This document shows, piece by piece, positions 1-64,000 of a DNA stretch of 64,000 nucleotides. Within the stretch, counting starts at the first letter, position 1; every line of letters starts with the position of its first letter. The stretch comes from Candidatus Rubrimentiphilum sp. Lineage in GTDB: Bacteria; Vulcanimicrobiota; Vulcanimicrobiia; Vulcanimicrobiales; Vulcanimicrobiaceae. The notes below the pieces were generated by a model, which had not been told where the DNA came from, searched no databases, and saw only the letters and a list, made by a program, of their open reading frames with translations. The position numbers were made by a program, and so were the translations under genes. The stretch is taken from positions 248,001 through 312,000 of the forward strand of contig DASTDE010000003.1 of NCBI GenBank assembly GCA_035710515.1, in the 5' to 3' direction.

Positions 1-680
1 CGCTCTATGCGACGCCGGGCACCCAATGGGACTATTCGAACGAGAACTATTACCTGCTCGCGCAGATCGTGCAAAACGTCGGGCATGCGAGCTTCGCGTC
101 GTGGTTGAAGCAGCATATCTTCGTGCCCGCCGGCATGACGCAAACCTACTCCGATGAAGGCGCATCCGACCCCACGCTCGCGCTCGGGTACGTGCACCGT
201 CTGCCGCAAGACCCATTTCTGGCCTGTGCCCCACCCGATTGGAGCGGCGAGCTTGGCGCGGGCGGCGTGATCTCTACGCCCAGCGATCTCGTGCGCTTCG
301 ATATCGCCCTTTTCAACGGAACGCTGCTCGACGTAGCGCACCGCAAAGAGATGGTTGCGCCCGCCTTTCCACTCCCTGGCGGTGCGAGCATGGCTTTGGG
401 CTGGTTCGTAACTCCCAATGGTGTTGTATTTCACGAAGGTGATTTCACCATCGCCGCAGCGATCAACGCGGTCTTTCCTGACGGCACCTATGTCGCCGAA
501 GCTTCAAACGGCGCCGGTCTCGGCCCGGATTTTGACCGCGGCTACTTCGCACGCCAGGTGCAGAATTTGTACGGCGCGCCGCCGATTGCGCTGGGTAAGC
601 CGAATCCGCCTTCGCTCCTAAGCATGATCGGGCCGTTCTCGACCTGCGCGCAGCTCGACGCGATGCTCTTCGGCAAGTAG
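1..680 (+). CDS. Serine hydrolase (class C beta-lactamase family), 3' part only
   Basis: The reading frame is open from base 3, so the gene begins before the window. The visible part starts with a Y-S-N motif (bases 27-35), the second active-site motif of the class C beta-lactamase/penicillin-binding-protein fold. The upstream S-x-x-K nucleophile motif lies outside. A late His-Glu-Gly (in VVFHEGD, near base 430) takes the place of the KTG/HxG third motif. Such proteins are usually exported peptidases or esterases acting on peptidoglycan fragments, D-amino peptides or esters; the substrate cannot be read here. A second member of the family is at 4630-5748. Confidence 0.85.
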   Translation, partial: LYATPGTQWDYSNENYYLLAQIVQNVGHASFASWLKQHIFVPAGMTQTYSDEGASDPTLALGYVHRLPQDPFLACAPPDWSGELGAGGVISTPSDLVRFDIALFNGTLLDVAHRKEMVAPAFPLPGGASMALGWFVTPNGVVFHEGDFTIAAAINAVFPDGTYVAEASNGAGLGPDFDRGYFARQVQNLYGAPPIALGKPNPPSLLSMIGPFSTCAQLDAMLFGK

Positions 681-689
681 CTAGCCTCG

Positions 690-1253
690 ATGTCGAGGGC
701 CGGCGGTATCATCGGAGTCTCGGATCACGGCGGTTGGGCGGTGTTGGTAACGGCAGCGCGCGATGGGACGCTTTTGGACCGTCGCCGCGTCGAGCTGGTG
801 GACGACGATCTACCCGGAATTCCGCATCATCACGAGGGCCAATTGCTTCCGATAAACGATGCTGTCGCGCTCGTTGAGCGCGTGCGCGCTTCGGCGGAAA
901 AGCATGCGGCAAGTGCCTTGGAAGCTGTGGCGGCGACCATACCGGACATCGTCGGAGTCGCACTTCGCCATTGTCCGGAGCTTCCGGCCACGATCGCCGA
1001 GCGCATCCAGGATTACCGCGCCAGAAACGTTGCCGACTGGGTGATGTATCGCAAAGCTCTTGCTTCCGCCGCGCAGGCGCGCGGTTGGTCTGTCTCTTGG
1101 TACGACGCGAAGAAGGTTGTCAGTTCAGCGAGCCAGGCCTTGCACGAGGATTTCGACGCTCGCTTTCTGCAAGCGCGCAAAGCGGCCGGGCCGCCGTGGA
1201 ATGCGGACCACAAACTCGCATTAGCGGCGGCCATAGCGGCGTTTGACCACTAA
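690..1253 (+). CDS. Conserved-looking hypothetical protein, 187 aa
   Basis: I do not recognise this protein. It starts 9 bases after the serine hydrolase stop and is probably co-transcribed with it. It has no signal peptide and no membrane segment. The N-terminus (GIIGVSDHGGWAVLVTA) reads like the first two strands of an RNase H/actin-like fold, with an Asp after the first strand. The middle holds an alanine-rich helix and a stretch around 'YRARNVADW'. These are only fold impressions, and no catalytic set is obvious. Codon use matches the neighbours, so it is very likely a real gene. Confidence 0.7.
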   Translation: MSRAGGIIGVSDHGGWAVLVTAARDGTLLDRRRVELVDDDLPGIPHHHEGQLLPINDAVALVERVRASAEKHAASALEAVAATIPDIVGVALRHCPELPATIAERIQDYRARNVADWVMYRKALASAAQARGWSVSWYDAKKVVSSASQALHEDFDARFLQARKAAGPPWNADHKLALAAAIAAFDH

Positions 1254-1254
1254 T

Positions 1255-1608
1255 TTATCGCAAGACGAGATCGACGGTCGATGGATACTCGTTCTCAAAG
1301 CAGTGTTGGTAGCTAATTCCGCCTCCGGCTCCATTGTAGACGGCCCAGATGCAATACTTCCCCTCGATATCCGGGAGCATGAACGTATGTCTTCCCGATG
1401 AATCTGACCAGTTCTCGTCGATGGTGGTCTTAGGTTTCTCTATTTGCACGTAGATATGAGCATCGTGGACCGGTTTCCCACTCTCTCCTGTAACCGTTAC
1501 CTCGATCGCGTGCTTCGCGGCGGCTCTTGCTCCCATCGCCGACATTCCAAAAACGGCGATGAGCAAAGCTATGCAAGCCATTACAGCGTGAAAGCTAAAG
1601 CGTTTCAT
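1255..1608 (-). CDS. Small secreted protein, Ig-like/CnaB-type fold (paralogue family A)
   Basis: 117 aa with a clear signal peptide (residues 1-31, hydrophobic core, Ala-rich cleavage region). The mature part of about 85 aa reads as one beta-sandwich domain: V-T-V-T-G-E-S-G-K-P-V followed by D-S-S-G-R-H, the usual pattern of carboxypeptidase-regulatory or CnaB domains. Two cysteines (in 'YCIWAVY' and 'QHCFE') could form a disulfide. It aligns end to end with the product of 3872-4222, including both cysteines, so the two are paralogues. It ends 2 bases from the convergent gene at 690-1253. Function unknown. Confidence 0.75.
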   Translation of the reverse strand: MKRFSFHAVMACIALLIAVFGMSAMGARAAAKHAIEVTVTGESGKPVHDAHIYVQIEKPKTTIDENWSDSSGRHTFMLPDIEGKYCIWAVYNGAGGGISYQHCFENEYPSTVDLVLR

Positions 1609-1683
1609 GATGAAACCTCCGAGCCCGCACCTTACCTGCGAGGCGCTCGAAGGCCTGCGAGCCCACTCAGATGACGATCACGC

Positions 1684-2262
1684 TCAGTTTTGACCTACCG
1701 TCGCGGGCTTGATCGTCTGCGCCTGCAGCGCAATGAGTGAACGGCTCAGGAAAAGCACAACAGTATCGTCCAAACCGTTATCAACTCGCGTAACCTGAAC
1801 GGTCGGAGCGAAGGCGAATCGAAGATTCGCATTTGTCCCGTTGATCAGCGAAAACGTGAACCGTTCAGCCGCAGCAAGTCCAGGGACATCCAGCGAGTGG
1901 CTTTTGCTCTGCAATGCGAGGCCGAGGCGCAGATTAAGCAGCGGCAAACGACCGTAGTTGGTTAGCGTACATCGGGCGAAGGGCGCCGGCGTTTGATCGC
2001 GATCGAGGTTGGCGATGTGAACCCAGCTGGCGCCGCGACCGTCCAGAAAAACAGCGTTTTCCTCAGGCTTCCTCCCTTGTGCCGCGTCAAGCGTCGTAAA
2101 CTCCGGCTCGCAGGAAAGAAAGATCGCCGGCTTTTCCTCGAGGGCCACTCGCTGCTGCTCGTATGAAGCGCTTACAAATGCGCCTGACGCAGCGATCGAA
2201 CCAGCAATTACAGCGACTAGTGTCAACACCAGTTCAATGACGTCTTTCTTCTCCAGACTCAT
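1684..2262 (-). CDS. Membrane-anchored hypothetical protein, 192 aa
   Basis: There is one N-terminal transmembrane segment (about residues 9-30, 'IELVLTLVAVIAGSIAASGA') preceded by Lys residues, then an external beta-rich domain without recognisable catalytic motifs. The domain has two cysteines ('LSCEPEF' and 'ARCTLTN') and the phrase 'LTNYGRLPLLNLRLGL', typical of immunoglobulin-like domains found in membrane-tethered proteins. It belongs to the same stretch of small exported proteins as 1255-1608 and 3418-4566. I cannot assign a function. Confidence 0.65.
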   Translation of the reverse strand: MSLEKKDVIELVLTLVAVIAGSIAASGAFVSASYEQQRVALEEKPAIFLSCEPEFTTLDAAQGRKPEENAVFLDGRGASWVHIANLDRDQTPAPFARCTLTNYGRLPLLNLRLGLALQSKSHSLDVPGLAAAERFTFSLINGTNANLRFAFAPTVQVTRVDNGLDDTVVLFLSRSLIALQAQTIKPATVGQN

Positions 2263-2344
2263 ACGACCGTGTTACGAATAGGTCGTGCCCTTCGGTTTGA
2301 ACTCTTACGGACCACGGCGCATTCTTTTGGCGAGGAGAACCCAT

Positions 2345-2620
2345 ATGAAATTCGGCACAATAGCGTTGGTTATCGCTGGCTTTCTTTCAGGTGTCGCCGC
2401 GGCCCAAGCCGATCCACCGGATACTGCTAATCAAGCCACGCTCCTTCGCATCACGAACAAGGTCACGTTCGCACCGGTTCAACGCGTAAAGATGCAGAAA
2501 CAAGCCGATTCCGCACTCGCGAACTTTTTACTACTCCAAAACCGCAACGCACGTAAGGCGCGACTAAGGTTTTCTGCAGCCGCCGCTAGACCGGTAATCG
2601 CTCCGGCGCGCCTGCGATGA
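2345..2620 (+). CDS. Small secreted protein, 91 aa
   Basis: The chosen ATG at 2345 follows a good ribosome site (GAGGAGA, 7 bases upstream). An upstream start at 2285 would add 20 residues without purpose. Residues 1-23 form a signal peptide ending A-A-Q-A. The mature peptide is basic (many Arg/Lys/Ala) and lacks cysteines or a recognisable domain. Its stop overlaps the next start by 4 bases (ATGA), so the two genes are translationally coupled. Confidence 0.6.
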   Translation: MKFGTIALVIAGFLSGVAAAQADPPDTANQATLLRITNKVTFAPVQRVKMQKQADSALANFLLLQNRNARKARLRFSAAAARPVIAPARLR

Positions 2621-2997
2621 AAAAGGCGGCCGAAGCTTCTCTAACGTCGGCCGCGGCAATCGTCGCGACAGCGCGGTTGAGCGAGATGCTGGCGAATCAC
2701 AAGGCGGCGCTTTCTATGCCACCCCTGCGCGGCCACGCGTGCACCCGTAATCCGCTTCGATCCACTACAACCTTTCTCGCTTGCGTCACAACGAGTCCCT
2801 GCGCCGCAGGCGGAGGTATGTGCGAGTTTGAGGTCATCGCGCGCGAGAGTGATCGGTACATGCGTCTACGCTGTATCGCCTCCGCCGGCATTGCAATGCA
2901 CCTCCGTGCTTCAGATATTATTCATGTGACCGGTACGAACATGCGGCGGCTCAGTGGCAAGTTTTTCGCCGTCGAGAGCATTCGCGGGTCGGATTGA
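2617..2997 (+). CDS. Hypothetical protein, 126 aa
   Basis: Begins inside the stop of the preceding gene (ATGA). The N-terminus is Ala-rich and weakly hydrophobic and may be a poor signal peptide. Several cysteines (in HACTRN, LACVTT, SPCAAG, MCEF, LRCIAS) are spread through the mature part. The C-terminal half ends with strands such as 'SDIIHVTGTN'. The family is not recognised. Coupling to 2345-2620 suggests a two-protein exported unit. Confidence 0.55.
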   Translation: MKKAAEASLTSAAAIVATARLSEMLANHKAALSMPPLRGHACTRNPLRSTTTFLACVTTSPCAAGGGMCEFEVIARESDRYMRLRCIASAGIAMHLRASDIIHVTGTNMRRLSGKFFAVESIRGSD

Positions 2998-3030
2998 ACC
3001 TTAGAGAATACCTAAGCGTAATTGCTGTAT

Positions 3031-3360
3031 ATGACTACTTTAAAAATTGCGGTTGCCGCGCTTCTTTTAGCCCTCTCGTCTCCCGTCTTGGTCTTCGCGG
3101 AAGGCAATGTCCAAAGCACGACAGCGATCCAAAGTGCTGCGCTGGGAAGTCTCACGCAGCCTGACCGCGCGCTCGTACGAAACATCCTTGGCCTGCTTTC
3201 GACCGGCCAAATAGACACAATTACCGCGGTCGCTCAGATCGATGCCGTGCTCTCGGACAGCGAAGTGAAATCGGTGCTGGCCGTAGCGAAGAAAACAGCC
3301 AGCGACGCGGAAGACGCGGGACAGTTTCTCGTCGACCTCGCGCAACGTTCGGCTAAATAG
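3031..3360 (+). CDS. Small secreted protein, 109 aa
   Basis: The ATG at 3031 is preferred over a TTG at 3022. It starts a textbook signal peptide (residues 1-24, 'VAALLLALSSPVLVFA'). The mature part is alpha-helical and hydrophilic ('LLSTGQIDTITAVAQIDAVLSDSEVKSVLAVA') without cysteines or motifs I know. A strong intrinsic terminator follows 25 bases after the stop, so this gene closes the rightward transcription unit. Confidence 0.65.
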   Translation: MTTLKIAVAALLLALSSPVLVFAEGNVQSTTAIQSAALGSLTQPDRALVRNILGLLSTGQIDTITAVAQIDAVLSDSEVKSVLAVAKKTASDAEDAGQFLVDLAQRSAK

Positions 3361-3384
3361 AACGCACGCTCGCCGAATAATAAG

Positions 3385-3410
3385 GAAGCCGCCTCCGGGC
3401 GGCTTCTTTA
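3385..3410 (+). terminator. Intrinsic terminator after the 3031-3360 gene
   Basis: A perfect 9-bp stem (GAAGCCGCC / GGCGGCTTC) with a TCCG tetraloop is followed by TTTA. It lies between convergent genes and could also serve the leftward gene at 3418-3852 poorly. Confidence 0.85.
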
Positions 3411-3417
3411 TTGCTAG

Positions 3418-3852
3418 TTAGCTGGGCCGGGTGACCGAGTAGTGCCCCTTCGTGCCTTCGACCTTGGAGCTCACCGTTGCGTGCCCTTCCGAGCCGAGTT
3501 GGATGCTTTTGTTTTCTGCCGACTTGTCGTCGATTGTGGGCTTCGTGCAGTGCGCATCCGATTCGAACTGTGCGCGCACCTTGATCTCCGCCGTCTTGAC
3601 CGGAAGCGGATTGGGCATCCGGACATCAAACTCGCGGTTTTCGCCGGGTTTCAGATAACCCGGACGCGCCGAGCCCGTGGCAATGATCCACGGCAAGTAA
3701 AACCGGCCGTAGTAAACGGTGATCCACGCGCACGCATCCGAGGTATTGTCAACGTGCACGGTGACATTCTCGTACACTCCCGGACGCGGCGCACCTAGGA
3801 AAAGAATTGCAGCCAATGGGAACGCGACGATAAGTAGGATCATCTTTCGCAT
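3418..3852 (-). CDS. Secreted protein, 144 aa (paralogue family B)
   Basis: Signal peptide or membrane anchor at residues 4-20, then a beta-rich domain. It shares a spaced pattern with the product of 7958-8376: N-x-S-x-x-C-A-x-[IV]-T-V early, a P-G turn in the middle, then R-A-x-F-E-x-x-x-D-x-H-C. The two conserved cysteines suggest one disulfide. No enzyme motif is seen. It lies just downstream of 3872-4566 on the same strand, 19 bases away, and is probably in the same operon. Confidence 0.65.
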   Translation of the reverse strand: MRKMILLIVAFPLAAILFLGAPRPGVYENVTVHVDNTSDACAWITVYYGRFYLPWIIATGSARPGYLKPGENREFDVRMPNPLPVKTAEIKVRAQFESDAHCTKPTIDDKSAENKSIQLGSEGHATVSSKVEGTKGHYSVTRPS

Positions 3853-3871
3853 TTTATACTCTCCCTAATGG

Positions 3872-4222
3872 TTACGGCAATGTGAACGACAATTCGTTCG
3901 GCTGATCGCTAACATCATAGCACTGCTCGGCAGATCCCCTGTAAAATGTGATCGCTTGCCAACAGTTGCGCGTCGAGGCCTTCGACACGTGGGCAATACC
4001 ATTGCCCTCGGCATCCATTTTTATCAGAACCTGATGTTTACCGTCGGATTCATACATATAGAGGCGCACTTGCGATCCATCTACGCCGCGGCCTTGTTGA
4101 TCGCGGACCTGCAATCGAACGGTTTGTTCAACTCGGGCAAACGCGCGCGACGTAACTAGTACAAGTGCGAGGACGGCGAAAACGGCAAGTGCTGCCGGCA
4201 GAAAACGGCGTGATATGTTCAT
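3872..4222 (-). CDS. Small secreted Ig-like protein (paralogue family A)
   Basis: I place the start at the ATG at 4222 rather than the longer option at 4375. It overlaps the stop of the preceding gene by one base (TGATG) and is followed by 'NISRRFLPAALAVFAVLALV', a signal peptide. The 116-aa product aligns with 1255-1608: V-R-L-Q-V-R-D-Q-Q-G-R-G-V, a later D-A-E-G turn, two cysteines and a terminal 'LSFTLP' strand. This again is the CnaB/carboxypeptidase-regulatory pattern. Role unknown. Confidence 0.7.
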   Translation of the reverse strand: MNISRRFLPAALAVFAVLALVLVTSRAFARVEQTVRLQVRDQQGRGVDGSQVRLYMYESDGKHQVLIKMDAEGNGIAHVSKASTRNCWQAITFYRGSAEQCYDVSDQPNELSFTLP

Positions 4223-4566
4223 CAGCTGTACGTGACTTTGTGTTCGCAGTTGGACAAGATTGTAACCAGGATGTGTGGTTGCGATAGCTTCAACCACACC
4301 ATGGCTGAATGTCCCTTGCCCCCGCAATTGTACGAAAGGCTGCCCGTGCTTTGCGTACTCTTGAAAGTTTCCCAAGGCGACTCCTCATCAGGCCCAGCCA
4401 CTACACCGACGGCTGGCCCCACTCCGGCTAACAAAGCGTAGATCTTGTCTCCGGTGTGGTTATTCAATTGAATGTAGAAAACGTCGGGACGCACCTCAGT
4501 CGCACCGGCGCCGAGACTGCTCGCAAGCAGACTCCCGAGCACAAAAGCAGCAGCGAAGATCTTCAT
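4222..4566 (-). CDS. Small secreted protein, 114 aa
   Basis: The ATG at 4566 is chosen because GGAGG lies 7 bases upstream; a longer form starting at 4587 has no such site. Residues 1-23 are a signal peptide. The mature domain begins with strands ('VFYIQLNNHTGDKIYALLAG') and has two cysteines ('YNCGG' and 'SNCEH'). It is translationally coupled to 3872-4222. Family not recognised, but size, export and cysteine count match its neighbours. Confidence 0.65.
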   Translation of the reverse strand: MKIFAAAFVLGSLLASSLGAGATEVRPDVFYIQLNNHTGDKIYALLAGVGPAVGVVAGPDEESPWETFKSTQSTGSLSYNCGGKGHSAMVWLKLSQPHILVTILSNCEHKVTYS

Positions 4567-4629
4567 AAGGCAACCTCCGCGAGGCACCTTAGCCCCCTGG
4601 GCCGCGATGCCTGCCGGGATAAGAATAAA

Positions 4630-5748
4630 TTAATGAAGCAGCGCGCGCATGATGGGGAGCGTCAGCAAACTGTTATTGAGGTCTGCGCCGTGATTGCTGA
4701 GCGTCGTTATCGAGATGTGCTTCGACGGTATCGTCGCCGTGAACGATAGAAACCCCGACGTACCGCCGTTGGCCCCATAGACGCTGACATCGTCGACCAG
4801 AAAATTCCCGAGGCCACCCAGTAAATAGACGCCGGGTTTGTGCGCCGGGTTCTCCGGGCCCGTATAGGTCGGCTTGCCATTTGTCAGCATGCCGGGCTCA
4901 TGAAACAGCTTTGCCCCGACCCCTTTAAACACGCGGCCGGCGAGAAGCGCGTTGTCCCATTTTTGAAGATCGGCGGCGTCGCCAACGAGATAGCCCGCGC
5001 CGTCAACCTGTTCCATATTCCATGCCATTGACGGCAGCAACGCGCGGGGATCGAGCGGCAAACCGTACGCCGTGGACGTATCCTTATTGTCGATAATCAT
5101 GTAGCCGCGCGCCGTGTTCGGTTCGATCTTATAGAACGTTTGCGGCGCGACGCTGGTCATGCCGAGCGGTTTGAAGAAACGCTGCTGCAAGTAGGAAAAG
5201 AATGATTCCTTGCTCGCCCGCTCGACGATCCTCGCGAGCATCGTGTAAGCGGCATTGTCATATACGGTTTTGGTTCCCGGCACGAACTCGAGCTTCTGCG
5301 ATGCGGACCATTCCAGAAGTGGCCCGCTACCAACGAACGGGTTGGTGTAATCCTTGTGCAGATACCACAACTCCCCGGTGTAATCGGCCACGCCGCTGGT
5401 ATGTACGAGTAGTTGCCGAATTGTAATCGGAAACTTAGCGAATTGGGGAAGCCACTTCCCCACTCGATCATCGAGCGAGAGTTTGCCGTCTTCGACAAGT
5501 GTAAGTATGGCCGCGCCGGTGAACTGCTTGGTAATCGAGCCGTACTGAAAGCGCGTATCGACATTGGCCGGAACCCGATCGGCCATATCCCGGTAGCCGA
5601 AAGCGTGCGCGTAAATGTTTTTTCCGTCGCGATCGATTCGGACGACGACCGACGGAATCTGTGCCGCCGCCATCCGCGCGCGCACCGAGGATTCGATAGT
5701 ACTGATTTGGGACGCGGTTAAACCCGCCAGCACAATAGCGTGTATCAT
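4630..5748 (-). CDS. Serine hydrolase of the class C beta-lactamase family
   Basis: 372 aa. All three active-site motifs are visible: S71-I-T-K74 (nucleophile and general base), Y163-D-N165, and a late H-G-A in place of KTG. The N-terminus is a short hydrophobic stretch, probably a minimal signal sequence, so the enzyme is likely periplasmic or outer-membrane associated. Members of this fold hydrolyse D-peptides, beta-lactams or esters, and the motif set does not say which. A ribosome site AAAGGG precedes the ATG. It lies upstream, on the same strand, of the small secreted genes at 3418-4566. Confidence 0.88.
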   Translation of the reverse strand: MIHAIVLAGLTASQISTIESSVRARMAAAQIPSVVVRIDRDGKNIYAHAFGYRDMADRVPANVDTRFQYGSITKQFTGAAILTLVEDGKLSLDDRVGKWLPQFAKFPITIRQLLVHTSGVADYTGELWYLHKDYTNPFVGSGPLLEWSASQKLEFVPGTKTVYDNAAYTMLARIVERASKESFFSYLQQRFFKPLGMTSVAPQTFYKIEPNTARGYMIIDNKDTSTAYGLPLDPRALLPSMAWNMEQVDGAGYLVGDAADLQKWDNALLAGRVFKGVGAKLFHEPGMLTNGKPTYTGPENPAHKPGVYLLGGLGNFLVDDVSVYGANGGTSGFLSFTATIPSKHISITTLSNHGADLNNSLLTLPIMRALLH

Positions 5749-5810
5749 ACGGCGCCCTTTCTAGGGAGAGCCGGCGAATCCGGCCGGCGCTAGAGGCCGG
5801 CTGAGACCGG

Positions 5811-7880
5811 TTACGTGCCCTTCTCGGCCCCGATGTAGCGGATCCATTTGAAGATCAGCGCAGGCGTGGTCGCTAAGCTGTTCGGGCTGCCGTAGACGAG
5901 ATAAAACTCGTTCTTGGCGGCCAGGAAGTGAAACGCGGCGCTGATGTTTCCGGCGCTGATGTAGGCAAATTGCGGCGGCTCGAAGGCGTCGGGGAGATTT
6001 CGGCCGATGATTTTTCGTGCGCCGATGTCAAATGAAGCGGTCCGGCTGAACTGCCAGTCGAGGCTCGCGCGCTCCAACCACTGCTTCGCCGTTGGCTCGG
6101 TGGACGACGCGTAATAATTTTCGTCATCCTCAAGCGCCAAGTTCAGATGCTTGATGATCGGTAGGACCGTGCTGTAGGTCCACGAGGTCAGGTGTCCGTG
6201 ATAATATGGGCCGCCCGAGTACACGATGGTCGTAGGCGTGGACGTCGAGCCCCGGTAGATCAGCGCGCCGCCGTTGCCGTAAAACGGCAAGTACTCTCCG
6301 TTGAAGATCTCGATGGTTTGCGAACCCCCGAACACGTGTATCGAGAGCTGGTTCTTCAAGTCAAAGTTCGTCTGCCAGGAATTGACCGCTTGCGCCGGAT
6401 TGCCGCTGTGATCGTGCATGCGCGTAAAGAATCCGCTGACGAAGACATCCTGGAGCGTGGCGGTTTTTGAGAAGATGAATTTCTTATTGGCGAAGAGTTG
6501 GTAACCCGAAACGTCGGGCTGATTCAGAAATCCGTCGACGGGATTGAATTGCGGCCCGACTTTTTGGAAGGTGAAGCCGATCGTGGTGGTCTTATCGACG
6601 TACCCGCCGCCATATTCCCAGTATTGGGCGAAGCCGTTGTCGGTGACGTTGGTCCCGCTATCGCTTCCGGCGTTTAAGTAGACGAAGTCGTGCGTATGCT
6701 GGTTGAGATAGCCGGTATAGAGGGTGGTCGTATTGTCGCGGAAGCCCGGAACGTTCACGCTCACGCGTTGAAGTGAGACGCCCATGATCTGTTTGGTATT
6801 GTTGACGCCCCAGTTGAGCACTTGCGCGCTGTCGGTGCGGCTGAAACCAACGGCGTCAAACGCGCCGAATGAAAAACGGCCGGCGGTGCCTTCGTACGCA
6901 TAGCCTTGCCGAAACGTCGGAATGGCGGGCGTATAGAGTGTGGTTGGGCAGTTCGTGCAGCTGAACGTGTTGTTGAAATTCTGTGCCGCCTGCGTGAAAA
7001 ACGGCCGCACTTCGCTGAGGAAGCGATGGAATGCGGTCGGGGAAATGCTTTGCTGATCCGTCTCGACGTTAGAATAATCGGGGTGGAAGGCGCCCAGCAG
7101 CGAGGACGTCGCCGTGACGGGGATGGCGAGGTCGGCGCCGATGCGTGACGTGTTGCCGCCGAAGCGCGGGGGAGCTGCTTCGGCCAGACCATAAATTTGC
7201 AAGCGCGGTTGCGGGCGTACCAGCTTGGCTTGCGCGGTGACGTTGAGGCCGGTCAATAGCCCTGCGTATGCGGAATCGGCCGCGTTGCGCTGGCCTTGCA
7301 TGTGTTCCCAAACTTGGTCGCCGTTGTCGGCGACGGTGAGGCGTTCGAATTGCGCGCTCCAACTTTTCGAGCCGCCGCTGCGAATGATGTTCCACGGAAT
7401 GTGCATCGTAACGGTGTAACCAGAAGGTGTGCGGCGCGCGGCTGCGATCCACGTTGGTTCATACGCGCTGTTTTCGCTCGAGCTTTGGTACCGCGCGCCG
7501 AGCGCGTTGGCGACGAAACGATAGCGGAAGCCATTGTTGCCTTGCGGCCACAATGTGACGGCAACGCGATCGTCGCTGGATACGCCCGGACCGTTGGTCT
7601 GCTGCGACGCGGTCAGCGTAGCGTGCTGCGTAACATCGAACGCGACGTCGAGGCCGTTGGGATCCTGCGCGACGTAGGCGTCTGTCGGTTCACCGGAACG
7701 CTGGTACGTGAAATCGAAGAGCACGGGCAGCTTCACCGCCTTGCTCCAGGAGTCGTCGATGGTGCCGTTCATGCTCGGCATTGCCGCGAGTATGGGCACG
7801 CCGGTGGACAGGGTATCGGCCGACGCAATTGCAGTCGGCGCGAGCATGGCAAGGGCGAGGGCGGCAATTATGACGCGCAT
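5811..7880 (-). CDS. CBM9-like/DUF5916 outer-membrane protein
   Basis: 689 aa with a signal peptide (residues 1-22). Residues about 35-210 form a family-9 carbohydrate-binding-like beta sandwich ('GTIDDSWSKAVKLPVLFDF'). The rest is a long run of amphipathic strands ending in aromatic-rich segments, as in DUF5916 proteins, which are predicted outer-membrane barrels. A Cys pair ('FSCTNCP') sits in one loop. Proteins of this kind are often found with secreted hydrolases and are thought to take part in surface binding or uptake of saccharides or peptides. Here the next gene downstream is a serine hydrolase. A TAGTTT box lies 5 bases before the ATG. Confidence 0.8.
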   Translation of the reverse strand: MRVIIAALALAMLAPTAIASADTLSTGVPILAAMPSMNGTIDDSWSKAVKLPVLFDFTYQRSGEPTDAYVAQDPNGLDVAFDVTQHATLTASQQTNGPGVSSDDRVAVTLWPQGNNGFRYRFVANALGARYQSSSENSAYEPTWIAAARRTPSGYTVTMHIPWNIIRSGGSKSWSAQFERLTVADNGDQVWEHMQGQRNAADSAYAGLLTGLNVTAQAKLVRPQPRLQIYGLAEAAPPRFGGNTSRIGADLAIPVTATSSLLGAFHPDYSNVETDQQSISPTAFHRFLSEVRPFFTQAAQNFNNTFSCTNCPTTLYTPAIPTFRQGYAYEGTAGRFSFGAFDAVGFSRTDSAQVLNWGVNNTKQIMGVSLQRVSVNVPGFRDNTTTLYTGYLNQHTHDFVYLNAGSDSGTNVTDNGFAQYWEYGGGYVDKTTTIGFTFQKVGPQFNPVDGFLNQPDVSGYQLFANKKFIFSKTATLQDVFVSGFFTRMHDHSGNPAQAVNSWQTNFDLKNQLSIHVFGGSQTIEIFNGEYLPFYGNGGALIYRGSTSTPTTIVYSGGPYYHGHLTSWTYSTVLPIIKHLNLALEDDENYYASSTEPTAKQWLERASLDWQFSRTASFDIGARKIIGRNLPDAFEPPQFAYISAGNISAAFHFLAAKNEFYLVYGSPNSLATTPALIFKWIRYIGAEKGT

Positions 7881-7957
7881 AAACGAAACTACATGGGATA
7901 CGGCCTTGGGCCGGGTTTTGTTCCGGTCGATCGGATGGCGACTTGTGACGACGCAAG

Positions 7958-8376
7958 CTAGCCCCGGAGGTAGTACCGGCCGGGTTCGCCCAGCACTCTG
8001 ACGCGCCAGGTGTTGCCCTTGAACGGGTTGCTGTCTTGCTTCTTCATTTCGTGGTTTCTTCCAACCGGGCTACCGTGGCAGTCCGCGCTCGGAAACATCT
8101 CGAAGCGAGCCAATACGGTATAGGGTTTCAGTATAGTTCCCATAGCGCCACCAGGGAGGCTCATCCATAAAAACCGATAGTGCCGGCCGGGGCTGATGTC
8201 GTGTGAGTCGGCCAAATGGCGCGTGCCCTTTCCTATCGCGTCAGCTTGAAAGACCGTTACCCTCGCGCATGATGTCGAGCTGTTGTAAGCGGTTACGGCG
8301 TCGAAATAGGCGCTCGCCGGTTGCGAGCAGCTCATTGCATGGCAACGGCTACCAAGAAATAAATAAGAACCTTCAT
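7958..8376 (-). CDS. Secreted protein, paralogue family B, probably frameshifted near the start
   Basis: The mature part (about 115 aa) matches the product of 3418-3852: N-S-S-T-S-C-A-R-V-T-V, a central P-G turn, then R-F-E-x-x-x-S-A-D-C-H. The only start in its own frame is a TTG at 8389 that lies inside a GGGAGG ribosome site. The ATG at 8376, correctly spaced after that site, encodes a hydrophobic M-K-V-L-I-Y-F-L-V-A-V-A but runs into TGA after 14 codons in another frame. Joining signal peptide and body needs a one-base shift, so the gene is either damaged or carries a sequence error. Confidence 0.5.
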
Positions 8377-8426
8377 GTGAACCTCCCAACGCAGCCTCTT
8401 AGTTAATTCAATGCGCGGGCCTTCTC

Positions 8427-8493
8427 AAAATAAATTCGAAGATCCCGATCCCAATCTCCGATTGGGTTCGGGATTGGGGTCAGGATCTTCGAA
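8427..8493 (-). terminator. Long hairpin terminator after tRNA-Asn
   Basis: An imperfect stem of about 20 bp (8435-8454 with 8473-8493) begins with a perfect 11-bp arm TTCGAAGATCC/GGATCTTCGAA. On the minus strand it is followed by TTTATTTT. It lies just downstream of the leftward tRNA-Asn. Confidence 0.7.
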
Positions 8494-8496
8494 AAG

Positions 8497-8572
8497 TGGC
8501 TCCGGATGTTGGACTCGAACCAACGACCCGCTGATTAACAGTCAGCTGCTCTACCAACTGAGCTAATCCGGA
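8497..8572 (-). tRNA. tRNA-Asn(GTT), CCA encoded
   Basis: Read on the minus strand it folds into a standard cloverleaf. The 7-bp acceptor stem is TCCGGAT/ATCCGGA, the anticodon loop contains GTT, and the T arm is GTTGG-TTCGAGT-CCAAC. The discriminator is G, and the 3' CCA is encoded (8497-8499). Confidence 0.97.
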
Positions 8573-8602
8573 CTGCGCCCCGCATGTTCGGCGCTAACGA
8601 AA

Positions 8603-8626
8603 GCGGCACCCGTTTCCGGATGCCGC
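8603..8626 (-). terminator. Intrinsic terminator after the 8651-9250 gene
   Basis: A 10-bp stem with one mismatch and a GAAA loop on the minus strand is followed by TTTCGTT. It is placed 25 bases after the stop of the leftward gene and just upstream of the tRNA-Asn gene. Confidence 0.65.
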
Positions 8627-8650
8627 GCTCTGCAGCTCGGTTGGTTGGGG

Positions 8651-9250
8651 CTAAGGCTGCGTGGCTTGCCTGCGGACGAGCAAGGGCCGGGTCAGCGTCA
8701 GCTGGATATTCGCGCCGGGCGAAAGCGTGAGGTTGGATTTCTTGTTTTGCCCGATGAGGAATCCGCCGGCCGCGCCGATGAGTCCGCCGATGCCGGTGGC
8801 GGCGTGGAAGATCGTCTTGCCGATGATGTTGCCGGCGATCAGTCCGCCGATCGTCGTCAGCACTGTATGCCCGGCGTTCTTCTGCTGCTGAGTCGTTCCG
8901 GCGCCGGTCACTTCAGCGTTGATCGGATACGAAGAGCCGTTCGCTAGCGTGATCGTCGTGAAGCTCAGGAACAGTTCGGGATTGCGGCCCTGTCCGGCCG
9001 GAGTTACCTTGACGACTTCGCCGCTGGCAACGGCATTCGCGAGATCCGTGTCGCCTTCGGGATACGGCGGTACGACGCGCGCGGTGAAGCGCTGGCCGAC
9101 ATAGGCCGTGCCGGTGTCGAGCGCGCTCTGCATCACGAGGTTAACGTTGTCGCCTTTGGCAAGCGTGACCATCGCCTGTGCAAGCGCAACGCTCGGGGCC
9201 GCGAAGGCTGCGAGCATTGCGAGGGCTGCGATTTTACTGCGAAAGTTCAT
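8651..9250 (-). CDS. Secreted glycine-zipper protein, 199 aa
   Basis: Signal peptide at residues 1-25. A beta-rich middle domain ('YVGQRFTARVVPPY', 'FTTITLANGSSYPINAEV') is followed by a glycine-zipper hydrophobic region about residues 125-165 (G-G-L-I-A-G-N-I-I-G and G-G-L-I-G-A-A-G-G-F-L-I-G). It ends with a short beta segment. Glycine zippers of this sort occur in envelope proteins that insert into membranes. A strong ribosome site (AAAGGAGA) precedes the ATG. It lies downstream of metK but with its own terminator. Exact function unknown. Confidence 0.7.
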   Translation of the reverse strand: MNFRSKIAALAMLAAFAAPSVALAQAMVTLAKGDNVNLVMQSALDTGTAYVGQRFTARVVPPYPEGDTDLANAVASGEVVKVTPAGQGRNPELFLSFTTITLANGSSYPINAEVTGAGTTQQQKNAGHTVLTTIGGLIAGNIIGKTIFHAATGIGGLIGAAGGFLIGQNKKSNLTLSPGANIQLTLTRPLLVRRQATQP

Positions 9251-9305
9251 GCAGTCTCCTTTGGCTGGATACTTTCCCGGTTAACGTGAAAGACCCGCGC
9301 GGAGT

Positions 9306-10538
9306 TCAATGTTTGGCGAAATCGGGGACCTTGAGCGTGTCGGCGCTGACGCCCGAGGCCGCTCGCAGCGCCTCGACTTTGTCGAGTTTCTCCCAGGGCA
9401 GATCGAGATCCGGACGCCCGAAGTGGCCATAAGCGGCCGTCTGCCTATAAATGGGGCGACGCAACCCGAGGTGATCGATGATTGCGGCCGGGCGCAGATC
9501 GAATGTCTTGGCAACGATCTCGGCGATGCGCTGCTCGGGAATCTTACCGGTGCCGAACGTTTCGACCGAAACGTTCATCGGACGCGCGACTCCGATCGCA
9601 TACGCGACCTGCACTTCGCAGCGATCCGCGAGCCCCGCTGCCACGATGTTCTTCGCAACGTGACGCGCGGCATACGCGCCCGAGCGATCGACCTTCGTCG
9701 GATCTTTGCCGGAGAACGCTCCGCCGCCGTGACGCGCCATCCCGCCGTAGGTGTCGGCAATGATCTTGCGTCCGGTCAAACCGGCGTCGCCTTTGGGTCC
9801 GCCGATCACGAAGCGTCCGGTCGGATTGACGTAGATGCGCGTGTTCTTGTCGCGCAACGAGGCCGGAATAACGTGATTGATCACTTTTTCGGTGATCTCT
9901 GCCCGAATCGTCTCGAGCGGGATCTCCGGGTCGTGCTGCGTCGAAACGACCACCGCCTCGATGCGGACCGGTTTATCGTCTTCGTACTCAACGGTGACTT
10001 GTGATTTGCCGTCAGGGCGCAAATACGGGATGTCGCCGTTCTTGCGCAGCGCGGTGAGGTGACGCACCAAGTTGTGCGCGAGCACGATCGGCAGCGGCAT
10101 CAGCTCTTCGGTGTCGCGGCAGGCGTAGCCGAACATCATGCCTTGATCGCCGGCGCCGAGACGCTCGTAGCGGTCGTTGGGATGCTCCCCGGCTTTGGCT
10201 TCCAGCGAATTATCGACGCCCATCGCGATATCGGCCGACTGTTCGTCGATCGAAACACTGACGCCGCACGTCTCCGCATCGAATCCGACGGCCGACTTGG
10301 TGTAGCCGATATCTTCGATCACCTGGCGCACGATGCGCGGAATATCGATGTACGTCTTCGTCGTGATCTCGCCGGCAATGTGAATCTGGCCGGTGATCGC
10401 GAACGTCTCGCACGCGACGCGCCCGTTCGGATCTTCTTTGAGAATCGCGTCGAGCACCGCGTCGGATATCTGATCCGCGACCTTGTCGGGATGACCCTCG
10501 GTGACGGATTCGCTGGTGAAGAGCCGGCGGGATGCCAT
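9306..10538 (-). CDS. metK: S-adenosylmethionine synthetase
   Basis: 410 aa, slightly longer than the usual 380-400. Makes SAM from methionine and ATP in the cytoplasm. Signature motifs are intact: the N-terminal [13 protein letters not shown], the [14 protein letters not shown] motif and the [10 protein letters not shown] phosphate loop. It follows the S-adenosylhomocysteine hydrolase gene by 2 bases, so the two form a methyl-cycle operon: SAM is made by one product and the by-product SAH is cleared by the other. I see no SAM riboswitch upstream of the pair. Confidence 0.98.
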
Positions 10539-10540
10539 CT

Positions 10541-11794
10541 TTACGTTCCCTCACTCCACGAGGCAATGTACTTTGCCTGTTTAGGCGTCAGTTTGTCGAT
10601 GGTGATGTTCATGGATGCTAGCTTTAGCGTGGCCACTTCTTCGTCGATGTCTTCGGGCACGTCGTAAACCTTATTTTCGAGTTTCTTGTGATCGCGCGCG
10701 AGGTACGCCGCGGCCATCGCCTGGTTCGCGAACGACATGTCCATCACGGAGGCCGGATGGCCCTCGCCCGCGGCTAGATTGATCAGACGGCCGTCCGCCA
10801 AGATGCAGATGCGGCGTCCGTCTGCCATTTCGTACTGCTCGACGAACGTGCGCGGCGCCGTCTTGCGCTTGCTGATGCGCTCGATCGCATCGAGATTCAA
10901 CTCGTCGTTGAAATGGCCCGAGTTGCAGACGATCGCGCCGTCTTTCATGACGTTGAAATGCTGCTCGTCGATCACGTGATAGTTGCCCGTGACCGTCACG
11001 AAGATGTCGCCTTCGCGTGCGGCTTGTTCCATCGGCATCACGCGGTAGCCGTCCATGACGGCTTCGAGCGCTTTGCGCGGATCGATCTCGGTGATCACGA
11101 CGTGCGCGCCCAGACCGGCCGCACGCGACGCAACACCGCGGCCGCACCAGCCGTAGCCGACCACGACGACCGTCCGCCCCGCGAGCAGAACGTTGGTTGC
11201 GCGAATGATGCCGTCGAGCGTCGACTGCCCCGTGCCGTAACGGTTGTCGAACATGTGCTTGGTCAGCGCGTTGTTCACGGCGATGACCGGGTAGGGAAGC
11301 ACGCCGTCCTTCTGCATTGCGCGCAAGCGGATGACGCCCGTGGTCGTCTCCTCGCAGCCGCCGATCATCTCGGCGAGCTGTTCCTTGTGCTTGGTAAAGA
11401 TCGTCGTGACCAAGTCGCAGCCGTCATCCATGGACATGTGCGGATGCGTGGCGACCACGGCCTCGATGTGGCTGTAGTACGTTTGGTTGTCTTCGCCTTT
11501 GATCGCGAAGGTGGGAATGCCGAACTCGCAGAGCGCGGCCGCGACGTCGTCTTGCGTCGAAAGCGGATTGCTGGCGCAAAGCGCTATCTCGGCGCCGCCG
11601 GCTTGCAGCGCGAGCATGAGATTCGCCGTTTCGGTGGTGACGTGCAGACACGCGCCGATGCGGACGCCGCGCAGCGGCTTCTCCTGCGCAAAGCGATCGC
11701 GAATCTGTGCGAGCACGGGCATGTATGCCGCAGCCCACGCGATCCGGGAACGTCCGGTTTCGGCTAGGGCGCGATCTTTCACGTCTCCGCGCAC
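10541..11794 (-). CDS. ahcY: Adenosylhomocysteinase
   Basis: Hydrolyses S-adenosylhomocysteine to adenosine and homocysteine using bound NAD. Visible hallmarks are the N-P-L-S-T-Q-D-D-V substrate loop, the Rossmann motif G-Y-G-W-C-G-R-G (family form G-Y-G-x-x-G-x-G), N-N-A-L-T-K, and the C-terminal lid ending P-K-Q-A-K-Y. At about 417 aa it is of the shorter type without the eukaryotic 40-residue insert. I start at the GTG 11794 (AGGAG 6 bases upstream); a TTG at 11818 with GAGAGG upstream is an alternative. The frame stays open to 12283, antisense to the next gene, which is accidental. Confidence 0.95.
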
Positions 11795-11867
11795 GGTGTG
11801 CTCCTGGAGTACTGGCAAAGCAAAATTCCTCTCTGGTGGGATAAGACTCGCTATTCTGCCACATGAG

Positions 11868-12437
11868 TTGCCCTCCCCGCTACCTAAAGAGTGGCACGTG
11901 GACGAGTATTTGGAGCGTCTAGCCTCGGCGGACGCGGTTCCCGGGGGAGGCAGCGCTGCGATGGTTGTCGCAGGCGCCGCTTGCGCGCTGGTGGCGATGG
12001 TCGCACGCATCTGTAAGGACGACGCCCTCGCGGCGACGGCCGATTCGCTCCGAGCGAAAGCGCTCGGGCACAGCGAGCGGGACGAAAAAGCCTTCGAACG
12101 CGTGATGCAGACCCGCGGCGAGGAGCGCCAGGCCGCACTGGCCGAGGCGGCAGCCGTTCCGCTTGAAGGCATGCGCATCGCTCTGGACGCGCTGCACTTA
12201 AGCGCGAACGCGCTCGCGCTTGGCAACGTCAACCTCGTCAGCGACGCCGGCTGCGCCGCCGAATTCGCGCACGCCGGGCTCATGGGTTGCGCCTACAACG
12301 TGCGCATCAATCACCGCTTCATGAAAGACGCAGCGAAGGTCGCCGACCAGCGTGCGCTGCTGGAAGACTACGAGCGGGAAGCGACCGGGTTAGTGGCGTC
12401 GTTGCGTAAAGCGGTGAGTGCAACGCTGACTAGGTAG
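11868..12437 (+). CDS. Cyclodeaminase/cyclohydrolase-like protein (FtcD C-terminal family)
   Basis: About 190 aa. The signature V-P-G-G-G-S-A-A near the N-terminus, followed by long helices, identifies the formiminotransferase-cyclodeaminase C-terminal family, a helical-bundle fold in folate one-carbon metabolism. Stand-alone members may act as methenyltetrahydrofolate cyclohydrolase or formimino-THF cyclodeaminase. The start is uncertain: TTG 11868 keeps a Trp-containing lead-in seen in the family, while GTG 11898 has AAAGAG upstream. It is divergent from ahcY-metK, so it stands in a one-carbon/methyl-cycle neighbourhood. Confidence 0.82.
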
Positions 12438-12440
12438 CAC

Positions 12441-12485
12441 GCTCCCCTCGTTACCTCGGGGTCCTTCGATACCTCAGGATGACAG
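12441..12485. repeat. Dispersed 45-bp repeat, copy 1
   Basis: Its reverse complement matches 53747-53791 at 40 of 45 positions. Each copy holds two near-identical tandem units (TGAGGTATCGAA and a TGAGGTAACGAA-like unit). The copy sits between two convergent genes and its right end covers the last codons of the PHP gene. Confidence 0.8.
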
Positions 12486-13280
12486 CAAATTTAGAAACGG
12501 TTTGATGTCGTCTTCGGCAACTTCCATGCCGACGCCGCGTTTGTTATAACGGATGTCGTGAAAATCAGAGCCGCCCGTCATCACCAAGCCGTACTGCTTA
12601 GCGATGCCGCGAAAGTGGTGCACTTGATTCGCGTCGTGCCGCGGATAGAAGACTTCGAGCCCGCGTAGTCCACGCTCAGCTAATTCACCGATGATCGCTT
12701 CATCCCGCAGGCGGCCCGGATGTGCGAGCACGGGTATGCCGCCGGACGCCAGAATCACGTCGATCGCTTCGTGCGGTGTGATGTGCGTCGAAGGAACGTA
12801 ACCGGGAGTGCCTCTTCGCAAAAACGACCGGAAGGCCGCTTCTATATTTGAGACGATCCCCTTGCGGATCAATGCTTTGCCGACGTGCGGCCTGCCGAGC
12901 GATGCGTTCGCGGTCGCTTCGCCTTCGACGTCTTCAAACGTGATTGGGTGCCCGGCGTCGCGCAGTTGCGTCACGATGCGGCCGACACGCACGCGGCGTG
13001 CGGCGCGGTTCGCTTCGATCACCGCCGTCAGCGGCGACGGGCCGAGCGGCAGGCGAAAACCCAAGACGTGAACTTCGCTGTCGTCAAACGTCGCGTTGAT
13101 TTCGATCCCGGTGATGATGCGGCTGCCGGGCGGCGTTTCGAGCCCGTCAAACGCTGCCAGCGTGTCGTGATCGGTGATGGCGAATATCTGCACGCCGCGC
13201 GACCGCATGAAGTCGCAGAGAGCCGCCGGCGCAAGGGTGCCGTCGCTCTCGCTCGTGTGCGAGTGGAAGTCGACTAGCGC
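12474..13280 (-). CDS. PHP-domain phosphoesterase with no canonical start codon
   Basis: The protein has the full PHP metal-binding set: V-D-F-H-S-H-T-S-E-S-D-G at the N-terminus, A-I-T-D-H-D-T, G-I-E-I-N, A-H-P-G-R, and S-D-F-H-D near the end. These bind two or three metals for phosphoester hydrolysis, as in nucleoside 3',5'-bisphosphate phosphatases. The first ATG in frame (13208) would delete the essential H-x-H strand, and no ATG, GTG or TTG exists further upstream. A GGAAGGGG ribosome site points to GCG at 13280 (7 bases) or CTA at 13277 (10 bases), the latter overlapping the spoVS TAG. See findings. Confidence 0.85.
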   Translation of the reverse strand, partial: ALVDFHSHTSESDGTLAPAALCDFMRSRGVQIFAITDHDTLAAFDGLETPPGSRIITGIEINATFDDSEVHVLGFRLPLGPSPLTAVIEANRAARRVRVGRIVTQLRDAGHPITFEDVEGEATANASLGRPHVGKALIRKGIVSNIEAAFRSFLRRGTPGYVPSTHITPHEAIDVILASGGIPVLAHPGRLRDEAIIGELAERGLRGLEVFYPRHDANQVHHFRGIAKQYGLVMTGGSDFHDIRYNKRGVGMEVAEDDIKPFLNLLSS

Positions 13281-13585
13281 TGGACGTCCCCTTCCGGACG
13301 GCGCTCGATCAGCAGCGAGATGCCGGTGCGATCGTTGCCTTCTATTTGCACATCTATAAAGGAAGGCACGCAGACGAGTTCGGTCTGGCCGGCCAGATAG
13401 CTGCGCGCGATCGCAATCGCTTTGACGGCCTGATTGATCGCGCCCGCGCCCACGGCTTGCAACTCGGCCAGCGGCCGTTCGCGCAGAACCGCCGCCAGCG
13501 CCCCGGCTACCGAGTTTGGGTTGCTCTTGGCGGAGACCTTAAGAACGTTGCCTGTGATAACGGGCTTTACCGGATTCTCTATCAT
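13274..13585 (-). CDS. spoVS: Stage V sporulation protein S family (SpoVS/Alba-like)
   Basis: 103 aa, started at ATG 13585, which overlaps the ymdB stop by 4 bases. From residue 13 on (L-K-V-S-A-K-S-N-P-N-S-V-A-G-A-L-A) it follows the B. subtilis SpoVS sequence almost without gaps, including A-V-G-A-G-A-I-N-Q-A-V-K-A-I-A-I-A-R. SpoVS folds like Alba and is thought to bind nucleic acid. The gene order ymdB-spoVS is the same as in Firmicutes and Deinococcus-Thermus, so the link is old and not evidence that this organism sporulates. Confidence 0.95.
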   Translation of the reverse strand: MIENPVKPVITGNVLKVSAKSNPNSVAGALAAVLRERPLAELQAVGAGAINQAVKAIAIARSYLAGQTELVCVPSFIDVQIEGNDRTGISLLIERRPEGDVQR

Positions 13586-14376
13586 GCTATGCCTCGCTGA
13601 AAAATACGTCGAATCTCCGTCGCACGCCCGGAGTCTATGTCGATGGTTACGACCGCGGCGCAAAACTGTTTCGTTCCGGCTTTCTCTACGGAAAACCGAT
13701 CGGAAAACCCCGTTATGAACCGGTCGAGGACGGCTTCCGACTCCATTCCGATGATGCCTTCGGTCGGCCCGGTCATCCCCAGGTCGCTAATGTATGCCGT
13801 TCCGCCGGGCAGAATCTGTTCGTCGGCCGTTTGGACGTGCGTGTGCGTGCCATACACGGCGGCGACTTTGCCATCCAAATAGCGCCCGAGCGCCACCTTT
13901 TCGCTGGTCGCTTCGGCATGCACGTCCACCACGATAATGCGCGCATCGGCGGCGACGTTGGCAAGCGCCGAGTCAACCGCGCGAAACGGATCGTCAACCG
14001 GCGGCATGAACGTGCGTCCCATCACGTTGATAACGCCTACCGTCGTGCCGTTGGCCGAAAACGTGCCCGTGCCGCGCCCGGGAACGCCGGGCGGATAGTT
14101 GACTGGGCGGATGACGCGATCGGACGTATCGAGATAGTCTTTGAAGTCGCGCTTGTCAAAGATGTGATTGCCGCTCGTAATAAAATCAACGCCGGTCGCA
14201 AACATCTCTTCGGCGGTCTGTACCGTGAGTCCGAAACCGCCGGCGGCATTTTCGCCATTGACGATACACGCGTCGATCTTGTATTGATCGCGCGCCATCG
14301 GGAGACAGCGTTTGAGCGTTTCGCGGCCTGGTGAACCGACGACGTCGCCCACCAGCAGCAGATTGAGTGTCTTTAT
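13582..14376 (-). CDS. ymdB: YmdB-family metallophosphoesterase (TIGR00282), likely non-canonical start
   Basis: Binuclear-metal phosphodiesterase; B. subtilis YmdB hydrolyses cyclic nucleotides. Motifs G-D-V-V-G-S-P-G-R, N-G-E-N-A-A, G-N-H-I-F, D-V-H-A-E-A-T-S-E-K and G-T-H-T-H-V-Q-T-A-D are all present. The only canonical start (GTG 14352) sits inside the first beta strand and removes L-N-L-L-L that precedes V-G-D. The frame continues up to ATA 14376, which overlaps the upstream TAA as ATAA and would give M-K-T-L-N-L-L-L-V-G-D. If GTG is used, the gene is 13582-14352. Confidence 0.93.
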   Translation of the reverse strand: MKTLNLLLVGDVVGSPGRETLKRCLPMARDQYKIDACIVNGENAAGGFGLTVQTAEEMFATGVDFITSGNHIFDKRDFKDYLDTSDRVIRPVNYPPGVPGRGTGTFSANGTTVGVINVMGRTFMPPVDDPFRAVDSALANVAADARIIVVDVHAEATSEKVALGRYLDGKVAAVYGTHTHVQTADEQILPGGTAYISDLGMTGPTEGIIGMESEAVLDRFITGFSDRFSVEKAGTKQFCAAVVTIDIDSGRATEIRRIFQRGIA

Positions 14377-14918
14377 CGGCGGGCCGGAGCCTTTGCTTTC
14401 TTCCGTGAGTTCAAGAAGTAGACGAGAACGTGTTTCTCTTCGCGGAATCCCACCAAACTCTTGGATTGCGCGGGATCGCGCAACGCCTCGATGGCGGATT
14501 CGACCAGTTCCTCTTGTGCGGCCGGATCCTCATCAGGCTGTTCGTCGGGCACGGGATTGCGGACCAGCGCCGCTCCAAAGCGCTGCGCAAACAGTGCGGT
14601 AAGCATCGCTAGTTCGTCCTTGGTGAAACTGTCGAGATCGCGGGTTACGTGAACGAAACTGTGCGTGCGGTCCGACTCGCACTCGACGCTGACGTCGCCC
14701 CCGTCGCGCGCCAGCGCGAGAAACCCGTTGACGTGAGCCTCGATCGCTTCCGCCGCGGCACGTTGCGTCGCGCGGTCCATGCGTTGTCCGACCGCAAACG
14801 TAAACTTGACCGTGCCTTCACCCGGCATCGAACGGATAGACGCAATTTCGGGGTAGCGCACAAGCAGCGCGCACACCAAATTGACGGTATCGCTGTTCTC
14901 CAGAGGGCGGGCGGTCAT
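14373..14918 (-). CDS. Hypothetical protein preceding ymdB, 181 aa
   Basis: No recognised family. The protein is soluble and acidic in the middle ('VPDEQPDEDPAAQEELVESAIEAL') with a basic tail (K-K-A-K-A-P-A-R-R). The first 120 residues alternate strands and helices, including 'VKFTFAV' and 'HSFVHVTRDLDSFTKDELAML'. It is the first gene of the ymdB-spoVS-PHP operon. In Firmicutes the place before ymdB is held by the RNase Y gene, but nothing of RNase Y (KH or HD domain) is visible here. Confidence 0.7.
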   Translation of the reverse strand: MTARPLENSDTVNLVCALLVRYPEIASIRSMPGEGTVKFTFAVGQRMDRATQRAAAEAIEAHVNGFLALARDGGDVSVECESDRTHSFVHVTRDLDSFTKDELAMLTALFAQRFGAALVRNPVPDEQPDEDPAAQEELVESAIEALRDPAQSKSLVGFREEKHVLVYFLNSRKKAKAPARR

Positions 14919-15061
14919 GATACTTCCTTACCTGATCTGATGGGGCCGGGCTAGGGGGTCCCGTCTCTTAGACATCGTGCCAACAGCCCCCCTTGTGCCT
15001 TTCACGACAGCTCCAACCGTCCGCCAGGGGGTCCCGGTTGCCCGAGGCCTCGTAAATACCT

Positions 15062-15589
15062 ATGATGGAGGACGTGACGCAGAAGGCCGGCCGCATAGTC
15101 GCCCTCTCCGCGCTGCTTGGCTTGCCGGCGGCCGTCTTGGCTCATGCGGGAATCTTTGGCCGCGCTCACGTCCTGGGCGGAGGGAGCCACGCGCTTTTCT
15201 GGGCGCTGTGGATAGCCTTTGCCGGCGCCGCCGTTGCGAGCGCACTCATCCCCGCCTTTCTGAACGCGCGCTTCAAATCGACTCTCGCGCCTCCGTTGGC
15301 TGCGCTGCTTACCAGCACGGCATCGTGGTTTGCCGTCATCGAATTGCGCGAGCAGCCGCATGCGATTCCCGTCCTGCCCGCGATGATCGCGCTCGGCCTA
15401 GCTGCGTGGATCGTCGGTGTAGCTTGGCGCGGACTTGCTCGCGCCGCGGCGGAAATCGCGCTCGAATTGGTTCAGATCCTGCGCGCGGCCTCCGAGCCCC
15501 GGGCATTCGCCGGCATAGGGATTGCAGTTCCAACGATCGCAGCGCACGCTCACGCGCATCGTTTATTCTCCCGGCCGCCGCCGGTTTAA
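15062..15589 (+). CDS. Membrane protein with His-rich tail, 175 aa
   Basis: Four hydrophobic segments (about residues 12-30, 45-65, 78-95, 106-125) are followed by a helix and a C-terminal 'AAHAHAHRLF' that could bind metal. It lies 57 bases before the TonB-dependent receptor and on the same strand, so it may open the metal-handling block that follows. No family recognised. The start is not certain; ATG 15062 has no close ribosome site. Confidence 0.6.
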   Translation: MMEDVTQKAGRIVALSALLGLPAAVLAHAGIFGRAHVLGGGSHALFWALWIAFAGAAVASALIPAFLNARFKSTLAPPLAALLTSTASWFAVIELREQPHAIPVLPAMIALGLAAWIVGVAWRGLARAAAEIALELVQILRAASEPRAFAGIGIAVPTIAAHAHAHRLFSRPPPV

Positions 15590-15646
15590 CGCAAGAACGC
15601 GCACTCGCGCGATTGTTACTCAACTCTCTGCGTTAAAGGAAACCTC

Positions 15647-17965
15647 ATGCGAAAGCTTATCCTGGCCCTCTGTGCCATCGTCCTGTTTTTTGATGCGCTG
15701 CCTGCTAGCGCGGCCGTGACCGGCATCGTGCGCGGCAATGTGCTCGTGGATAACATCCCGCGTGCGAACGTCACTTTGACTCTCAAGGGCGAAGGCGCGC
15801 AACTACAAACAACGACTGACGTAGCCGGCAACTACGTTTTTTCACAAGTGCCGTTCGGCGATTACACGCTGACTGCGGCTTACAGCGGCGTTCCGGATCG
15901 CACGCTGAGCATCTCCGTCGCCTCAGACGCGGTGCTGAACATCAACTTCGGGCTTGGACAACTCAAACTGATTAGTAATTTGAACGTCACATCGCGCGGC
16001 GGCGCTTCGGGCACACCCGTTTCAAGCAACGTCCTGGGGCGGCAGCAACTGGCGGCCATGCCGACAAACGACAGTTTAGATCGTATCATACAGACGGTAC
16101 CAGGCATCGTTCGCTTTTCGTACAACGAACCGGTCGCACACGGCTTTCACGGCGTGACCTACGAGATCGACGGCGCGCCGATTCCCCAAGCGACCAGTTC
16201 AAACTTTGCCGAGTTGATCGATCCGAAAAATATCGACTCGCTCGAGATTTTTACGGGGGCCTTCCCCGCGGAGTACGGCGGCAGCCGGCAGGGCGCCGTC
16301 ATCAACATCGTCAGCAACCGCTTGAGCGATCTCCGCCCGCCGTCCCAAGGGATGCTCACATTCGGCGGCGGCAATCAAGGTCAGGCGCAAGCCAGCTTCG
16401 ACCAAGCGTTCAAATTCGGTTCTTCCGAGCTATTCCTGAACGCGAACTCGCAGCATACCAATCGCGGGCTGGACGCACCCAACTTCAACGCGATCCACGA
16501 CAACTCGTCGCAGTCCGACGAATTTCTGCGCTTCATCACGCCGATCGGGCCGCGCGGAACGCTCTCATTTGACCTCTCCAATCAGCTGGCGCAATTTCAG
16601 ATTCCAATCAATACGGATCCCGGAAATCCGAATGACCCGGTCGTCAGCGTTCCGGGAACGGATGACGTTCAGCGCGAGTACGACCGCTATGCCAACTTGA
16701 ATCTAACGCTGACGTCGAAAGACGGCAACGGCTTCTTCCAGCTCATTCCGTGGTTCAGGTTCACGCGTATCGCCTACGACGGCGACCTCGCAAACGATAT
16801 CCAGGCAACACAGCCCGATCCGGATACCGGCATTCCTGTGAACCTGATCGGTTTGCGGCAAGATCGCCGTGCCTCGTATGTGGGTCTGCGGCTCTCTGAG
16901 TTCCGAGCCTCGCAGCATCACGCCGTGAAAGTCGGCGCCGACTTGTCGCGCGAATTTTTCACCGCAAGTCAAGTCTTCGGAAGCATGGATCCGATCACCG
17001 GCGATTTGGATACGGTCGCCACCAATGTATCCCAGCCGGGCTGGCAGATCGGTCTCTACGCACAAGACAAATGGTCGCCCTCGCGAGCGCTTTCCGTGGA
17101 TTACGGCGTGCGCTGGGATCATTCGACCGGATTCACTAGCGGCTACCAAATAAGCCCGCGCATCGGCATCAACGTCGCGCCTGATGGCAGGAACGTCGTG
17201 CATTTTTACTACGGGCGGATGTACGCCGCTCCGCAGTTGGAAGATGTACGCCAGGCATGCGTCGCGCTCGAAGGCTGTCCCACCGAACCCGTCTATGACT
17301 TAAAGCCGGAACGCGACGCGTACTTTGAGATGGGCGTCGCGCACACGTTCGATCCCTCGATGACGGGATATGTGAACTTCTTCATGCGAACGGCAGTCAA
17401 CGTGCTGGACACGACACAGCTGCTAAACACGCCGCTCTTCGCGGTCTTCAACAACGCGATCGGTCGCGACGAAGGCGTAGAAGTTCGGCTGCAGGGCCGC
17501 AACGGGATCGCCGACAGTTGGTTCTTTTCAGGAACATGGTCCCGAGCTGAAGCGGCGGGCGTCTCCGGCTCGACGTTCCTCTTCCCGCCTGACGTCAACC
17601 CGCCGGGTCAAATTACTGCCGCCGATTTTCAACCCGAAGATCACGATCAAACCTATGAAGCGAATGCCGCATACACGCACCGCTTTGGATTGAAGTCGGC
17701 CTGGTTTGCGACGCTGCAAGGCGAGTACGGCACCGGCTATCCGGTCCAATTCGAAAGCGGCGAAGGCCGGCTGCCGGCGCACCTTACTGCAAACCTGTCG
17801 CTCGGCAAAGACCCCGGAAAGAACGGCGATAAGTCGTTAGGCTTCGATCTGACTGTGGACAATCTGTTGAATCACCAGTACATCATCAAGATCGCCAACG
17901 GGTTCAACACGACGCAGATTGCGAACGGCCGGAGCATTCTGTTCCGGCTGTCGGCGCCTTTCTAA
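15647..17965 (+). CDS. TonB-dependent receptor with N-terminal carboxypeptidase-regulatory domain
   Basis: 772 aa. Signal peptide 1-24; a CarboxypepD_reg-like domain about 26-105 ('VRGNVLVDNIPRANVTLTL'); a plug domain about 120-230 ('IIQTVPGIVRFSYNEPVAHG', 'AEYGGSRQGAVINIVS'); then a 22-strand-type barrel ending in an aromatic C-terminal strand (F-R-L-S-A-P-F). It imports a ligand across the outer membrane using TonB energy. The next genes (cytochrome c, multicopper oxidase, permease) are 2 bases away or overlapping, which suggests a metal, perhaps copper, rather than a siderophore or sugar, but the ligand is inferred only. AAAGGA precedes the ATG. Confidence 0.92.
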   Translation: MRKLILALCAIVLFFDALPASAAVTGIVRGNVLVDNIPRANVTLTLKGEGAQLQTTTDVAGNYVFSQVPFGDYTLTAAYSGVPDRTLSISVASDAVLNINFGLGQLKLISNLNVTSRGGASGTPVSSNVLGRQQLAAMPTNDSLDRIIQTVPGIVRFSYNEPVAHGFHGVTYEIDGAPIPQATSSNFAELIDPKNIDSLEIFTGAFPAEYGGSRQGAVINIVSNRLSDLRPPSQGMLTFGGGNQGQAQASFDQAFKFGSSELFLNANSQHTNRGLDAPNFNAIHDNSSQSDEFLRFITPIGPRGTLSFDLSNQLAQFQIPINTDPGNPNDPVVSVPGTDDVQREYDRYANLNLTLTSKDGNGFFQLIPWFRFTRIAYDGDLANDIQATQPDPDTGIPVNLIGLRQDRRASYVGLRLSEFRASQHHAVKVGADLSREFFTASQVFGSMDPITGDLDTVATNVSQPGWQIGLYAQDKWSPSRALSVDYGVRWDHSTGFTSGYQISPRIGINVAPDGRNVVHFYYGRMYAAPQLEDVRQACVALEGCPTEPVYDLKPERDAYFEMGVAHTFDPSMTGYVNFFMRTAVNVLDTTQLLNTPLFAVFNNAIGRDEGVEVRLQGRNGIADSWFFSGTWSRAEAAGVSGSTFLFPPDVNPPGQITAADFQPEDHDQTYEANAAYTHRFGLKSAWFATLQGEYGTGYPVQFESGEGRLPAHLTANLSLGKDPGKNGDKSLGFDLTVDNLLNHQYIIKIANGFNTTQIANGRSILFRLSAPF

Positions 17966-17967
17966 AT

Positions 17968-19698
17968 ATGAACATTCGCTTCGTATTTGGGATTGCGTTC
18001 ATCATCGGAGCGCTCACCACAAGAGCACAGGCCATTCCCGTCCTTGCCAATGGCCAAGGTGTCTCGTGCCAGACTTGTCACACCACAATTCCCGGCATGA
18101 CGCGCTACGGGATGATGGTGATGATGACCAACTTCCAAATCCTGAATCGTCACGCTCAAGATCAAGCGCTCCCGATCGGCGTGCGCTTGTACGTTGACTC
18201 CGTGCTCGGAACGTCCGATCAAAAAGGTTTCACGCAGGTGGGGGACCTTTCGCTGCTCGGCGGCGGGTTCGCCGGAAGAAACTTCACCTGGTATGCGGAG
18301 CAGCACATTATCGATTCGGGGCAGATTGGACAGACCGAGCAGGTGTGGCTTTCGTGGAACGGGCTCTTCGGCGGCACGAACTCATTGCAAGTCGGCAAAT
18401 TTCACACGCCTTTTCCGTTCATGCCGGCGCACGCATGGACGCTCTCGCCATATCTGCTGGCCACGCAAACAAATGGCCAAAATGATTTTAACCCCGACGA
18501 AGCGCGCTGGGGTATGGCGTTCAGCGGCATGTCGAATGAATTCATGTACAACCTTTCGTACATCGCCGGCAGCGGACCAACCGGCCAGGCGTTGAATTTC
18601 AACAAGACTGCGGGCCCGCGCGCCTACGACGTGAATGCGTCGTACGGCGGGATGCAGGTGCCGTGGGAGATTGGTTTGGTCGCCATACGTGGAGATTCAC
18701 CGCTGCTCGATCCCGATAGCGGCGACTTTCTTCAGAGCGAGCTGTGGACTCGGCAAGGTTTATACTTAGCGTATCAAGACAACCGCTGGCATTTTCAGAC
18801 GATGTATTATCGCGGCAACGATAGTCAATCCGACGTGGACGTTATGAACGCCCCGCTCAACGGCTACTTCTTTGAAGCCGACCGGGCGTTCGGCCGAAAC
18901 GATCGCGCGCTCGTACGCTATGATGTTGCCTCAAGCGACACGCTTAATCGCCAATACGTCGTCGACTTCGCGCACAACTTTCAGCCGAACCTCGCACTGA
19001 TCGGCGAGGCTCGCATGGGGCCGGCGCAAAAGCCGCAGATTTCATTCCGGCTCGCTTATGCGGGTCCGTGGGAAAACGGCCGGCGGATTCTCTCGAACCT
19101 TCACGATATGCCCGCAAACCTCGCGGCGCAGACCGCGCCCGCAACAATACTACCGGCGACCGCGCTGTCGCCGAGCTCCGGCGATGCCAACAACGGTGCG
19201 AAACTGGTGCAGGCCAACGGATGCGCCGGCTGCCACGGCGCGGGACTCAAAGGCGGCGGAATCGGGCCGGCACTTTACGGCCTGGAGCATCGCCTTTCTA
19301 ACCCGCAGATCGCCGACTTCATCGCTCACCCGCGTGCGCCGATGCCGAACTTTGGGTTCAGCGACGCACAGATCTCGGACATCGTGGCTTATCTGGGGGC
19401 GCTTGACGGCGGACTCGGGAATACGATGCCGGTCGTGACGTTCTCTCCTTCGGAGCCGGTCGATCAGGCAACGATCAGCGTGACGTTCCCGGGCAATGCT
19501 CCCACCAGCGTTAGCGTGCTGCCGGTCATGCACATGGGCACGGGCATGCATCACACCAGGCAAGTTCAACTGCAAGCTTCGCCCGCCGACCCGAACACCT
19601 TCACGGGCCGCATAGAGTTCTCTATGGGTGGGCCGTGGATCGTGCAAATCGTGTATGACGGTCACGAGCTCGACGTGCCTTTAAGCGTCGGATCGTAA
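17968..19698 (+). CDS. Exported c-type cytochrome with two haem-binding motifs and a beta-barrel-like middle
   Basis: 576 aa. Signal peptide 1-22. The first haem site is C-Q-T-C-H at residues 34-38. A long middle region rich in Tyr/Trp strands resembles a porin-like domain. A second class-I cytochrome c domain holds C-A-G-C-H near residue 418 with a distal 'PMPNFGFSD' Met loop. The last 90 residues form a Met/His-rich domain ('MHMGTGMHH') that ends like FixH or copper-resistance domains. It probably passes electrons in the periplasm or outer membrane. Its stop and the oxidase ATG share one base (TAATG), which ties the two products together. Confidence 0.85.
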   Translation: MNIRFVFGIAFIIGALTTRAQAIPVLANGQGVSCQTCHTTIPGMTRYGMMVMMTNFQILNRHAQDQALPIGVRLYVDSVLGTSDQKGFTQVGDLSLLGGGFAGRNFTWYAEQHIIDSGQIGQTEQVWLSWNGLFGGTNSLQVGKFHTPFPFMPAHAWTLSPYLLATQTNGQNDFNPDEARWGMAFSGMSNEFMYNLSYIAGSGPTGQALNFNKTAGPRAYDVNASYGGMQVPWEIGLVAIRGDSPLLDPDSGDFLQSELWTRQGLYLAYQDNRWHFQTMYYRGNDSQSDVDVMNAPLNGYFFEADRAFGRNDRALVRYDVASSDTLNRQYVVDFAHNFQPNLALIGEARMGPAQKPQISFRLAYAGPWENGRRILSNLHDMPANLAAQTAPATILPATALSPSSGDANNGAKLVQANGCAGCHGAGLKGGGIGPALYGLEHRLSNPQIADFIAHPRAPMPNFGFSDAQISDIVAYLGALDGGLGNTMPVVTFSPSEPVDQATISVTFPGNAPTSVSVLPVMHMGTGMHHTRQVQLQASPADPNTFTGRIEFSMGGPWIVQIVYDGHELDVPLSVGS

Positions 19699-21119
19699 TG
19701 CGGCGTTCGCACTTCTTGCAGGCGAGCGCGGGCGCAATGACGGTATTGACGCTCCCCCACCTCTCGTCGCGCGCTCTGGCAAGCGATGTCGTGGATTACA
19801 CGCTTACAGCGGCGCCAATGCGCTTTTCACCGGCGGCCAGAATCAGCTTCGACGGACTGGCCTTTAACGGATCCATTCCCGGTCCGTTGCTGCGAATCGT
19901 GCACGGCCAGCGGTTGCGGGCGAAGTTCAACAATAACACCGGCCAGGGATCGACGATTCATTGGCACGGTATGATACTGCCGAACTCGATGGACGGTGCC
20001 GAAGGCGTGACGCAAGCCGCCGTCCGCAGTGGCGACTCGTTCGTCTACGAGTTTTTGCCGGACCCTCCGGGCACGCGTTGGTACCACGATCACGTCAGCA
20101 ATGGACTGTTGCGCGGACTCTTCGGCATGGTTATCGTCGAGGATCCGCGCGACCAGGTACCCGATGCCGAGTTCGCACTTGTTTTTCACGATGTACCGAG
20201 GATGTCGACAGTCAACCCGGCAATGCGCGGCGTTGGGAACGCCCCGATGACCGATCCGCTTGGCTCGCCGGAGCTCACGCAAATGCCCATGGACGACAAA
20301 ATGGGCGATGAGATCGCATTCATCGCGCACTGCATCAACGGCGCTGCTTATCCGAACACGAAGCGGCTTCCGGTAAAGGTTGGCCAGCACGTGCGGTTGC
20401 GGATCCTCAATGCAAATCCAACGGAGACGCGCTACGTGCGCCTGGCAGGCCATCGTCTCGTCGTAACGCATAGTGACGGCAATCCGCTGCCGCAACCCGT
20501 CGAGGTCGACGCGCTTCGGGTGGGCGTCGCCGAACGTTATGACGCATGGTTTGAGGTAAACGCTCCCGGAGCGTGGCTGCTGCAGGGTCTTTCGAGCGAT
20601 CCGCTGGCGTACGAGCAGGCGGCCGTCGTTCACACCGAATCGATGGAAAATGCGCCGCCAATGGCGAGCACGGAATCGCTTGAAGGCGTCGATTATTTTA
20701 CCTACCAAAACGCGGGAGGCACAGCGGGAGCTCTGCCGCCGCAGGGCGGAGCTCATTACGATTTTACGCTCGACGACGGAAAATACGGCAGTTCGCGCTG
20801 GACGATCAACGGCCAGACCTATCCGTACACACCGAAGATATTCGTGCATCGCAACGACATCGTAAGCGTGCGCCTCCTGAACAAGACCGACATGGATCAC
20901 CCGATGCATTTGCACGGCCACGTCTTTGAGATCACGGGAATCGACGATGTTGCACTTGCCCGGCCGCTTCCCAAAGACACATCTCTCGTTCGCGCAAACG
21001 GCGGCACATTGAGCTGGCGTTTCCGCGCGGATTCACCGCCCGGGCGCTGGTTATTGCATTGTCACAACGCAATCCATATGATGGACGGCATGATGACCGA
21101 GGTCGTGTACCGGGCGTGA
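19698..21119 (+). CDS. Multicopper oxidase
   Basis: 473 aa. A Tat-type leader (M-R-R-S-H-F-L, then a hydrophobic stretch to A-L-A) suggests export with copper already bound. The four copper-binding motifs are intact: H-W-H-G (about residue 88), W-Y-H-D-H (about 130), H-P-M-H-L-H-G-H (about 400) and H-C-H-x-x-x-H-M (about 454). So type 1, 2 and 3 centres are present and Met is the axial ligand. It is likely a laccase or cuprous/manganous oxidase of the CopA/CumA sort. The preceding cytochrome may be its redox partner, and the following permease overlaps by 4 bases. Confidence 0.95.
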   Translation: MRRSHFLQASAGAMTVLTLPHLSSRALASDVVDYTLTAAPMRFSPAARISFDGLAFNGSIPGPLLRIVHGQRLRAKFNNNTGQGSTIHWHGMILPNSMDGAEGVTQAAVRSGDSFVYEFLPDPPGTRWYHDHVSNGLLRGLFGMVIVEDPRDQVPDAEFALVFHDVPRMSTVNPAMRGVGNAPMTDPLGSPELTQMPMDDKMGDEIAFIAHCINGAAYPNTKRLPVKVGQHVRLRILNANPTETRYVRLAGHRLVVTHSDGNPLPQPVEVDALRVGVAERYDAWFEVNAPGAWLLQGLSSDPLAYEQAAVVHTESMENAPPMASTESLEGVDYFTYQNAGGTAGALPPQGGAHYDFTLDDGKYGSSRWTINGQTYPYTPKIFVHRNDIVSVRLLNKTDMDHPMHLHGHVFEITGIDDVALARPLPKDTSLVRANGGTLSWRFRADSPPGRWLLHCHNAIHMMDGMMTEVVYRA

Positions 21120-22237
21120 TCCTTCAGGCGATCGGGCAGGCGCTGCTCCTCGCAGCGGGGATGTTTTGGCAGGTCGCGTGGAGTCTGATCCTGGGATTTT
21201 TGCTCTCGGGATTGATCCAGGTACTCGTTTCAAAGGAACGCATGACCGCGCAGCTGGGAAAAAACGGCGTGCGCGAGATCGCGCTCGCCACGGCGTACGG
21301 CGCGGCGAGCTCGTCGTGCTCGTACGCGGCGGCGGCGATGAGCAAGACCCTCTTCAAAAAGGGCGCCGGGTTCATTCCGTCGCTCGCGTTTCTGTTCGCA
21401 TCCACAAATCTCGTCGTCGAGCTCGGCATCATCTTGTATCTTCTCATGGGCTGGCAGTTTACGGCGGCCGAATGGCTCGGCGGTGTTTTGTTGATCGCCA
21501 TCATGGCCGTCATCGTGAAGGCGACATATCCGAAACGGCTCATCGACGATGCGCGCCGCCACGTCATTGACGTCACCGGCGGCGATGACGACGACATGGC
21601 AGAGGGCGCAACGTTCTGGGAGAAGCTGCGCGACCCGCAGACACCGGTTCTCGTTGCGCAGAGTTTTGTGATGGACTGGTCGATGCTCTGGAAGGATCTG
21701 GCCGCGGGATTCTTGATCGCGGGCGCGCTTGCGGCGTTTATCCCGAACGGCGTCTGGAGCGCGCTCTTCTTACACGGCGCGCCGCCGGGCGTGCAAGTTC
21801 TCGCGAACGCCATAGTCGGACCCCTGATAGCCGTCGTTTCGTTCGTCTGCTCGATCGGCAACGTTCCGATGGCGGCGATTCTCTGGGGCAGCGGCATCAG
21901 CTTCGGCGGCGTGCTCAGTTTCCTATACGCCGACTTGATCGTGCTGCCGCTGCTGGACGTGTACCGGCGTTACTACGGATTGAAAATGGCGGCCTACATC
22001 GGCGCCGTCTTCTTCGTGACGATGGTCGCCGCCGGCATCATCATGCAGTTAGCCTTTGGCGCTTTCGGCGCAATCCCGCACCCGAATCCGGACATTCGCT
22101 CGCACTTGGAGATGTTCTCGATCAACTACACGTTCTGGCTGAACATCGTCTTTGGCTTGCTTGCTGCGTACCTGTGGTACCTGAACCGCAAGCACCCGAT
22201 GGCGCACCACTGCCCAGCTCACGAACACGCGCACTAG
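21116..22237 (+). CDS. YraQ/DUF318-type permease
   Basis: 373 aa with about eight to ten membrane segments. The start is the GTG at 21116, which overlaps the oxidase TGA as GTGA. The motif S-S-S-C-S-Y-A-A followed by 'FKKGAGFIPSLAFLFASTN' matches the permease family that includes ArsP organoarsenical exporters, where a Cys sits at a re-entrant loop; a second 'FVCSIGNVPMAAILW' repeat is present. A His-rich tail (H-H-C-P-A-H-E-H-A-H) suggests metal. In this operon it is probably the inner-membrane step for the ion handled by the oxidase, with the direction unknown. Confidence 0.85.
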   Translation: MILQAIGQALLLAAGMFWQVAWSLILGFLLSGLIQVLVSKERMTAQLGKNGVREIALATAYGAASSSCSYAAAAMSKTLFKKGAGFIPSLAFLFASTNLVVELGIILYLLMGWQFTAAEWLGGVLLIAIMAVIVKATYPKRLIDDARRHVIDVTGGDDDDMAEGATFWEKLRDPQTPVLVAQSFVMDWSMLWKDLAAGFLIAGALAAFIPNGVWSALFLHGAPPGVQVLANAIVGPLIAVVSFVCSIGNVPMAAILWGSGISFGGVLSFLYADLIVLPLLDVYRRYYGLKMAAYIGAVFFVTMVAAGIIMQLAFGAFGAIPHPNPDIRSHLEMFSINYTFWLNIVFGLLAAYLWYLNRKHPMAHHCPAHEHAH

Positions 22238-22281
22238 CGGCTAACAAGGGCGCGGGCGTGCCCGGAGCGGAAACGTAGGGC

Positions 22282-23313
22282 ATGTCGCACTCGCTCGATC
22301 GCGGACGGATAGTGGTCACCGGAGGCGCCGGCTTCATCGGCAGCGCGCTGGTATGGGCGCTCAACCTGCGCGGAATCGACGACATCCTGGTGGTCGACCG
22401 GCTCGATGAATCCGAGAAATGGAAGAACCTGGTCCCGCTGCGCTATCGAGACTACGCGGACGCAAGCGATTTTGAAGCGGCGGTTCGCGAGCGGCCGCAA
22501 AGCTTCGCGGACGTGCGCACGGTGCTGCACCTCGGCGCCTGCTCTTCCACCACCGAGACCGACACCGCATTTCTGATGCGCAACAATTACGAATATACCA
22601 AGCAGGTGGCGACGTGGGCGATCGATCGCAACGTACGTTTCGTCTACGCTTCTTCAGCCGCGACGTACGGCGCCCTCGAGCGCGATCTGCGTGACGACGG
22701 CGATCTCGACTCGCTGCGACCGCTGAACATGTACGCGTACTCGAAGCACCGCTTCGATCTCTTCGCGCGCGACAGCGGCTGGCTGGATCGCATTACGGGC
22801 CTCAAATACTTCAACGTGTTCGGCCCGAACGAACAGCACAAGGGCGACATGCGCAGTCTCGTCGACAAGGCGTTTCATCAAATTCAAGACACCGGCTCGA
22901 TCAAACTCTTCAAGAGTTATCGCAGCGAGTACAAGGACGGTGAGCAGCGCCGCGACTTCCTCTACGTTAAAGACGCGGTTGACATGACGCTGCATCTGGC
23001 CGAACGCGACGCGTACGGGTTGTACAATGTCGGCTCGGGCGAGCCTCACACGTGGCTCGAATTAGTGCGGCCGATCTTCCGGTCGCTTCGCGTGCCCGAG
23101 CGGATCGATTTTATCGACATGCCGGCGACGCTGCGCGACAAGTATCAGTACTGCACCTGCGCGACCATCGCGCAATTGCGCGCGGCCGGCTATAAACGCC
23201 CGGTTACGCCGCTGAACGAAGCAGTCGAAGATTACGTGCGCAACTACTTGATGCCCGGCCGGCGCCTCGATCCGCAGGCGGAATCGTCCGCGGCAGTTAA
23301 TCGCAGCGCATGA
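22282..23313 (+). CDS. hldD: ADP-L-glycero-D-manno-heptose 6-epimerase
   Basis: 343 aa short-chain dehydrogenase-type epimerase with N-terminal G-G-A-G-F-I-G-S and the Y-x-x-x-K catalytic pair (Y-A-Y-S-K). HldD-specific stretches are L-K-Y-F-N-V-F-G-P-N-E-x-H-K-G and G-x-Q-R-R-D-F-x-Y-V-K-D. It makes the heptose donor for the LPS inner core, which shows that this organism has, or recently had, heptose-containing LPS and so is a diderm. It stands between two metal-related blocks and its stop overlaps the next ATG by 4 bases. Confidence 0.95.
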   Translation: MSHSLDRGRIVVTGGAGFIGSALVWALNLRGIDDILVVDRLDESEKWKNLVPLRYRDYADASDFEAAVRERPQSFADVRTVLHLGACSSTTETDTAFLMRNNYEYTKQVATWAIDRNVRFVYASSAATYGALERDLRDDGDLDSLRPLNMYAYSKHRFDLFARDSGWLDRITGLKYFNVFGPNEQHKGDMRSLVDKAFHQIQDTGSIKLFKSYRSEYKDGEQRRDFLYVKDAVDMTLHLAERDAYGLYNVGSGEPHTWLELVRPIFRSLRVPERIDFIDMPATLRDKYQYCTCATIAQLRAAGYKRPVTPLNEAVEDYVRNYLMPGRRLDPQAESSAAVNRSA

Positions 23314-24056
23314 GCTCTCGAGCCGACCGGCGCCGCCAAGAACGCGGCGGATCCGGACCGCCCCCGCGCCGCGATCCCATGACGTCGATCTATATCGGCC
23401 TCGGGATCGTCATCGTCCTCATCTTCGCCGGATTCGGCATCATGGCGTACGTGCAAAACTCGGCGCGCAACGCGCAGCTGAGTTTCGTCAATTCGACTCC
23501 GACGCCGGGCCCAAATGCGAAGTCAAAGCCGATCGTCTTGCAACCGCCTACTGCGGTCGGCAAGAACTTTTTTAAGGTCGCCATCAACCAGTCGGCGGAT
23601 CTTCCGACCGGCGGCCGGGGTGCACTCGTCGACGGGATCCCTTGCGAATCGATGGAGCAGGCGATCTTGCACGTGCACACGGAGCTCTCGCTTTTCGTGA
23701 ACGGCAAACAGATCGCGATCCCGCGGAACGTTGGAATCGTGGGGACATTGCAGGGTGTGTGCTTATACTGGATCCACACCCACGATGCGACGGGCATTAT
23801 TCACGTCGAAGCCGGGAGTGCCATCGCACCAGCCGGCGGGAATTATACGCTAGGAAACTTCTTCGACATCTGGGGACAGCCGCTCAGCCGCACTCAGGTC
23901 GGACCGTTCAAGGGAGCCGTTACGGCGTTCGTCAACGGCGCGCAGTATAACGGCGACCTCTCATCCATTCCACTGCGCTCTCACCAGGAAGTCGTGCTCG
24001 AAGTAGGCGCGCCGATCGTGGCTCCGCGAATTTACACGTTCCCGCCCGGCGTATGA
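23310..24056 (+). CDS. Membrane-anchored His-rich protein, 248 aa
   Basis: A basic cytoplasmic start, one transmembrane segment (about residues 25-47), a Pro/Thr-rich linker, then an external domain with two related patterns: 'HVHTELSLFVNG' and 'YWIHTHDATGIIHVE'. The six His residues and two Cys (I-P-C-E, G-V-C-L) look like metal ligands. The gene is locked between hldD and the SCO1-like gene by ATGA overlaps on both sides. A role in copper delivery together with SCO1 is plausible, but I know no proven function for such proteins. Confidence 0.75.
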   Translation: MSSRADRRRQERGGSGPPPRRDPMTSIYIGLGIVIVLIFAGFGIMAYVQNSARNAQLSFVNSTPTPGPNAKSKPIVLQPPTAVGKNFFKVAINQSADLPTGGRGALVDGIPCESMEQAILHVHTELSLFVNGKQIAIPRNVGIVGTLQGVCLYWIHTHDATGIIHVEAGSAIAPAGGNYTLGNFFDIWGQPLSRTQVGPFKGAVTAFVNGAQYNGDLSSIPLRSHQEVVLEVGAPIVAPRIYTFPPGV

Positions 24057-25054
24057 AGAATCCCGGCCTTGTCGGGCCGACCCTTTTAACCATCCTCATC
24101 GCGGCGCTGGCCACTGGAACCGCAACCGCCGGCACGATCATTCCGGTGCACGGAACGGTGCTGGCGGTTACGTCAAAAGACACTGCGGTTATTCGCAACG
24201 ACGCCGTGACCGGCACGCTGCCGTCTATGACGCACGCATATCGCGTCGAGCCGCCGGTTGCGTTGAGTGCGGGCGTGGGGATCGACGGCTTTATCGATCG
24301 CAGCACGCGGCCCTGGCGCTGGTACGATGCAGCGATCGCCGGAGAATTCGTTCCCGGGTTGCCGCAAACCGGAAAAGTAAAAGCGCTCGACGTCGGCGGC
24401 TATCTGCCGCATACGCATCTGGTAGACCAGCAGGGGAAGCTCTTCGATCTCGCGGCCGCGGTGCGCGGCAAAGTAAGCCTGGTCAGTTTCATCTTCACGC
24501 GCTGTAAAGACGAGTGCCCGATCATTAGCGCAAAGTTCGCGGCGCTGCAGCGCGAGCTCGACCCGGCGCACTTTCACTTAGTCGAAGTGACGATCGATCC
24601 GGTCTACGACTCGCCTTCGGTGCTCGCGCGCTACGCGCGGCAGTTCGGAGCCGACAACGCGGCCTGGTCGATGGTTACCGGACAGCCGCACGAGATCGCA
24701 AATTTGCTCGATCGTTTCGGCATCTCGTCGCTGCGCGTCGAGAAGGGCAACCTGATTCACAACGACAGGCTGTTCTTGTCCGCGCCCGACGGCCGGATCA
24801 CGCAAGTCGTGCAAACCTCCGGCTTCACGCCCGATTCGATGGCGGCGCAAGCCAAGCACCTTGCCGGCATGGTCAGCAACCCGTTCGGCCGCTTTCAGCT
24901 GTGGCTGATCGCCAGCGTTACGGCGCTGTGCGGCGGCAATCAATTCGCCGGAATCGTTGCCCTGGAGACGATGCTTTTCTTGATCATCGCCGCCATCTCG
25001 TTCGTTCTCTTAAGTTGGGTGGCGCGCAGGCTCTGGGGAACGTCAGGCTCGTAG
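24053..25054 (+). CDS. SCO1/SenC-family copper chaperone, membrane-tethered
   Basis: 333 aa. N-terminal signal or anchor; about 90 residues of DUF-like beta domain; then a thioredoxin-fold SCO domain from about residue 120 ('LVDQQGKLFDL') with the copper-binding C-K-D-E-C-P motif near residues 151-156 and a later His in place (L-I-H-N-D-R-L-F-L). A C-terminal transmembrane helix follows. SCO proteins load Cu into cytochrome oxidase CuA or act as thiol reductases. The start overlaps the previous stop (ATGA). The 3' end overlaps the convergent gene at 25043 by 12 bases. Confidence 0.92.
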   Translation: MKNPGLVGPTLLTILIAALATGTATAGTIIPVHGTVLAVTSKDTAVIRNDAVTGTLPSMTHAYRVEPPVALSAGVGIDGFIDRSTRPWRWYDAAIAGEFVPGLPQTGKVKALDVGGYLPHTHLVDQQGKLFDLAAAVRGKVSLVSFIFTRCKDECPIISAKFAALQRELDPAHFHLVEVTIDPVYDSPSVLARYARQFGADNAAWSMVTGQPHEIANLLDRFGISSLRVEKGNLIHNDRLFLSAPDGRITQVVQTSGFTPDSMAAQAKHLAGMVSNPFGRFQLWLIASVTALCGGNQFAGIVALETMLFLIIAAISFVLLSWVARRLWGTSGS

Positions 25055-25924
25055 CGACAAAATCGCGTTGCCGATCGCATCCGCGGTTGCGTCGGGAGAT
25101 CCAAGGATCAGCCGGAAGCAGTGGAGGCCGCGCAACAGTGCGATAGCGCGCGTCACGCGATCCATCAAGTCGCCTCGCGCATCGAACCAGCGCGTAATCG
25201 CAGGCAGCGCGCTCGCGGCGTCGATGCGCTCCAGCGACGCGGAATTGCCCGAACCGGCCAGCACGAACAGCGCGCCGAGCGGCCGCGGGTCGGCGATGGC
25301 AGCCGCGCCAAAACACGTTTTTAACGAGAGCTCGGGCACGTCGGGCAACGTCTGGTGATCCGCCAGCAGCAGCCGGGGACCCGCGGTTCGCACGGAGCAG
25401 CGGCGCAAGAACGGATAGACGATATTGCCGCGCACGATGGCGCGCTCGTCCGAATACACGTGCATGTCACGGCGCACGCATGCCATCAGGGCCGCGATCT
25501 TGTTTGCGCTCGAATGTCCGGCGATCGCAATCGCGGTGCCCCGGTACTCCAGCGCCGCGGCGTGAATCGAGGCCATGTCGGGATCGAAGCGGATGACGGC
25601 CGAGAGCATGACCGCGTCGGCCAGAAACGCAATGGCGTTCGGCGGCAGCGTTCCCTGCGTCCAGCGCCACGACGGCGCATGGTCAGACCAAAACGAATAC
25701 CCGTTCCGCGAACTGGCAACGTAATAGCAAAAGTCGGGTTCGCGCGAAGCGGGATGATCGGCATACCGTAGTCCGAAAAGCCGCGCTACCTCGTGCAGGT
25801 CGGTCCGCAACTCCATGACCACGCCGGCAATCTCGCAACGAGCGCCAAAGATGCAATTTTCGGCCAGCTCACCATGCGATGCCTCACCGGCCCGCGTGAG
25901 CTGTTCCGCCCGGATTACCCGCAT
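25043..25924 (-). CDS. HPr-kinase-like protein with degenerate P-loop
   Basis: 293 aa. From about residue 105 the order of elements follows the C-terminal half of HPr kinase/phosphorylase: a strand 'SIHAAALEYRGTAIAIAG', a loop G-H-S-S-A-N-K-I, then 'YSDERAIVRGNIVYPFLRR', equal to the family's 'S-D-D' aspartate segment. The canonical P-loop G-x-S-G-x-G-K-S/T has lost two glycines and the last Ser/Thr but keeps Lys. Similar HprK-like genes occur in peptide-maturation and PQQ-type clusters; none is seen here. It is divergent from the sigma-factor gene. Confidence 0.7.
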   Translation of the reverse strand: MRVIRAEQLTRAGEASHGELAENCIFGARCEIAGVVMELRTDLHEVARLFGLRYADHPASREPDFCYYVASSRNGYSFWSDHAPSWRWTQGTLPPNAIAFLADAVMLSAVIRFDPDMASIHAAALEYRGTAIAIAGHSSANKIAALMACVRRDMHVYSDERAIVRGNIVYPFLRRCSVRTAGPRLLLADHQTLPDVPELSLKTCFGAAAIADPRPLGALFVLAGSGNSASLERIDAASALPAITRWFDARGDLMDRVTRAIALLRGLHCFRLILGSPDATADAIGNAILSLRA

Positions 25925-25970
25925 CGCACGCTCATTGCCATATCAAGGTACCCATCCGGCGGGACGAGGC

Positions 25971-26005
25971 CCGGACAAGCGGTTGCCTGCGCTTGCCAGG
26001 TCCGG
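25971..26005 (+). other. Nested hairpin upstream of the ECF sigma gene
   Basis: CCGGAC/GTCCGG arms enclose a second pair AAGCG/CGCTT. It ends where the proposed ECF -35 (GGAAC) begins, so it is more likely a terminator- or operator-like element than part of the mRNA. Confidence 0.4.
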
Positions 26006-26029
26006 AACCAAGCGTACGGGTAAAACGAC
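26004..26029 (+). promoter_or_regulatory. Candidate ECF-type promoter of the sigma-factor gene
   Basis: GGAAC at 26004-26008 and CGAC at 26026-26029 are 17 bases apart, close to the group-4 ECF promoter layout (GGAAC, 16-17 bases, CGT/CGA). The start codon follows 6 bases after the -10 and there is no ribosome site, so the transcript would be leaderless. Autoregulation by the encoded sigma factor is the natural reading, but this is inference. Confidence 0.4.
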
Positions 26030-26035
26030 GGTTGA

Positions 26036-26608
26036 ATGGGAGTTCCGCGTAAGCCGATCCAACCGCCGACCCCCGAGCAGGCCGCTTTTTTGGAGCGGGC
26101 GATCGAGCAGTACGGCAAGGCGACCTATAATTTCGCCTACCGGCTAACGCACAACGAGGCCGATGCCCGCGACCTGACCCAGGAGGCCTTTATCCGGGTC
26201 TACCGGGCCTGGCGCTCCTTCGTGCCTGGAACCTCGTTTTTATCGTGGATCTACCGGATCGTCACGAATCTGCACCGGGACGAACTTCGGCGCAGAAAGG
26301 GACGTTACCAAGAGGAGATCCCCGAGGACAATGCGCCGCAGGAGTTCGCGGGGGGGCGCCCACTGGCCGTGTCGCCCATCGAGGACTACGTCGAGGGCCA
26401 GCTGAGCGAACCGCTCGCGCGTTCGCTGGAGCAGCTCTCAGGTGATCAGCGGCAAGTGATCGTCTTGGCGGATATCGAGGAGTACAGCTATCAGGAAATC
26501 GCCGAGATCATGGGGTGCTCGATCGGAACCGTCCGATCGAGGCTTCACCGCGCGCGGGCGTTACTTCGAAGATTAGTGCAGCGACAACTGGAGCAGAAAA
26601 AATTATGA
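26036..26608 (+). CDS. ECF RNA polymerase sigma factor
   Basis: 190 aa with region 2 about residues 25-95 ('YNFAYRLTHNEADARDLTQE', 'GTSFLSWIYRIVTNLHRDE') and region 4 about 130-180 ('LADIEEYSYQEIAEIMGCS', 'GTVRSRLHRAR'). It directs RNA polymerase to a small stress regulon, usually including its own promoter. Its stop overlaps the anti-sigma start (ATGA), and the third gene of the cassette is RseB-like, so it probably answers to an envelope signal. Confidence 0.97.
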   Translation: MGVPRKPIQPPTPEQAAFLERAIEQYGKATYNFAYRLTHNEADARDLTQEAFIRVYRAWRSFVPGTSFLSWIYRIVTNLHRDELRRRKGRYQEEIPEDNAPQEFAGGRPLAVSPIEDYVEGQLSEPLARSLEQLSGDQRQVIVLADIEEYSYQEIAEIMGCSIGTVRSRLHRARALLRRLVQRQLEQKKL

Positions 26609-27123
26609 CAGAGCATCTTGCCAACCCACTCCTGATCGATTACATGCACGCAGGGCTCGCTCCGGAAGAGGACGCGCGCGTTTACGCGCATCTCGAAGCC
26701 TGCCCGGCTTGCCGCGCCGAGTACGACGCCGAATTGGCGTTGACGGACTTGCTGCGCGCCTACGCGCGCGCCGAAACGCGCGAGTTGCCGCCGATGCTCA
26801 AGGCCGAACTGTGGGAACGTATCCGTTCCGCCCAGCCCTCGCCGCTGCAAAAGATCGCCGGCTGGCTGCGCCCCGCCGTCGCTCTGCCGATGGCAGCCGC
26901 CATTGCCTTGGCCGCGTATTTTGGAACCGCTTACATGGGGCCGCGAGGCGCCGCTCCCATCGACGCCGCGTACTACTTGCAAGACCACGCCGTCTTCAAT
27001 AGCACGGTGCCGTTCAGCGATCGCGCGAGCTCGAGCTCCGGGGATCTTGAAACGAGCAGCTCCGCCAAAGCTTCAAACGCCGTCGCGTTAACCGCCTCGT
27101 ATATGGCGGATGCCAATCCGTAA
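26605..27123 (+). CDS. Zinc-finger anti-sigma factor, membrane-bound
   Basis: 172 aa, start at ATG 26605 inside the sigma-factor stop. The H-L-E-A-C-P-A-C motif (H-x3-C-x2-C) near residues 29-36 is the zinc-binding anti-sigma domain that clamps ECF sigma factors. One transmembrane helix follows (about residues 93-112), then a Ser-rich external tail of about 60 residues. Signal-dependent proteolysis of such proteins frees the sigma factor. The 3' end overlaps the RseB-like gene by 14 bases. Confidence 0.92.
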   Translation: MTEHLANPLLIDYMHAGLAPEEDARVYAHLEACPACRAEYDAELALTDLLRAYARAETRELPPMLKAELWERIRSAQPSPLQKIAGWLRPAVALPMAAAIALAAYFGTAYMGPRGAAPIDAAYYLQDHAVFNSTVPFSDRASSSSGDLETSSSAKASNAVALTASYMADANP

Positions 27124-28117
27124 AGCGAGTTCCGCAGCGCTCGTGCTCGCCGCGCTCCTAACGGGCGCGGCGCAGCGCACCGACCCGGCGCAGCTCCTGC
27201 GCCAGGCGGTCGATGCATACAGCAAACTTTCCTACGTCGGACAAATTCAGAACGTTGACTTCGGCAGCAGCCACGCGAACGCGGTGCTCTTCCGTATCGA
27301 GCATCGTGCGCCGGATTTCACGCGGCGCTGGTACCTCGCGCCCGATTCGCTGTACGGCGACTCGATCATCATTCGCGGAAGCATGGAGTACGACGTCGAC
27401 GTCCACAAGAGCCGCATCGTCGTCGCGCGCAATAATGCGCTGGACGATCAGGTGGCCTTGGACGACAACTTCGGCATGCTGCTGCGCAACTACAAAGCCG
27501 TGATGGGGCCGGATACGAGCGTCGCGGGAAGACGAGCGGTCCAGGTGCTGTTAGTCAACAAATACACAGGCGAAACCGTGATACGGCTTTCGCTCGACGC
27601 CGAAACCAAGCTCGTGTTGGAGAAAGACCGCTTCGGCAGCAACGGCACCGTCACGAACCAAATGCGCTTCGAACAGATCCGCTACACCGCCGTCCAGCCG
27701 CAAGTCTTCGACGTGCCGTCGGGCTTCTCGCAGGTGCGTGGTCAGGATGAAGGCATCCCGTCCAACGACTTGCAAGCGCTCGTAAAGAGCGCCGGCTTCC
27801 ACGCGCTTGGTCCAAAGTATTTGCCCGAGGGCTTTCTGCCCATCGCCGGCGAGGTGAACACCATCAAGGGCGTGCGCACCTTGCACTTGCTCTACTCCGA
27901 CGGATTGCGCACCATATCGCTCTTTGAAAACGCGCGCGGCGCGGCCGTGGATATGAGCCGGTACACGCAGCACGGAACCAAGATTCAATCCAATGACGCG
28001 CAGTACGTTCAAGACGGCGCGATGACCCTGCTGGCATGGAACAAAGGCGGGTTGTACTTCGCGCTCGTCGGTGAGTTATCGCTTGCCGAACTGACGCGCA
28101 TCGGCGGCTCAGTCTAA
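27110..28117 (+). CDS. RseB/MucB-like sigma-factor regulatory protein
   Basis: 335 aa with a signal peptide (residues 1-22). Residues about 25-200 follow the LolA/RseB lipid-binding half-barrel ('AYSKLSYVGQIQNVDFG', 'VLVNKYTGETVIRLSLDAET'), and residues about 225-330 form the smaller C-terminal domain. In E. coli RseB binds the anti-sigma factor in the periplasm and blocks its cleavage until off-pathway LPS or lipids arrive. Gene order sigma/anti-sigma/rseB supports the same role. It overlaps the convergent HDAC-like gene by 9 bases. Confidence 0.85.
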   Translation: MPIRKASSAALVLAALLTGAAQRTDPAQLLRQAVDAYSKLSYVGQIQNVDFGSSHANAVLFRIEHRAPDFTRRWYLAPDSLYGDSIIIRGSMEYDVDVHKSRIVVARNNALDDQVALDDNFGMLLRNYKAVMGPDTSVAGRRAVQVLLVNKYTGETVIRLSLDAETKLVLEKDRFGSNGTVTNQMRFEQIRYTAVQPQVFDVPSGFSQVRGQDEGIPSNDLQALVKSAGFHALGPKYLPEGFLPIAGEVNTIKGVRTLHLLYSDGLRTISLFENARGAAVDMSRYTQHGTKIQSNDAQYVQDGAMTLLAWNKGGLYFALVGELSLAELTRIGGSV

Positions 28118-29122
28118 GTTCTCGATCTTCTCCAACAGATTGCGCTGCGCAGCAGGGACCGCGCGGTCCGGCGCACCGCTTTCTGACGTGCGATCTTCGT
28201 CGTGCACGTCGGCGATCTGCGCCACCGAGCGCGCGAGTGCGTCCAGGCCGTAACCACCCTCCAGCACGTAGGCGACTCGCCCGCCGCAAAATTCATGCGC
28301 GGTCGCGTTGATGGCGGCAGCCAGTTGCCCGGCGGCGTCCACATCGACGCCTAAATCGCCGACTATATCCCCCGCGACGTAGTCAAAGCCGGCGCTTACG
28401 ATCAACAGGTCGGGCCGCGTGCGCTGCGCGGCGATGCGCAGCAGCCGTTCCCATAGCGCGACGAAGTGCTCGGTGCCGAATGCGTGCGGCGGCAGCGGCA
28501 CGTTTATGATTGCGTCGCCGCCGGGAAGCACGTAGTTTTCCTCGACGCCACCGGTACCCGGATACGCCGGGTATGCGTGCGTTGAGACGTAGGAAAGCCC
28601 GTCACCGCTGACGGCCTGCGTACCGTTGCCGTGGTGATAATCGAAGTCGACCACAAGCGTGCGCGCCCCGCTCTGCGCCTGTACGGCGCGTGCCGCAATC
28701 GCCACGTTGTTGAAGACGCAGAATCCCATCCCGCGAGCGGGTTCAGCGTGGTGTCCTGGCGGGCGAACGACCGCAAAGGTTGCCTTACCATCTTGCATTG
28801 CCGTTTCGGCTGCAACGATCGCGCCGCCGGCGGCACGCAGCGCGACCGCGAATGAGTTTTCGTCTACAACGGTGTCGCCGGTTGAAAGATATCCTGCCGT
28901 GCCCTGTAACCGCGCGATCTCCGCGCGCACGAGATCGAAATATCCGCGCGTGTGAACCCGCTCGATTTCTTCTTGGGTGGCGTCTCGCGGCGCCAGCAGA
29001 TCGTCCAAACCCCCGCGCCGGCGCAAGTAATCCGCAATCGCTTCAACCCGCGCGGGCGATTCCGGGAACGGAACCCCACGCAGGTGATCGCGGAAAAGCT
29101 CGTCGTAGACGACTCTCGTTAG
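28109..29122 (-). CDS. Histone-deacetylase-family amidohydrolase with no canonical start codon
   Basis: Zn-dependent deacetylase of the HDAC/AcuC/acetylpolyamine amidohydrolase family. Clear motifs are R-P-P-G-H-H-A, G-F-C-V-F-N-N-V-A-I-A, D-F-D-Y-H-H-G-N-G-T, S-A-G-F-D-Y and E-G-G-Y. The first canonical start in frame is TTG 29026, but the 32 codons before it encode the expected N-terminus (R-V-V-Y-D-E-L-F ... P-E-S-P-A-R-V-E-A-I). The frame reaches back to CTA 29122, which overlaps the TAA of the TPR gene as CTAA; no ATG, GTG or TTG is available. Substrate (acetyl-lysine, acetylpolyamine or other) unknown. Confidence 0.93.
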   Translation of the reverse strand, partial: LTRVVYDELFRDHLRGVPFPESPARVEAIADYLRRRGGLDDLLAPRDATQEEIERVHTRGYFDLVRAEIARLQGTAGYLSTGDTVVDENSFAVALRAAGGAIVAAETAMQDGKATFAVVRPPGHHAEPARGMGFCVFNNVAIAARAVQAQSGARTLVVDFDYHHGNGTQAVSGDGLSYVSTHAYPAYPGTGGVEENYVLPGGDAIINVPLPPHAFGTEHFVALWERLLRIAAQRTRPDLLIVSAGFDYVAGDIVGDLGVDVDAAGQLAAAINATAHEFCGGRVAYVLEGGYGLDALARSVAQIADVHDEDRTSESGAPDRAVPAAQRNLLEKIENLD

Positions 29123-30663
29123 GGTTTTTTCTTCGCCGGCGGCGCCGCTTTTTGAAGAGCGGCTACCTGAGCTTGTATCTGCTTATACTCTTTCGTTCCG
29201 GGCTTCATCATTGCTAGCAAACGCTTGAACGTACTAACCGCTTTCGCCGGCTGCTTCGTCTGACCGAACGAATAGGCTTCCATGTACAAGTACTCGGGAT
29301 GCTGCTGCATGTAGCCCTTGACTTGCGTATCCAAGATCGTGAAGAGCGTGGCGGCTTCCTTGAAGTTCTTCACGCTGTAGTCGGAACCGGCGATGCAAGC
29401 CAGCGTGTCCGGATTGCGCGCCATTTGAAACGACTGCATGCAGGCCGCGCGTGCCAGTGCATACTGATGGCTTGAGACGTACACTTGGCCGAGCAGTGCA
29501 TACGTTTGCCCGCTCGGCGCCACGGCTGCCAGCTGTTTCAGATAGCCCGCGGCATCGGCAGGTTTCTTTTCGCCGATCTTCAGCTGCGCGAGATCGATCA
29601 GCGCGCTGGTGTCGTTCTTGTCGATTCGTACCGCTTGGATGAACTGCGCTTCCGCTCGCGCTGTTTGACGATTCGCCATCCAGTACTCGCCGTAGGCGGT
29701 GTGCAGCGCCGAAACGTTCGGATATTGCCGGAACGCGCCCTCGAAGACGGCTTGCGCTTGAGCCGGCTGCTTGGCTGTGGCGTACATCAGTGCTTTTTGA
29801 ACGATGATCGCAGCCTTCTCGTAGTCGTTGCTGCCCGCGGCAATGGCGTCGTCGAAGGCCTGCGCCGCAGCCGAAGTGTTATTCTGTTTGGCGTAGATGC
29901 TGGCGCGAAAAACGAGTGCCCGCACATTTTTCGGATCGGCCGCGATCGCGCGCTCGATCGACGTCAACGCGTTGGGCAGCGTGTTTTGCGCGACCCAGGT
30001 TTGCGCTTCCTGAATCAAAGGCGTGACGTCTTTGGGGTCCAGGAGATAGGCTTGGTCGAACTGTTTGCGCGCGTCATCCCATTTTTGCTCGGCGGCGAGA
30101 ACGATGCCGAGGACGACGTACGCTGACGGCTCGGTCTTGTTGAAGGTTACGGCGCGGTTGGCGATGCGCTCGGCGTCGGCAAACCGCGGCGGCTGCGTCT
30201 TGAGATACAGCTGCGCGAGCTGGCTGAGGATCGTCAGATTGGTCGGCTCGAGGTTCGACGCGCTTTCAAGATCGGCGATTGCCGCCGGGTAATTGCCGAG
30301 CGTCTGTTGCGCCGACCCGTCCAGGAAATAGATTTGTGCCGTTTTCGTGCCGAGCTGAATCACACGCTGCGTCAGCTGGAGTGCGGCCTGCGCCGCCTGC
30401 GGCGAGCCCAATGCCAAGAACTGCGCGGCGAGCTGCGTCATCGCGTCCCGGTCGTTGGGATTCGTCTTCAGGAGCCCCTCAAGGCGTGGAATAGCAATCT
30501 GAGGCGGTTCGGGGGAGGCGGTCGGAAGCGGGGCCGGCGTCGGCGAGGGCGTTGCGGTCGCTTTGGCGGCGGCAACCAGGTCGGCGTGCGCGCTGCCGGC
30601 AGAGAAAGCAAGCGCCGAGGCAAGCGCGGCAACGAACGAGGCGACCAGTAGGATACGTTTCAA
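29119..30663 (-). CDS. Exported tetratricopeptide-repeat protein
   Basis: 514 aa, signal peptide 1-27, then a Pro/Thr-rich spacer ('ATATPSPTPAPLPTASPEP') and about ten TPR units (for example 'AALQLTQRVIQLGTKTAQIYFL', 'ALTSIERAIAADPKNVRALVF'). The tail is basic and Pro/Ala-rich (P-P-A-K-K-K-P). TPR proteins of this form act as periplasmic scaffolds. It ends at the TAA that the HDAC-like frame overlaps, so the two are probably translated from one mRNA. Confidence 0.88.
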   Translation of the reverse strand: MKRILLVASFVAALASALAFSAGSAHADLVAAAKATATPSPTPAPLPTASPEPPQIAIPRLEGLLKTNPNDRDAMTQLAAQFLALGSPQAAQAALQLTQRVIQLGTKTAQIYFLDGSAQQTLGNYPAAIADLESASNLEPTNLTILSQLAQLYLKTQPPRFADAERIANRAVTFNKTEPSAYVVLGIVLAAEQKWDDARKQFDQAYLLDPKDVTPLIQEAQTWVAQNTLPNALTSIERAIAADPKNVRALVFRASIYAKQNNTSAAAQAFDDAIAAGSNDYEKAAIIVQKALMYATAKQPAQAQAVFEGAFRQYPNVSALHTAYGEYWMANRQTARAEAQFIQAVRIDKNDTSALIDLAQLKIGEKKPADAAGYLKQLAAVAPSGQTYALLGQVYVSSHQYALARAACMQSFQMARNPDTLACIAGSDYSVKNFKEAATLFTILDTQVKGYMQQHPEYLYMEAYSFGQTKQPAKAVSTFKRLLAMMKPGTKEYKQIQAQVAALQKAAPPAKKKP

Positions 30664-30697
30664 GTCTGACGTCCTTATAGAATTGCTACGGTGTTAA

Positions 30698-30713
30698 CGC
30701 CCCAACCGGGGCG
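30698..30713 (-). terminator. Possible terminator after etfA
   Basis: A 6-bp GC stem (CGCCCC/GGGGCG) with a 4-base loop lies directly after the etfA stop. The following run on the minus strand (GTTAAC) is not T-rich, so activity is doubtful. Confidence 0.4.
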
Positions 30714-30717
30714 AACG

Positions 30718-31707
30718 TCACGCGTGAGCAGCTTTGGCCTTTTGGACCAAGAGTGTAAGCGCGGGAACGATTTGAAAAAGGTCGCCGACGACGAGCAAAT
30801 CCGCGGTCTCGCCTATCGGTACCGTGCCGTCACGGTTGATCGCCACTATCGTGGCCGCCGTTTGCATCCCGACCTTGTGCTGAATCGCACCCGAGATTCC
30901 AACGGCGATGTAGAGTTGAGGGCTGACGATCTTGCCGGTCTGTCCGATCTGCAGGCTGTATGGCACCCAGCCGGCATCTGCGGCCGCTCGCGACGCGCCG
31001 ACTGCGCCGCCCAGAGCATCCGCCAAGGGTTTGAGGAGGGTTTCGAACGGCTGCGGACCACCCATCCCGCGGCCACCGCTGACGACGACCGCAGCCTCCT
31101 CCAGCCCGATCTCGCCGGAAGCTTCTTCAACATCGCTCTCAATGGCCATGCCGTAGGCCTTGCCGGACGGCTTTTCAAGCGCGATGAGCTCGGCTCCGGT
31201 CGCGTGCGGGGCAGCCGCAAACGCGTTCGGCCGCACCGTAATCACGCCATAGTCGGCATTCTTGAACGCGCACGTTGTAATCGTAGACCCCTGGAGTTTG
31301 GGCGCGACGCATTGCACCTGACCGCCTTCGACGCGCAACTCGGTCACGTCGGAGGTCAGCCCCGCGTTCAGCCGTCCCGCGATCCGCCCGGCGATATCGC
31401 GGCCGAGCATCGTGTTCGGAACGAGAATCACGCACGGCCCGACGGCTTTGGCCACGGCTTCCAAGTAATCAACTTGCGGATCGAGCAAGAACTTGTCGAC
31501 GTCCGCATCGTCGCTGTAATGAATCTTGTCGAGCGGATGATTTTGCAGCTGCTTTGCGAGCTCCGCGGATCCGCCGCCCACCACGACCGCATGCGCTTTG
31601 CCGCCCAGCGCATCCGCAAGCCTTTGCGCTTCCGCTGCGAGTTCGAACGTGACCTTGCGCGTTTGCGCGCCGCTGTGCTCGACGAAAACGACGACGTCGC
31701 GCATCAA
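30718..31707 (-). CDS. etfA: Electron transfer flavoprotein, alpha subunit
   Basis: 329 aa. The C-terminal FAD domain carries the usual signature (G-R-G-M-G-G, then D-A-G-W-V-P-Y-S-L-Q-I-G-Q-T-G-K, and V-G-I-S-G-A-I-Q-H). With EtfB it moves electrons from acyl-CoA and other dehydrogenases to the quinone pool. The ATG overlaps the etfB stop by 4 bases. No ETF:quinone oxidoreductase or acyl-CoA dehydrogenase gene is next to it. Confidence 0.97.
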   Translation of the reverse strand: MMRDVVVFVEHSGAQTRKVTFELAAEAQRLADALGGKAHAVVVGGGSAELAKQLQNHPLDKIHYSDDADVDKFLLDPQVDYLEAVAKAVGPCVILVPNTMLGRDIAGRIAGRLNAGLTSDVTELRVEGGQVQCVAPKLQGSTITTCAFKNADYGVITVRPNAFAAAPHATGAELIALEKPSGKAYGMAIESDVEEASGEIGLEEAAVVVSGGRGMGGPQPFETLLKPLADALGGAVGASRAAADAGWVPYSLQIGQTGKIVSPQLYIAVGISGAIQHKVGMQTAATIVAINRDGTVPIGETADLLVVGDLFQIVPALTLLVQKAKAAHA

Positions 31708-32495
31708 ACGAGCTTCCGTTCGCGCAGAAAGTCAAAGATCGCCTGTGCTCCGCTCTCGCCGTCGGCGGCTTCAACCACGCGAGCTTTTTCGCGCGCCTTC
31801 GGCGCCGCTATTGCGACAACTTCGGTTTTCGCGCCGTCGCTGCCGACGGGGCGATCGATGGCCGCATCGCTCACCGAGAGCGTGTCGATCGTTTTTTTCT
31901 TCGCGCCCATGATGCCTTTGAGCGATGCATAGCGCGGTTCGCCGACTGCCATCGTTACGGTGACGAGCGCCGGCAGCGGACCGGTCACGACTTGGTAACC
32001 GGTGTCGGTTTCGCGCTGCGCTTTGATGCGGCCGCCGCCGGCCTCCTCGATCTTGCGCACGTTCGTCAACCCGGGAACGCCAAGATATTCCGCTAGCGCG
32101 CCCGGAACGCCGCCGGTGTTGCCGTCGTCGGAAAGCGCCCCGGAAAGAATAAGATCGAAACCGATTTTCTTGAGCGCTTGCGCCATTGCATACGACGTCA
32201 CTACGGCGTCGCTGCCTTCGAGCGCCGGATCACTGAGCATCACCGCGTCATCCGCACCCATTGCCAGCGCTTTGCGCAGCGTCTCTTTGGAGCTTTCGGG
32301 CGCCATCGTAAAGATCGTAACCGTGGAATCATCCGCGAGGCGCTCCTTTAATTGAAGCGCCGCTTCAATCGCGTATTCGTCGAACGGATTGAGCGCAGTC
32401 TCCACGCCCGTCCGCATGAGGCGCTTGGTCGCGGGATCGATCCGTTTCACGGCGCCGGCATCCGGCACCAACTTCACGGTCACGACGATTTTCAC
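31704..32495 (-). CDS. etfB: Electron transfer flavoprotein, beta subunit
   Basis: 263 aa, start GTG (K-I-V-V-T-V-K-L-V-P-D). It contains the AMP-binding half of ETF, with 'NPFDEYAIEAALQLKE' and 'GNTGGVPGALAEYLGVP' typical of the family. It forms the heterodimer with EtfA encoded immediately downstream. A TTTATAAG stretch about 13 bases before the start codon may be its -10. Confidence 0.97.
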   Translation of the reverse strand: MKIVVTVKLVPDAGAVKRIDPATKRLMRTGVETALNPFDEYAIEAALQLKERLADDSTVTIFTMAPESSKETLRKALAMGADDAVMLSDPALEGSDAVVTSYAMAQALKKIGFDLILSGALSDDGNTGGVPGALAEYLGVPGLTNVRKIEEAGGGRIKAQRETDTGYQVVTGPLPALVTVTMAVGEPRYASLKGIMGAKKKTIDTLSVSDAAIDRPVGSDGAKTEVVAIAAPKAREKARVVEAADGESGAQAIFDFLRERKLV

Positions 32496-32603
32496 GCGAA
32501 AGAGCCCCTTATAAACGCACAGACCCCGGGAGGGGTTGGAAAGAACCCGGGTTCATTGGGCCTGGTGCAGGGACGCCCCTGCCGCGCCGGAATATAGCCG
32601 TCA

Positions 32604-33410
32604 ATGAATTTAGGAATGATTCTCATATTGGCCGCGGCGGCCCTGCCGAGTCCGTCGCCGACGCCCGGAGCCGCAAGCACGGACCCGTGCGGCGGAGCGA
32701 CCACGAGTTTGTTGGCGGCCTTGAATCGCCCGACGATCGGTTTCAGCGCCTGCGCCGTCAAGCCGCGCGAGAGCGTCTGGGAGCTTGGCTACAACAATCT
32801 GTCGCTGTCCGACGGCTCGCGCGCGGCGATCTACCCGCAGGGCTTCATACGCTTCGGCGCGGCGCGCAAAGTCGAGTTCGATATCATCGGCCCGCTCTAC
32901 GAAGTGCAGCGCGGAGGCGCAACAACGCAGCGCGGCTTTCTGGACATGGGCGTGGGGGCGAAATATGAATACTTTCAGGACGACGCGAACGTGGCCGCAA
33001 TCGATCTGCTTTACACGTTTCCAACGGGGGCGCCGGCTTTCACCGCGGGAGGTCCGCTGGCAACGATCAATTTTGACTACGGTCGTTCCCTTTCATCCGT
33101 TTCGGGCTTCGCAACGACGCTGGGCGTGCAATCTTCTTATTCACAAGACCTGAACGGACGCAGCGCGCGATTTTTTTCGGCGCTGCCTTCCGTAGCTTTC
33201 ACGACGCAAACAAATCCACGCACGCAATTCTACGCCGAGGCCTACGGGCAGACGAAGATTCGTCCCGACGGCGGCACACTTTTCGGCATCAACGGGGGCA
33301 TCCAGTATCTACTCGCGCCGGAGTTCGAGGTCGACGCCGAACTCGGAAGCATCGTGACCGACCTAGCTCGAGGGCACTACCTGGGAGTTGGCCTGGGCCT
33401 GCGCTTCTAG
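32604..33410 (+). CDS. Outer-membrane-type hypothetical protein, 268 aa
   Basis: Short signal peptide (residues 1-14 with 'ILILAAAALPSPSPTPG' after it), then alternating strands rich in Tyr/Phe/Gly ending in L-G-V-G-L-G-L-R-F, the terminal strand pattern recognised by the BAM machinery. The length fits an 8- to 10-strand barrel. Two Cys (D-P-C-G-G, S-A-C-A-V) lie near the N-terminus. It is divergent from etfBA with about 108 bases between. No specific transport role can be read. Confidence 0.7.
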   Translation: MNLGMILILAAAALPSPSPTPGAASTDPCGGATTSLLAALNRPTIGFSACAVKPRESVWELGYNNLSLSDGSRAAIYPQGFIRFGAARKVEFDIIGPLYEVQRGGATTQRGFLDMGVGAKYEYFQDDANVAAIDLLYTFPTGAPAFTAGGPLATINFDYGRSLSSVSGFATTLGVQSSYSQDLNGRSARFFSALPSVAFTTQTNPRTQFYAEAYGQTKIRPDGGTLFGINGGIQYLLAPEFEVDAELGSIVTDLARGHYLGVGLGLRF

Positions 33411-33420
33411 CCCGAAATGG

Positions 33421-33446
33421 TGTCATGGAAGCTTGACATTATGACA
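33421..33446. promoter_or_regulatory. Inverted repeat TGTCAT-N14-ATGACA over the -35 box
   Basis: Perfect 6-base arms at 33421-33426 and 33441-33446 straddle the TTGACA of the promoter below. A dimeric regulator bound here would block RNA polymerase. The XRE protein encoded at 33865 is the natural candidate. Confidence 0.5.
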
Positions 33447-33461
33447 AGGTCACTTTACAAT
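33433..33461 (+). promoter_or_regulatory. Consensus sigma-70 promoter, leaderless arrangement
   Basis: TTGACA (33433-33438), 17 bases, TACAAT (33456-33461). The ATG at 33469 comes 7 bases after the -10, that is at the expected transcription start, and no ribosome site is present. Confidence 0.8.
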
Positions 33462-33468
33462 AGCCCCA

Positions 33469-33858
33469 ATGCATACAATATTTCGGGGCTCCCACATGGG
33501 TCGGTTCTGGTTTTGGATGGCCGTCTACATTCTCGCGGTGATCGCGCAAGCCGCGGCCTTTAACTTCAGACTCGTCCCGTCTTGGCTCGTCATTCCGGTT
33601 GCCCTCGTTCCGATAGTTCCTGCAGTTTTTGCCGCCATCGCGGTCATAGACCGGATGCGCTTGCTGGACGAACTTCAGCGCAGCATTCAATCGGAGGGGA
33701 TCCAATTCTCGTTCTTGATTACGGCAATCCTGACACTTTCTTACGGCTTCTTGGAGTCGTTTGCGCATTTTCCCAGACTATCAATGTCGCTCGTTATGCC
33801 CGTTCTGGTTTTCACTTGGGCAGTCGGACTCGCCATCGCATCGCGCCGGTATAGCTAG
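33469..33858 (+). CDS. Small membrane protein paired with an XRE regulator, 129 aa
   Basis: Four hydrophobic segments (about residues 13-31, 38-58, 75-92, 105-122) with a cytoplasmic basic loop ('DRMRLLDELQRSIQSEG'). This matches DUF2178-like membrane proteins, commonly encoded just before a short YozG-type XRE regulator, as here. A second ATG at 33496 is possible but would leave the consensus promoter 35 bases away without a ribosome site. Function in the literature is unclear; the pair may sense membrane stress. Confidence 0.75.
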   Translation: MHTIFRGSHMGRFWFWMAVYILAVIAQAAAFNFRLVPSWLVIPVALVPIVPAVFAAIAVIDRMRLLDELQRSIQSEGIQFSFLITAILTLSYGFLESFAHFPRLSMSLVMPVLVFTWAVGLAIASRRYS

Positions 33859-33864
33859 CTCGCA

Positions 33865-34062
33865 ATGAAAAACATCTTACGAGTTCTACGAAGCGAACGC
33901 GGCTGGTCGCAGGCAGATTTAGGCTGCCGGCTAGACGTAAGCCGGCAAACGATAAACGCGCTGGAGACCGGAAAGTATTCACCCAGCCTTCCGCTCGCGT
34001 TCAAGATCTCCAAATTGTTCGAAAAGTCCGTCGAAGATATTTTTGATCCGGCTTCCGAGTGA
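33865..34062 (+). CDS. YozG-like XRE transcriptional regulator
   Basis: 65 aa, a single helix-turn-helix domain: 'RSERGWSQADLGCRLDVSRQ' with recognition helix 'SRQTINALETGKYSP'. It ends 'VEDIFDPASE', the usual tail of this short family. It starts 6 bases after the membrane-protein gene. It likely represses the shared promoter through the inverted repeat at 33421-33446. Confidence 0.93.
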   Translation: MKNILRVLRSERGWSQADLGCRLDVSRQTINALETGKYSPSLPLAFKISKLFEKSVEDIFDPASE

Positions 34063-34070
34063 AGAAACCC

Positions 34071-34223
34071 CTAGACGTGCTCGTCCGGCTCCGCGTGATG
34101 CGCGTCTTTTTGGTCGTCGGCGTTCGGATTTAGGTCCGTGTCGCCGTAGACCGCTTCGGCCGATTCATGCGGGTCGTTCTCGCGCTCGGTTTGGTCTTCG
34201 TCGTCGAGTCGTTCGCGTTCCAT
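34071..34223 (-). CDS. Small acidic protein, 50 aa
   Basis: The ATG at 34223 has AGAAGG 6 bases upstream. The product is very hydrophilic and acidic, with many D/E/N/H residues ('DDEDQTERENDPHESAE'), and is probably disordered. A similar small acidic protein is encoded at 34903-35100, on the other side of the HAD gene. Function unknown. Confidence 0.5.
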   Translation of the reverse strand: MERERLDDEDQTERENDPHESAEAVYGDTDLNPNADDQKDAHHAEPDEHV

Positions 34224-34233
34224 ACTCATCCTT

Positions 34234-34899
34234 CTAGTCTGCGCGCACGCCGAGCTCGTCCAGATGCAGGCGCATCTCTTCGGGGTCGGCATACACACGA
34301 TAGGCTCCGGCCTGCTCCAGTTCTTGTTGCCCGTATCCGCCGCTCAGTAATCCAACACCTAGAAAGTTCGCGCGCCGCGCCGCGAGCATGTCCCAAACAC
34401 TGTCGCCGACAACCATTGTATCTACATCGCGCACGTGCAGCGCTTCGGCGGCGGCGAGAAAGAGATCGGGATCGGGCTTGGCGCGCTTTACCTTCTCGCG
34501 AGTAATAACCGGCTCGTCGTCACCGATGCCGAGCAGTTGCAGCATCGGCTGGGCCGTTTCGAGCCGGCCGCTCGTCGCGATAATATAGGGGATTTTCGCT
34601 TCCCGCAAATCCGCGAGTAATTCCCGTGCACCCGGTAATACGGAGATCGACGGCGCGCGCCGCCGGAATTCTTGCGCGTGCAGCTCAGTCAGACGCTTTA
34701 CCGTGGCTTCGTCCAGGTCCATATTCAATTCACGCGTGAGCGCACGCATCATCAGGCCGCCGCTCATGCCGATGCGCCGGTGGATCCGCCAAATGGACAG
34801 ATCGTAGCCGCACTCGCGCAACGCGGTATGCCACGCCATGACGTGCTGATAGACGCTGTCGACCAGCGTCCCATCGAGATCGAATATGAATGCCGCCAA
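34234..34899 (-). CDS. HAD-superfamily phosphatase (phosphoglycolate-phosphatase-like)
   Basis: 221 aa. Motif I F-D-L-D-G-T-L-V-D (residues 5-13), motif II T-S-G-R near residue 112, motif III Lys in 'REKVKRAKPDPDLFL', motif IV G-D-S-V-W-D. A helical cap (residues about 18-80) makes it a subfamily I member, like phosphoglycolate or sugar-phosphate phosphatases. It lies between two small acidic-protein genes in the same direction. The substrate cannot be set from sequence. Confidence 0.93.
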   Translation of the reverse strand: MAAFIFDLDGTLVDSVYQHVMAWHTALRECGYDLSIWRIHRRIGMSGGLMMRALTRELNMDLDEATVKRLTELHAQEFRRRAPSISVLPGARELLADLREAKIPYIIATSGRLETAQPMLQLLGIGDDEPVITREKVKRAKPDPDLFLAAAEALHVRDVDTMVVGDSVWDMLAARRANFLGVGLLSGGYGQQELEQAGAYRVYADPEEMRLHLDELGVRAD

Positions 34900-34902
34900 G
34901 GC

Positions 34903-35100
34903 TTATTGCTTCTTCGGTTGGTTCACGCCGAAGATGTTTTCTTCCATCGCGCGATCGTCTTCTTGCGAATCGATCCCAGGATCCATCGCTTCATCGTGCT
35001 CGATGTCGTCGCGCTCCGGGCCGTCCAATTTCGTTTGATTCTCAGTCAGATCGTCTTGCGGTATCTCGCCGAATTCGTCTCTTGGAAGTTTCTCGTCCAT
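34903..35100 (-). CDS. Small acidic protein, 65 aa
   Basis: Starts with M-D-E-K-L-P-R-D-E-F-G-E-I-P. It is highly charged, without cysteines or hydrophobic segments, ending P-K-K-Q, and is probably unstructured. It sits 3 bases upstream of the HAD gene. It overlaps the divergent start of the DUF1801 pseudogene. Compare 34071-34223. Confidence 0.6.
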   Translation of the reverse strand: MDEKLPRDEFGEIPQDDLTENQTKLDGPERDDIEHDEAMDPGIDSQEDDRAMEENIFGVNQPKKQ

Positions 35101-35125
35101 GACGCGCTTCTACCCGAAAAAGGCC

Positions 35126-35511
35126 ATGGTAGCCTCCACCGAAATGGACTTAGCCATGCGATCAAAAGCCGTCGACGCGTACCTTGGGCGCCTGAGCAGC
35201 GAGAAGCGAGCTGCGCTTGAGAGGCTGCGGAGGGCCATTAAGGCCGCAGCCCTAAGGCCGAGGAGTGCATCAGTTACCGGATGCCGGCCTTCCGCCTAAA
35301 CGGAAAGCTGCTCGTCGCATATGCCGCGGCTGCGAAACACTGCGCCTTTCACGCCGGCGCGCACCCGATTCGAGTGCACAAAAGTGAGCTCAAAGCTTAC
35401 GACACGCACAAAGGGACCATCCGTTTTCAGCCGGACGATCCGTTACCAATTGCACTTATTCGGAAACTTGTGAAAAGGCGAATTGCGGAGCACGCCGCCA
35501 GCCATTCATAG
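35126..35511 (+). pseudogene. DUF1801/YdhG-like protein gene broken by one frameshift
   Basis: The first part (R-S-K-A-V-D-A-Y-L-G-R-L ... A-I-K-A-A-A) and the second part (M-P-A-F-R-L-N-G-K-L-L-V-A-Y-A-A ... 'GTIRFQPDDPLPIALIRKLV') together make one DUF1801 domain, the fold related to iron chaperone YdhG. The frame breaks at GCAGCCCTAAGG (about 35247-35258). Adding one C restores the family sequence A-P-K-A-E-E-C-I-S-Y. A lost base in a C run, real or from sequencing, explains it. The second half (35281-35511) could still be translated from its own ATG. Confidence 0.8.
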
Positions 35512-35967
35512 CCGCTTTTCCACGCGCACTATGTCTGCATCATTCACGTAAGTTAGCCGCACACGCATGCCGGGCCTGATGGCTCCGCCGCATGCATTCG
35601 CCCTATGGAATCGCCCAAGAGCTTCATAACAAGAGTAGTCAAACACGGAGCTACCCACGATGAAACTCTCGTCTTTCCCGTCACGACTGGTCTGAAAAAG
35701 TTCGACGGGTCCTTCAGCCACGTGGTATTGGCCGGAGCGATACAAGCCCAGGTTACGCTGGTAGCTGGCGTACGGCAATAGTCCGGCAATAAGAGTCCAT
35801 AAGACGAAGAACGCCAGCAGCACCCACCAAGGCAGCCCGTTCGAGCGCGCTTTGCCACGCGTAATGATTAAACCAACCGTCAAAAAAACGATAGCGAGCA
35901 GAGCGGGAATGAGCTCAACCCAGTCGATCGGGTTTGTCGAGCCCAGATCAAATATCGTCTTGTACAC
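35506..35967 (-). CDS. Membrane protein, DUF3592-like, 153 aa
   Basis: The track of open frame begins inside the tRNA-Leu gene, so I place the start at the GTG 35967 (then Y-K-T-I-F-D-L-G). There are two transmembrane segments (about residues 20-38 and 50-70), the usual external beta domain 'GQYHVAEGPVELFQ', and a terminal 'RPGMRVRLTYVNDADIVRVE'. This is the layout of DUF3592-type proteins. Its 3' end touches the convergent DUF1801 remnant (6-base overlap). Function unknown. Confidence 0.65.
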   Translation of the reverse strand: MYKTIFDLGSTNPIDWVELIPALLAIVFLTVGLIITRGKARSNGLPWWVLLAFFVLWTLIAGLLPYASYQRNLGLYRSGQYHVAEGPVELFQTSRDGKDESFIVGSSVFDYSCYEALGRFHRANACGGAIRPGMRVRLTYVNDADIVRVEKRL

Positions 35968-35989
35968 GTGCTGCGAAGCTAACGTATTC

Positions 35990-36289
35990 TGGGACGGCCG
36001 AGACTTGAACTCGGACGGCCTTTCGGCCAGCAAATTTTCGCACCACTATAGCTTTCGCTACCGCCCTTTTAGGCGTTTGATGGTCCGGACTGTGCCTTGA
36101 CCTTATGGCTTACGCCACGTAGGCCGCGCCCGTCCAGTCTCTACACCTTCCGCGCTTGCGGCTTGGCTCGGCGTTGGCACTTGCACATTCTGCAAAAGCG
36201 TTCACCGAATTTGAGCGCATCCCGCGGGCGGTTTCCCGGTCCGCGGCTCCAACGAAGTCTGCTGTGTCTACCTGTTCCACCACCGTCCC
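35990..36289 (-). tRNA. tRNA-Leu(UAA) interrupted by a group I intron
   Basis: The 5' exon is 36289-36255 (35 nt: acceptor GGGACGG, D arm, anticodon stem GCAGA, then CTT). The 3' exon is 36038-35990 (49 nt: AAAA, TTTGC, variable arm GGCC-GAAA-GGCC, T arm CCGAG-TTCAAGT-CTCGG, acceptor CCGTCCC, A). Joined, they give an 84-nt tRNA with loop CTTAAAA, anticodon UAA, and a long variable arm as leucine tRNAs have. CCA is not encoded. The break lies between U34 and A35. Confidence 0.95.
36039..36254 (-). ncRNA. Group I intron (self-splicing ribozyme, IC3-like), 216 nt
   Basis: It follows a 5' exon ending in U and ends in G, as group I introns do. The conserved core can be read on the minus strand. 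The P element is in CTCAAATTCGGTGAACGC, and GCCGAGCCAAGCCGCAAG is the Q region. GAGACTGGACGGG is the R region (36129-36147 with flanks), and AAGGCACAGTCC is the S region (36087-36098), followed by a GTAGCGAAAGCTA P9-type hairpin. Length, position and core wording closely parallel the cyanobacterial tRNA-Leu(UAA) intron. There is no room for a homing endonuclease. Confidence 0.92.
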
Positions 36290-36295
36290 ATAACG

Positions 36296-36332
36296 AAGGG
36301 GCGGTCGACTCTTATTGAATGGAGCGCCCCTT
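36296..36332. other. Hairpin upstream of tRNA-Leu
   Basis: AAGGGGCG (36296-36303) and CGCCCCTT (36325-36332) are perfect 8-base arms with a 21-base loop, followed rightward by TTACTG. It lies between tRNA-Leu (leftward) and the phosphoribosyltransferase gene (rightward). Its role is unclear; apart from this hairpin, 36290-36387 shows nothing else I can name. Confidence 0.4.
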
Positions 36333-36387
36333 TACTGCTTGGCGGACCCGCAGGGCGCTTGGGCGGCCGCTCACAAAGTTGTGCTGA

Positions 36388-37044
36388 ATGCTCTTTCGCG
36401 ATCGCGCTGACGCCGGACGCCGGCTGGCCGAAAAGCTGTCGGCTTATGCCGGCGGCAATACGCGCGTGCTCGCGCTTCCGCGTGGCGGCGTGCCGGTCGC
36501 GTTCGAGGTGGCACGGTCATTGAACGCTCCGCTCGATGTTTTTGTGGTGCGCAAACTCGGCGTTCCCGGACATGAAGAGCTCGCCATGGGCGCAATCGCA
36601 TCGGGAGGCGTGCGCGTCTTAAATGAAGACACGATCGCGCAGCTGCGCATCAGCCAAGAGACCGTCGATGCCGTCACCAAGTCTGAGCTCGGCGAGCTGA
36701 ACCGGCGCGAAGCGGTTTACCGCGACGGCTTGCCTGCGCACGACGTCGCCGGCAAACCCGTCATTCTCATCGATGATGGCCTCGCAACCGGCGCGAGCAT
36801 GTACGCGGCCGTCCTGGCATTGCGCGCGCGATCGCCGAGCCGCACGATTGTGGCCGTTCCGGTCGCTCCGCTCGAAACGTGCGAAGCGATTGCACGGCAC
36901 GTGGACGAAATGGTCTGCGCCGAAACGCCCGAGCCGTTTCGCGGCGTCGGCGCCTGGTACCACGATTTCAGGCAAGTTGACGATGAGGAAGTGCGCCTAA
37001 TGCTTCGTCGCGCGCGACCGGTGACGGACCGGGATGGCAACTGA
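36388..37044 (+). CDS. Phosphoribosyltransferase-family protein
   Basis: 218 aa, type I PRTase fold. The PRPP loop is V-I-L-I-D-D-G-L-A-T-G-A-S near residues 129-141, and a flexible hood segment ('VRKLGVPGHEELAMGAIASG') is typical of the stand-alone group annotated 'phosphoribosyltransferase' and often fused or adjacent to an alpha/beta hydrolase. That partner follows here, overlapping by 11 bases. The purine or other base used is not evident. Confidence 0.92.
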   Translation: MLFRDRADAGRRLAEKLSAYAGGNTRVLALPRGGVPVAFEVARSLNAPLDVFVVRKLGVPGHEELAMGAIASGGVRVLNEDTIAQLRISQETVDAVTKSELGELNRREAVYRDGLPAHDVAGKPVILIDDGLATGASMYAAVLALRARSPSRTIVAVPVAPLETCEAIARHVDEMVCAETPEPFRGVGAWYHDFRQVDDEEVRLMLRRARPVTDRDGN

Positions 37045-37690
37045 GCGCGAAATCCACTTTGGTTCCGGTGATCGAAAGCTCACCGGAGATCTCAACATGT
37101 CCGAGCCCGCGCGTGCCTTGGTCATTTTCGCGCATGGCAGCGGCAGCGGGCGGCGCAGCCCGCGAAATCGCTTCGTCGCGTCCAGTCTCAATGAAGCCGG
37201 CATCGCAACGTTGCTCTTGGATCTGCTCACCAAAAACGAAGAACTGCTCGATGATCGCACGGCTTCGCTGCGCTTCGACATCGGCTTGCTGGCGCGTCGG
37301 ATAACCGCCGTCACCGACTGGGCGCGCGGGCAAAAAGCCTTCGCGCGGATGCCGGTGGGCTATTTCGGCGCAAGCACCGGCGCCGGCGCGGCGCTTCTGG
37401 CCGCCTCCGAACGCAACGACATTTACGCCGTCGTTTCGCGCGGCGGCCGTCCCGATCTCGCCGGCGACGCACTCCGGGCTGTCCGCGCTCCTACATTACT
37501 GATTGTCGGCGCGCGAGATCCCGTCGTCTTGGAGCTGAACCGCAAAGCGGCGACGCAATTAAGCAGCCACGAGATTACCATCGTTCCCGATGCGACGCAT
37601 CTCTTCGAAGAGGCGGGTATGCTCGAAGAGGTTGTTTCGCTTGCGCAGCGATGGTTTCTGCAACACCTGCCGGAACGGCGTCCGGCTTGA
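37034..37690 (+). CDS. Dienelactone-hydrolase-like alpha/beta hydrolase
   Basis: 218 aa. Oxyanion region H-G-S-G-S-G-R near residue 35, nucleophile elbow G-A-S-T-G-A-G (about residues 115-121), a late G-A-R-D-P acid loop and D-A-T-H-L-F with the catalytic His. It belongs to the group of small hydrolases found next to, or fused with, the phosphoribosyltransferase encoded upstream. Substrate unknown; the paired occurrence suggests one pathway or a stress-related function. Confidence 0.9.
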   Translation: MATEREIHFGSGDRKLTGDLNMSEPARALVIFAHGSGSGRRSPRNRFVASSLNEAGIATLLLDLLTKNEELLDDRTASLRFDIGLLARRITAVTDWARGQKAFARMPVGYFGASTGAGAALLAASERNDIYAVVSRGGRPDLAGDALRAVRAPTLLIVGARDPVVLELNRKAATQLSSHEITIVPDATHLFEEAGMLEEVVSLAQRWFLQHLPERRPA

Positions 37691-38622
37691 GCATCTTTCC
37701 AAAGAACGCCGAAGCGGCAACGGTCGAGATCGACGGCCACCGCGTCGGGCTAACCAACCTGAATAAGGTCTTCTGGCCGAAACTCGGCCTGCGCAAGCGC
37801 GACTTGCTCGAGTATTACGTGCGCATCGCGCCGGTGCTGTTGCCGCACCTGCGCGGCAAGGCCATCGTCATGAAACGCTATCCGAATGGGATCGACGGCG
37901 ATTTCTTCTTCATGAAACGCACGCCGCCGTCGCGCCCCGATTGGATCAAGACCTGTCCGATCGCGCACGGCAAAGGCATCATCGACTTTCCCCTTGCGCC
38001 GGACCGCGCGGCGCTGCTGTGGCTCATTAACTTGGGATGCATCGACCTCAATCCATGGTACGCGCCTTGCGACTCGCCCGATCAGCCGGATTACTTGCAC
38101 TTCGATCTCGATCCGCAGGGAGCGCCATTTTCGGCCGTGCGCGAAGCCGCGCTGATCGTAAACGATGCGCTTACCGCGCTCAAAATGACGGTCTTCGCGA
38201 AGACTTCAGGCGGTCACGGCATGCATCTCTACGTGGGAATTAAGCGCGGCCCCAAGCAGCACGAGGTGTGGGCAATTGCCAAGAGTATCGGGCATGAGCT
38301 CGCGCGCGCGCACCGCGACCTGCTCACGGTCGAGTACAAGGTGGCCAAACGCCCGCGGGGCACCGTGCTCGTGGATTACAACCAAAATGCGAGTGGGCGC
38401 ACGTTAAGTAGTATTTACAGTGTTCGGCCAAATCTTTACGCTGGCGTGTCCATGCCGGTGACATGGGAGGAAGTCGAGCGCGGAATAACGCCGCAAGACT
38501 TCACCATACTAAATTCGGTTAAGCGCGTAAACCGAATTGGGGATTTGTGGGCGCCCCTTCTGCAGAAACGGGGGAGGTACAACCTTGGCGCGTTGATTAA
38601 GGAGATGGGCCTTGGCGGATAG
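37687..38622 (+). CDS. ligD: LigD-type polymerase/primase domain protein; 3' end replaced by island DNA
   Basis: The start is TTG 37687, which overlaps the previous TGA (TTGA). The 311 aa cover the archaeo-eukaryotic primase-like polymerase domain of bacterial NHEJ LigD: 'LTNLNKVFWPKLGLRKRDLL', the D-L-D-P metal site, S-G-G-H-G-M-H-L-Y and V-D-Y-N-Q-N. No ligase or nuclease domain and no ku gene are in the window. From V-D-Y-N-Q-N onward (base 38379) codon use turns AT-richer. A second, host-like copy of the same 3' end lies at 41803-42033, so the present end probably came with the island. Confidence 0.92.
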   Translation: MSIFPKNAEAATVEIDGHRVGLTNLNKVFWPKLGLRKRDLLEYYVRIAPVLLPHLRGKAIVMKRYPNGIDGDFFFMKRTPPSRPDWIKTCPIAHGKGIIDFPLAPDRAALLWLINLGCIDLNPWYAPCDSPDQPDYLHFDLDPQGAPFSAVREAALIVNDALTALKMTVFAKTSGGHGMHLYVGIKRGPKQHEVWAIAKSIGHELARAHRDLLTVEYKVAKRPRGTVLVDYNQNASGRTLSSIYSVRPNLYAGVSMPVTWEEVERGITPQDFTILNSVKRVNRIGDLWAPLLQKRGRYNLGALIKEMGLGG

Positions 38623-38624
38623 TT

Positions 38625-39170
38625 CTACTCCCGACTTGTACCTGGACTATTCCGCAGCCGTTCGAGGTAATCCACATCTAACTCGTCACGCAGAATCTGG
38701 CGTGAGCGCTCGATGAGACGGCACTTCGTAAATTCGTCGGCTTCAAAGAAATAGGCTCGCAGCACCTCGAGCATTTCCAAGTCATGCATTAATTTTTCCG
38801 GGGCCGCCTTTGCCACATACTCCTCAAAATGCTGGGGCGGCACGCCGGCCGCTTTGGCGATCTTAAGCAACATCTTCGCGTTCATGCCGCGGCGCAGTAG
38901 TTGTGAAAGATAAGAGGGGTCGAACCCTACTTTTTGCGCGATAGCCTGCTTGAGGATTCCGTGGGCCCCTAATTCAATCAACTGCTCATTGACAGTGCGT
39001 GCGGGTACGGCGCGATGCCTATGGCGACGGTGGCCTCTTTGCTGCGCGGTCGCGGAGGTTGGTCGCGAGTCGGATTGGGGCACCGCGTCCTCCAATTCCC
39101 GCGCGATTCGCATGACGACTTCATGCAGTGTCGCGATGCCTTCTTCCGATAGGCTCTTCCGTGGCCGCAT
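38625..39170 (-). CDS. XRE-like helix-turn-helix regulator, 181 aa (island)
   Basis: Residues about 60-120 hold a helix-turn-helix ('ILKQAIAQKVGFDPSYLSQL'). The N-terminal third is basic and His/Arg-rich (R-G-H-R-R-H-R-H-R). A C-terminal helical part follows. The gene is divergent from the short XRE gene at 39245, the layout of phage CI/Cro-type switches. It begins at ATG 39170 with AAAGGG close upstream. It converges on the ligD end with a 2-base gap. Confidence 0.75.
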   Translation of the reverse strand: MRPRKSLSEEGIATLHEVVMRIARELEDAVPQSDSRPTSATAQQRGHRRHRHRAVPARTVNEQLIELGAHGILKQAIAQKVGFDPSYLSQLLRRGMNAKMLLKIAKAAGVPPQHFEEYVAKAAPEKLMHDLEMLEVLRAYFFEADEFTKCRLIERSRQILRDELDVDYLERLRNSPGTSRE

Positions 39171-39190
39171 AAGCCCTTTGAGTTAATCGC

Positions 39191-39202
39191 TAAAGCGCTT
39201 TA
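39191..39202. promoter_or_regulatory. 12-bp palindrome TAAAGCGCTTTA
   Basis: A perfect palindrome in the 74-base divergent region between the two XRE genes, nearer the leftward gene. It is probably an operator. Confidence 0.55.
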
Positions 39203-39209
39203 TCCTTTT

Positions 39210-39238
39210 TTGGGATATCCCAATAGGGGTTCTAGAGT
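39210..39238 (+). promoter_or_regulatory. Promoter of the short XRE gene overlapping a 14-bp palindrome
   Basis: TTGGGATATCCCAA (39210-39223) is a perfect palindrome whose first six bases serve as -35 (TTGGGA). TAGAGT (39233-39238) is the -10, 17 bases on. The GTG start follows after 6 bases, with no ribosome site. Confidence 0.6.
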
Positions 39239-39244
39239 AAACGG

Positions 39245-39472
39245 GTGAGCCGCAGCATCTATTCACCCCGTTATGCGGTCTTGCGCGCCCTGCTGGTCAG
39301 GGAGCGTGAAAAGCGGGGCTTCACGCAAGGCGAAGTGGCCAGACAAATGGGCCGGCCGCAATCCTTCATCAGTAAGGTGGAGTCTGGCGAGCGGCGGCTC
39401 GACGTCATAGAACTTTTCGAAATCCTTGATATCCTAGGCGTGGACCGAGCCCGCTTCATGAGGCTGATTTAG
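39245..39472 (+). CDS. Short XRE-family regulator, 75 aa (island)
   Basis: A single HTH domain: 'LLVREREKRGFTQGEVARQM' then 'GRPQSFISKVESGERRLDVI'. It begins with GTG. Its promoter overlaps a 14-bp palindrome, so it may repress itself. It is divergent from the larger regulator at 38625-39170. The two together probably set the on/off state of the island. Confidence 0.9.
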   Translation: MSRSIYSPRYAVLRALLVREREKRGFTQGEVARQMGRPQSFISKVESGERRLDVIELFEILDILGVDRARFMRLI

Positions 39473-39505
39473 GCCCAAAGACTCGTTCGCGCGTGCCCCG
39501 CTTCG

Positions 39506-39823
39506 CTAACCCTTCAATTTGTTTATCATCGAATCCAGATTTTCGTCAACTTTAAGCGTCTGGCGCCGCGCGAGTTCAAAAAGTTCCCTAATCCAGTGTC
39601 CCGGGATCACGCCCGCGCGCGAGTCAACCGATGTTAATAGGTCGCCGTTGGCATTCGTAATGGCCATATTATAGAACTCAGCCATGTTCCTAATCGTGAT
39701 GCGATTTTCACCAACGCGAGTGGTGACAACGTCGCCTTGAGCCAACCACGAAATGGCACCTTTTTTTGTCCTATCCAATACGAGCCGCAAAACCTCAACG
39801 GCCTTGGGATCAACAGTGCTCAT
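39506..39823 (-). CDS. Hypothetical protein, 105 aa (island)
   Basis: The order is a helix ('VEVLRLVLDRTKKGAISWLA'), strands with 'VVTTRVGENRITIR', a turn containing N-A-N-G-D, then a C-terminal helix 'WIRELFELARRQ'. This strand-turn pattern (K-G-x-I-S-W ... G-x-x-x-I-x-I) resembles small domains I have seen next to membrane effectors in accessory islands, but I cannot name it. The start overlaps the stop of the 2-TM gene upstream by 4 bases (ATGA), so the two are made together. Confidence 0.65.
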   Translation of the reverse strand: MSTVDPKAVEVLRLVLDRTKKGAISWLAQGDVVTTRVGENRITIRNMAEFYNMAITNANGDLLTSVDSRAGVIPGHWIRELFELARRQTLKVDENLDSMINKLKG

Positions 39824-40437
39824 TTCATCCCTACTTGGCTACGAATGTCGGCGGACACCTCGTTTAACCAATCAAGTTGATGGTATATCGACTTGTTAAA
39901 CGAGGCAATGTCTGGTTCGGGCACACCTTGGCCATTCAAAAATTTTTCGACGTAATTGTCCATTTCAGTTAGCTCCGCGGCCGTACTATCAAGAAATCCC
40001 GCATGCTCCGCTTTCATCGTGGCGTGCATAGCCTTGACCGTCGCCAGCGATCGCTTTACATCAGAGTATCGCTCGTGGAGTTGGGCCCACTTCTTGTCGC
40101 GATGCATTTCCGACACGGTTTGCAGAGTTGAGGCGGCCTTCGTTAACTCGGTTAAGGTATCGTACCTGCCAAGGTCGGCACGTACCGTGCCGACAGCCTT
40201 ATTTGCTGCGCTTGCTGCCGTTTCCGTTCGGTGGAGTTGAATTAGGGTAATAGCGAAGCCGAGGACAGTGATTGCCACCCCGCTTACACTTGCAACCGAA
40301 TCGGCGTGCGACTTCGTTATGAGCCCGACGAAGATTACGGCTAAGAGAACGGCGATCCCCACGATGACGGCCGCAATGCCGGCCATAGCCCAAGATGATA
40401 TGGGCTCGCGCAATTCCGTCTTAGTCACGTGATGCAC
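39820..40437 (-). CDS. Two-helix membrane protein with long cytoplasmic helical domain, 205 aa (island)
   Basis: Two transmembrane segments (about residues 16-40 and 48-66) are followed by about 135 residues of mainly amphipathic helix ('HERYSDVKRSLATVKAMHAT') that may form a coiled coil. No catalytic motif. It lies 2 bases after the RHH gene and is coupled to the 105-aa gene. A membrane anchor plus a small soluble partner under an RHH repressor is a layout seen in toxin or defence modules, but nothing here proves that. Confidence 0.65.
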   Translation of the reverse strand: MHHVTKTELREPISSWAMAGIAAVIVGIAVLLAVIFVGLITKSHADSVASVSGVAITVLGFAITLIQLHRTETAASAANKAVGTVRADLGRYDTLTELTKAASTLQTVSEMHRDKKWAQLHERYSDVKRSLATVKAMHATMKAEHAGFLDSTAAELTEMDNYVEKFLNGQGVPEPDIASFNKSIYHQLDWLNEVSADIRSQVGMK

Positions 40438-40439
40438 AC

Positions 40440-40838
40440 CTATCCGGCATCCAGGTCAACACCGTAGCGATTCCCGTCAGAACTCAAAGGAACAACGGAC
40501 GGGATCGCCTTCTCCGTTTGATGGCGAACGCGATTCAGAACCTCCTCCTTGACCTGTTCACCCAAGAGAGTTGTCAACATCCATTTCGCGCCCGCGAGTT
40601 GCGCGCGGATCTCCTCCAGGTGCTGCGTCATGCCGAAATTGATTTGTTCATGATAGAAAGATTCGGTGATCCGCCTGATTACGTCGGCCGGCCGGCTGAA
40701 GTCCAGCGTTCGCGCGAGGTGCGTCTTGATTAGGTTTGAGCGACTGCGGAAGTCCCTTTCTGCGGCGCGGTCAACCAAGTCGAGGATTTCCGGCGAGAGG
40801 CGCAGAGATATAACCTGGTCGCTTTCCGTAGTTGCCAT
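40440..40838 (-). CDS. Ribbon-helix-helix (CopG/Arc-type) protein, 132 aa (island)
   Basis: Residues 8-50 (V-I-S-L-R-L-S-P-E-I-L-D-L-V-D ... S-R-S-N-L-I-K-T-H-L) are a ribbon-helix-helix DNA-binding domain. A helical C-terminal part, which may be the sensor or partner-binding region, follows. The first gene of a three-gene leftward unit. It most likely represses its own promoter through the inverted repeat at 40856-40874. Confidence 0.85.
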   Translation of the reverse strand: MATTESDQVISLRLSPEILDLVDRAAERDFRSRSNLIKTHLARTLDFSRPADVIRRITESFYHEQINFGMTQHLEEIRAQLAGAKWMLTTLLGEQVKEEVLNRVRHQTEKAIPSVVPLSSDGNRYGVDLDAG

Positions 40839-40844
40839 GAGTTT

Positions 40845-40874
40845 ATTGTAGTATTTTGATTACAATAAAATCAA
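40845..40874 (-). promoter_or_regulatory. Leaderless promoter with overlapping inverted repeat
   Basis: On the minus strand: TTGATT (40874-40869), 18 bases, TACAAT (40850-40845), then 6 bases to the ATG at 40838. The arms TTGATT/AATCAA (40856-40861 and 40869-40874, 7-base spacer) cover the -35 and spacer and suit an RHH dimer. Confidence 0.65.
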
Positions 40875-40986
40875 CAAGCGCTGGCTCGCTTGTTTTGCCG
40901 CCTTTCACCTCGCCGAGCGCCATCCGTCGGGTGGTCGTCCCATTTGAGTTAAGGGGCCGGCTAGGTTGCTCCAGAAGCGACCGCTC

Positions 40987-41649
40987 ATGAGCTGGTGGCG
41001 CGAACGACTGAGCGACAAGGCGTTCTCCGATCTTGTGGCCGCCACTATTATTGGAAGTTTTATCGCGCTAGTTCTGTGGGCTCTGGCCCAGGCTTTCGGT
41101 AGCGCGTTCTTGCAGCTCCACAATGTCGGGCCAATCCCGGGACCGCTCGCTCCGCTCCTAGTCTTTATTGCGACATTCATATTGTCATGGCTGCTTTATT
41201 TCGCCGGCCGATCCGTCGCTTGGAGGTTGAGATACGAGACGGTCACATGGATAAATCCCAACTTGCCGGGCCCGACCGCCCTACACACTGGTGGTCCCGG
41301 ACAGCAGCAGATAACGCTACCTGCGCCAGAGCATTTCCAAAATATCAGTTGGGATAGGTTACGAATGACCCTAACGTACATGGGTTGTTCTCGTGACCGT
41401 CGCGACAACATCTACGCAGCACACGTTCGCGCAGTCGCAGCCTTCGCAGACAAGGAGCTAACGTTCACGCCCGGTCCAGATGCCAAGGAGATCGGACAGA
41501 ACATATTTAGGCTGCCTATCCGTACCCTAAGTAGTGGTGCGGGCACCGCTATTTATGCCAGGGCCCCCGGTTTCACGATACTCGTAGTTTCAGCGGAACA
41601 CATAGACCCACTAACCGGAGTCTTGACCCTCGGTATCTATTTCGCTTAA
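40987..41649 (+). CDS. Membrane protein with external/cytoplasmic beta domain, 220 aa (island)
   Basis: Two transmembrane helices (about residues 16-38 and 52-72) are followed by a soluble domain of about 145 aa with Pro/Gly-rich turns and strands ('GTAIYARAPGFTILVVSA'). I prefer the ATG at 40987 (M-S-W-W-R-E-R-L) to the TTG at 40966. Divergent from the RHH operon. No family recognised. Confidence 0.6.
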   Translation: MSWWRERLSDKAFSDLVAATIIGSFIALVLWALAQAFGSAFLQLHNVGPIPGPLAPLLVFIATFILSWLLYFAGRSVAWRLRYETVTWINPNLPGPTALHTGGPGQQQITLPAPEHFQNISWDRLRMTLTYMGCSRDRRDNIYAAHVRAVAAFADKELTFTPGPDAKEIGQNIFRLPIRTLSSGAGTAIYARAPGFTILVVSAEHIDPLTGVLTLGIYFA

Positions 41650-41802
41650 GCAGTTTCCAGGCTAGCCGTAAGAATGTCCGCATGCCCCGATAGTGTTGGC
41701 TACGCGGTAAGATAACGCCTCAATGGGTTGACGAAAATCGATGGAATCGCGGTCGCGTTACGTGCGCCAAGGTGCCCCTTAACACAACCGTTGCGACGTT
41801 TC

Positions 41803-42033
41803 TGCAACCAGAATCGCTCGGGGGCGACTCTCGCTTCGGTCTATTCCGTGCGCCCCAATGCTTATGCCGGCGTTTCCATGCCGGTGACGTGGAAAGAAGT
41901 CGAGCGCGGAATCGAGCCCGAGGATTTTACGATGCTCAATGCGCTCAAGCGGGTTGAGAAGCTCGGCGATCTGTGGAAGCCGCTGACGCTAGCTCGCGGC
42001 CGATTCGATCTCAAACCGTTGCTGCAGTCATAA
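41803..42033 (+). pseudogene. Displaced original 3' end of the LigD polymerase gene
   Basis: The frame reads C-N-Q-N-R-S-G-A-T-L-A-S-V-Y-S-V-R-P-N and on to the stop (76 residues), 65-70 per cent alike to the last 79 residues of the gene at 37687-38622. Its codons are GC-rich like the host genes (for example GTC, CTC, GCG), unlike the copy now attached to ligD. The 5' boundary is abrupt at CAACCAGAAT, and there is no start codon suited to making a functional protein. The 150 bases before it (41650-41802) show no gene. Confidence 0.85.
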
Positions 42034-42057
42034 AGATCTCTTTGGGCTCGTCCGGCA

Positions 42058-42774
42058 TCAGATCGGAAATCCATTCGTGGCTGAACCCGCGGCGCGAACA
42101 CAGCGGTAGCCGGTCTTGCCTCCCGGAAGACTGTTCTCAATCCCCGCCGGAAAATTGAGTGAGCCGTCCGGCCGGTGATCGATCGCAATCGCGTAGGTGC
42201 GCTGGTCTCCCGTCCTCACAAAGCAGTACGTGTAGCCAACAGTCAATACATCATATTGACCACGATTGACACCAAACCAAAACGAAACGTTGCCGGCGCC
42301 ATTAGCATCCAAATGAAAGACCTGGCCTCCGCCAAAAGGCTGCCAGAGGTGGTTGAAAGACGCGAGCAGCACGGCGTTCTGCGTGTCGAGCGTATTGTAT
42401 ATTTCCGTAAAGCCCCGCGTACGCGGATGTAAGTAGACCTGGTGGTGCTGCCGCGGCAAGAATCGGGTGCCGAACACATTGACGGCGATGCCCGCAAGAT
42501 CCGCTGGAGATGCCGCGATACTATGGAAATTCACGGTCACGCTGACGAACTCCATGTTCGAGCGCTGGACCTGATGGGCGACCGCAAGCGACGATTCAAC
42601 GTTTATCGGCTGGTTCGCCGGTTTTATCCGTTCTTGGTACACAAAAACGTAGAATGCCCAGCCTGCAGCGATAACGAGCGCGGCGATCTCCGCGATGTGA
42701 CGCCAGTGCTCGGCGCGCGACGGATGCGTGTGAACGTGATAGGAGGCCTGATCGGGGCCTCCGGGTGGTATCAT
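42058..42774 (-). CDS. Membrane-anchored hypothetical protein, 238 aa
   Basis: The start is ATG 42774, which has GAAGG 8 bases upstream; the ATG at 42792 lacks one. A His-rich cytoplasmic lead (Y-H-V-H-T-H-P-S), one transmembrane helix (about residues 28-46), then an external beta-rich domain with 'NVFGTRFLPRQHHQVYLHPR' and a Cys pair ('YTYCFVR', 'GYRCVRA'). Not recognised. It converges on the displaced ligD end. Confidence 0.65.
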   Translation of the reverse strand: MIPPGGPDQASYHVHTHPSRAEHWRHIAEIAALVIAAGWAFYVFVYQERIKPANQPINVESSLAVAHQVQRSNMEFVSVTVNFHSIAASPADLAGIAVNVFGTRFLPRQHHQVYLHPRTRGFTEIYNTLDTQNAVLLASFNHLWQPFGGGQVFHLDANGAGNVSFWFGVNRGQYDVLTVGYTYCFVRTGDQRTYAIAIDHRPDGSLNFPAGIENSLPGGKTGYRCVRAAGSATNGFPI

Positions 42775-42829
42775 GATCGCGCCTTCGAGCATGATAGTTT
42801 AAATGCCCGTTCGGGGTAAAAGGAGTTAT

Positions 42830-43036
42830 ATGGAAGCTGACCGTTTTTCGGCTGCTCACGGGCAGATCGCAATCCGGCTCGATGCACCCGGCGCAAATCG
42901 TGTACTGCTCGCGCTGGAACGGCTCGATCAGCAGAGCGGGCTCGATCCCGCACTCGCGGAGCTGCGCGAAGCCCTTAGGCAAGCTTTGGTCACGAAATCA
43001 TCGGGCGACACCGACAGTGCCCCGAGCACGGAGTAA
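42830..43036 (+). CDS. Small soluble protein, 68 aa
   Basis: AAAAGGAG lies 4 bases before the ATG 42830. The product is a helical, mildly acidic protein ('RVLLALERLDQQSGLDPALA') with no known motif. It precedes the basic KGKRKYGP protein by 15 bases and is probably co-transcribed with it. Confidence 0.6.
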   Translation: MEADRFSAAHGQIAIRLDAPGANRVLLALERLDQQSGLDPALAELREALRQALVTKSSGDTDSAPSTE

Positions 43037-43051
43037 ACCTAGGAGTTACAC

Positions 43052-43288
43052 ATGGCACGAAAACGCAAAACTACCCGCAAGAAAACGACCGCTCGTAAAA
43101 AAGGCAAGCGGAAGTACGGACCCAAGGCGTCACGCAAAGTTGAGCGCACGATGCACGAGATGAAGCGCGGCAAATTAAAATCGGGACGTAGCGGCAAGAA
43201 AGTTACAAGCCGGAAGCAAGCCATCGCGATCGGCCTCTCCGAGGCTCGCCGTGAAGGCGACAAAGTACCGAAGCGCAAGAAGAGCTAG
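43052..43288 (+). CDS. Lysine-rich DUF6496-type protein, 78 aa
   Basis: Extremely basic: K-R-K-T-T-R-K-K-T-T-A-R-K-K-G-K-R-K-Y-G then A-S-R-K-V-E-R-T-M-H-E-M-K-R-G-K-L and a closing 'SRKQAIAIGLSEARREGDKV'. The second half is the widespread short domain called DUF6496. The first half looks like histone-H1-like tails. Nucleic acid binding or stress protection is likely but unproven. TAGGAG precedes the ATG. Confidence 0.85.
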   Translation: MARKRKTTRKKTTARKKGKRKYGPKASRKVERTMHEMKRGKLKSGRSGKKVTSRKQAIAIGLSEARREGDKVPKRKKS

Positions 43289-43809
43289 TCGCTCGTCAAC
43301 CTCGGCGGCGATATCTGCAACAGACTGAGGATGTGCGACAGGCGTTCCGCCAGCGGATTCTGTCCGCCTCGGAGCGCTTCGTCGCGCAATTGACGCAGCT
43401 CTTCGACTGCGCGGCTGATGTCCGGCCGGTTCATTTCGCGAAAGACTTCGCGCGCCCGGTTGAAACGGGTTTCTTCATCTTCTTCGCGCGAACGCCGCTC
43501 GAACGACGGCAGTTCGTCGGAGTGTCCCAGCACGATATCGCCGGCGATCTCGATGATTGCATCGGCGTGCACCCGCGCGCCGGTGGCGGCTAAGTCAACG
43601 TAGCGATCTTCGCGATCGTGCGCGGAGATCGCGATGAGGTTGGCCTCGACGCACAGTTCGATTAAACCGCCGACGTACGGAATGGCTTCGGTCGCCGTCT
43701 CCAGATACGCCTCGTACAGCTCTTCTTCGTCCTCTTCGGTCGCGTCGAGGTAGTAGCTCCACGCACGGCGTGCGTCGAGCACTGCCCGGAAAACATCGCT
43801 ATCGCTCAT
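43285..43809 (-). CDS. Hypothetical acidic protein, 174 aa
   Basis: All-helical and acidic ('DATEEDEEELYEAYLETATE', 'ERRSREEDEETRFNRAREVF'). No membrane segment. The start at 43809 (M-S-D-S-D-V-F) is preferred over 43818. It overlaps the end of the convergent basic-protein gene by 4 bases and follows ppx on the same strand (33 bases). Not recognised. Confidence 0.65.
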   Translation of the reverse strand: MSDSDVFRAVLDARRAWSYYLDATEEDEEELYEAYLETATEAIPYVGGLIELCVEANLIAISAHDREDRYVDLAATGARVHADAIIEIAGDIVLGHSDELPSFERRSREEDEETRFNRAREVFREMNRPDISRAVEELRQLRDEALRGGQNPLAERLSHILSLLQISPPRLTSD

Positions 43810-43842
43810 ACTGCGCACTTCTACGCACGACGCGCCGGTCCG

Positions 43843-44715
43843 CTAGTGGCGGATCAGGTAGCCTAGGAGCAGATCATTGGCTGAGACAATTGCTTTCGAA
43901 TGGCCCGTGGCCGCACATGCTTCGTCGACGATGAGGGCGCCCGCGAGCAAAATGTCGGCTCGCTGCTCCGGCATCGCCGGCAGTTGTTTGCGCCGCTCGA
44001 GCGGCAATGATGCGAGCAGGTCGATCAGAGCGCTCAAGCGATCTCGGTTGAGGTTTCTGTAGGGTTTGTTGCTCCGTTCGCCCTTAATTACCGCGCAGGC
44101 AGTGCTGGCACTCCCGCCGACCGTGACCAACTGGTCGACCGCACCCAGGGAAAGCAGCGGTTGCACGTCGGCACGCGCATAATCGCGGGCCTTGCGCAAT
44201 TCATCCGAGCACACGATACCACGCAAGCTCGGAAAATGCTCCGTCAAACGCACTGCACCGATCTCGCAGGAGACGTGGTCGTCCGCGGTCGCGTATTCGG
44301 TGCTTCCGCCCCCGACGTCCAGCACGCCGTAAGTTACGCCTGGCGGCAAACCGGAGATTGCGCCGGCGTACGAACAGCGCGCTTCTTCGTCGCCGCTTAT
44401 GATCTCAGGTGCAGCTCCGGCGATCGCTCTTACGCGAGCGGAAAACTCTTCAGAATTGTTTGCTCGGCGTAGGGCGCTTGTGGCGATGACGCGGATGTCG
44501 GACTTATATTTCCGGACGCGTTTCACGTGCTCGCCGATCGCGTCCAGGGTACGCTGCATGGCGGCCTCTTGCAGGGCGCCACTTTCCTTTAGGCCCTCGC
44601 CGATGCGCGTGCCAATCGAGCGCTTGAATAAGACGTGCGGCTTTGGGTCGAGCTCAGCGACCAAAGCTCGCGTAGAGTTTGTGCCGATGGAGATGATGCC
44701 CGCGGGCCTCGTCAA
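43843..44715 (-). CDS. ppx: Exopolyphosphatase / pppGpp phosphohydrolase family (Ppx/GppA)
   Basis: 290 aa, ASKHA-fold core of about 300 aa without the C-terminal HD domain. Family motifs: I-S-I-G-T-N-S-T-R near residue 10, 'VIATSALRRANNSEEF', S-G-D-E-E-A, and D-V-G-G-G-S-T-E. It releases phosphate from polyphosphate or from pppGpp. The start codon is TTG (44715), next to a dispersed repeat at 44726-44748 that probably forms part of the untranslated leader. Confidence 0.93.
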   Translation of the reverse strand: MTRPAGIISIGTNSTRALVAELDPKPHVLFKRSIGTRIGEGLKESGALQEAAMQRTLDAIGEHVKRVRKYKSDIRVIATSALRRANNSEEFSARVRAIAGAAPEIISGDEEARCSYAGAISGLPPGVTYGVLDVGGGSTEYATADDHVSCEIGAVRLTEHFPSLRGIVCSDELRKARDYARADVQPLLSLGAVDQLVTVGGSASTACAVIKGERSNKPYRNLNRDRLSALIDLLASLPLERRKQLPAMPEQRADILLAGALIVDEACAATGHSKAIVSANDLLLGYLIRH

Positions 44716-44725
44716 GCTCGGCCGT

Positions 44726-44748
44726 GGTTCGACAAGCTCACCATGACA
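44726..44748. repeat. Short dispersed repeat (TTCGACAAGCTCACCATGACA type)
   Basis: It matches a repeat type that is common in GC-rich bacterial genomes and related in wording to the element inside accA (46333-46357). It lies between ppx and the S1-like gene. Confidence 0.5.
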
Positions 44749-44771
44749 CAGTGAAGGTCCGCCACTGCGTG

Positions 44772-45137
44772 CTAATTGTCAGACGTATGGCGGGATTCGA
44801 ATATTGCGGCGCGGCGCTTTTTGCGCAGAAAGTGCCGTTCGTGGGCCGGCGGCGCGTCCGGTTTCTCCCACTCTTCGGTCATCTTCAAATATTGCGCGAT
44901 CTGCTCCTCGAGATCCGGATCTTGCACTTGCGGTGCGAGCAGCGCAATCGGATGCCGGGAGTCAGCTTGCACGCGAAAGGCTAATGACTTTCGCCGGATC
45001 AATGCGCGATCGTAGGAGTCTCGATTTCGCGCGATGTCCGTTGATGGAACGCTGGCCAGCCGTCCGTCTTCCAAACGAACCACCGCTCCCAACGCGTGCA
45101 TGTTGATGACGACACCCCGGAGCGTCTCGTCGTTCAC
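44772..45137 (-). CDS. S1-like RNA-binding-domain protein, 121 aa
   Basis: Residues 1-60 read as an OB/S1-type barrel ('LRGVVINMHALGAVVRLEDG'), followed by a charged helical tail. GTG start overlapping the FtsB-like stop (GTGA). S1-domain genes often follow the divIC/ftsB gene in Firmicutes and related lineages, where the product is thought to affect cell wall or RNA metabolism. This context supports the call. Confidence 0.75.
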   Translation of the reverse strand: MNDETLRGVVINMHALGAVVRLEDGRLASVPSTDIARNRDSYDRALIRRKSLAFRVQADSRHPIALLAPQVQDPDLEEQIAQYLKMTEEWEKPDAPPAHERHFLRKKRRAAIFESRHTSDN

Positions 45138-45481
45138 TGCGTCGGCGGCTGCTTTACGTAAATAATCGTTTCGTTGGGGCGAACGAGGTGCAGGCGATCG
45201 TGAATCTCGGGGACCGCGCCTTGCGGATCCATCAGACGGCGAATCTGCCGCTCGTCGTTGCGCTTCTGCCGCTTTAGCGCGGCGATGTCTGTTTGCACTG
45301 AATGAAGCGAGCGCGCCATTGCGATGTTCTCGTTAACGATGCGCGCAAACTGAATCGATACGAGTGCCAAGACGACGAGGGTCATTGCGGCGATGGCCAG
45401 GCGGCTAAAGAAGCGGAAAACCACGGTCCCGCGCTTCTTCACGGGCCGGTTTTTATTGCTTCCAGGCGCTCGCTTTCCCAT
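45134..45481 (-). CDS. Septum formation initiator protein (FtsB/DivIC family)
   Basis: 115 aa: a basic N-terminus, one transmembrane segment (about residues 26-46), then a coiled coil ('NIAMARSLHSVQTDIAALKR') and the closing 'VRPNETIIYV' typical of the family. It bridges FtsL and FtsQ at the division site. The ATG at 45481 lies 43 bases inside the accA end. Confidence 0.9.
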   Translation of the reverse strand: MGKRAPGSNKNRPVKKRGTVVFRFFSRLAIAAMTLVVLALVSIQFARIVNENIAMARSLHSVQTDIAALKRQKRNDERQIRRLMDPQGAVPEIHDRLHLVRPNETIIYVKQPPTQ

Positions 45482-46443
45482 GCGCCTATTCGCCGATACT
45501 TCTGATAGCGCGCCTCTTTCAGTTGCGCTGCCGGTAAGCTCGCGAGCTCGTCCAGAGCGCTGCCTATATATTTCAACACGCGCTCGATCGTCCCCGCCGG
45601 ATCGCGGTGCGCGCCGCCCGTCGGCTCGGCGACGATATCGTCGGCAATGCCGAAGTCGCGCAGGTCTTGCGCGGTCAGCTTCAAGCGGGCCGCGGCCTCT
45701 TCGGCTTTGGACGCATCACTCCACAGAATCGCCGCGCAGCCCTCCGGGCTCGCGACCGAATAGTAGCTGTGCTCCAGCATGATGATGCGGTCCGCAATGC
45801 TGAGCGCCAGCGCGCCGCCGCTGCCGCCTTCGCCGATTACCGTTGCGACGATCGGGACCGACGCGGTCGTAAACTCATAGAGGCAGCCGGCGATGGCTTC
45901 CGATTGCGCCCGCTCTTCCGACCCGATGCCCGGATCGGCGCCCTTGGTATCGACGAACGTTACGATAGGCAGCCCCATGCGGTCCGCGAGCTGCGCGAGC
46001 CGCTGCACCTTGCGATAACCCTCGGGCGAAGGCATGCCGAAGTTGCGCCGCAGATTCTCTTTCGTATCGCGTCCGCGCTGCTGCGAGACGGCCATGATGG
46101 CGCGTCCACCCAACTTCGCGAGGCCGCCCACGATCGCGTGGTCGTCGCGGAAGTGGCGGTCACCGTGCAACTCGTCGAATTGATCGAATTGGGCGATATA
46201 GTCGGCGGCGGTCGGGCGGTTAGGATGCCGCGCCATATGCACCTTCTGCCAGGGCGACATCGATCCGAAGATCTCGCGCTGAATCTGCGCGTACTTTTCC
46301 TCGAGCGCGCGGATCTCGGCGGACATGTCCACAGCCTGCCCTGAGCCTGTCGAAGGGGGCTGCTGCGCGTTGGCTTCGCGCAACTCCGCGATGCGCTTTT
46401 CGAGTTCGAGCAGGCCGCGTTCGCGTTCCACGATCAGGTTCAC
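45439..46443 (-). CDS. accA: Acetyl-CoA carboxylase carboxyltransferase, alpha subunit
   Basis: 334 aa. Typical sequence 'WQKVHMARHPNRPTAADYI', G-D-R-x-F-x-D-D, 'QRGRDTKENLRRNFGMPSPE', G-E-G-G-S-G-G-A-L-A, and 'YYSVASPEGCAAILW'. With AccD it transfers carboxyl to acetyl-CoA in the first step of fatty acid synthesis. The N-terminal linker (about residues 28-38, P-P-S-T-G-S-G-Q-A-V) is encoded by a short dispersed repeat inserted in frame. GTG start overlapping the accD stop. Confidence 0.97.
   Translation of the reverse strand: MNLIVERERGLLELEKRIAELREANAQQPPSTGSGQAVDMSAEIRALEEKYAQIQREIFGSMSPWQKVHMARHPNRPTAADYIAQFDQFDELHGDRHFRDDHAIVGGLAKLGGRAIMAVSQQRGRDTKENLRRNFGMPSPEGYRKVQRLAQLADRMGLPIVTFVDTKGADPGIGSEERAQSEAIAGCLYEFTTASVPIVATVIGEGGSGGALALSIADRIIMLEHSYYSVASPEGCAAILWSDASKAEEAAARLKLTAQDLRDFGIADDIVAEPTGGAHRDPAGTIERVLKYIGSALDELASLPAAQLKEARYQKYRRIGAWESERLEAIKTGP
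46333..46357. repeat. Short dispersed repeat inside accA
   Basis: On the minus strand it reads CCCTTCGACAGGCTCAGGGC and onward, a common repeat wording in GC-rich genomes. It is in frame and encodes P-S-T-G-S-G-Q-A within a linker that varies in the family. Confidence 0.6.
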
Positions 46444-47291
46444 GACGCCGCCATCCGGGCGCGACCGTGCGAGGCGTAATCCAACAGTCGTGTCAGGGTA
46501 GCTTTCATGTCGTGCCGGTTGACGACCATGTCAATGTGGCCTTTTTCCAACAGGAACTCGGCCGTCTGGAACTGATCGGGAAGTTTCTGGCGGATCGTTT
46601 GTTCGATGACGCGCCGGCCGGCAAAGCCGATCATCGCTTTCGGTTCGGCCAAAATAACGTCGCCCTGAAATCCGAAGGACGCGGAGACGCCGCCGGTTGT
46701 CGGGTCGGTCAGAACCGTCGTCAGAAAATTGCCGTCTTCGCGGTATCGCGCGACGGCCGCGGTCGTCTTGGCCAGCTGCATCAGCGCCAGCATGCCTTCT
46801 TCCATCCGCGCTCCGCCGCTGGCGGTAAAGATGATGCACGGAATGCGCAGGTCGCGCGCGCGTTCCAGCAGGAGCGTAATCCGTTCGCCGACGACGGTCC
46901 CCATCGTACCGCCGCGGAAATGAAAATCCATCACGCCGATGGCGGCGTCGAAGCCGCCGATCTTTCCCGTTCCGCAGATGACTGCTTCGCTCAACTGCGA
47001 CTTCTCGCGATCGGCGGCCAGCTTCGCGCCATACTTTCGCTTGTCTACCCACTCCAACGGATCGCCGGGCAGCACGTCGCCGCCGATCTCTTTGAAATCT
47101 CCGTCCACCGTGATGTTAATGCGGTCGACCGCGCTCATGCGGAAGTGATGGCCGCAACGCGGACAGATCCACATATTCGCCGCCAGGTCGCGCCGGTAGA
47201 CGACCTCGGAGCATTTCGGACACTTGCTCCAGGTCCCGGCATCTTCCGCCGGTTCTTCTTTCGCGCGGCGGCGCGGCAACCAATCCGGCAT
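46440..47291 (-). CDS. accD: Acetyl-CoA carboxylase carboxyltransferase, beta subunit
   Basis: 283 aa. N-terminal zinc ribbon C-P-K-C ... C-P-R-C (residues about 24-46), then the crotonase-like core with 'VMDFHFRGGTMGTVVGERIT', S-G-G-A-R-M-E-E-G and 'DPTTGGVSASFGFQGDVILA'. It forms the carboxyltransferase with AccA encoded just downstream. The biotin carboxylase and carrier genes are not in the window. Confidence 0.97.
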   Translation of the reverse strand: MPDWLPRRRAKEEPAEDAGTWSKCPKCSEVVYRRDLAANMWICPRCGHHFRMSAVDRINITVDGDFKEIGGDVLPGDPLEWVDKRKYGAKLAADREKSQLSEAVICGTGKIGGFDAAIGVMDFHFRGGTMGTVVGERITLLLERARDLRIPCIIFTASGGARMEEGMLALMQLAKTTAAVARYREDGNFLTTVLTDPTTGGVSASFGFQGDVILAEPKAMIGFAGRRVIEQTIRQKLPDQFQTAEFLLEKGHIDMVVNRHDMKATLTRLLDYASHGRARMAAS

Positions 47292-47292
47292 A

Positions 47293-47994
47293 CTATGAAC
47301 TCGAGAAGAGCCGGCCGGCGTAGAGCTTGCGCAGTTGTTTCAAGTAGTTGAAGATCTCTTTCTCATTGAGTTTTGATTCACCGGATACCCGGTCGGTGAA
47401 GACGTACGGAACTTCCAACGCTTTGCCATAATGGCCTTTTGCGATCACTTCCAAGCCGATCTTGAAACCGATCGGATCCAGCTTCACGTCTTCGATGGCG
47501 CTGCGCCGCACCAAGAAGTAGCCGCTGGTGATATCTTTGACGCGCGTAAGCGGACGCGCGATCGCGCAGGCGACCTTGGACATCATCACCCGCCGCCACG
47601 GCCAATTCGTAATTCCGCCGCCCTCGACGTAGCGGCTTCCGACGGCCAAACCATATCCGTCCTCGAGCGCGCGCACCATCTTCGGAAGAATTGCGATGTC
47701 GTGGCTGAAGTCGGCATCCATCGCACCGAGCGCTTCGGAGTCGGGGCGCGCCGCGCGCCATCCCTCAATCACACCGCTCGAAAGTCCGAGCTTGCCGGCT
47801 CGGTGCACCGGACGCACGGGAAATTCTGTTGCGAGGCGATCGATAATCTCGCCGGTGCCGTCGGGAGAGTTGTCGTCGACGATTACGATCTCGCCATCCA
47901 ATCCGTTCTGTTTGAAAACCTCGTCGAGCCCGCGTACCAGACGCTCGATTCCGCCCGCTTCATTATAGGTTGGGATGACGATGGAAAACTTCAT
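47293..47994 (-). CDS. Dolichyl-phosphate-mannose-synthase-like glycosyltransferase (GT2)
   Basis: 233 aa, soluble GT-A fold: 'FSIVIPTYNEAGGIERLVRG', D-D-N-S-P-D-G-T, 'GAMDADFSHD' (catalytic D-x-D), 'GSRYVEGG' and 'SGYFLVRRS'. It moves a sugar from a nucleotide donor to polyprenyl phosphate. ATG shares one base with the preceding TAA (TAATG). There is no C-terminal membrane domain. Confidence 0.93.
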   Translation of the reverse strand: MKFSIVIPTYNEAGGIERLVRGLDEVFKQNGLDGEIVIVDDNSPDGTGEIIDRLATEFPVRPVHRAGKLGLSSGVIEGWRAARPDSEALGAMDADFSHDIAILPKMVRALEDGYGLAVGSRYVEGGGITNWPWRRVMMSKVACAIARPLTRVKDITSGYFLVRRSAIEDVKLDPIGFKIGLEVIAKGHYGKALEVPYVFTDRVSGESKLNEKEIFNYLKQLRKLYAGRLFSSS

Positions 47995-48275
47995 TACGCC
48001 AGCCGGTGCAGCAGCGGACTGCTCTGCGGATCGTAGGCCGGCAACACTTCGTACATCTTGCGCATGCTTCGCAGCACAACGCCGTCATCGGAGATCGTCA
48101 GAACCTCATTGGTGTCGAGCAGCGTCTCTTCTTTCGTGTCGCTCCAATAGATCAAGAGCGATTGAGCAATGCGCGTTTCACCGATTGCGAAGACGCCGCG
48201 GACTTCGCCAACCTTGCCTTCGGTCGCCGTAACAACCGGCGTCCCATGTTCGAGATTCTCGAGCAATCGTGGCAT
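47994..48275 (-). CDS. Small PRC-barrel-like protein, 93 aa
   Basis: The start is ATG 48275 (M-P-R-L-L-E-N-L), 8 bases after the rsmE stop. Short strands ('GTPVVTATEGKVGEVRGVFA', 'QSLLIYW', 'DTNEVLTISDDGVVL') look like a PRC-barrel or similar small beta barrel. No function assigned. Located between rsmE and the glycosyltransferase, overlapping the latter by one base. Confidence 0.6.
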   Translation of the reverse strand: MPRLLENLEHGTPVVTATEGKVGEVRGVFAIGETRIAQSLLIYWSDTKEETLLDTNEVLTISDDGVVLRSMRKMYEVLPAYDPQSSPLLHRLA

Positions 48276-48283
48276 ATCGCCGT

Positions 48284-49015
48284 TTATACCCCCGAGGCGT
48301 AATTCAGCACCGCAACCGTCACGAGTGCTGCCGTTTCCGTGCGTAAAATGCGCGGGCCGAGCGACACTAACTTCGCGCCCGCACGTTGCGCCGCTTCGGC
48401 CTCCACGTGCGAAAAGCCGCCTTCGGGGCCGACGATAACCAGCACCCGGCGCGCGTTCGCAAGCAGTCCGGGCAACGCGTCTTTCAGCGGTCCTTGCTCG
48501 GCGAGCTCCCATGGAAAAAGCACGGTCTCGTATGCAGAAAACGATTCGAGCAGCCCCTCGAAGCGCTGCGGCGCGGCGATCTCGGGGATCCGATCGCGGC
48601 CGCATTGGGCGGCGGCCGTTCGCGCAAGCCGGCGCCAGCGATCGAGCTTCGCCGTGCCGGCATCCGCAACGATCGTGCGCTCCGAGTAGATTGGAATCAC
48701 TCTCGCAACGCCAAGTTCCGTGAGTTTCTCAACGACGAAATCCATCTTCTGCCCTTTAGGCAGACCTTGCGCGACCGTGATTTCCAAACTTTGGGTCTCG
48801 CCAGGCGCGTGCGATTCATCTAAGCGCGCGCGTACGCTGCGTCCCTCGATCTGTAAGGTTGCGGCAAAACGGTTAGCGGAGGAGTCCACGATCTCGATCG
48901 AATCGCCCGTGCGTTTGCGCAACACGTCAACGATCTTATGCGCGTCGCCGCCCGACAAGTCGAGCGTTTCACCGGTAGCGTAATTTCCGTCAACAAAAAA
49001 GCGCGCTGCGGCCAT
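48284..49015 (-). CDS. rsmE: 16S rRNA (uracil-1498-N3)-methyltransferase
   Basis: 243 aa. N-terminal PUA-like barrel ('FFVDGNYATGETLDLSGGDA'), then a SPOUT knot with 'LPKGQKMDFVVEKLTELGV', 'VIVGPEGGFSHVEAEAAQ' and 'GPRILRTETAALV'. It methylates U1498 of 16S rRNA using SAM. It follows dnaJ by 3 bases, the usual order in Terrabacteria. Confidence 0.96.
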   Translation of the reverse strand: MAAARFFVDGNYATGETLDLSGGDAHKIVDVLRKRTGDSIEIVDSSANRFAATLQIEGRSVRARLDESHAPGETQSLEITVAQGLPKGQKMDFVVEKLTELGVARVIPIYSERTIVADAGTAKLDRWRRLARTAAAQCGRDRIPEIAAPQRFEGLLESFSAYETVLFPWELAEQGPLKDALPGLLANARRVLVIVGPEGGFSHVEAEAAQRAGAKLVSLGPRILRTETAALVTVAVLNYASGV

Positions 49016-49018
49016 CCG

Positions 49019-50146
49019 CTACTCCGGACGGAATGCGTCTTTGACTTTGTCAAAGAACGACTTCTCTTGTATACGATCTCCGCCGAGTTTCGCGTACTCT
49101 TCCAGCAACTCGCGCTGACGATTGGTGATCTTGCCCGGGATCTCGACGTGCACTGTAACATAGTGATCACCCCGCTGCGTTCCGCGCACCGTCGGCATGC
49201 CGTGGCCGCGCATGGCAACGCTCGTACCCGATTGCGTTCCCGGCCCGATTGAAAGATCCAAGTCGCCTTCCAGCGACGGAACACGCACGATCCCGCCGAG
49301 CGCCGCGAGCGGAAAACTGATCGGCACGTCCACGTGCGTGTCGAGACCATTGCGCTGAAAGCGTGCATGCGGCGTTATCGTGATGTAGACGTAAAGATCG
49401 CCCGCCGAACCGCCGCGCATGCCGGCCTCGCCGCTGCCGTTGATGCGGATACGGCTGCCATCGTCAACCCCCGCGGGCACTTTCACGCTGAGCGTGCGCT
49501 CGACTTCGCGCCGGCCGCGTCCGCCGCAGTCGAGGCATGGATGCTCGACGGTTTGCCCTTCACCGCCGCACTTCGTGCAAGCCGACTGCGTCACGAATTG
49601 TCCGAGCGGCGTCTGCCGGACCATGCGCATGACCCCGGTGCCCGCGCACCGATCGCACGCCGTGATTAAAGTACCGGGCGCTGCTCCCGATCCGTGGCAC
49701 GTGTTGCACTCTGCCAAGTGCGTGAACTCGATTTGCCGCGTGACTCCCGAGAAAGCTTCTTCCAGCGAGATCTGCATATCGTAACGCAGGTCGCCCCCGC
49801 GCGCGGGGCCGTTGCGCCGCATCGTCTGCTGTGCGTCGCCGCGCTGGCCGAAAAACATGTCGAAGATATCGCCGAAACCGCTTCCACCGAAGCCTTGCCC
49901 AAAGCCAAAGTCGCCCCCACTCGCGCCGTTGCCGATTGTTCCGTAGCGGTCGTACTGCGCGCGCTTTTGAACGTCTGACAGCACTTCGTAGGCTTGGTTA
50001 ATCTCTTTGAAGCGGTGTTCGGCGTCCGACTTATCGGCCGCGACGTCGGGATGATGCTTGCGCGCGAGCTTCCGGTAGGCTCGCTTGATGTCATCGGCAT
50101 TCGCTGCGCGGCTTACGCCGAGCACTTCGTAGAGATCTCTTGTCAT
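49019..50146 (-). CDS. dnaJ: Chaperone protein DnaJ
   Basis: 375 aa, class A J-protein. J domain with H-P-D (residues about 33-35), a Gly/Phe-rich segment ('GFGQGFGGSGFGDIFDMFFG'), four C-x-x-C-x-G-x-G-type zinc repeats (C-N-T-C, C-D-R-C, C-T-K-C, C-L-D-C), then the substrate-binding barrels. It stimulates DnaK ATPase. The gene lies directly after hrcA. grpE and dnaK are absent here, so they must be elsewhere. Confidence 0.98.
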   Translation of the reverse strand: MTRDLYEVLGVSRAANADDIKRAYRKLARKHHPDVAADKSDAEHRFKEINQAYEVLSDVQKRAQYDRYGTIGNGASGGDFGFGQGFGGSGFGDIFDMFFGQRGDAQQTMRRNGPARGGDLRYDMQISLEEAFSGVTRQIEFTHLAECNTCHGSGAAPGTLITACDRCAGTGVMRMVRQTPLGQFVTQSACTKCGGEGQTVEHPCLDCGGRGRREVERTLSVKVPAGVDDGSRIRINGSGEAGMRGGSAGDLYVYITITPHARFQRNGLDTHVDVPISFPLAALGGIVRVPSLEGDLDLSIGPGTQSGTSVAMRGHGMPTVRGTQRGDHYVTVHVEIPGKITNRQRELLEEYAKLGGDRIQEKSFFDKVKDAFRPE

Positions 50147-50149
50147 GAC

Positions 50150-51202
50150 TTATTTGATCTCGGCGTCCGAAAGACGCGCGGACAACGTTTCGGCGGTCCC
50201 CGACGCGAGCGCAACCAAGCGTCCGTAGGGCATGCGGCGCGGGCCTAAAATCGAAAGCATGCCGATCGCGCTCGCGCCGAAGCGGTACGGAACGGTGACG
50301 ATGCTGAAGTCAATCATCTCGTCCACGCCGAGTTCGTGGCCGATCTTCACTTCCGCCGCCTCGGCAGTCATGGATTCGGCAACGAGATCGTAGAGCGTCT
50401 TCTGCTCCTCAACGATGTTTAAGATGGAGCGCAGTTTGCTGACGTCGTGAAACTCCGGTTGATCCAGCAGATTTTGCGCGCCCGAAGTTGCCAGCGCCGG
50501 TTGTTCGGCCGACCGCGCGCTGCGCAATGCGGTGACGACCGCTTTCTTGAGATCGTCCGGCAAGCCGAGCTCTTTTACCGCCGCGGCGATCTCGGATTCG
50601 CTGATGTCGCGCAGCATTTTATTTCCCAGCCGGGAGTTCAGCGCGTTCGAAAGGCGCGTCAGCTCGTCGGGCGATGCGTCGGATGAAAGTTCGAAAAGGC
50701 TCTGCGTCGCGACGCCCATCGACGTAACGACGATAGCCATGCCGGTGCGCGCCGAAAGCCAGATGAGTTGCAGATGCCGGAACGTTTGCGTGTCGCTGGC
50801 GGGTTTGGTCGCAAACGCTAGATTCTTCGAAAGCTTTCCGAGCAGACGCGTCGCGCCTTCGATGATTTCGTCCAGCTCGCGGCTGGCGTCACGCAGCTCG
50901 TCGTGAATGCGGCGCCGGTCGTCGGCGCGCAAACTTTCGGGACGCATTAACTGATCGACGAATGTACGGTAACCGGCATCGGACGGTATACGCCCGGCCG
51001 AGGTGTGCGGTTGCACGAGGTATCCGCCGGCTTCCAAATCGGCCAGTTCGTTGCGAACGGTTGCTGAACTCACGCCCAACTGATACTTCTGCGTGAGCGT
51101 CTGGGACGCGACGGGCTCCGCCGTCGCGATGTATTCGTAGACGACCGTCGCCAGAATGTACGCCTTGCGTTTGTCCAGCTCGCCTGGGCCTCCCGGATTC
51201 AT
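50150..51202 (-). CDS. hrcA: Heat-inducible transcription repressor HrcA
   Basis: 350 aa. N-terminal winged helix ('VASQTLTQKYQLGVSSATVR', 'GYLVQPHTSAGRIPSDAGYR'), a GAF-like dimerisation region and the C-terminal 'SILGPRRMPYGRLVAL'. It represses chaperone genes by binding CIRCE; GroEL usually assists. A CIRCE element stands 10 bases before its start, so it controls itself and dnaJ. Confidence 0.98.
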   Translation of the reverse strand: MNPGGPGELDKRKAYILATVVYEYIATAEPVASQTLTQKYQLGVSSATVRNELADLEAGGYLVQPHTSAGRIPSDAGYRTFVDQLMRPESLRADDRRRIHDELRDASRELDEIIEGATRLLGKLSKNLAFATKPASDTQTFRHLQLIWLSARTGMAIVVTSMGVATQSLFELSSDASPDELTRLSNALNSRLGNKMLRDISESEIAAAVKELGLPDDLKKAVVTALRSARSAEQPALATSGAQNLLDQPEFHDVSKLRSILNIVEEQKTLYDLVAESMTAEAAEVKIGHELGVDEMIDFSIVTVPYRFGASAIGMLSILGPRRMPYGRLVALASGTAETLSARLSDAEIK

Positions 51203-51209
51203 AGGACCT

Positions 51210-51239
51210 ATCTTAGCAGTCAGGGCCCGGGAGTGCTAG
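51210..51239 (-). promoter_or_regulatory. CIRCE operator overlapping the leaderless hrcA promoter
   Basis: TTAGCAGTC-N9-GAGTGCTAG (51213-51239) matches CIRCE (TTAGCACTC-N9-GAGTGCTAA) at 16 of 18 arm bases. The minus-strand -10 TAAGAT (51215-51210) overlaps the left arm; 17 bases upstream, TAGCAC in the right arm would be the -35. The ATG follows 7 bases after the -10. Confidence 0.85.
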
Positions 51240-51714
51240 GACCTGGGCTGCCGAGCGCCTTGTCGACCGCCCCTTGCAGCTCGTCCCACGACAGCCCGCC
51301 GGCCGAGATGTACTGCACCCTCCCGTCCGGATCGAGCACCACGGTCCCCGGAATAGGCGGCAGCGCGTAGGCTGTAAAGACTGAGCCCTGCGAGTCCTCC
51401 ACCAGCCGCAGATCCAGGTGATGCGCCTTCAGGTAGTCGTGGGCGACGCCGGCGGCTTCATTAGATACGGTCACGACGACGACCCGATCGCCGTAATCGC
51501 GGCTCAGCCGCTGGAAGAGCGGCAACTCATCGGTGCACGGCGGACACCACGACGCCCAAAAGTTTATGACGACCGGTTTTCCGCGCAGCTGCGCGAGCTG
51601 CACGGGCCCGTGCTTCGTGCGAAGCGTGAAATCGGGCGGAGGCGCGCCGACACGAACCGTCGCAAGTCCGCCGGTCGCGCTCGCCGCAAGCACCACTGCG
51701 GCCAGGATCCTCAC
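51220..51714 (-). CDS. TlpA/ResA-like exported thioredoxin
   Basis: 164 aa from GTG 51714, giving the signal peptide R-I-L-A-A-V-V-L-A-A-S. The thioredoxin fold carries W-C-P-P-C ('NFWASWCPPCTDELPLF') and a closing 'GTVVLDPDGRVQYISAGG'. A periplasmic thiol-disulfide oxidoreductase, for example for cytochrome c maturation; the haem- and copper-protein genes at 15-25 kb make that credible. Its stop lies inside the CIRCE element of hrcA. Confidence 0.9.
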   Translation of the reverse strand: MRILAAVVLAASATGGLATVRVGAPPPDFTLRTKHGPVQLAQLRGKPVVINFWASWCPPCTDELPLFQRLSRDYGDRVVVVTVSNEAAGVAHDYLKAHHLDLRLVEDSQGSVFTAYALPPIPGTVVLDPDGRVQYISAGGLSWDELQGAVDKALGSPGPSTPGP

Positions 51715-51752
51715 GCGCGCGTGCTTCGGCAGGCATGGCCGCCGACTCCCGG

Positions 51753-51758
51753 TAAAAT
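51753..51758 (+). promoter_or_regulatory. Candidate -10 box of acs (leaderless)
   Basis: TAAAAT ends 6 bases before the acs ATG, and no ribosome site is present. No good -35 is seen. Confidence 0.45.
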
Positions 51759-51764
51759 CGCGGC

Positions 51765-53726
<1,962 letters not shown>

Positions 53727-53746
53727 GGAAACGCGCGCAGGCGACA

Positions 53747-53791
53747 CTGTCATCGTGAGGTATCGAACGACCCTGAGGTAACGAAGGGTGC
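53747..53791. repeat. Dispersed 45-bp repeat, copy 2
   Basis: It matches the reverse complement of 12441-12485 with five mismatches. It holds two tandem 12-base units TGAGGTATCGAA and TGAGGTAACGAA, and lies between the convergent acs and acid phosphatase genes. Confidence 0.8.
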
Positions 53792-53794
53792 TCG

Positions 53795-55123
53795 TTAGTC
53801 GTGAATAACGAAGTTTTGGTCGACTTGCGCCGCGATGAGTGATTGAAACGTGGCGAGCGCGCACGGATCGGCGCAGCCCTGAATCGTGACCGGAACGCGC
53901 AGCGGCGGCGTCTGTGCCGTCAACGGCGTGAGATTGCGCATCTCGTCGAGCGTTTGCGCCTGATAGTATAAGGAAATGGTCGGCGGCGCAGACGGCGCTT
54001 GGTAAATCTCAAACGCTAGCGACCCGCCCGGCGGCGTATCGTCCGGCTGATAATCGTTTCCAAAGTTCCAGTGCAAGTTCAGTATTCCGGCGAGCGCTGA
54101 AAGGTTGGTGTCGTGCGCAACGATCAGCACGAACTTGCTTGAAGCTGGCGGTGCGTAAGCGGCGGTCAACCGCTGTTGCCCATCTGTGAATTGCGCGAGC
54201 GTAAGGGAAATATGCCAAAGCAGATCGGAGGCCTGAGCCCGCGCAAGATAACTCGGCCGCACTTGCGTCACGTAGTTAGCGACGTAAAGCGGCATGGCCG
54301 AATCGATCGATTGCGGCGTAGCGCGGCCCCAAGCCGGTGCATCCATCCCATCGGCATACTCGAGAACGAAGATCTCGGCCAGGTTTTTCCCTACCGCCAA
54401 AGGTCCGTCGAGCCGGGCCAAGCCGGTATCGGCCTCGGTTACTTCCCGAAACGGCAACGACGTCACCGGCGTGCACGACGGCGCCGAACTGCTTGGGCAA
54501 GCAAGGAGCGTTGCCAGCTGTGCAAACGCAGGCGCCTGCGTTACCAGCAGCTGCGCAGGATTGGGTACGGCGGCTTGCAGCGCTGCGAGCGATTGCGCCG
54601 TATTGGCTTTTAAAAACGGTGGGTTCGGCCCAAGGGTGTGGATAAGGGAGTCACGCTGGCCTTGCGGGAGATGGTTGACGACGGGTGCGCACGAGGTGTT
54701 CATTCCTTGCGCGATCCGTTCGCCGGTCACGATCGTGCGTTGATCTGAATCCGTGTACAGATATGCTTTCTGCACCGGACAATCGGCGGAGAGCAGCCCC
54801 ATGCGGCGATAGAACGACGCATAGTACGCGCCCATCAGCTGGGCAGCGTCGCCGCCGTGCGGGGTCAAAAAACCGGCCTGAACGCTCCAAGTGGGCCACG
54901 TCTGCGCGGCAAACTCCGCAATCCGCGCATTTGTTCCAAGTGGCGCGCGAACGCCGTGCCGGCTGACCAAGAGAACAAAACGAAGCGTCGCTGCCGGAGT
55001 CGTGGGATTTGTGGAAGTACTCGGCAGCGTCCCGGCGCCGCCCGCGCAACCGGCAAGCAGTAGAATAACTGCAGTAATAGCCGCGAGCCGGCTAATCGGA
55101 TGAGCCTTTCGGTGGTGGCGCAC
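53795..55123 (-). CDS. Histidine acid phosphatase-family lipoprotein
   Basis: About 442 aa. It starts at GTG 55123 (or at ATT 55096, see rejected items). Lipobox L-L-A-G-C after a hydrophobic stretch. The catalytic R-H-G-V-R-A-P sits near residue 55 and the partner H-D-T-N-L-S near the C-terminal third, so the two-step phosphohistidine mechanism is intact. An exported phytase- or glucose-1-phosphatase-like enzyme. It overlaps the S1/P1 nuclease gene by 32 bases; both could scavenge phosphate outside the cell. Confidence 0.9.
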   Translation of the reverse strand: MRHHRKAHPISRLAAITAVILLLAGCAGGAGTLPSTSTNPTTPAATLRFVLLVSRHGVRAPLGTNARIAEFAAQTWPTWSVQAGFLTPHGGDAAQLMGAYYASFYRRMGLLSADCPVQKAYLYTDSDQRTIVTGERIAQGMNTSCAPVVNHLPQGQRDSLIHTLGPNPPFLKANTAQSLAALQAAVPNPAQLLVTQAPAFAQLATLLACPSSSAPSCTPVTSLPFREVTEADTGLARLDGPLAVGKNLAEIFVLEYADGMDAPAWGRATPQSIDSAMPLYVANYVTQVRPSYLARAQASDLLWHISLTLAQFTDGQQRLTAAYAPPASSKFVLIVAHDTNLSALAGILNLHWNFGNDYQPDDTPPGGSLAFEIYQAPSAPPTISLYYQAQTLDEMRNLTPLTAQTPPLRVPVTIQGCADPCALATFQSLIAAQVDQNFVIHD

Positions 55124-56111
55124 CGTTGAGAATGTCGCGCACGCTCTGATACGGGTAGCCAACTTTTTCATTCAGACTGTCGTACCAGGCCAACGTGACA
55201 AGATCGCGCAGCTCGTCCGCGCCGCGCGCTAACTGCGTTGCGGTAAACGAGATCGCCTGCGGCGTCCCCTGCGCGAAACCGCCCGCTTTTTCGATGTCGT
55301 ACAACGGCCCGACGGCTTGCAACGATCCATTGATGTAATCGGCGACGTTCGCCATGATTTGGTCTTGCGTGAGCAGGGCCGCCGGCGCTGTTATCGTTGA
55401 GGGCTTCATATATTGAAGGGCAAGGCCCGGGCTGAGATACTTGTCGACAAACGTGCTTTCGAAGAACGAGTGCGTCTCGTACGACATCGTATAGCCGTTG
55501 GGGTTCGGATACTTCCCCCAACCGTTGTAATGGATCGTGACGTGCAGCGGCTGGGACGCGTCCTCGACGAAATGTCCCCACACGCCGATGTCGCGCAGAA
55601 TCAGTTGTTGGTCGATTGCCCGGTTCGTGGCCGCTTCTACGCGCATGGGAGGCGGCGAAGCGTGGCTGGCGCGATAGTTATCGACACGCCAGTACGCGAA
55701 GTCGTCCCGGAGCTGCTGCCAGCCTTCCACGATCGCGTACGGTGAATAGCCCTGTTTGTACTGGTCGGTGCCCGCTGTTCGCAACGCCGTGTCGTACGCC
55801 TCGCGCGTCGGCGGCATTTTTTGTAGCGACACGACGCCGGCGATCATGCCGTTGTCGTCCAAATCGATGTAATGCCCGGGGTCATTTTCGGCGTCCCATG
55901 CCGTGCCTGAACCCTTGAGCCGGTCCAATTCCGGGCCGAGATACATGATCTCGTACTGCGCGGAAATGGTGCGCAAAAAGGCCGGCAAAACAGATGGAAA
56001 TCTCGAGCCCGCGAGTTGCCCGATGATTTCGTGCCCCTTCGTCCCCCACGCGAATGCGGGCGTCGGCAAGAAGAACAGCGTGGCAGTAATAAACGCGGCG
56101 ATCCGTTTCAT
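55092..56111 (-). CDS. S1/P1-type nuclease
   Basis: 339 aa. Signal peptide ends A-F-A so that the mature protein starts with Trp, the zinc ligand of this family (W-G-T-K-G-H-E-I-I). Other ligands are in 'HFVEDASQPLHVTIHYNGWG'. Hydrolyses single-stranded DNA/RNA and can remove 3' phosphates. Together with the acid phosphatase downstream it may release phosphate from nucleic acids. ATG overlaps the DinG stop. Confidence 0.93.
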   Translation of the reverse strand: MKRIAAFITATLFFLPTPAFAWGTKGHEIIGQLAGSRFPSVLPAFLRTISAQYEIMYLGPELDRLKGSGTAWDAENDPGHYIDLDDNGMIAGVVSLQKMPPTREAYDTALRTAGTDQYKQGYSPYAIVEGWQQLRDDFAYWRVDNYRASHASPPPMRVEAATNRAIDQQLILRDIGVWGHFVEDASQPLHVTIHYNGWGKYPNPNGYTMSYETHSFFESTFVDKYLSPGLALQYMKPSTITAPAALLTQDQIMANVADYINGSLQAVGPLYDIEKAGGFAQGTPQAISFTATQLARGADELRDLVTLAWYDSLNEKVGYPYQSVRDILNGAPPPKGSSD

Positions 56112-58015
56112 GCGTTAAAGAACTCCGTCAGCTCGTCCAGGTGTGTAATGCGGGTGGCGGGCGGCAACGCCTGCAAAATGAGCGCGCCGTAGCGCGATGA
56201 AGCCGCACGGCCGTCGAGCAACGCAACCATGCCGCGGTCGGTCTTGCTGCGTACGAGCCGGCCGAAGCCCTGCTTGAGCCGCACGATTGCCGAGGGGATC
56301 ATATAGTGGTCGAAGCCGCTCAACCCGCGCGCTTCCAATGCTTCGATCCGCGCCTGCACGAGGGGATCGCCGGGCGACGGAAACGGTAGCCGGTCGATGA
56401 TCACGCACGAGAGCTGCTCGCCGACCACGTCGATGCCCTCCCAAAACGTGCCGGTCGCAAAAAGCACGGCATTAGGCGTCTTGCGAAACCAGTCCAGCAA
56501 ATGCATGCGCGGGAGCTCACCCTGCAAGCGTATCGGAAAGGCGACGCGCTCGCGCAGCAGCGCGTACACTTCCCGCAAGCGCGCGTGCGACGTGAAGAGC
56601 ACGAACGCTCGTCCGCGGCTGCGATCCAAACATTCCTCGATGAGCGGCGCCGCGAGTACCGCAAAGTTCGGCGTCTTTGGATTCAGCTCGGGCGGCGCGA
56701 CATAGAGCCGGGCCTGCGAGGGGTAGTCGAACGGCGAGGGCGCGATCAGTTCCTGCGCGTCGCCAATCCCGAGCGAGCGCTTCAAGAATTCAAACGCTTC
56801 TTCTCTCGAGCCGTTGTCGGCGATCGTCGCGCTGGTGAGGACGACGCTTTGCGTGCGCTCGAAGAGCATGCCGCGTAAATACTCGGAGATATCATACGGC
56901 GCGCTATTCAGTTGGTACGACGCGTCCGCATCACCGCGTTCGACCCAGGCGATGGCGGTGTCGCTGGGCGCTTGCGCGCGCTCGATCGTCGCTTCATGCG
57001 CCAGAATCGCTCGCATCGCCAGATCGCGCCGCCGCTCGGCCTCGGCTTCGTTCGCCGGCTTCTTCTTGAGTGCGTCGTGCCAATTCGCATAGAGCCAGTT
57101 CTCGAGCTTGTACAGCGAGTCGCGCAGCGTTTCAAGCGCCGGCCACGCCTCTTCGTTCGCATGCAGCGGGTAACGATCTCCCGGCACACGCGCCAGCGTC
57201 GACTCGAGGCCGCGCAATCCGCGTTCGAAATCCGCATCGAACGACGCGGGAACAGCATAAGAGCGGTGCAGTTTGCGCAGCATGCGATTAATCGTGCCGC
57301 GCGAGAGCGTCGCCGTCAGCGCAGCGGTGGCCCAGCGTTCGCATTGGTGCGCTTCATCGAGCACCACAAAATCGTATGGCGGCAACAGGCCGCCGCCCAT
57401 CGCGAGGTCGAGAAAGAACAGCGCGTGGTTGACGATGACGATGTCCGCGAATTTGGCTTCGTCGCGCTTCTTAAAGAAAAAGCACTCGCGGAAGTGCTCG
57501 CAGTACTCGCCGACGCAATCGTCGGCGTCGGCGTCGAGTTGCTCCCATTCATCGCCCGAGGGTAGGAACGGCAACTCCGCGCGGTCGCCGGTTTGCGTGC
57601 GCGCGCCCCACTCCCAAATCTGCTGCATCGTGCGGGAGGGCGCGAGCAGCCGGTCCGCGCGCATGTTTTCGAGCTTCTGCTTGCACAAATAGTGGTTGCG
57701 GCCTTTGAGCAGCGTAACGCGCGCGGGAATATCGAGCGCGCGCGTGACCAGCGGGATATCTTTATGGTAGAGCTGCTCTTGCAGCGCGATCGTCCCCGTC
57801 GAAATGACTATCTTCTTACCGCTGCGCAGTGCGGGGACCAAATAGGCCAGCGATTTGCCGACGCCGGTGCCGGCTTCGACGATCGTGTGCATGCCTTCCA
57901 AAAAACCGCGCTCGATGAGCTGCGCCATCTGCAGCTGGCCGGGACGCGCTTCAAAGCCCGACAGCGCCTGCTCGATCGGGCCGCCCGGCGCGAAGACCTC
58001 GTCGATGGCCGTCAC
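56108..58015 (-). CDS. dinG: DinG/XPD-like ATP-dependent helicase
   Basis: 635 aa SF2 helicase. Walker A 'EAGTGVGKSLAYLVPAL', an iron-sulfur cysteine set (L-C-K-Q-K, D-D-C-V-G-E-Y-C, R-E-C-F-F), D-E-A-H-Q in motif II and 'QGFGRLVRSKTDRGMVALLD' in motif VI. Unwinds forked or R-loop DNA. There is no N-terminal exonuclease domain. It overlaps the rhomboid gene (ATGA) and the nuclease gene (ATGA). Confidence 0.93.
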   Translation of the reverse strand: MTAIDEVFAPGGPIEQALSGFEARPGQLQMAQLIERGFLEGMHTIVEAGTGVGKSLAYLVPALRSGKKIVISTGTIALQEQLYHKDIPLVTRALDIPARVTLLKGRNHYLCKQKLENMRADRLLAPSRTMQQIWEWGARTQTGDRAELPFLPSGDEWEQLDADADDCVGEYCEHFRECFFFKKRDEAKFADIVIVNHALFFLDLAMGGGLLPPYDFVVLDEAHQCERWATAALTATLSRGTINRMLRKLHRSYAVPASFDADFERGLRGLESTLARVPGDRYPLHANEEAWPALETLRDSLYKLENWLYANWHDALKKKPANEAEAERRRDLAMRAILAHEATIERAQAPSDTAIAWVERGDADASYQLNSAPYDISEYLRGMLFERTQSVVLTSATIADNGSREEAFEFLKRSLGIGDAQELIAPSPFDYPSQARLYVAPPELNPKTPNFAVLAAPLIEECLDRSRGRAFVLFTSHARLREVYALLRERVAFPIRLQGELPRMHLLDWFRKTPNAVLFATGTFWEGIDVVGEQLSCVIIDRLPFPSPGDPLVQARIEALEARGLSGFDHYMIPSAIVRLKQGFGRLVRSKTDRGMVALLDGRAASSRYGALILQALPPATRITHLDELTEFFNA

Positions 58016-58644
58016 GACTCGAGTTGCGACTCGTATTCAGCGCCGGTCGTCGGGTCGAACACGCGCGTGCGAACCGGCTGCGGCGGCCAAAAAATCACAA
58101 GCGTCAGCAAGAACCCGGTAATCAGACCGCCGATGTGTGCTTGCCAAGAAATTCCCGGAAATGAAAATGAGAAGACCAGATTCAGAATGAGAATCCCGAT
58201 ATTCGACCGTACGAGTTCGCCGCCACGGTGGCCCAACTTTAACCCGATCGCGAAGAGTGCACCGAACAAGCCGAAAATCGCGCCGCTGGCGCCCAGCGTC
58301 CCCGCGAGTGGCGGCGAAAACAGAACCACGCCGACACCTGCACCGATGATCGAAGCTATATAGATGAACAACATGCGCGGAGAACCGAGCACCGCTTCGA
58401 TAAATCGCCCCAGCCAGAAAAGCGAGAGCATGTTCACGCCGATATGGATAATGCTGCCGTGGAGAAATGCGGACGTGAAGAACCGGTAATATTGATGATA
58501 TTGCGTGATAGCGATTGGCGCCAGCAGCCCGTCGTTGATTCGCGAATTGTTGGGAATGTTTCCGGACAGCACGCCGGATCCGCCGACGGAAATTTCCCAC
58601 AAGAAGCCCACGATGTTGAGAACGATCAGCAATCGCGTAATCAA
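58012..58644 (-). CDS. Rhomboid-family intramembrane serine protease
   Basis: 210 aa with six to seven membrane segments. The catalytic Ser is in G-A-S-G-A-I-F-G (about residue 102-109) and the catalytic His in 'QAHIGGLITGF' (about 170). TTG start inside the TGA of the regulator gene (TTGA). It cleaves transmembrane segments of single-pass proteins. The C-terminus ends in a short cytoplasmic tail. Confidence 0.95.
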   Translation of the reverse strand: MITRLLIVLNIVGFLWEISVGGSGVLSGNIPNNSRINDGLLAPIAITQYHQYYRFFTSAFLHGSIIHIGVNMLSLFWLGRFIEAVLGSPRMLFIYIASIIGAGVGVVLFSPPLAGTLGASGAIFGLFGALFAIGLKLGHRGGELVRSNIGILILNLVFSFSFPGISWQAHIGGLITGFLLTLVIFWPPQPVRTRVFDPTTGAEYESQLES

Positions 58645-59306
58645 CCGGCCACCATTACCATGCGCGCGAGTTCGAGCGAGATTGCGTGCCGGCGCTTATC
58701 GACTTCAACTGTTAATGGACCGCCAAGCGGTGCTTTTTCATGCACGCGCACGCGCGCGCCCGGGCGCAACCCGACATCGCCGAGATAACGCAGTATCTCG
58801 GGAACCTCTTCGGTAACGCCCTGCACCACCGCGTCGCTGCCGACCTCGATCTGCGCGAGCGGAATGCCCGCGCGCTGCGGATCGCTTAAATCCTTGGGAG
58901 GAATCGGCAATCCGTGCGGACACTCTTTGGGATCTCCCAAGATGTCGATCAGGCGCGCTTCCATTTTTTCGGAGATCGCATGTTCCAGCATGCAGGCTTC
59001 GGATTGCACTTCATCCCACGGCATGCCGAGCACGTTTGTCAACAAACACTCCGCCAGCCGATGGCGGCGCACGACGCGCACCGCGACCGCCAAACCTTTT
59101 TGCGTGAGTTTGACTTCGCCGCGCGCAACATATTCCAGATAACCGTCCGAGGCGAGTTTTTTGAGCATGCCCGACACCGACGCGGGCGCGACGCCAAGCT
59201 CCGAAGCCAGGCCGGAGGTCGTTACGCCCGGACCTTCACGTTCGAGCCGATAGACCGCCTCGAGATACTCCTCGGTCGATTCGGCGAAATGGCTGTGCCC
59301 CGACAT
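58641..59306 (-). CDS. DtxR/IdeR-family metal-dependent regulator
   Basis: 221 aa from ATG 59306 (M-S-G-H-S-H-F). Winged helix 'TSGLASELGVAPASVSGMLK', dimerisation domain with E-A-C-M-L-E-H, and a C-terminal SH3/FeoA-like domain ('ILRYLGDVGLRPGARVRVHE'). A Cys in the metal site (C-x-x-E-H) is the iron-type DtxR arrangement rather than the Glu of B. subtilis MntR. It likely represses iron uptake when metal is plentiful; no target operator could be placed. Confidence 0.93.
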   Translation of the reverse strand: MSGHSHFAESTEEYLEAVYRLEREGPGVTTSGLASELGVAPASVSGMLKKLASDGYLEYVARGEVKLTQKGLAVAVRVVRRHRLAECLLTNVLGMPWDEVQSEACMLEHAISEKMEARLIDILGDPKECPHGLPIPPKDLSDPQRAGIPLAQIEVGSDAVVQGVTEEVPEILRYLGDVGLRPGARVRVHEKAPLGGPLTVEVDKRRHAISLELARMVMVAG

Positions 59307-59328
59307 ATCTGAACCTTCGACGCCGGGG

Positions 59329-60375
59329 CTATTGTTCCAGGCTGTATGCCTCCAGGCGCTCTCGCAGCCTGGCTTTGGTTGCATCGGGAGAAAAACTCGC
59401 CTCGATCGCATTGCGCGTGAAGCGGCGCGGCGCATCGTCGCCGGCTACTTCAGCGGCGTACGCGAGCTCGTCTGTCACGCTGGTCTTAAAGATCGCCGGA
59501 TCGTCGGCGTCGATGGTGACGATGCAACCGGCGGCATCGAGATCGACCAGCGGATGCGGCGCTTCGCCCAACGCAACGCCGGTCAAAAAGTTCGACGTCG
59601 GGCAAACTTCGAGCGGAATCTTCTTATTGACGAGCAGCTGCACAACGCTCGGGTCCTCGAGCGCGCGAATTCCGTGGCCGATTCGTTCGGCGTGCAACAC
59701 CTCGATCGCAGCGCGCACGCTTGGCGCTCCGGCGCTTTCACCCGCGTGGGCGACGCAGTGCAGCCCGCTCTCGCGCGCGAAGGCGAAAGACGCTTCGAAC
59801 AACTCCGGCGGAAAGTGCGCTTCATCGCCTCCAAGTCCAATGCCGACGATACCGAGGTCACGCAGTTCGACCGCGAGCCTGGCGGTTCGCATCGCGCTCT
59901 CTACGCCGAAGTTGCGCGTGAGATCGACGATCAATGCGGTTTCGATGCCGTACGCTTTCCGTGCAGCTTCACGCGCGTCGCGGATCGCGGCGACGCACGC
60001 TCGCACGTCGATCTTTTTATGAAAGAATTGCCACACCGACGGCGAGATAAAGAGTTCGGCGTAAACCACGTTCTGGGCGGTGGCATCCTCGAGATACTCT
60101 TTTGCGAGCAGTCCGTAGTCCGCGGGCTCGGCAAGCGACCGGCTAACGGCAGCAAAGGTCAGCAGAAAGCCCTCGAAATCGCGAAAGGCGTAAGGATCGC
60201 TCGGGTCGGCCGGGGGCTCGTCTTTAGGAAACGGGCCCTTCTCGTGAGGGCGGTAGGTCAGCGCAACCCCGTGCTTGTGCGCTAGGTTTACGAAGGTCGT
60301 AGCGCGCAGCGTCCCCTCCAGGTGGCAATGCAGCTGGACCTTGGGCAACGCGCGCAGGACTTCAGGCGTTAACAT
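59329..60375 (-). CDS. add: Adenosine deaminase
   Basis: 348 aa from ATG 60375 (M-L-T-P-E-V-L-R). Motifs: H-C-H-L-E-G (Zn), 'HAGESAGAPSVRAAIEVLHA' with the catalytic Glu upstream, 'ERIGHGIRAL', and D-A-D-D-P-A-I-F near the end. Deaminates adenosine to inosine. It could clear the adenosine released by AhcY, though the genes are far apart. Divergent from tRNA-fMet. Confidence 0.95.
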   Translation of the reverse strand: MLTPEVLRALPKVQLHCHLEGTLRATTFVNLAHKHGVALTYRPHEKGPFPKDEPPADPSDPYAFRDFEGFLLTFAAVSRSLAEPADYGLLAKEYLEDATAQNVVYAELFISPSVWQFFHKKIDVRACVAAIRDAREAARKAYGIETALIVDLTRNFGVESAMRTARLAVELRDLGIVGIGLGGDEAHFPPELFEASFAFARESGLHCVAHAGESAGAPSVRAAIEVLHAERIGHGIRALEDPSVVQLLVNKKIPLEVCPTSNFLTGVALGEAPHPLVDLDAAGCIVTIDADDPAIFKTSVTDELAYAAEVAGDDAPRRFTRNAIEASFSPDATKARLRERLEAYSLEQ

Positions 60376-60395
60376 ACCGTATAACACTCTTCCGC

Positions 60396-60472
<77 letters not shown>

Positions 60473-60477
60473 AAACG

Positions 60478-60517
60478 CAGGTCCAGGAACTACTTAGTTT
60501 CTGGACCTGTTGATTTT
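60478..60517 (+). terminator. Intrinsic terminator after tRNA-fMet
   Basis: A 14-bp stem with one mismatch (CAGGTCCAG...CTGGACCTG) and an ACTT loop, followed by TTGATTTT. Confidence 0.88.
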
Positions 60518-60565
60518 CCGGCGTGTACTTCTTGGTCCAAATCTGCTGCGGCGCGGCCTAAATCT

Positions 60566-61942
60566 CTAGTTATTCAAATCATTGGAAACGCCGCCGATCT
60601 TGCCGGCAGCTATGGCTTCTAATCGGCGCTTGAGGCGCCCCAAATAAACGGTTGGACCCTCCAGTAAGGGAATTGCTGGGCGCTCGCAAGGCTTGACCTG
60701 AGCGAGCAACTTCAGTGCAGCCGAGGCGCTATCGATCTGTGGAACGTCAAGTTCCCTGAGCCGGTATGAAACCGGAAAGCTGTTCTGCCAATTGCTATTA
60801 TTTTCAATGTAGCGAAGGATGCCGCCAAGGCTGGCCCTGCTCTTCTCGTCAGCAATGAAGCCCGCGTATTTGTCGAGCACTTGGCCGGGAGACAAATCGG
60901 AGCGGCACATTTGCCCGAAAGCATAGATGTTGAGTGATTCAGCCTGGAAAAAAATGGCGTTAGCCACGAGCCCGTCCAGACCGATCCGGTGTCCCGTATC
61001 GACAAGCGCGCGGATATAACGCGTCTCCGCCGACGATTGACCGCCGGATTCGACATTGTTGGGACTCATGTAGCCCTCATCGGCCTCGTCTACCAAGAAG
61101 TACGGCCATCCTAGGAGCGGCTTGACGCCTCGCGTCCGTAACCTTTGAATGTCGCTCAACGTCGGATAAGGATCCGGCTGAATCCCTGCTTTAGAATAAA
61201 GCGCTAACGTGAGCGGCCGGTAATAGTTGTGGAGAGGGAAAGCCACTCCGCAATTAAGCCCGAGCAAATCGGACGAAACGAGGCGACGCGACAGGTTTGC
61301 CTCCTGTTGCCAAAAACGCAGGCTGAACGCAGACGGAAAGCCCTCCCATTCCGCCACGCCCCAGAGGTTTACACTGAAGCTTGCCCCGGGGGCCTCTTCC
61401 TTTACAATGTCCTGCACGTGACGACAAAACGTTATGCAGTCATTCAAAGTCGTGCGGCCCTTTGGATCTCCGCCCGGATCCCCCGGAATTACGATGAAGG
61501 CGTCGGCATTCTTCAATAGCGAGACTTCTCGACGTAAGTGCACGAGTCGCTCCGCCAACTTCGGTTGGTCAATCGTACTGAACGTCCCGGCATACCCAAT
61601 CTTGCCGGGCCCTTTCCATTGCTCCATCCCGGCAAGCAGAACGATTCCCACGCGAAAACCCTTCTCGTGCGCGAGATTGACGGCGTGAGACATCTGCTCG
61701 TAGTAATCAGGTAGAAGGTCGGGACGATAGCGGAATCCGGCTTCGCAAAACTCCAGATAATTGTAACCGCACGCTTTGAAAAAATCGTATGTGTTCGAAT
61801 CCTTTGGAGGTAGGTCCGTCGGGAGCGAGCAGTACAACCCAATTGTCTCGAAAGGCGCTCCCTGCGCTGAGGCGCCCGCCGGGATCAAGAACGGCCCGAC
61901 TGAAGTGGCTAGGGCAACTTTGAGAAAGCGTCTCCGCTCCAT
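60566..61942 (-). CDS. Tat-exported TIM-barrel-like protein (glycoside-hydrolase-like), 458 aa
   Basis: Tat-like leader M-E-R-R-R-F-L-K-V-A-L-A to A-S-A. The mature part alternates strands and helices as in a TIM barrel: 'FFKACGYNYLEFCEAGFRYR', 'HEKGFRVGIVLLAGMEQWKG', 'ADAFIVIPGDPGGDP', 'DLLGLNCGVAFPLHNYYRPL'. Several acidic residues at strand ends could be catalytic, but I cannot match a named GH family. AGGAGAT precedes the ATG. It follows the S15-type hydrolase gene by about 50 bases on the same strand. Codon use is slightly less GC-biased than its neighbours. Confidence 0.7.
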   Translation of the reverse strand: MERRRFLKVALATSVGPFLIPAGASAQGAPFETIGLYCSLPTDLPPKDSNTYDFFKACGYNYLEFCEAGFRYRPDLLPDYYEQMSHAVNLAHEKGFRVGIVLLAGMEQWKGPGKIGYAGTFSTIDQPKLAERLVHLRREVSLLKNADAFIVIPGDPGGDPKGRTTLNDCITFCRHVQDIVKEEAPGASFSVNLWGVAEWEGFPSAFSLRFWQQEANLSRRLVSSDLLGLNCGVAFPLHNYYRPLTLALYSKAGIQPDPYPTLSDIQRLRTRGVKPLLGWPYFLVDEADEGYMSPNNVESGGQSSAETRYIRALVDTGHRIGLDGLVANAIFFQAESLNIYAFGQMCRSDLSPGQVLDKYAGFIADEKSRASLGGILRYIENNSNWQNSFPVSYRLRELDVPQIDSASAALKLLAQVKPCERPAIPLLEGPTVYLGRLKRRLEAIAAGKIGGVSNDLNN

Positions 61943-61995
61943 ATCTCCTGGTTTTTTCCTTCACGAATCTTATAGATCCCGTTGGTCGGTCGCAT

Positions 61996-64000
61996 CTAAT
62001 TCCCGCCCGGGATCCGCAGGATGCTGTCGCCGTACCATTTGATCTGCAGCGGAATTTTGGCGTCAGCGATGGACTCATCACTGACGTTTTTTCCGGTACC
62101 GTAGTTTATCTGTACCCCCGGGTCCTTGGGTATGCTGACGAGGACGACCATGCGACTTCCCGGGTGGAATTTCCAACTGGTAATGCGGCTGCTCGTAAAA
62201 GCTAGCCTGGTGCGCTTGCCGGGAACAAGTAAGTGGCGCTGGCTGCGATCCATTACATAACTGGCCCGCGCCTGGTAATTGGTGACAAACGTGTAATCGC
62301 CCCGGGCATTCAGTTCGAAGAAAGCTATGTTAAAGTCGAAATCTCTCTTGTTAGCCGAAAAGTCTAGCATGCCCGAGAATACTCCGGTAAATGAAAATCC
62401 GCGCTTGAAAGGACCGCTCAAGTACCCAGACGCAAGGTACATATCCAAACCGTTCGCCGGAGGTGTTCGATTGACATCGGAACGATCTTTAAAATCCACG
62501 GTTTGCAGAACGAAGGAACGCGGCATCGCCTTGTTGCCCAAGCGGTGAAACCTACCGTCCGGGGTTGCGTTAAGCCACAGTGACAACGCGCTGCCACCCA
62601 TTGCCGCGATGCTCGGCGCGTGCTTCCACATGTTGGCGCCCATAACTTCGTAGTCGACTTTGTCGCGAAGGATGGCTGGCTTCTTAGCCCTTTTAAGGAC
62701 GTAGTCGAACCATTCATAGCGCAATGTCTCGACATCAATGCGAGCGGCAGCGTCGATATCGTATCCGGCTATGTTCGTGACATCCCGTCCCACCGATGAC
62801 ATCGTCCCGCGTTGGGCGCGAATGTGATCATACGGACCCAGCACGAGATATTTTTCGGCGTGCGGACTGTACTTTTGGTACTCCGAGAAGTAATAGTATC
62901 CACCGACGTTCTGCCCGTTGAGATAGCCATCAACCATCAGAACCGGGATGTGAATGTGCCCGAAGCCCGCCTTGTACGGAATGAGTCCCTGCCAATAATG
63001 GTCGTAGGACGGATGATCGAGCCACCGGTCCCAGATCGGATTCGGCGTCCCGTCGATGGTGGCCATCGCCCGATACGACTTGCCGCTGAGGTACCATCTC
63101 TTTTGTAGATTTGTCCAGCGCGCCGGATCACCGGCAGAAGTCGCGTCGAGCCATTTTCCGTCGGTGACGTAAAGTGGCCAATAGTAGTCCCAACTTTCGA
63201 ACACATTGGCTTCCATAGGCGTGTCGATTCCCGGCGCGTTACTTACAGCGGTCATGAGCGCCTTGAGATGAAGCGGCAAACGCTTAGCTGTGGCCCACTG
63301 CGTGAACGAGTTGTAGCTTCCGCCGAACATGCCGACGCGGCCATCGCTCCATGGTTGCGCGGCGATCCAATTGATTATCGCGGCAGCGTCCGCTCCATCG
63401 TGCTCGTAAGGCACGATGTGGGCATCCGGGCTGCAGCCCTTTCCTCGCGTAAACGCGACGGCGCCGACGTAATCGTTTGATGCCGACCGGCGTACGTCGG
63501 TAAAGGCCGTCGCTTTGTCCGCGTAGATCGTAAATTGCAGCAACGCGGGTAGGCGAATGAGTGAATGACGCGGGCGCGCGATCGTTGCGCAGATGTGTGC
63601 GCCGTCGGGCGTCTGGATGAGGAAATTCCGGTTAATGATGTAACGCCGCTCGTCGTCCTCCAAGATCAGTGCGCGGGTTAGCGTATCGAAGCTCTCATAC
63701 ATTTGCGCGAGTTGATAAGCGCGAATCAACGGCACCACATCTTCCAGATGCAGCGGGCTCTCGCCGCGCGCCCGTCGCAGGGCGTCCGAAAGGGACGATT
63801 GGAATGCCGGCGCGCTGAGCTCGAAGCGACGGATCACGACCGCAGCATGGCGATCGTCTAATTTTCCCAATACCTTACGGAATTCGCGTTTGAATGCCTC
63901 ATTGAACGGACGGCCCGCCCTTTCGAGTTTCTTAGCAGCCACGAATATCTCGAACTGCGAGTAGTTCGTGCTCCCCCAAAGTGAGTGATCGCTCGCCCGG
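61996..64000 (-). CDS. CocE/NonD (X-Pro dipeptidyl-peptidase S15) family hydrolase, 5' end outside window
   Basis: The alpha/beta-hydrolase core has the nucleophile in G-G-S-Y-N-S and 'GRVGMFGGSYNSFTQWATAK', later D-G-Y-L-N-G and 'VLGPYDHIRAQRGTM' with the catalytic His, then a C-terminal jelly-roll ('SGPFKRGFSFTGVFSGMLDF', 'PGSRMVVLVSIPKDPGVQIN'). The frame stays open to base 64000, and the residues before the GTG at 63942 (L-W-G-S-T-N-Y-S-Q-F-E-I-F) continue naturally, so the true start is beyond the window. Members cleave esters, amides or Xaa-Pro peptides. The helical N-terminal extension is the kind seen in many secreted CocE-like proteins. Confidence 0.9.
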   Translation of the reverse strand, partial: RASDHSLWGSTNYSQFEIFVAAKKLERAGRPFNEAFKREFRKVLGKLDDRHAAVVIRRFELSAPAFQSSLSDALRRARGESPLHLEDVVPLIRAYQLAQMYESFDTLTRALILEDDERRYIINRNFLIQTPDGAHICATIARPRHSLIRLPALLQFTIYADKATAFTDVRRSASNDYVGAVAFTRGKGCSPDAHIVPYEHDGADAAAIINWIAAQPWSDGRVGMFGGSYNSFTQWATAKRLPLHLKALMTAVSNAPGIDTPMEANVFESWDYYWPLYVTDGKWLDATSAGDPARWTNLQKRWYLSGKSYRAMATIDGTPNPIWDRWLDHPSYDHYWQGLIPYKAGFGHIHIPVLMVDGYLNGQNVGGYYYFSEYQKYSPHAEKYLVLGPYDHIRAQRGTMSSVGRDVTNIAGYDIDAAARIDVETLRYEWFDYVLKRAKKPAILRDKVDYEVMGANMWKHAPSIAAMGGSALSLWLNATPDGRFHRLGNKAMPRSFVLQTVDFKDRSDVNRTPPANGLDMYLASGYLSGPFKRGFSFTGVFSGMLDFSANKRDFDFNIAFFELNARGDYTFVTNYQARASYVMDRSQRHLLVPGKRTRLAFTSSRITSWKFHPGSRMVVLVSIPKDPGVQINYGTGKNVSDESIADAKIPLQIKWYGDSILRIPGGN

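What the first reader, a model, noticed from the sequence alone, without database searches (positions are those of the whole stretch)
35990..36289. Group I intron in tRNA-Leu(UAA) outside the usual hosts
A 216-nt intron splits tRNA-Leu between U34 and A35, precisely the site of the ancient intron of cyanobacteria and plastids. The flanking exons rebuild a perfect 84-nt tRNA. P, Q, R and S core segments and a GCGAAAGC-type P9 hairpin are readable, and some (GGTGTAGAGACTGGACGGG, AAGGCACAGTCC) nearly copy the cyanobacterial wording. If the host is not a cyanobacterium, this is either a lateral gain or an old shared trait. No ORF is inside, so it cannot home by itself.
Basis: partly seen in the sequence, partly recalled or inferred. 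Interest (0 to 1): 0.78.

Follow-up and report, generated by a model that had tools for sequence, protein, structure and literature searches.

The report
Self-splicing intron inside bacterial tRNA-Leu
The only gene found for the tRNA that reads the leucine codon UUA in this bacterium (phylum Eremiobacterota) is split by a small catalytic RNA intron of a known kind, which its relatives have inherited and lost many times and whose closest outside relatives found here sit in the same tRNA gene of phages.

Summary
On the minus strand, exons 36289-36255 and 36038-35990 join into an 84-nt tRNA-Leu(UAA), and a 216-nt insert sits exactly between U34 and A35. It is a group I intron: a P1-P9 fold with the P3/P7 pseudoknot is supported by 20 two-sided covarying pairs (99.1% of cells paired; 0/500 shuffles). 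Two congeners show the same locus without it, joined at precisely these bases. No other UAA tRNA-Leu was found in the genome, so it must splice for UUA to be read. The host belongs to Eremiobacterota (Vulcanimicrobiota, WPS-2). About 50 of 149 genomes of the phylum carry the intron, 43 have a contiguous gene, none has both. All 34 sampled introns form one clade: old, mostly vertical inheritance with many losses, not a fresh gain. 'Outside the usual hosts' is overstated: many Betaproteobacteria, some plasmids and phages have the same site interrupted. The core is nearer to bacterial and phage tRNA introns than to plastid trnL; cyanobacterial sequences could not be fetched. The nearest outside relative is a tRNA-Leu intron of a 595-kb phage that carries an HNH endonuclease. 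Verdict: new member of a known kind, with an interesting phage lead.

The parts
36255..36289 (-). tRNA-Leu(UAA) exon 1 (35 nt, acceptor 5' strand to U34)
   Evidence: contiguous with exon 2 in congeners G001 and G003
36039..36254 (-). group I intron, 216 nt, ends in the terminal G (omega-G, 36039)
35990..36038 (-). tRNA-Leu(UAA) exon 2 (49 nt, A35 to the discriminator A73; CCA not encoded)
36247..36257 (-). P1: exon CUU (36257-36255) with guide GAG (36249-36247), U.G pair at the 5' splice site
   Evidence: GACTT exon end and intron GAGCC invariant in all 21 aligned members
36222..36246 (-). P2 hairpin with GAAA loop (36235-36232)
   Evidence: 6 pairs with two-sided changes across helices 1 and 2
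36213..36218 (-). P3 5' strand
   Evidence: pairs with 36131-36126; invariant in the clade
36168..36208 (-). P4 and P5 (P4 strands 36208-36203 and 36173-36168; P5 pair 36199/36177 covaries G-C, U-A, C-G)
36145..36167 (-). P6 and P6a
   Evidence: three P6a pairs with two-sided changes
36135..36139 (-). P7 5' strand (guanosine-binding helix); partner 36092-36088
   Evidence: invariant in the clade
36126..36131 (-). P3 3' strand
36099..36125 (-). P8 with P8a; CCUACG...AUAAGG, resembling the 11-nt GAAA-tetraloop receptor
   Evidence: three P8a pairs with two-sided changes; receptor reading from sequence resemblance
36088..36092 (-). P7 3' strand (in AAGGCACAGUCC)
36042..36084 (-). P9, P9a and P9b (GCGAAAGC hairpin, GAAA 36056-36053)
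   Evidence: 7 pairs with two-sided changes across helices 11-13

Best explanation
This is a genuine, endonuclease-less group I intron (IC3-like) in the only tRNA-Leu(UAA) gene found in an Eremiobacterota genome. After transcription the RNA folds (P3-P9 core, P2/L2 and P9b/L9 GAAA loops). The guide GAG pairs with exon CUU so that a U.G pair marks the 5' splice site. A guanosine bound in P7 attacks there, and the freed exon then attacks after the terminal G, joining U34 to A35 and giving a functional tRNA that reads UUA. The intron has passed mainly vertically since the common ancestor of at least two families of the class and has been lost precisely many times. Shown: site, fold, covariation, empty alleles, no second UAA gene found, single clade. 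Inferred: the two-step chemistry and splicing in the cell, loss rather than repeated gain.
For: Joined tRNA scores 120.2; the intron-allowing scan puts a 216-nt insert after base 35. 99.1% of 1082 cells paired, 20 two-sided pairs, covariation 0.291 against 0.109 shuffled and at most 0.066 when slid. Rfam group I match, sub-threshold but with the core aligned. Congeners G001 and G003 have the same locus with both flanks syntenic and the exons fused exactly. The other Leu tRNAs found are CAA, UAG, GAG and CAG only, while long ORFs of the window use UUA. About 50 intron genomes and 43 contiguous genomes in the phylum do not overlap. 34 Eremiobacterota tRNA-Leu introns form one clade, 100/99. On rpoB, well-supported branches force at least 12 changes of state. 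The host topology costs 39 log units on the intron data against 146-267 for shuffled hosts.
Against: No RNA data. The Rfam score is below the gathering cut-off. P3 and P7 never vary inside the clade, so they are supported by position and conservation, not covariation. The host topology is formally rejected for the intron (AU 0.002; one host gene, weak nodes) and the distance correlation is weak (r 0.20, 127/5000 permutations as high), so some transfer within the phylum is possible. Parsimony counts cannot themselves tell gain from loss.
Confidence: 0.9

Rival explanations
1. A recent lateral gain in the window's organism or genus, from a proteobacterium, cyanobacterium or phage.
For: Very patchy presence, with some congeners lacking it. 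Phages carry close relatives at the same site.
Against: The introns of the genus nest inside one clade spanning two families of the class. Introns of congeners are 83-85% identical over the 300-nt query and group by genus. The host topology fits far better than shuffles. In genus g1 the rpoB tree makes one loss cheaper than two gains.
Confidence: 0.06
2. The Eremiobacterota lineage of this intron came from, or shares a donor with, phage-borne tRNA-Leu introns carrying a homing endonuclease; the endonuclease was then lost and the intron became a vertically inherited resident.
For: Phage LR756511.1 (595 kb) has a tRNA-Leu(UAA) split at U34|A35 by an intron with a 189-aa HNH ORF. Without the ORF columns it is the sister of the Eremiobacterota clade, 100/98, and shares the P3/P8 wording GGGATGCGCTCAAA and GGGCGCGACCTA. 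Viral contig L233 (tRNA-Leu) is its closest match, 81%.
Against: One or two phage rows, no cyanobacterial introns in the tree, only 203 columns, and the bootstrap had not settled. The direction of transfer is not determined; phages may have taken it from bacteria. All tRNA-Leu introns together are not one clade (p-AU 0.0002).
Confidence: 0.3
3. Ancient shared trait: the intron descends vertically from a common ancestor with the cyanobacterial/plastid trnL intron.
For: Identical site U34|A35 and the same overall plan; [quoted passage not shown]
Against: In deep lineages of the phylum no intron of this clade was found. The core is closer to proteobacterial and phage introns than to the plastid primer sites. 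Site identity can follow from reuse of one target. Cyanobacterial introns could not be tested.
Confidence: 0.15
4. A degenerate, non-splicing insertion in a pseudogene.
For: Low Rfam score.
Against: Intact exons and compensatory changes throughout; no second UAA gene found while UUA codons are used; no relative carries both forms.
Confidence: 0.02

Closest known systems
tRNA-Leu(UAA) group I introns of Betaproteobacteria (for example L118 Azonexus, L098 Burkholderiaceae PBA, L088 Dechloromonas)
   Same: Same gene, same site, similar length (213-214 nt in these three), same core, no ORF
   Different: About 65-70% identical over the core; a separate clade; Burkholderia and Paraburkholderia versions are longer (244-326 nt)
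tRNA-Leu(UAA) intron of phage LR756511.1 (L262) and viral contig L233
   Same: Same gene and site; sister (L262) and near relative (L233) in the tree; same P3/P8 wording in L262
   Different: L262 holds an HNH endonuclease ORF in the P6 region; the genomes are phages
tRNA-Ile(CAU) introns of the Azoarcus type (here Azonexus L114, Polynucleobacter L043 and others)
   Same: Core wording CAACGCCGAGCCAAG and GAAGGTGTAGAGACTNGACGG, small size
   Different: Other tRNA, inserted after U36 of CAU, a separate clade
Cyanobacterial and plastid trnL intron
   Same: Same gene and site, same overall architecture (from knowledge of the family)
   Different: 5/17 and 6/22 mismatches at the plastid P6 primer sites; cyanobacterial sequences could not be fetched
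Gammaproteobacterial tRNA-Leu(UAA) intron of Pseudomonas isolate D0715 (Vepritskiy et al. 2002, from memory; paper not held)
   Same: Same gene; recalled P8 motif CCUACG...UAUGG also present in several members here
   Different: Recalled as 231 nt, other phylum; not compared directly

Membership tests
Group I introns | Conserved core P3-P4-P6-P7-P8 with the P3/P7 pseudoknot | tested here: met
   all core helices paired in 21/21 or nearly; P3 and P7 invariant, so not covarying
Group I introns | U at the 5' splice site paired with G of the guide; terminal G of the intron | tested here: met
   exon ...CUU, guide GAG and last base G in all 21
Group I introns | Match to Rfam RF00028 | tested here: inconclusive
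   25.4 bits, E 1.5e-4, below gathering score 50
Group I introns | Self-splicing with guanosine | not testable with these tools
   needs in vitro transcription with GTP and Mg2+
IC3 subgroup | Small tRNA anticodon-loop intron with GNRA loops at L2 and L9 and a receptor-like P8 | tested here: inconclusive
   features read on the sequence; no subgroup model was available
tRNA-Leu(UAA) introns | Insertion between U34 and A35 | tested here: met
Cyanobacterial/plastid trnL intron lineage | Groups with cyanobacterial trnL introns in a tree | not tested
   no cyanobacterial intron could be obtained; the plastid primer comparison speaks against special closeness
Mobile (homing) group I introns | Encodes a homing endonuclease | tested here: not met
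   longest open stretch 60 codons

The most novel reading that the evidence does not exclude
Phages with their own tRNA-Leu(UAA) genes act as carriers of endonuclease-armed tRNA introns and seeded the resident intron of Eremiobacterota (and perhaps of other phyla) at the same anticodon site; this would answer how an endonuclease-less tRNA intron crosses phyla.
Probability: 0.3. Interest if true: 0.7.

Novelty: new member of a known kind. Interest (0 to 1): 0.42.

Why it matters
It places the tRNA-Leu(UAA) intron in a phylum for which no report was found in the searched library. It gives a natural experiment of repeated, exact intron loss within genera, and it explains why automated annotation (default ARAGORN, Rfam gathering cut-off) would report an essential tRNA as missing. 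The phage relatives bear on an old question, how tRNA introns without endonucleases spread: a 2014 review stated that all phage introns known then were in protein-coding genes (PMC3984707).

Tried and rejected
L261 (Gordonia phage) fell inside the Eremiobacterota clade in the first tree as a long branch and was left out of the second with two other long rows. L323, a viral contig matching GGGATGCGCTCAAA, has no intron: chance match. The MFE fold alone (z -2.1) cannot hold the pseudoknot and was not used as main evidence. The Vepritskiy 2002 paper is not held.

Full report
What is there. The finding lies on the minus strand. Exon 1 is 36289-36255, the intron 36254-36039, exon 2 36038-35990. The joined exons form an 84-nt tRNA-Leu(UAA) (ARAGORN 120.2); with introns allowed, ARAGORN finds the gene as tRNA-Leu(taa) with a 216-nt intron after base 35, that is between U34 and A35. 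The default scan misses it and Rfam's group I model scores 25.4 bits, below its gathering score but with the core aligned. The intron holds no open stretch above 60 codons.

Structure. 21 complete relatives from the same class were aligned. A hand-built group I structure (P2 to P9 with the P3/P7 pseudoknot) pairs in 99.1% of 1082 cells. 20 pairs change on both sides, and the covariation score is 0.291 against 0.109 in shuffles and at most 0.066 when partners are slid. P1 pairs exon CUU with intron GAG, and every member ends in G. P3 and P7 do not vary inside this clade, so they rest on conservation. P8 reads CCUACG...AUAAGG in the window and ...UAUGG in several relatives, resembling the 11-nt GAAA receptor; P2 and P9b end in GAAA loops. 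The docking is inferred.

Natural controls. Two congeners lack the intron: their exons are fused at exactly U34-A35, and the flanks on both sides are syntenic with the window. Among 149 genomes of the phylum, 55 have a model hit, five of these only in other tRNA genes, leaving about 50 with the tRNA-Leu intron, one of them cut by a contig end. 43 have a contiguous tRNA-Leu(UAA), after setting aside six genomes whose only hits read TTAGAATC or TTAGGATC, and no genome is in both sets. The window's genome (96% complete) has Leu tRNAs CAA, UAG, GAG and CAG but no other UAA was found, while long ORFs of the window use UUA codons. Splicing is therefore needed for UUA decoding.

Host. Contigs of three relatives match by exact length the named records QHBJ01000015.1, JACRTZ010000048.1 and JAFANK010000167.1 of Eremiobacterota/Vulcanimicrobiota. 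No paper on tRNA introns in this phylum was found (one unrelated hit).

Distribution elsewhere. Joining exons of the hits in silico shows tRNA-Leu(UAA) introns at the same site in Burkholderia, Paraburkholderia, Trinickia, Dechloromonas, Azonexus, Rhodoferax, Polaromonas, Niveibacterium and others, with relatives in tRNA-Ile(CAU) and tRNA-Arg(CCU). So the trait is not confined to cyanobacteria. The tRNAscan-SE authors also report fMet and Ile2 group I introns in bacteria (PMC8450103).

History. In trees of about 100 introns, the 34 Eremiobacterota tRNA-Leu introns form one clade (99/100 with one long-branch intruder; 100/99 after removing long rows). Holding all tRNA-Leu introns together is rejected (p-AU 0.0002); Eremiobacterota plus betaproteobacterial ones is not (0.115). 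On an rpoB tree of 60 genomes the intron state changes 19 times, at least 12 forced by well-supported branches. The host topology is 39 log units worse than the free intron tree, against 146-267 for shuffled hosts. It is still formally rejected (AU 0.002), and the distance correlation is weak (r 0.20). The best reading is mainly vertical descent from an ancestor of the two families with many exact losses, and perhaps some transfer.

The phage lead. 46 viral contigs carry the core pattern, in tRNA-Leu(UAA), Lys(UUU), Thr(UGU), Arg(UCU) and CAU genes. The annotated-phage collection gave LR756511.1, a 595-kb phage whose tRNA-Leu(UAA) is split at the same site by an intron with a 189-aa HNH endonuclease ORF. 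With the ORF columns left out, this intron is sister to the Eremiobacterota clade (100/98), and viral contig L233 is its closest match at 81%. The 2014 review said phage introns were then known only in protein-coding genes (PMC3984707). The direction of transfer is open, and cyanobacterial introns are missing from the tree.

Verdict. A real, ordinary-sized, endonuclease-less group I intron: a new member of a known kind in a new phylum.

Noticed in passing
L262 840-1660 (phage LR756511.1): 595-kb phage tRNA-Leu(UAA) split by a group I intron of 700 nt holding an HNH ORF whose stop codon lies in the conserved GGTGTAG core
   Followed up: partly
L213-L258 (IMG/VR contigs): Group I introns in viral tRNA genes for Leu(UAA), Lys(UUU), Thr(UGU), Arg(UCU) and CAU tRNAs; L243 and L228 carry two each
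   Followed up: partly
L259 2458-2678 (plasmid pCTX-M3, NC_004464.2): Unannotated tRNA-Leu(UAA) with a group I intron about 0.7 kb from aac(3)-IId; 1262 plasmid records, mostly enterobacterial, match the window intron in part, only this one and a Bradyrhizobium plasmid (L260) were examined
   Followed up: partly
L193-L197, L330: Some Eremiobacterota carry a different group I intron in tRNA-fMet (inserted after C34 in L330), with no homing endonuclease ORF recognised
   Followed up: partly
L198 (G059:C26): tRNA-Tyr(GUA) group I intron in a deep lineage of the phylum
   Followed up: no
L115 4806-5466, similar introns in L045 and L095: Chloroflexi tRNA intron overlapped at its 5' side by an ORF of the PD-(D/E)XK family (PDDEXK_5), with a weak match to solved structure 2ost, a putative endonuclease
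   Followed up: partly
window 36290-36330: Inverted repeat GGGGCG...CGCCCC just upstream of the tRNA gene, conserved in congeners with and without the intron
   Followed up: no
L129 2046-2336: Fibrella rubiginis (Bacteroidota) tRNA-Arg(UCU) carries a related group I intron
   Followed up: no
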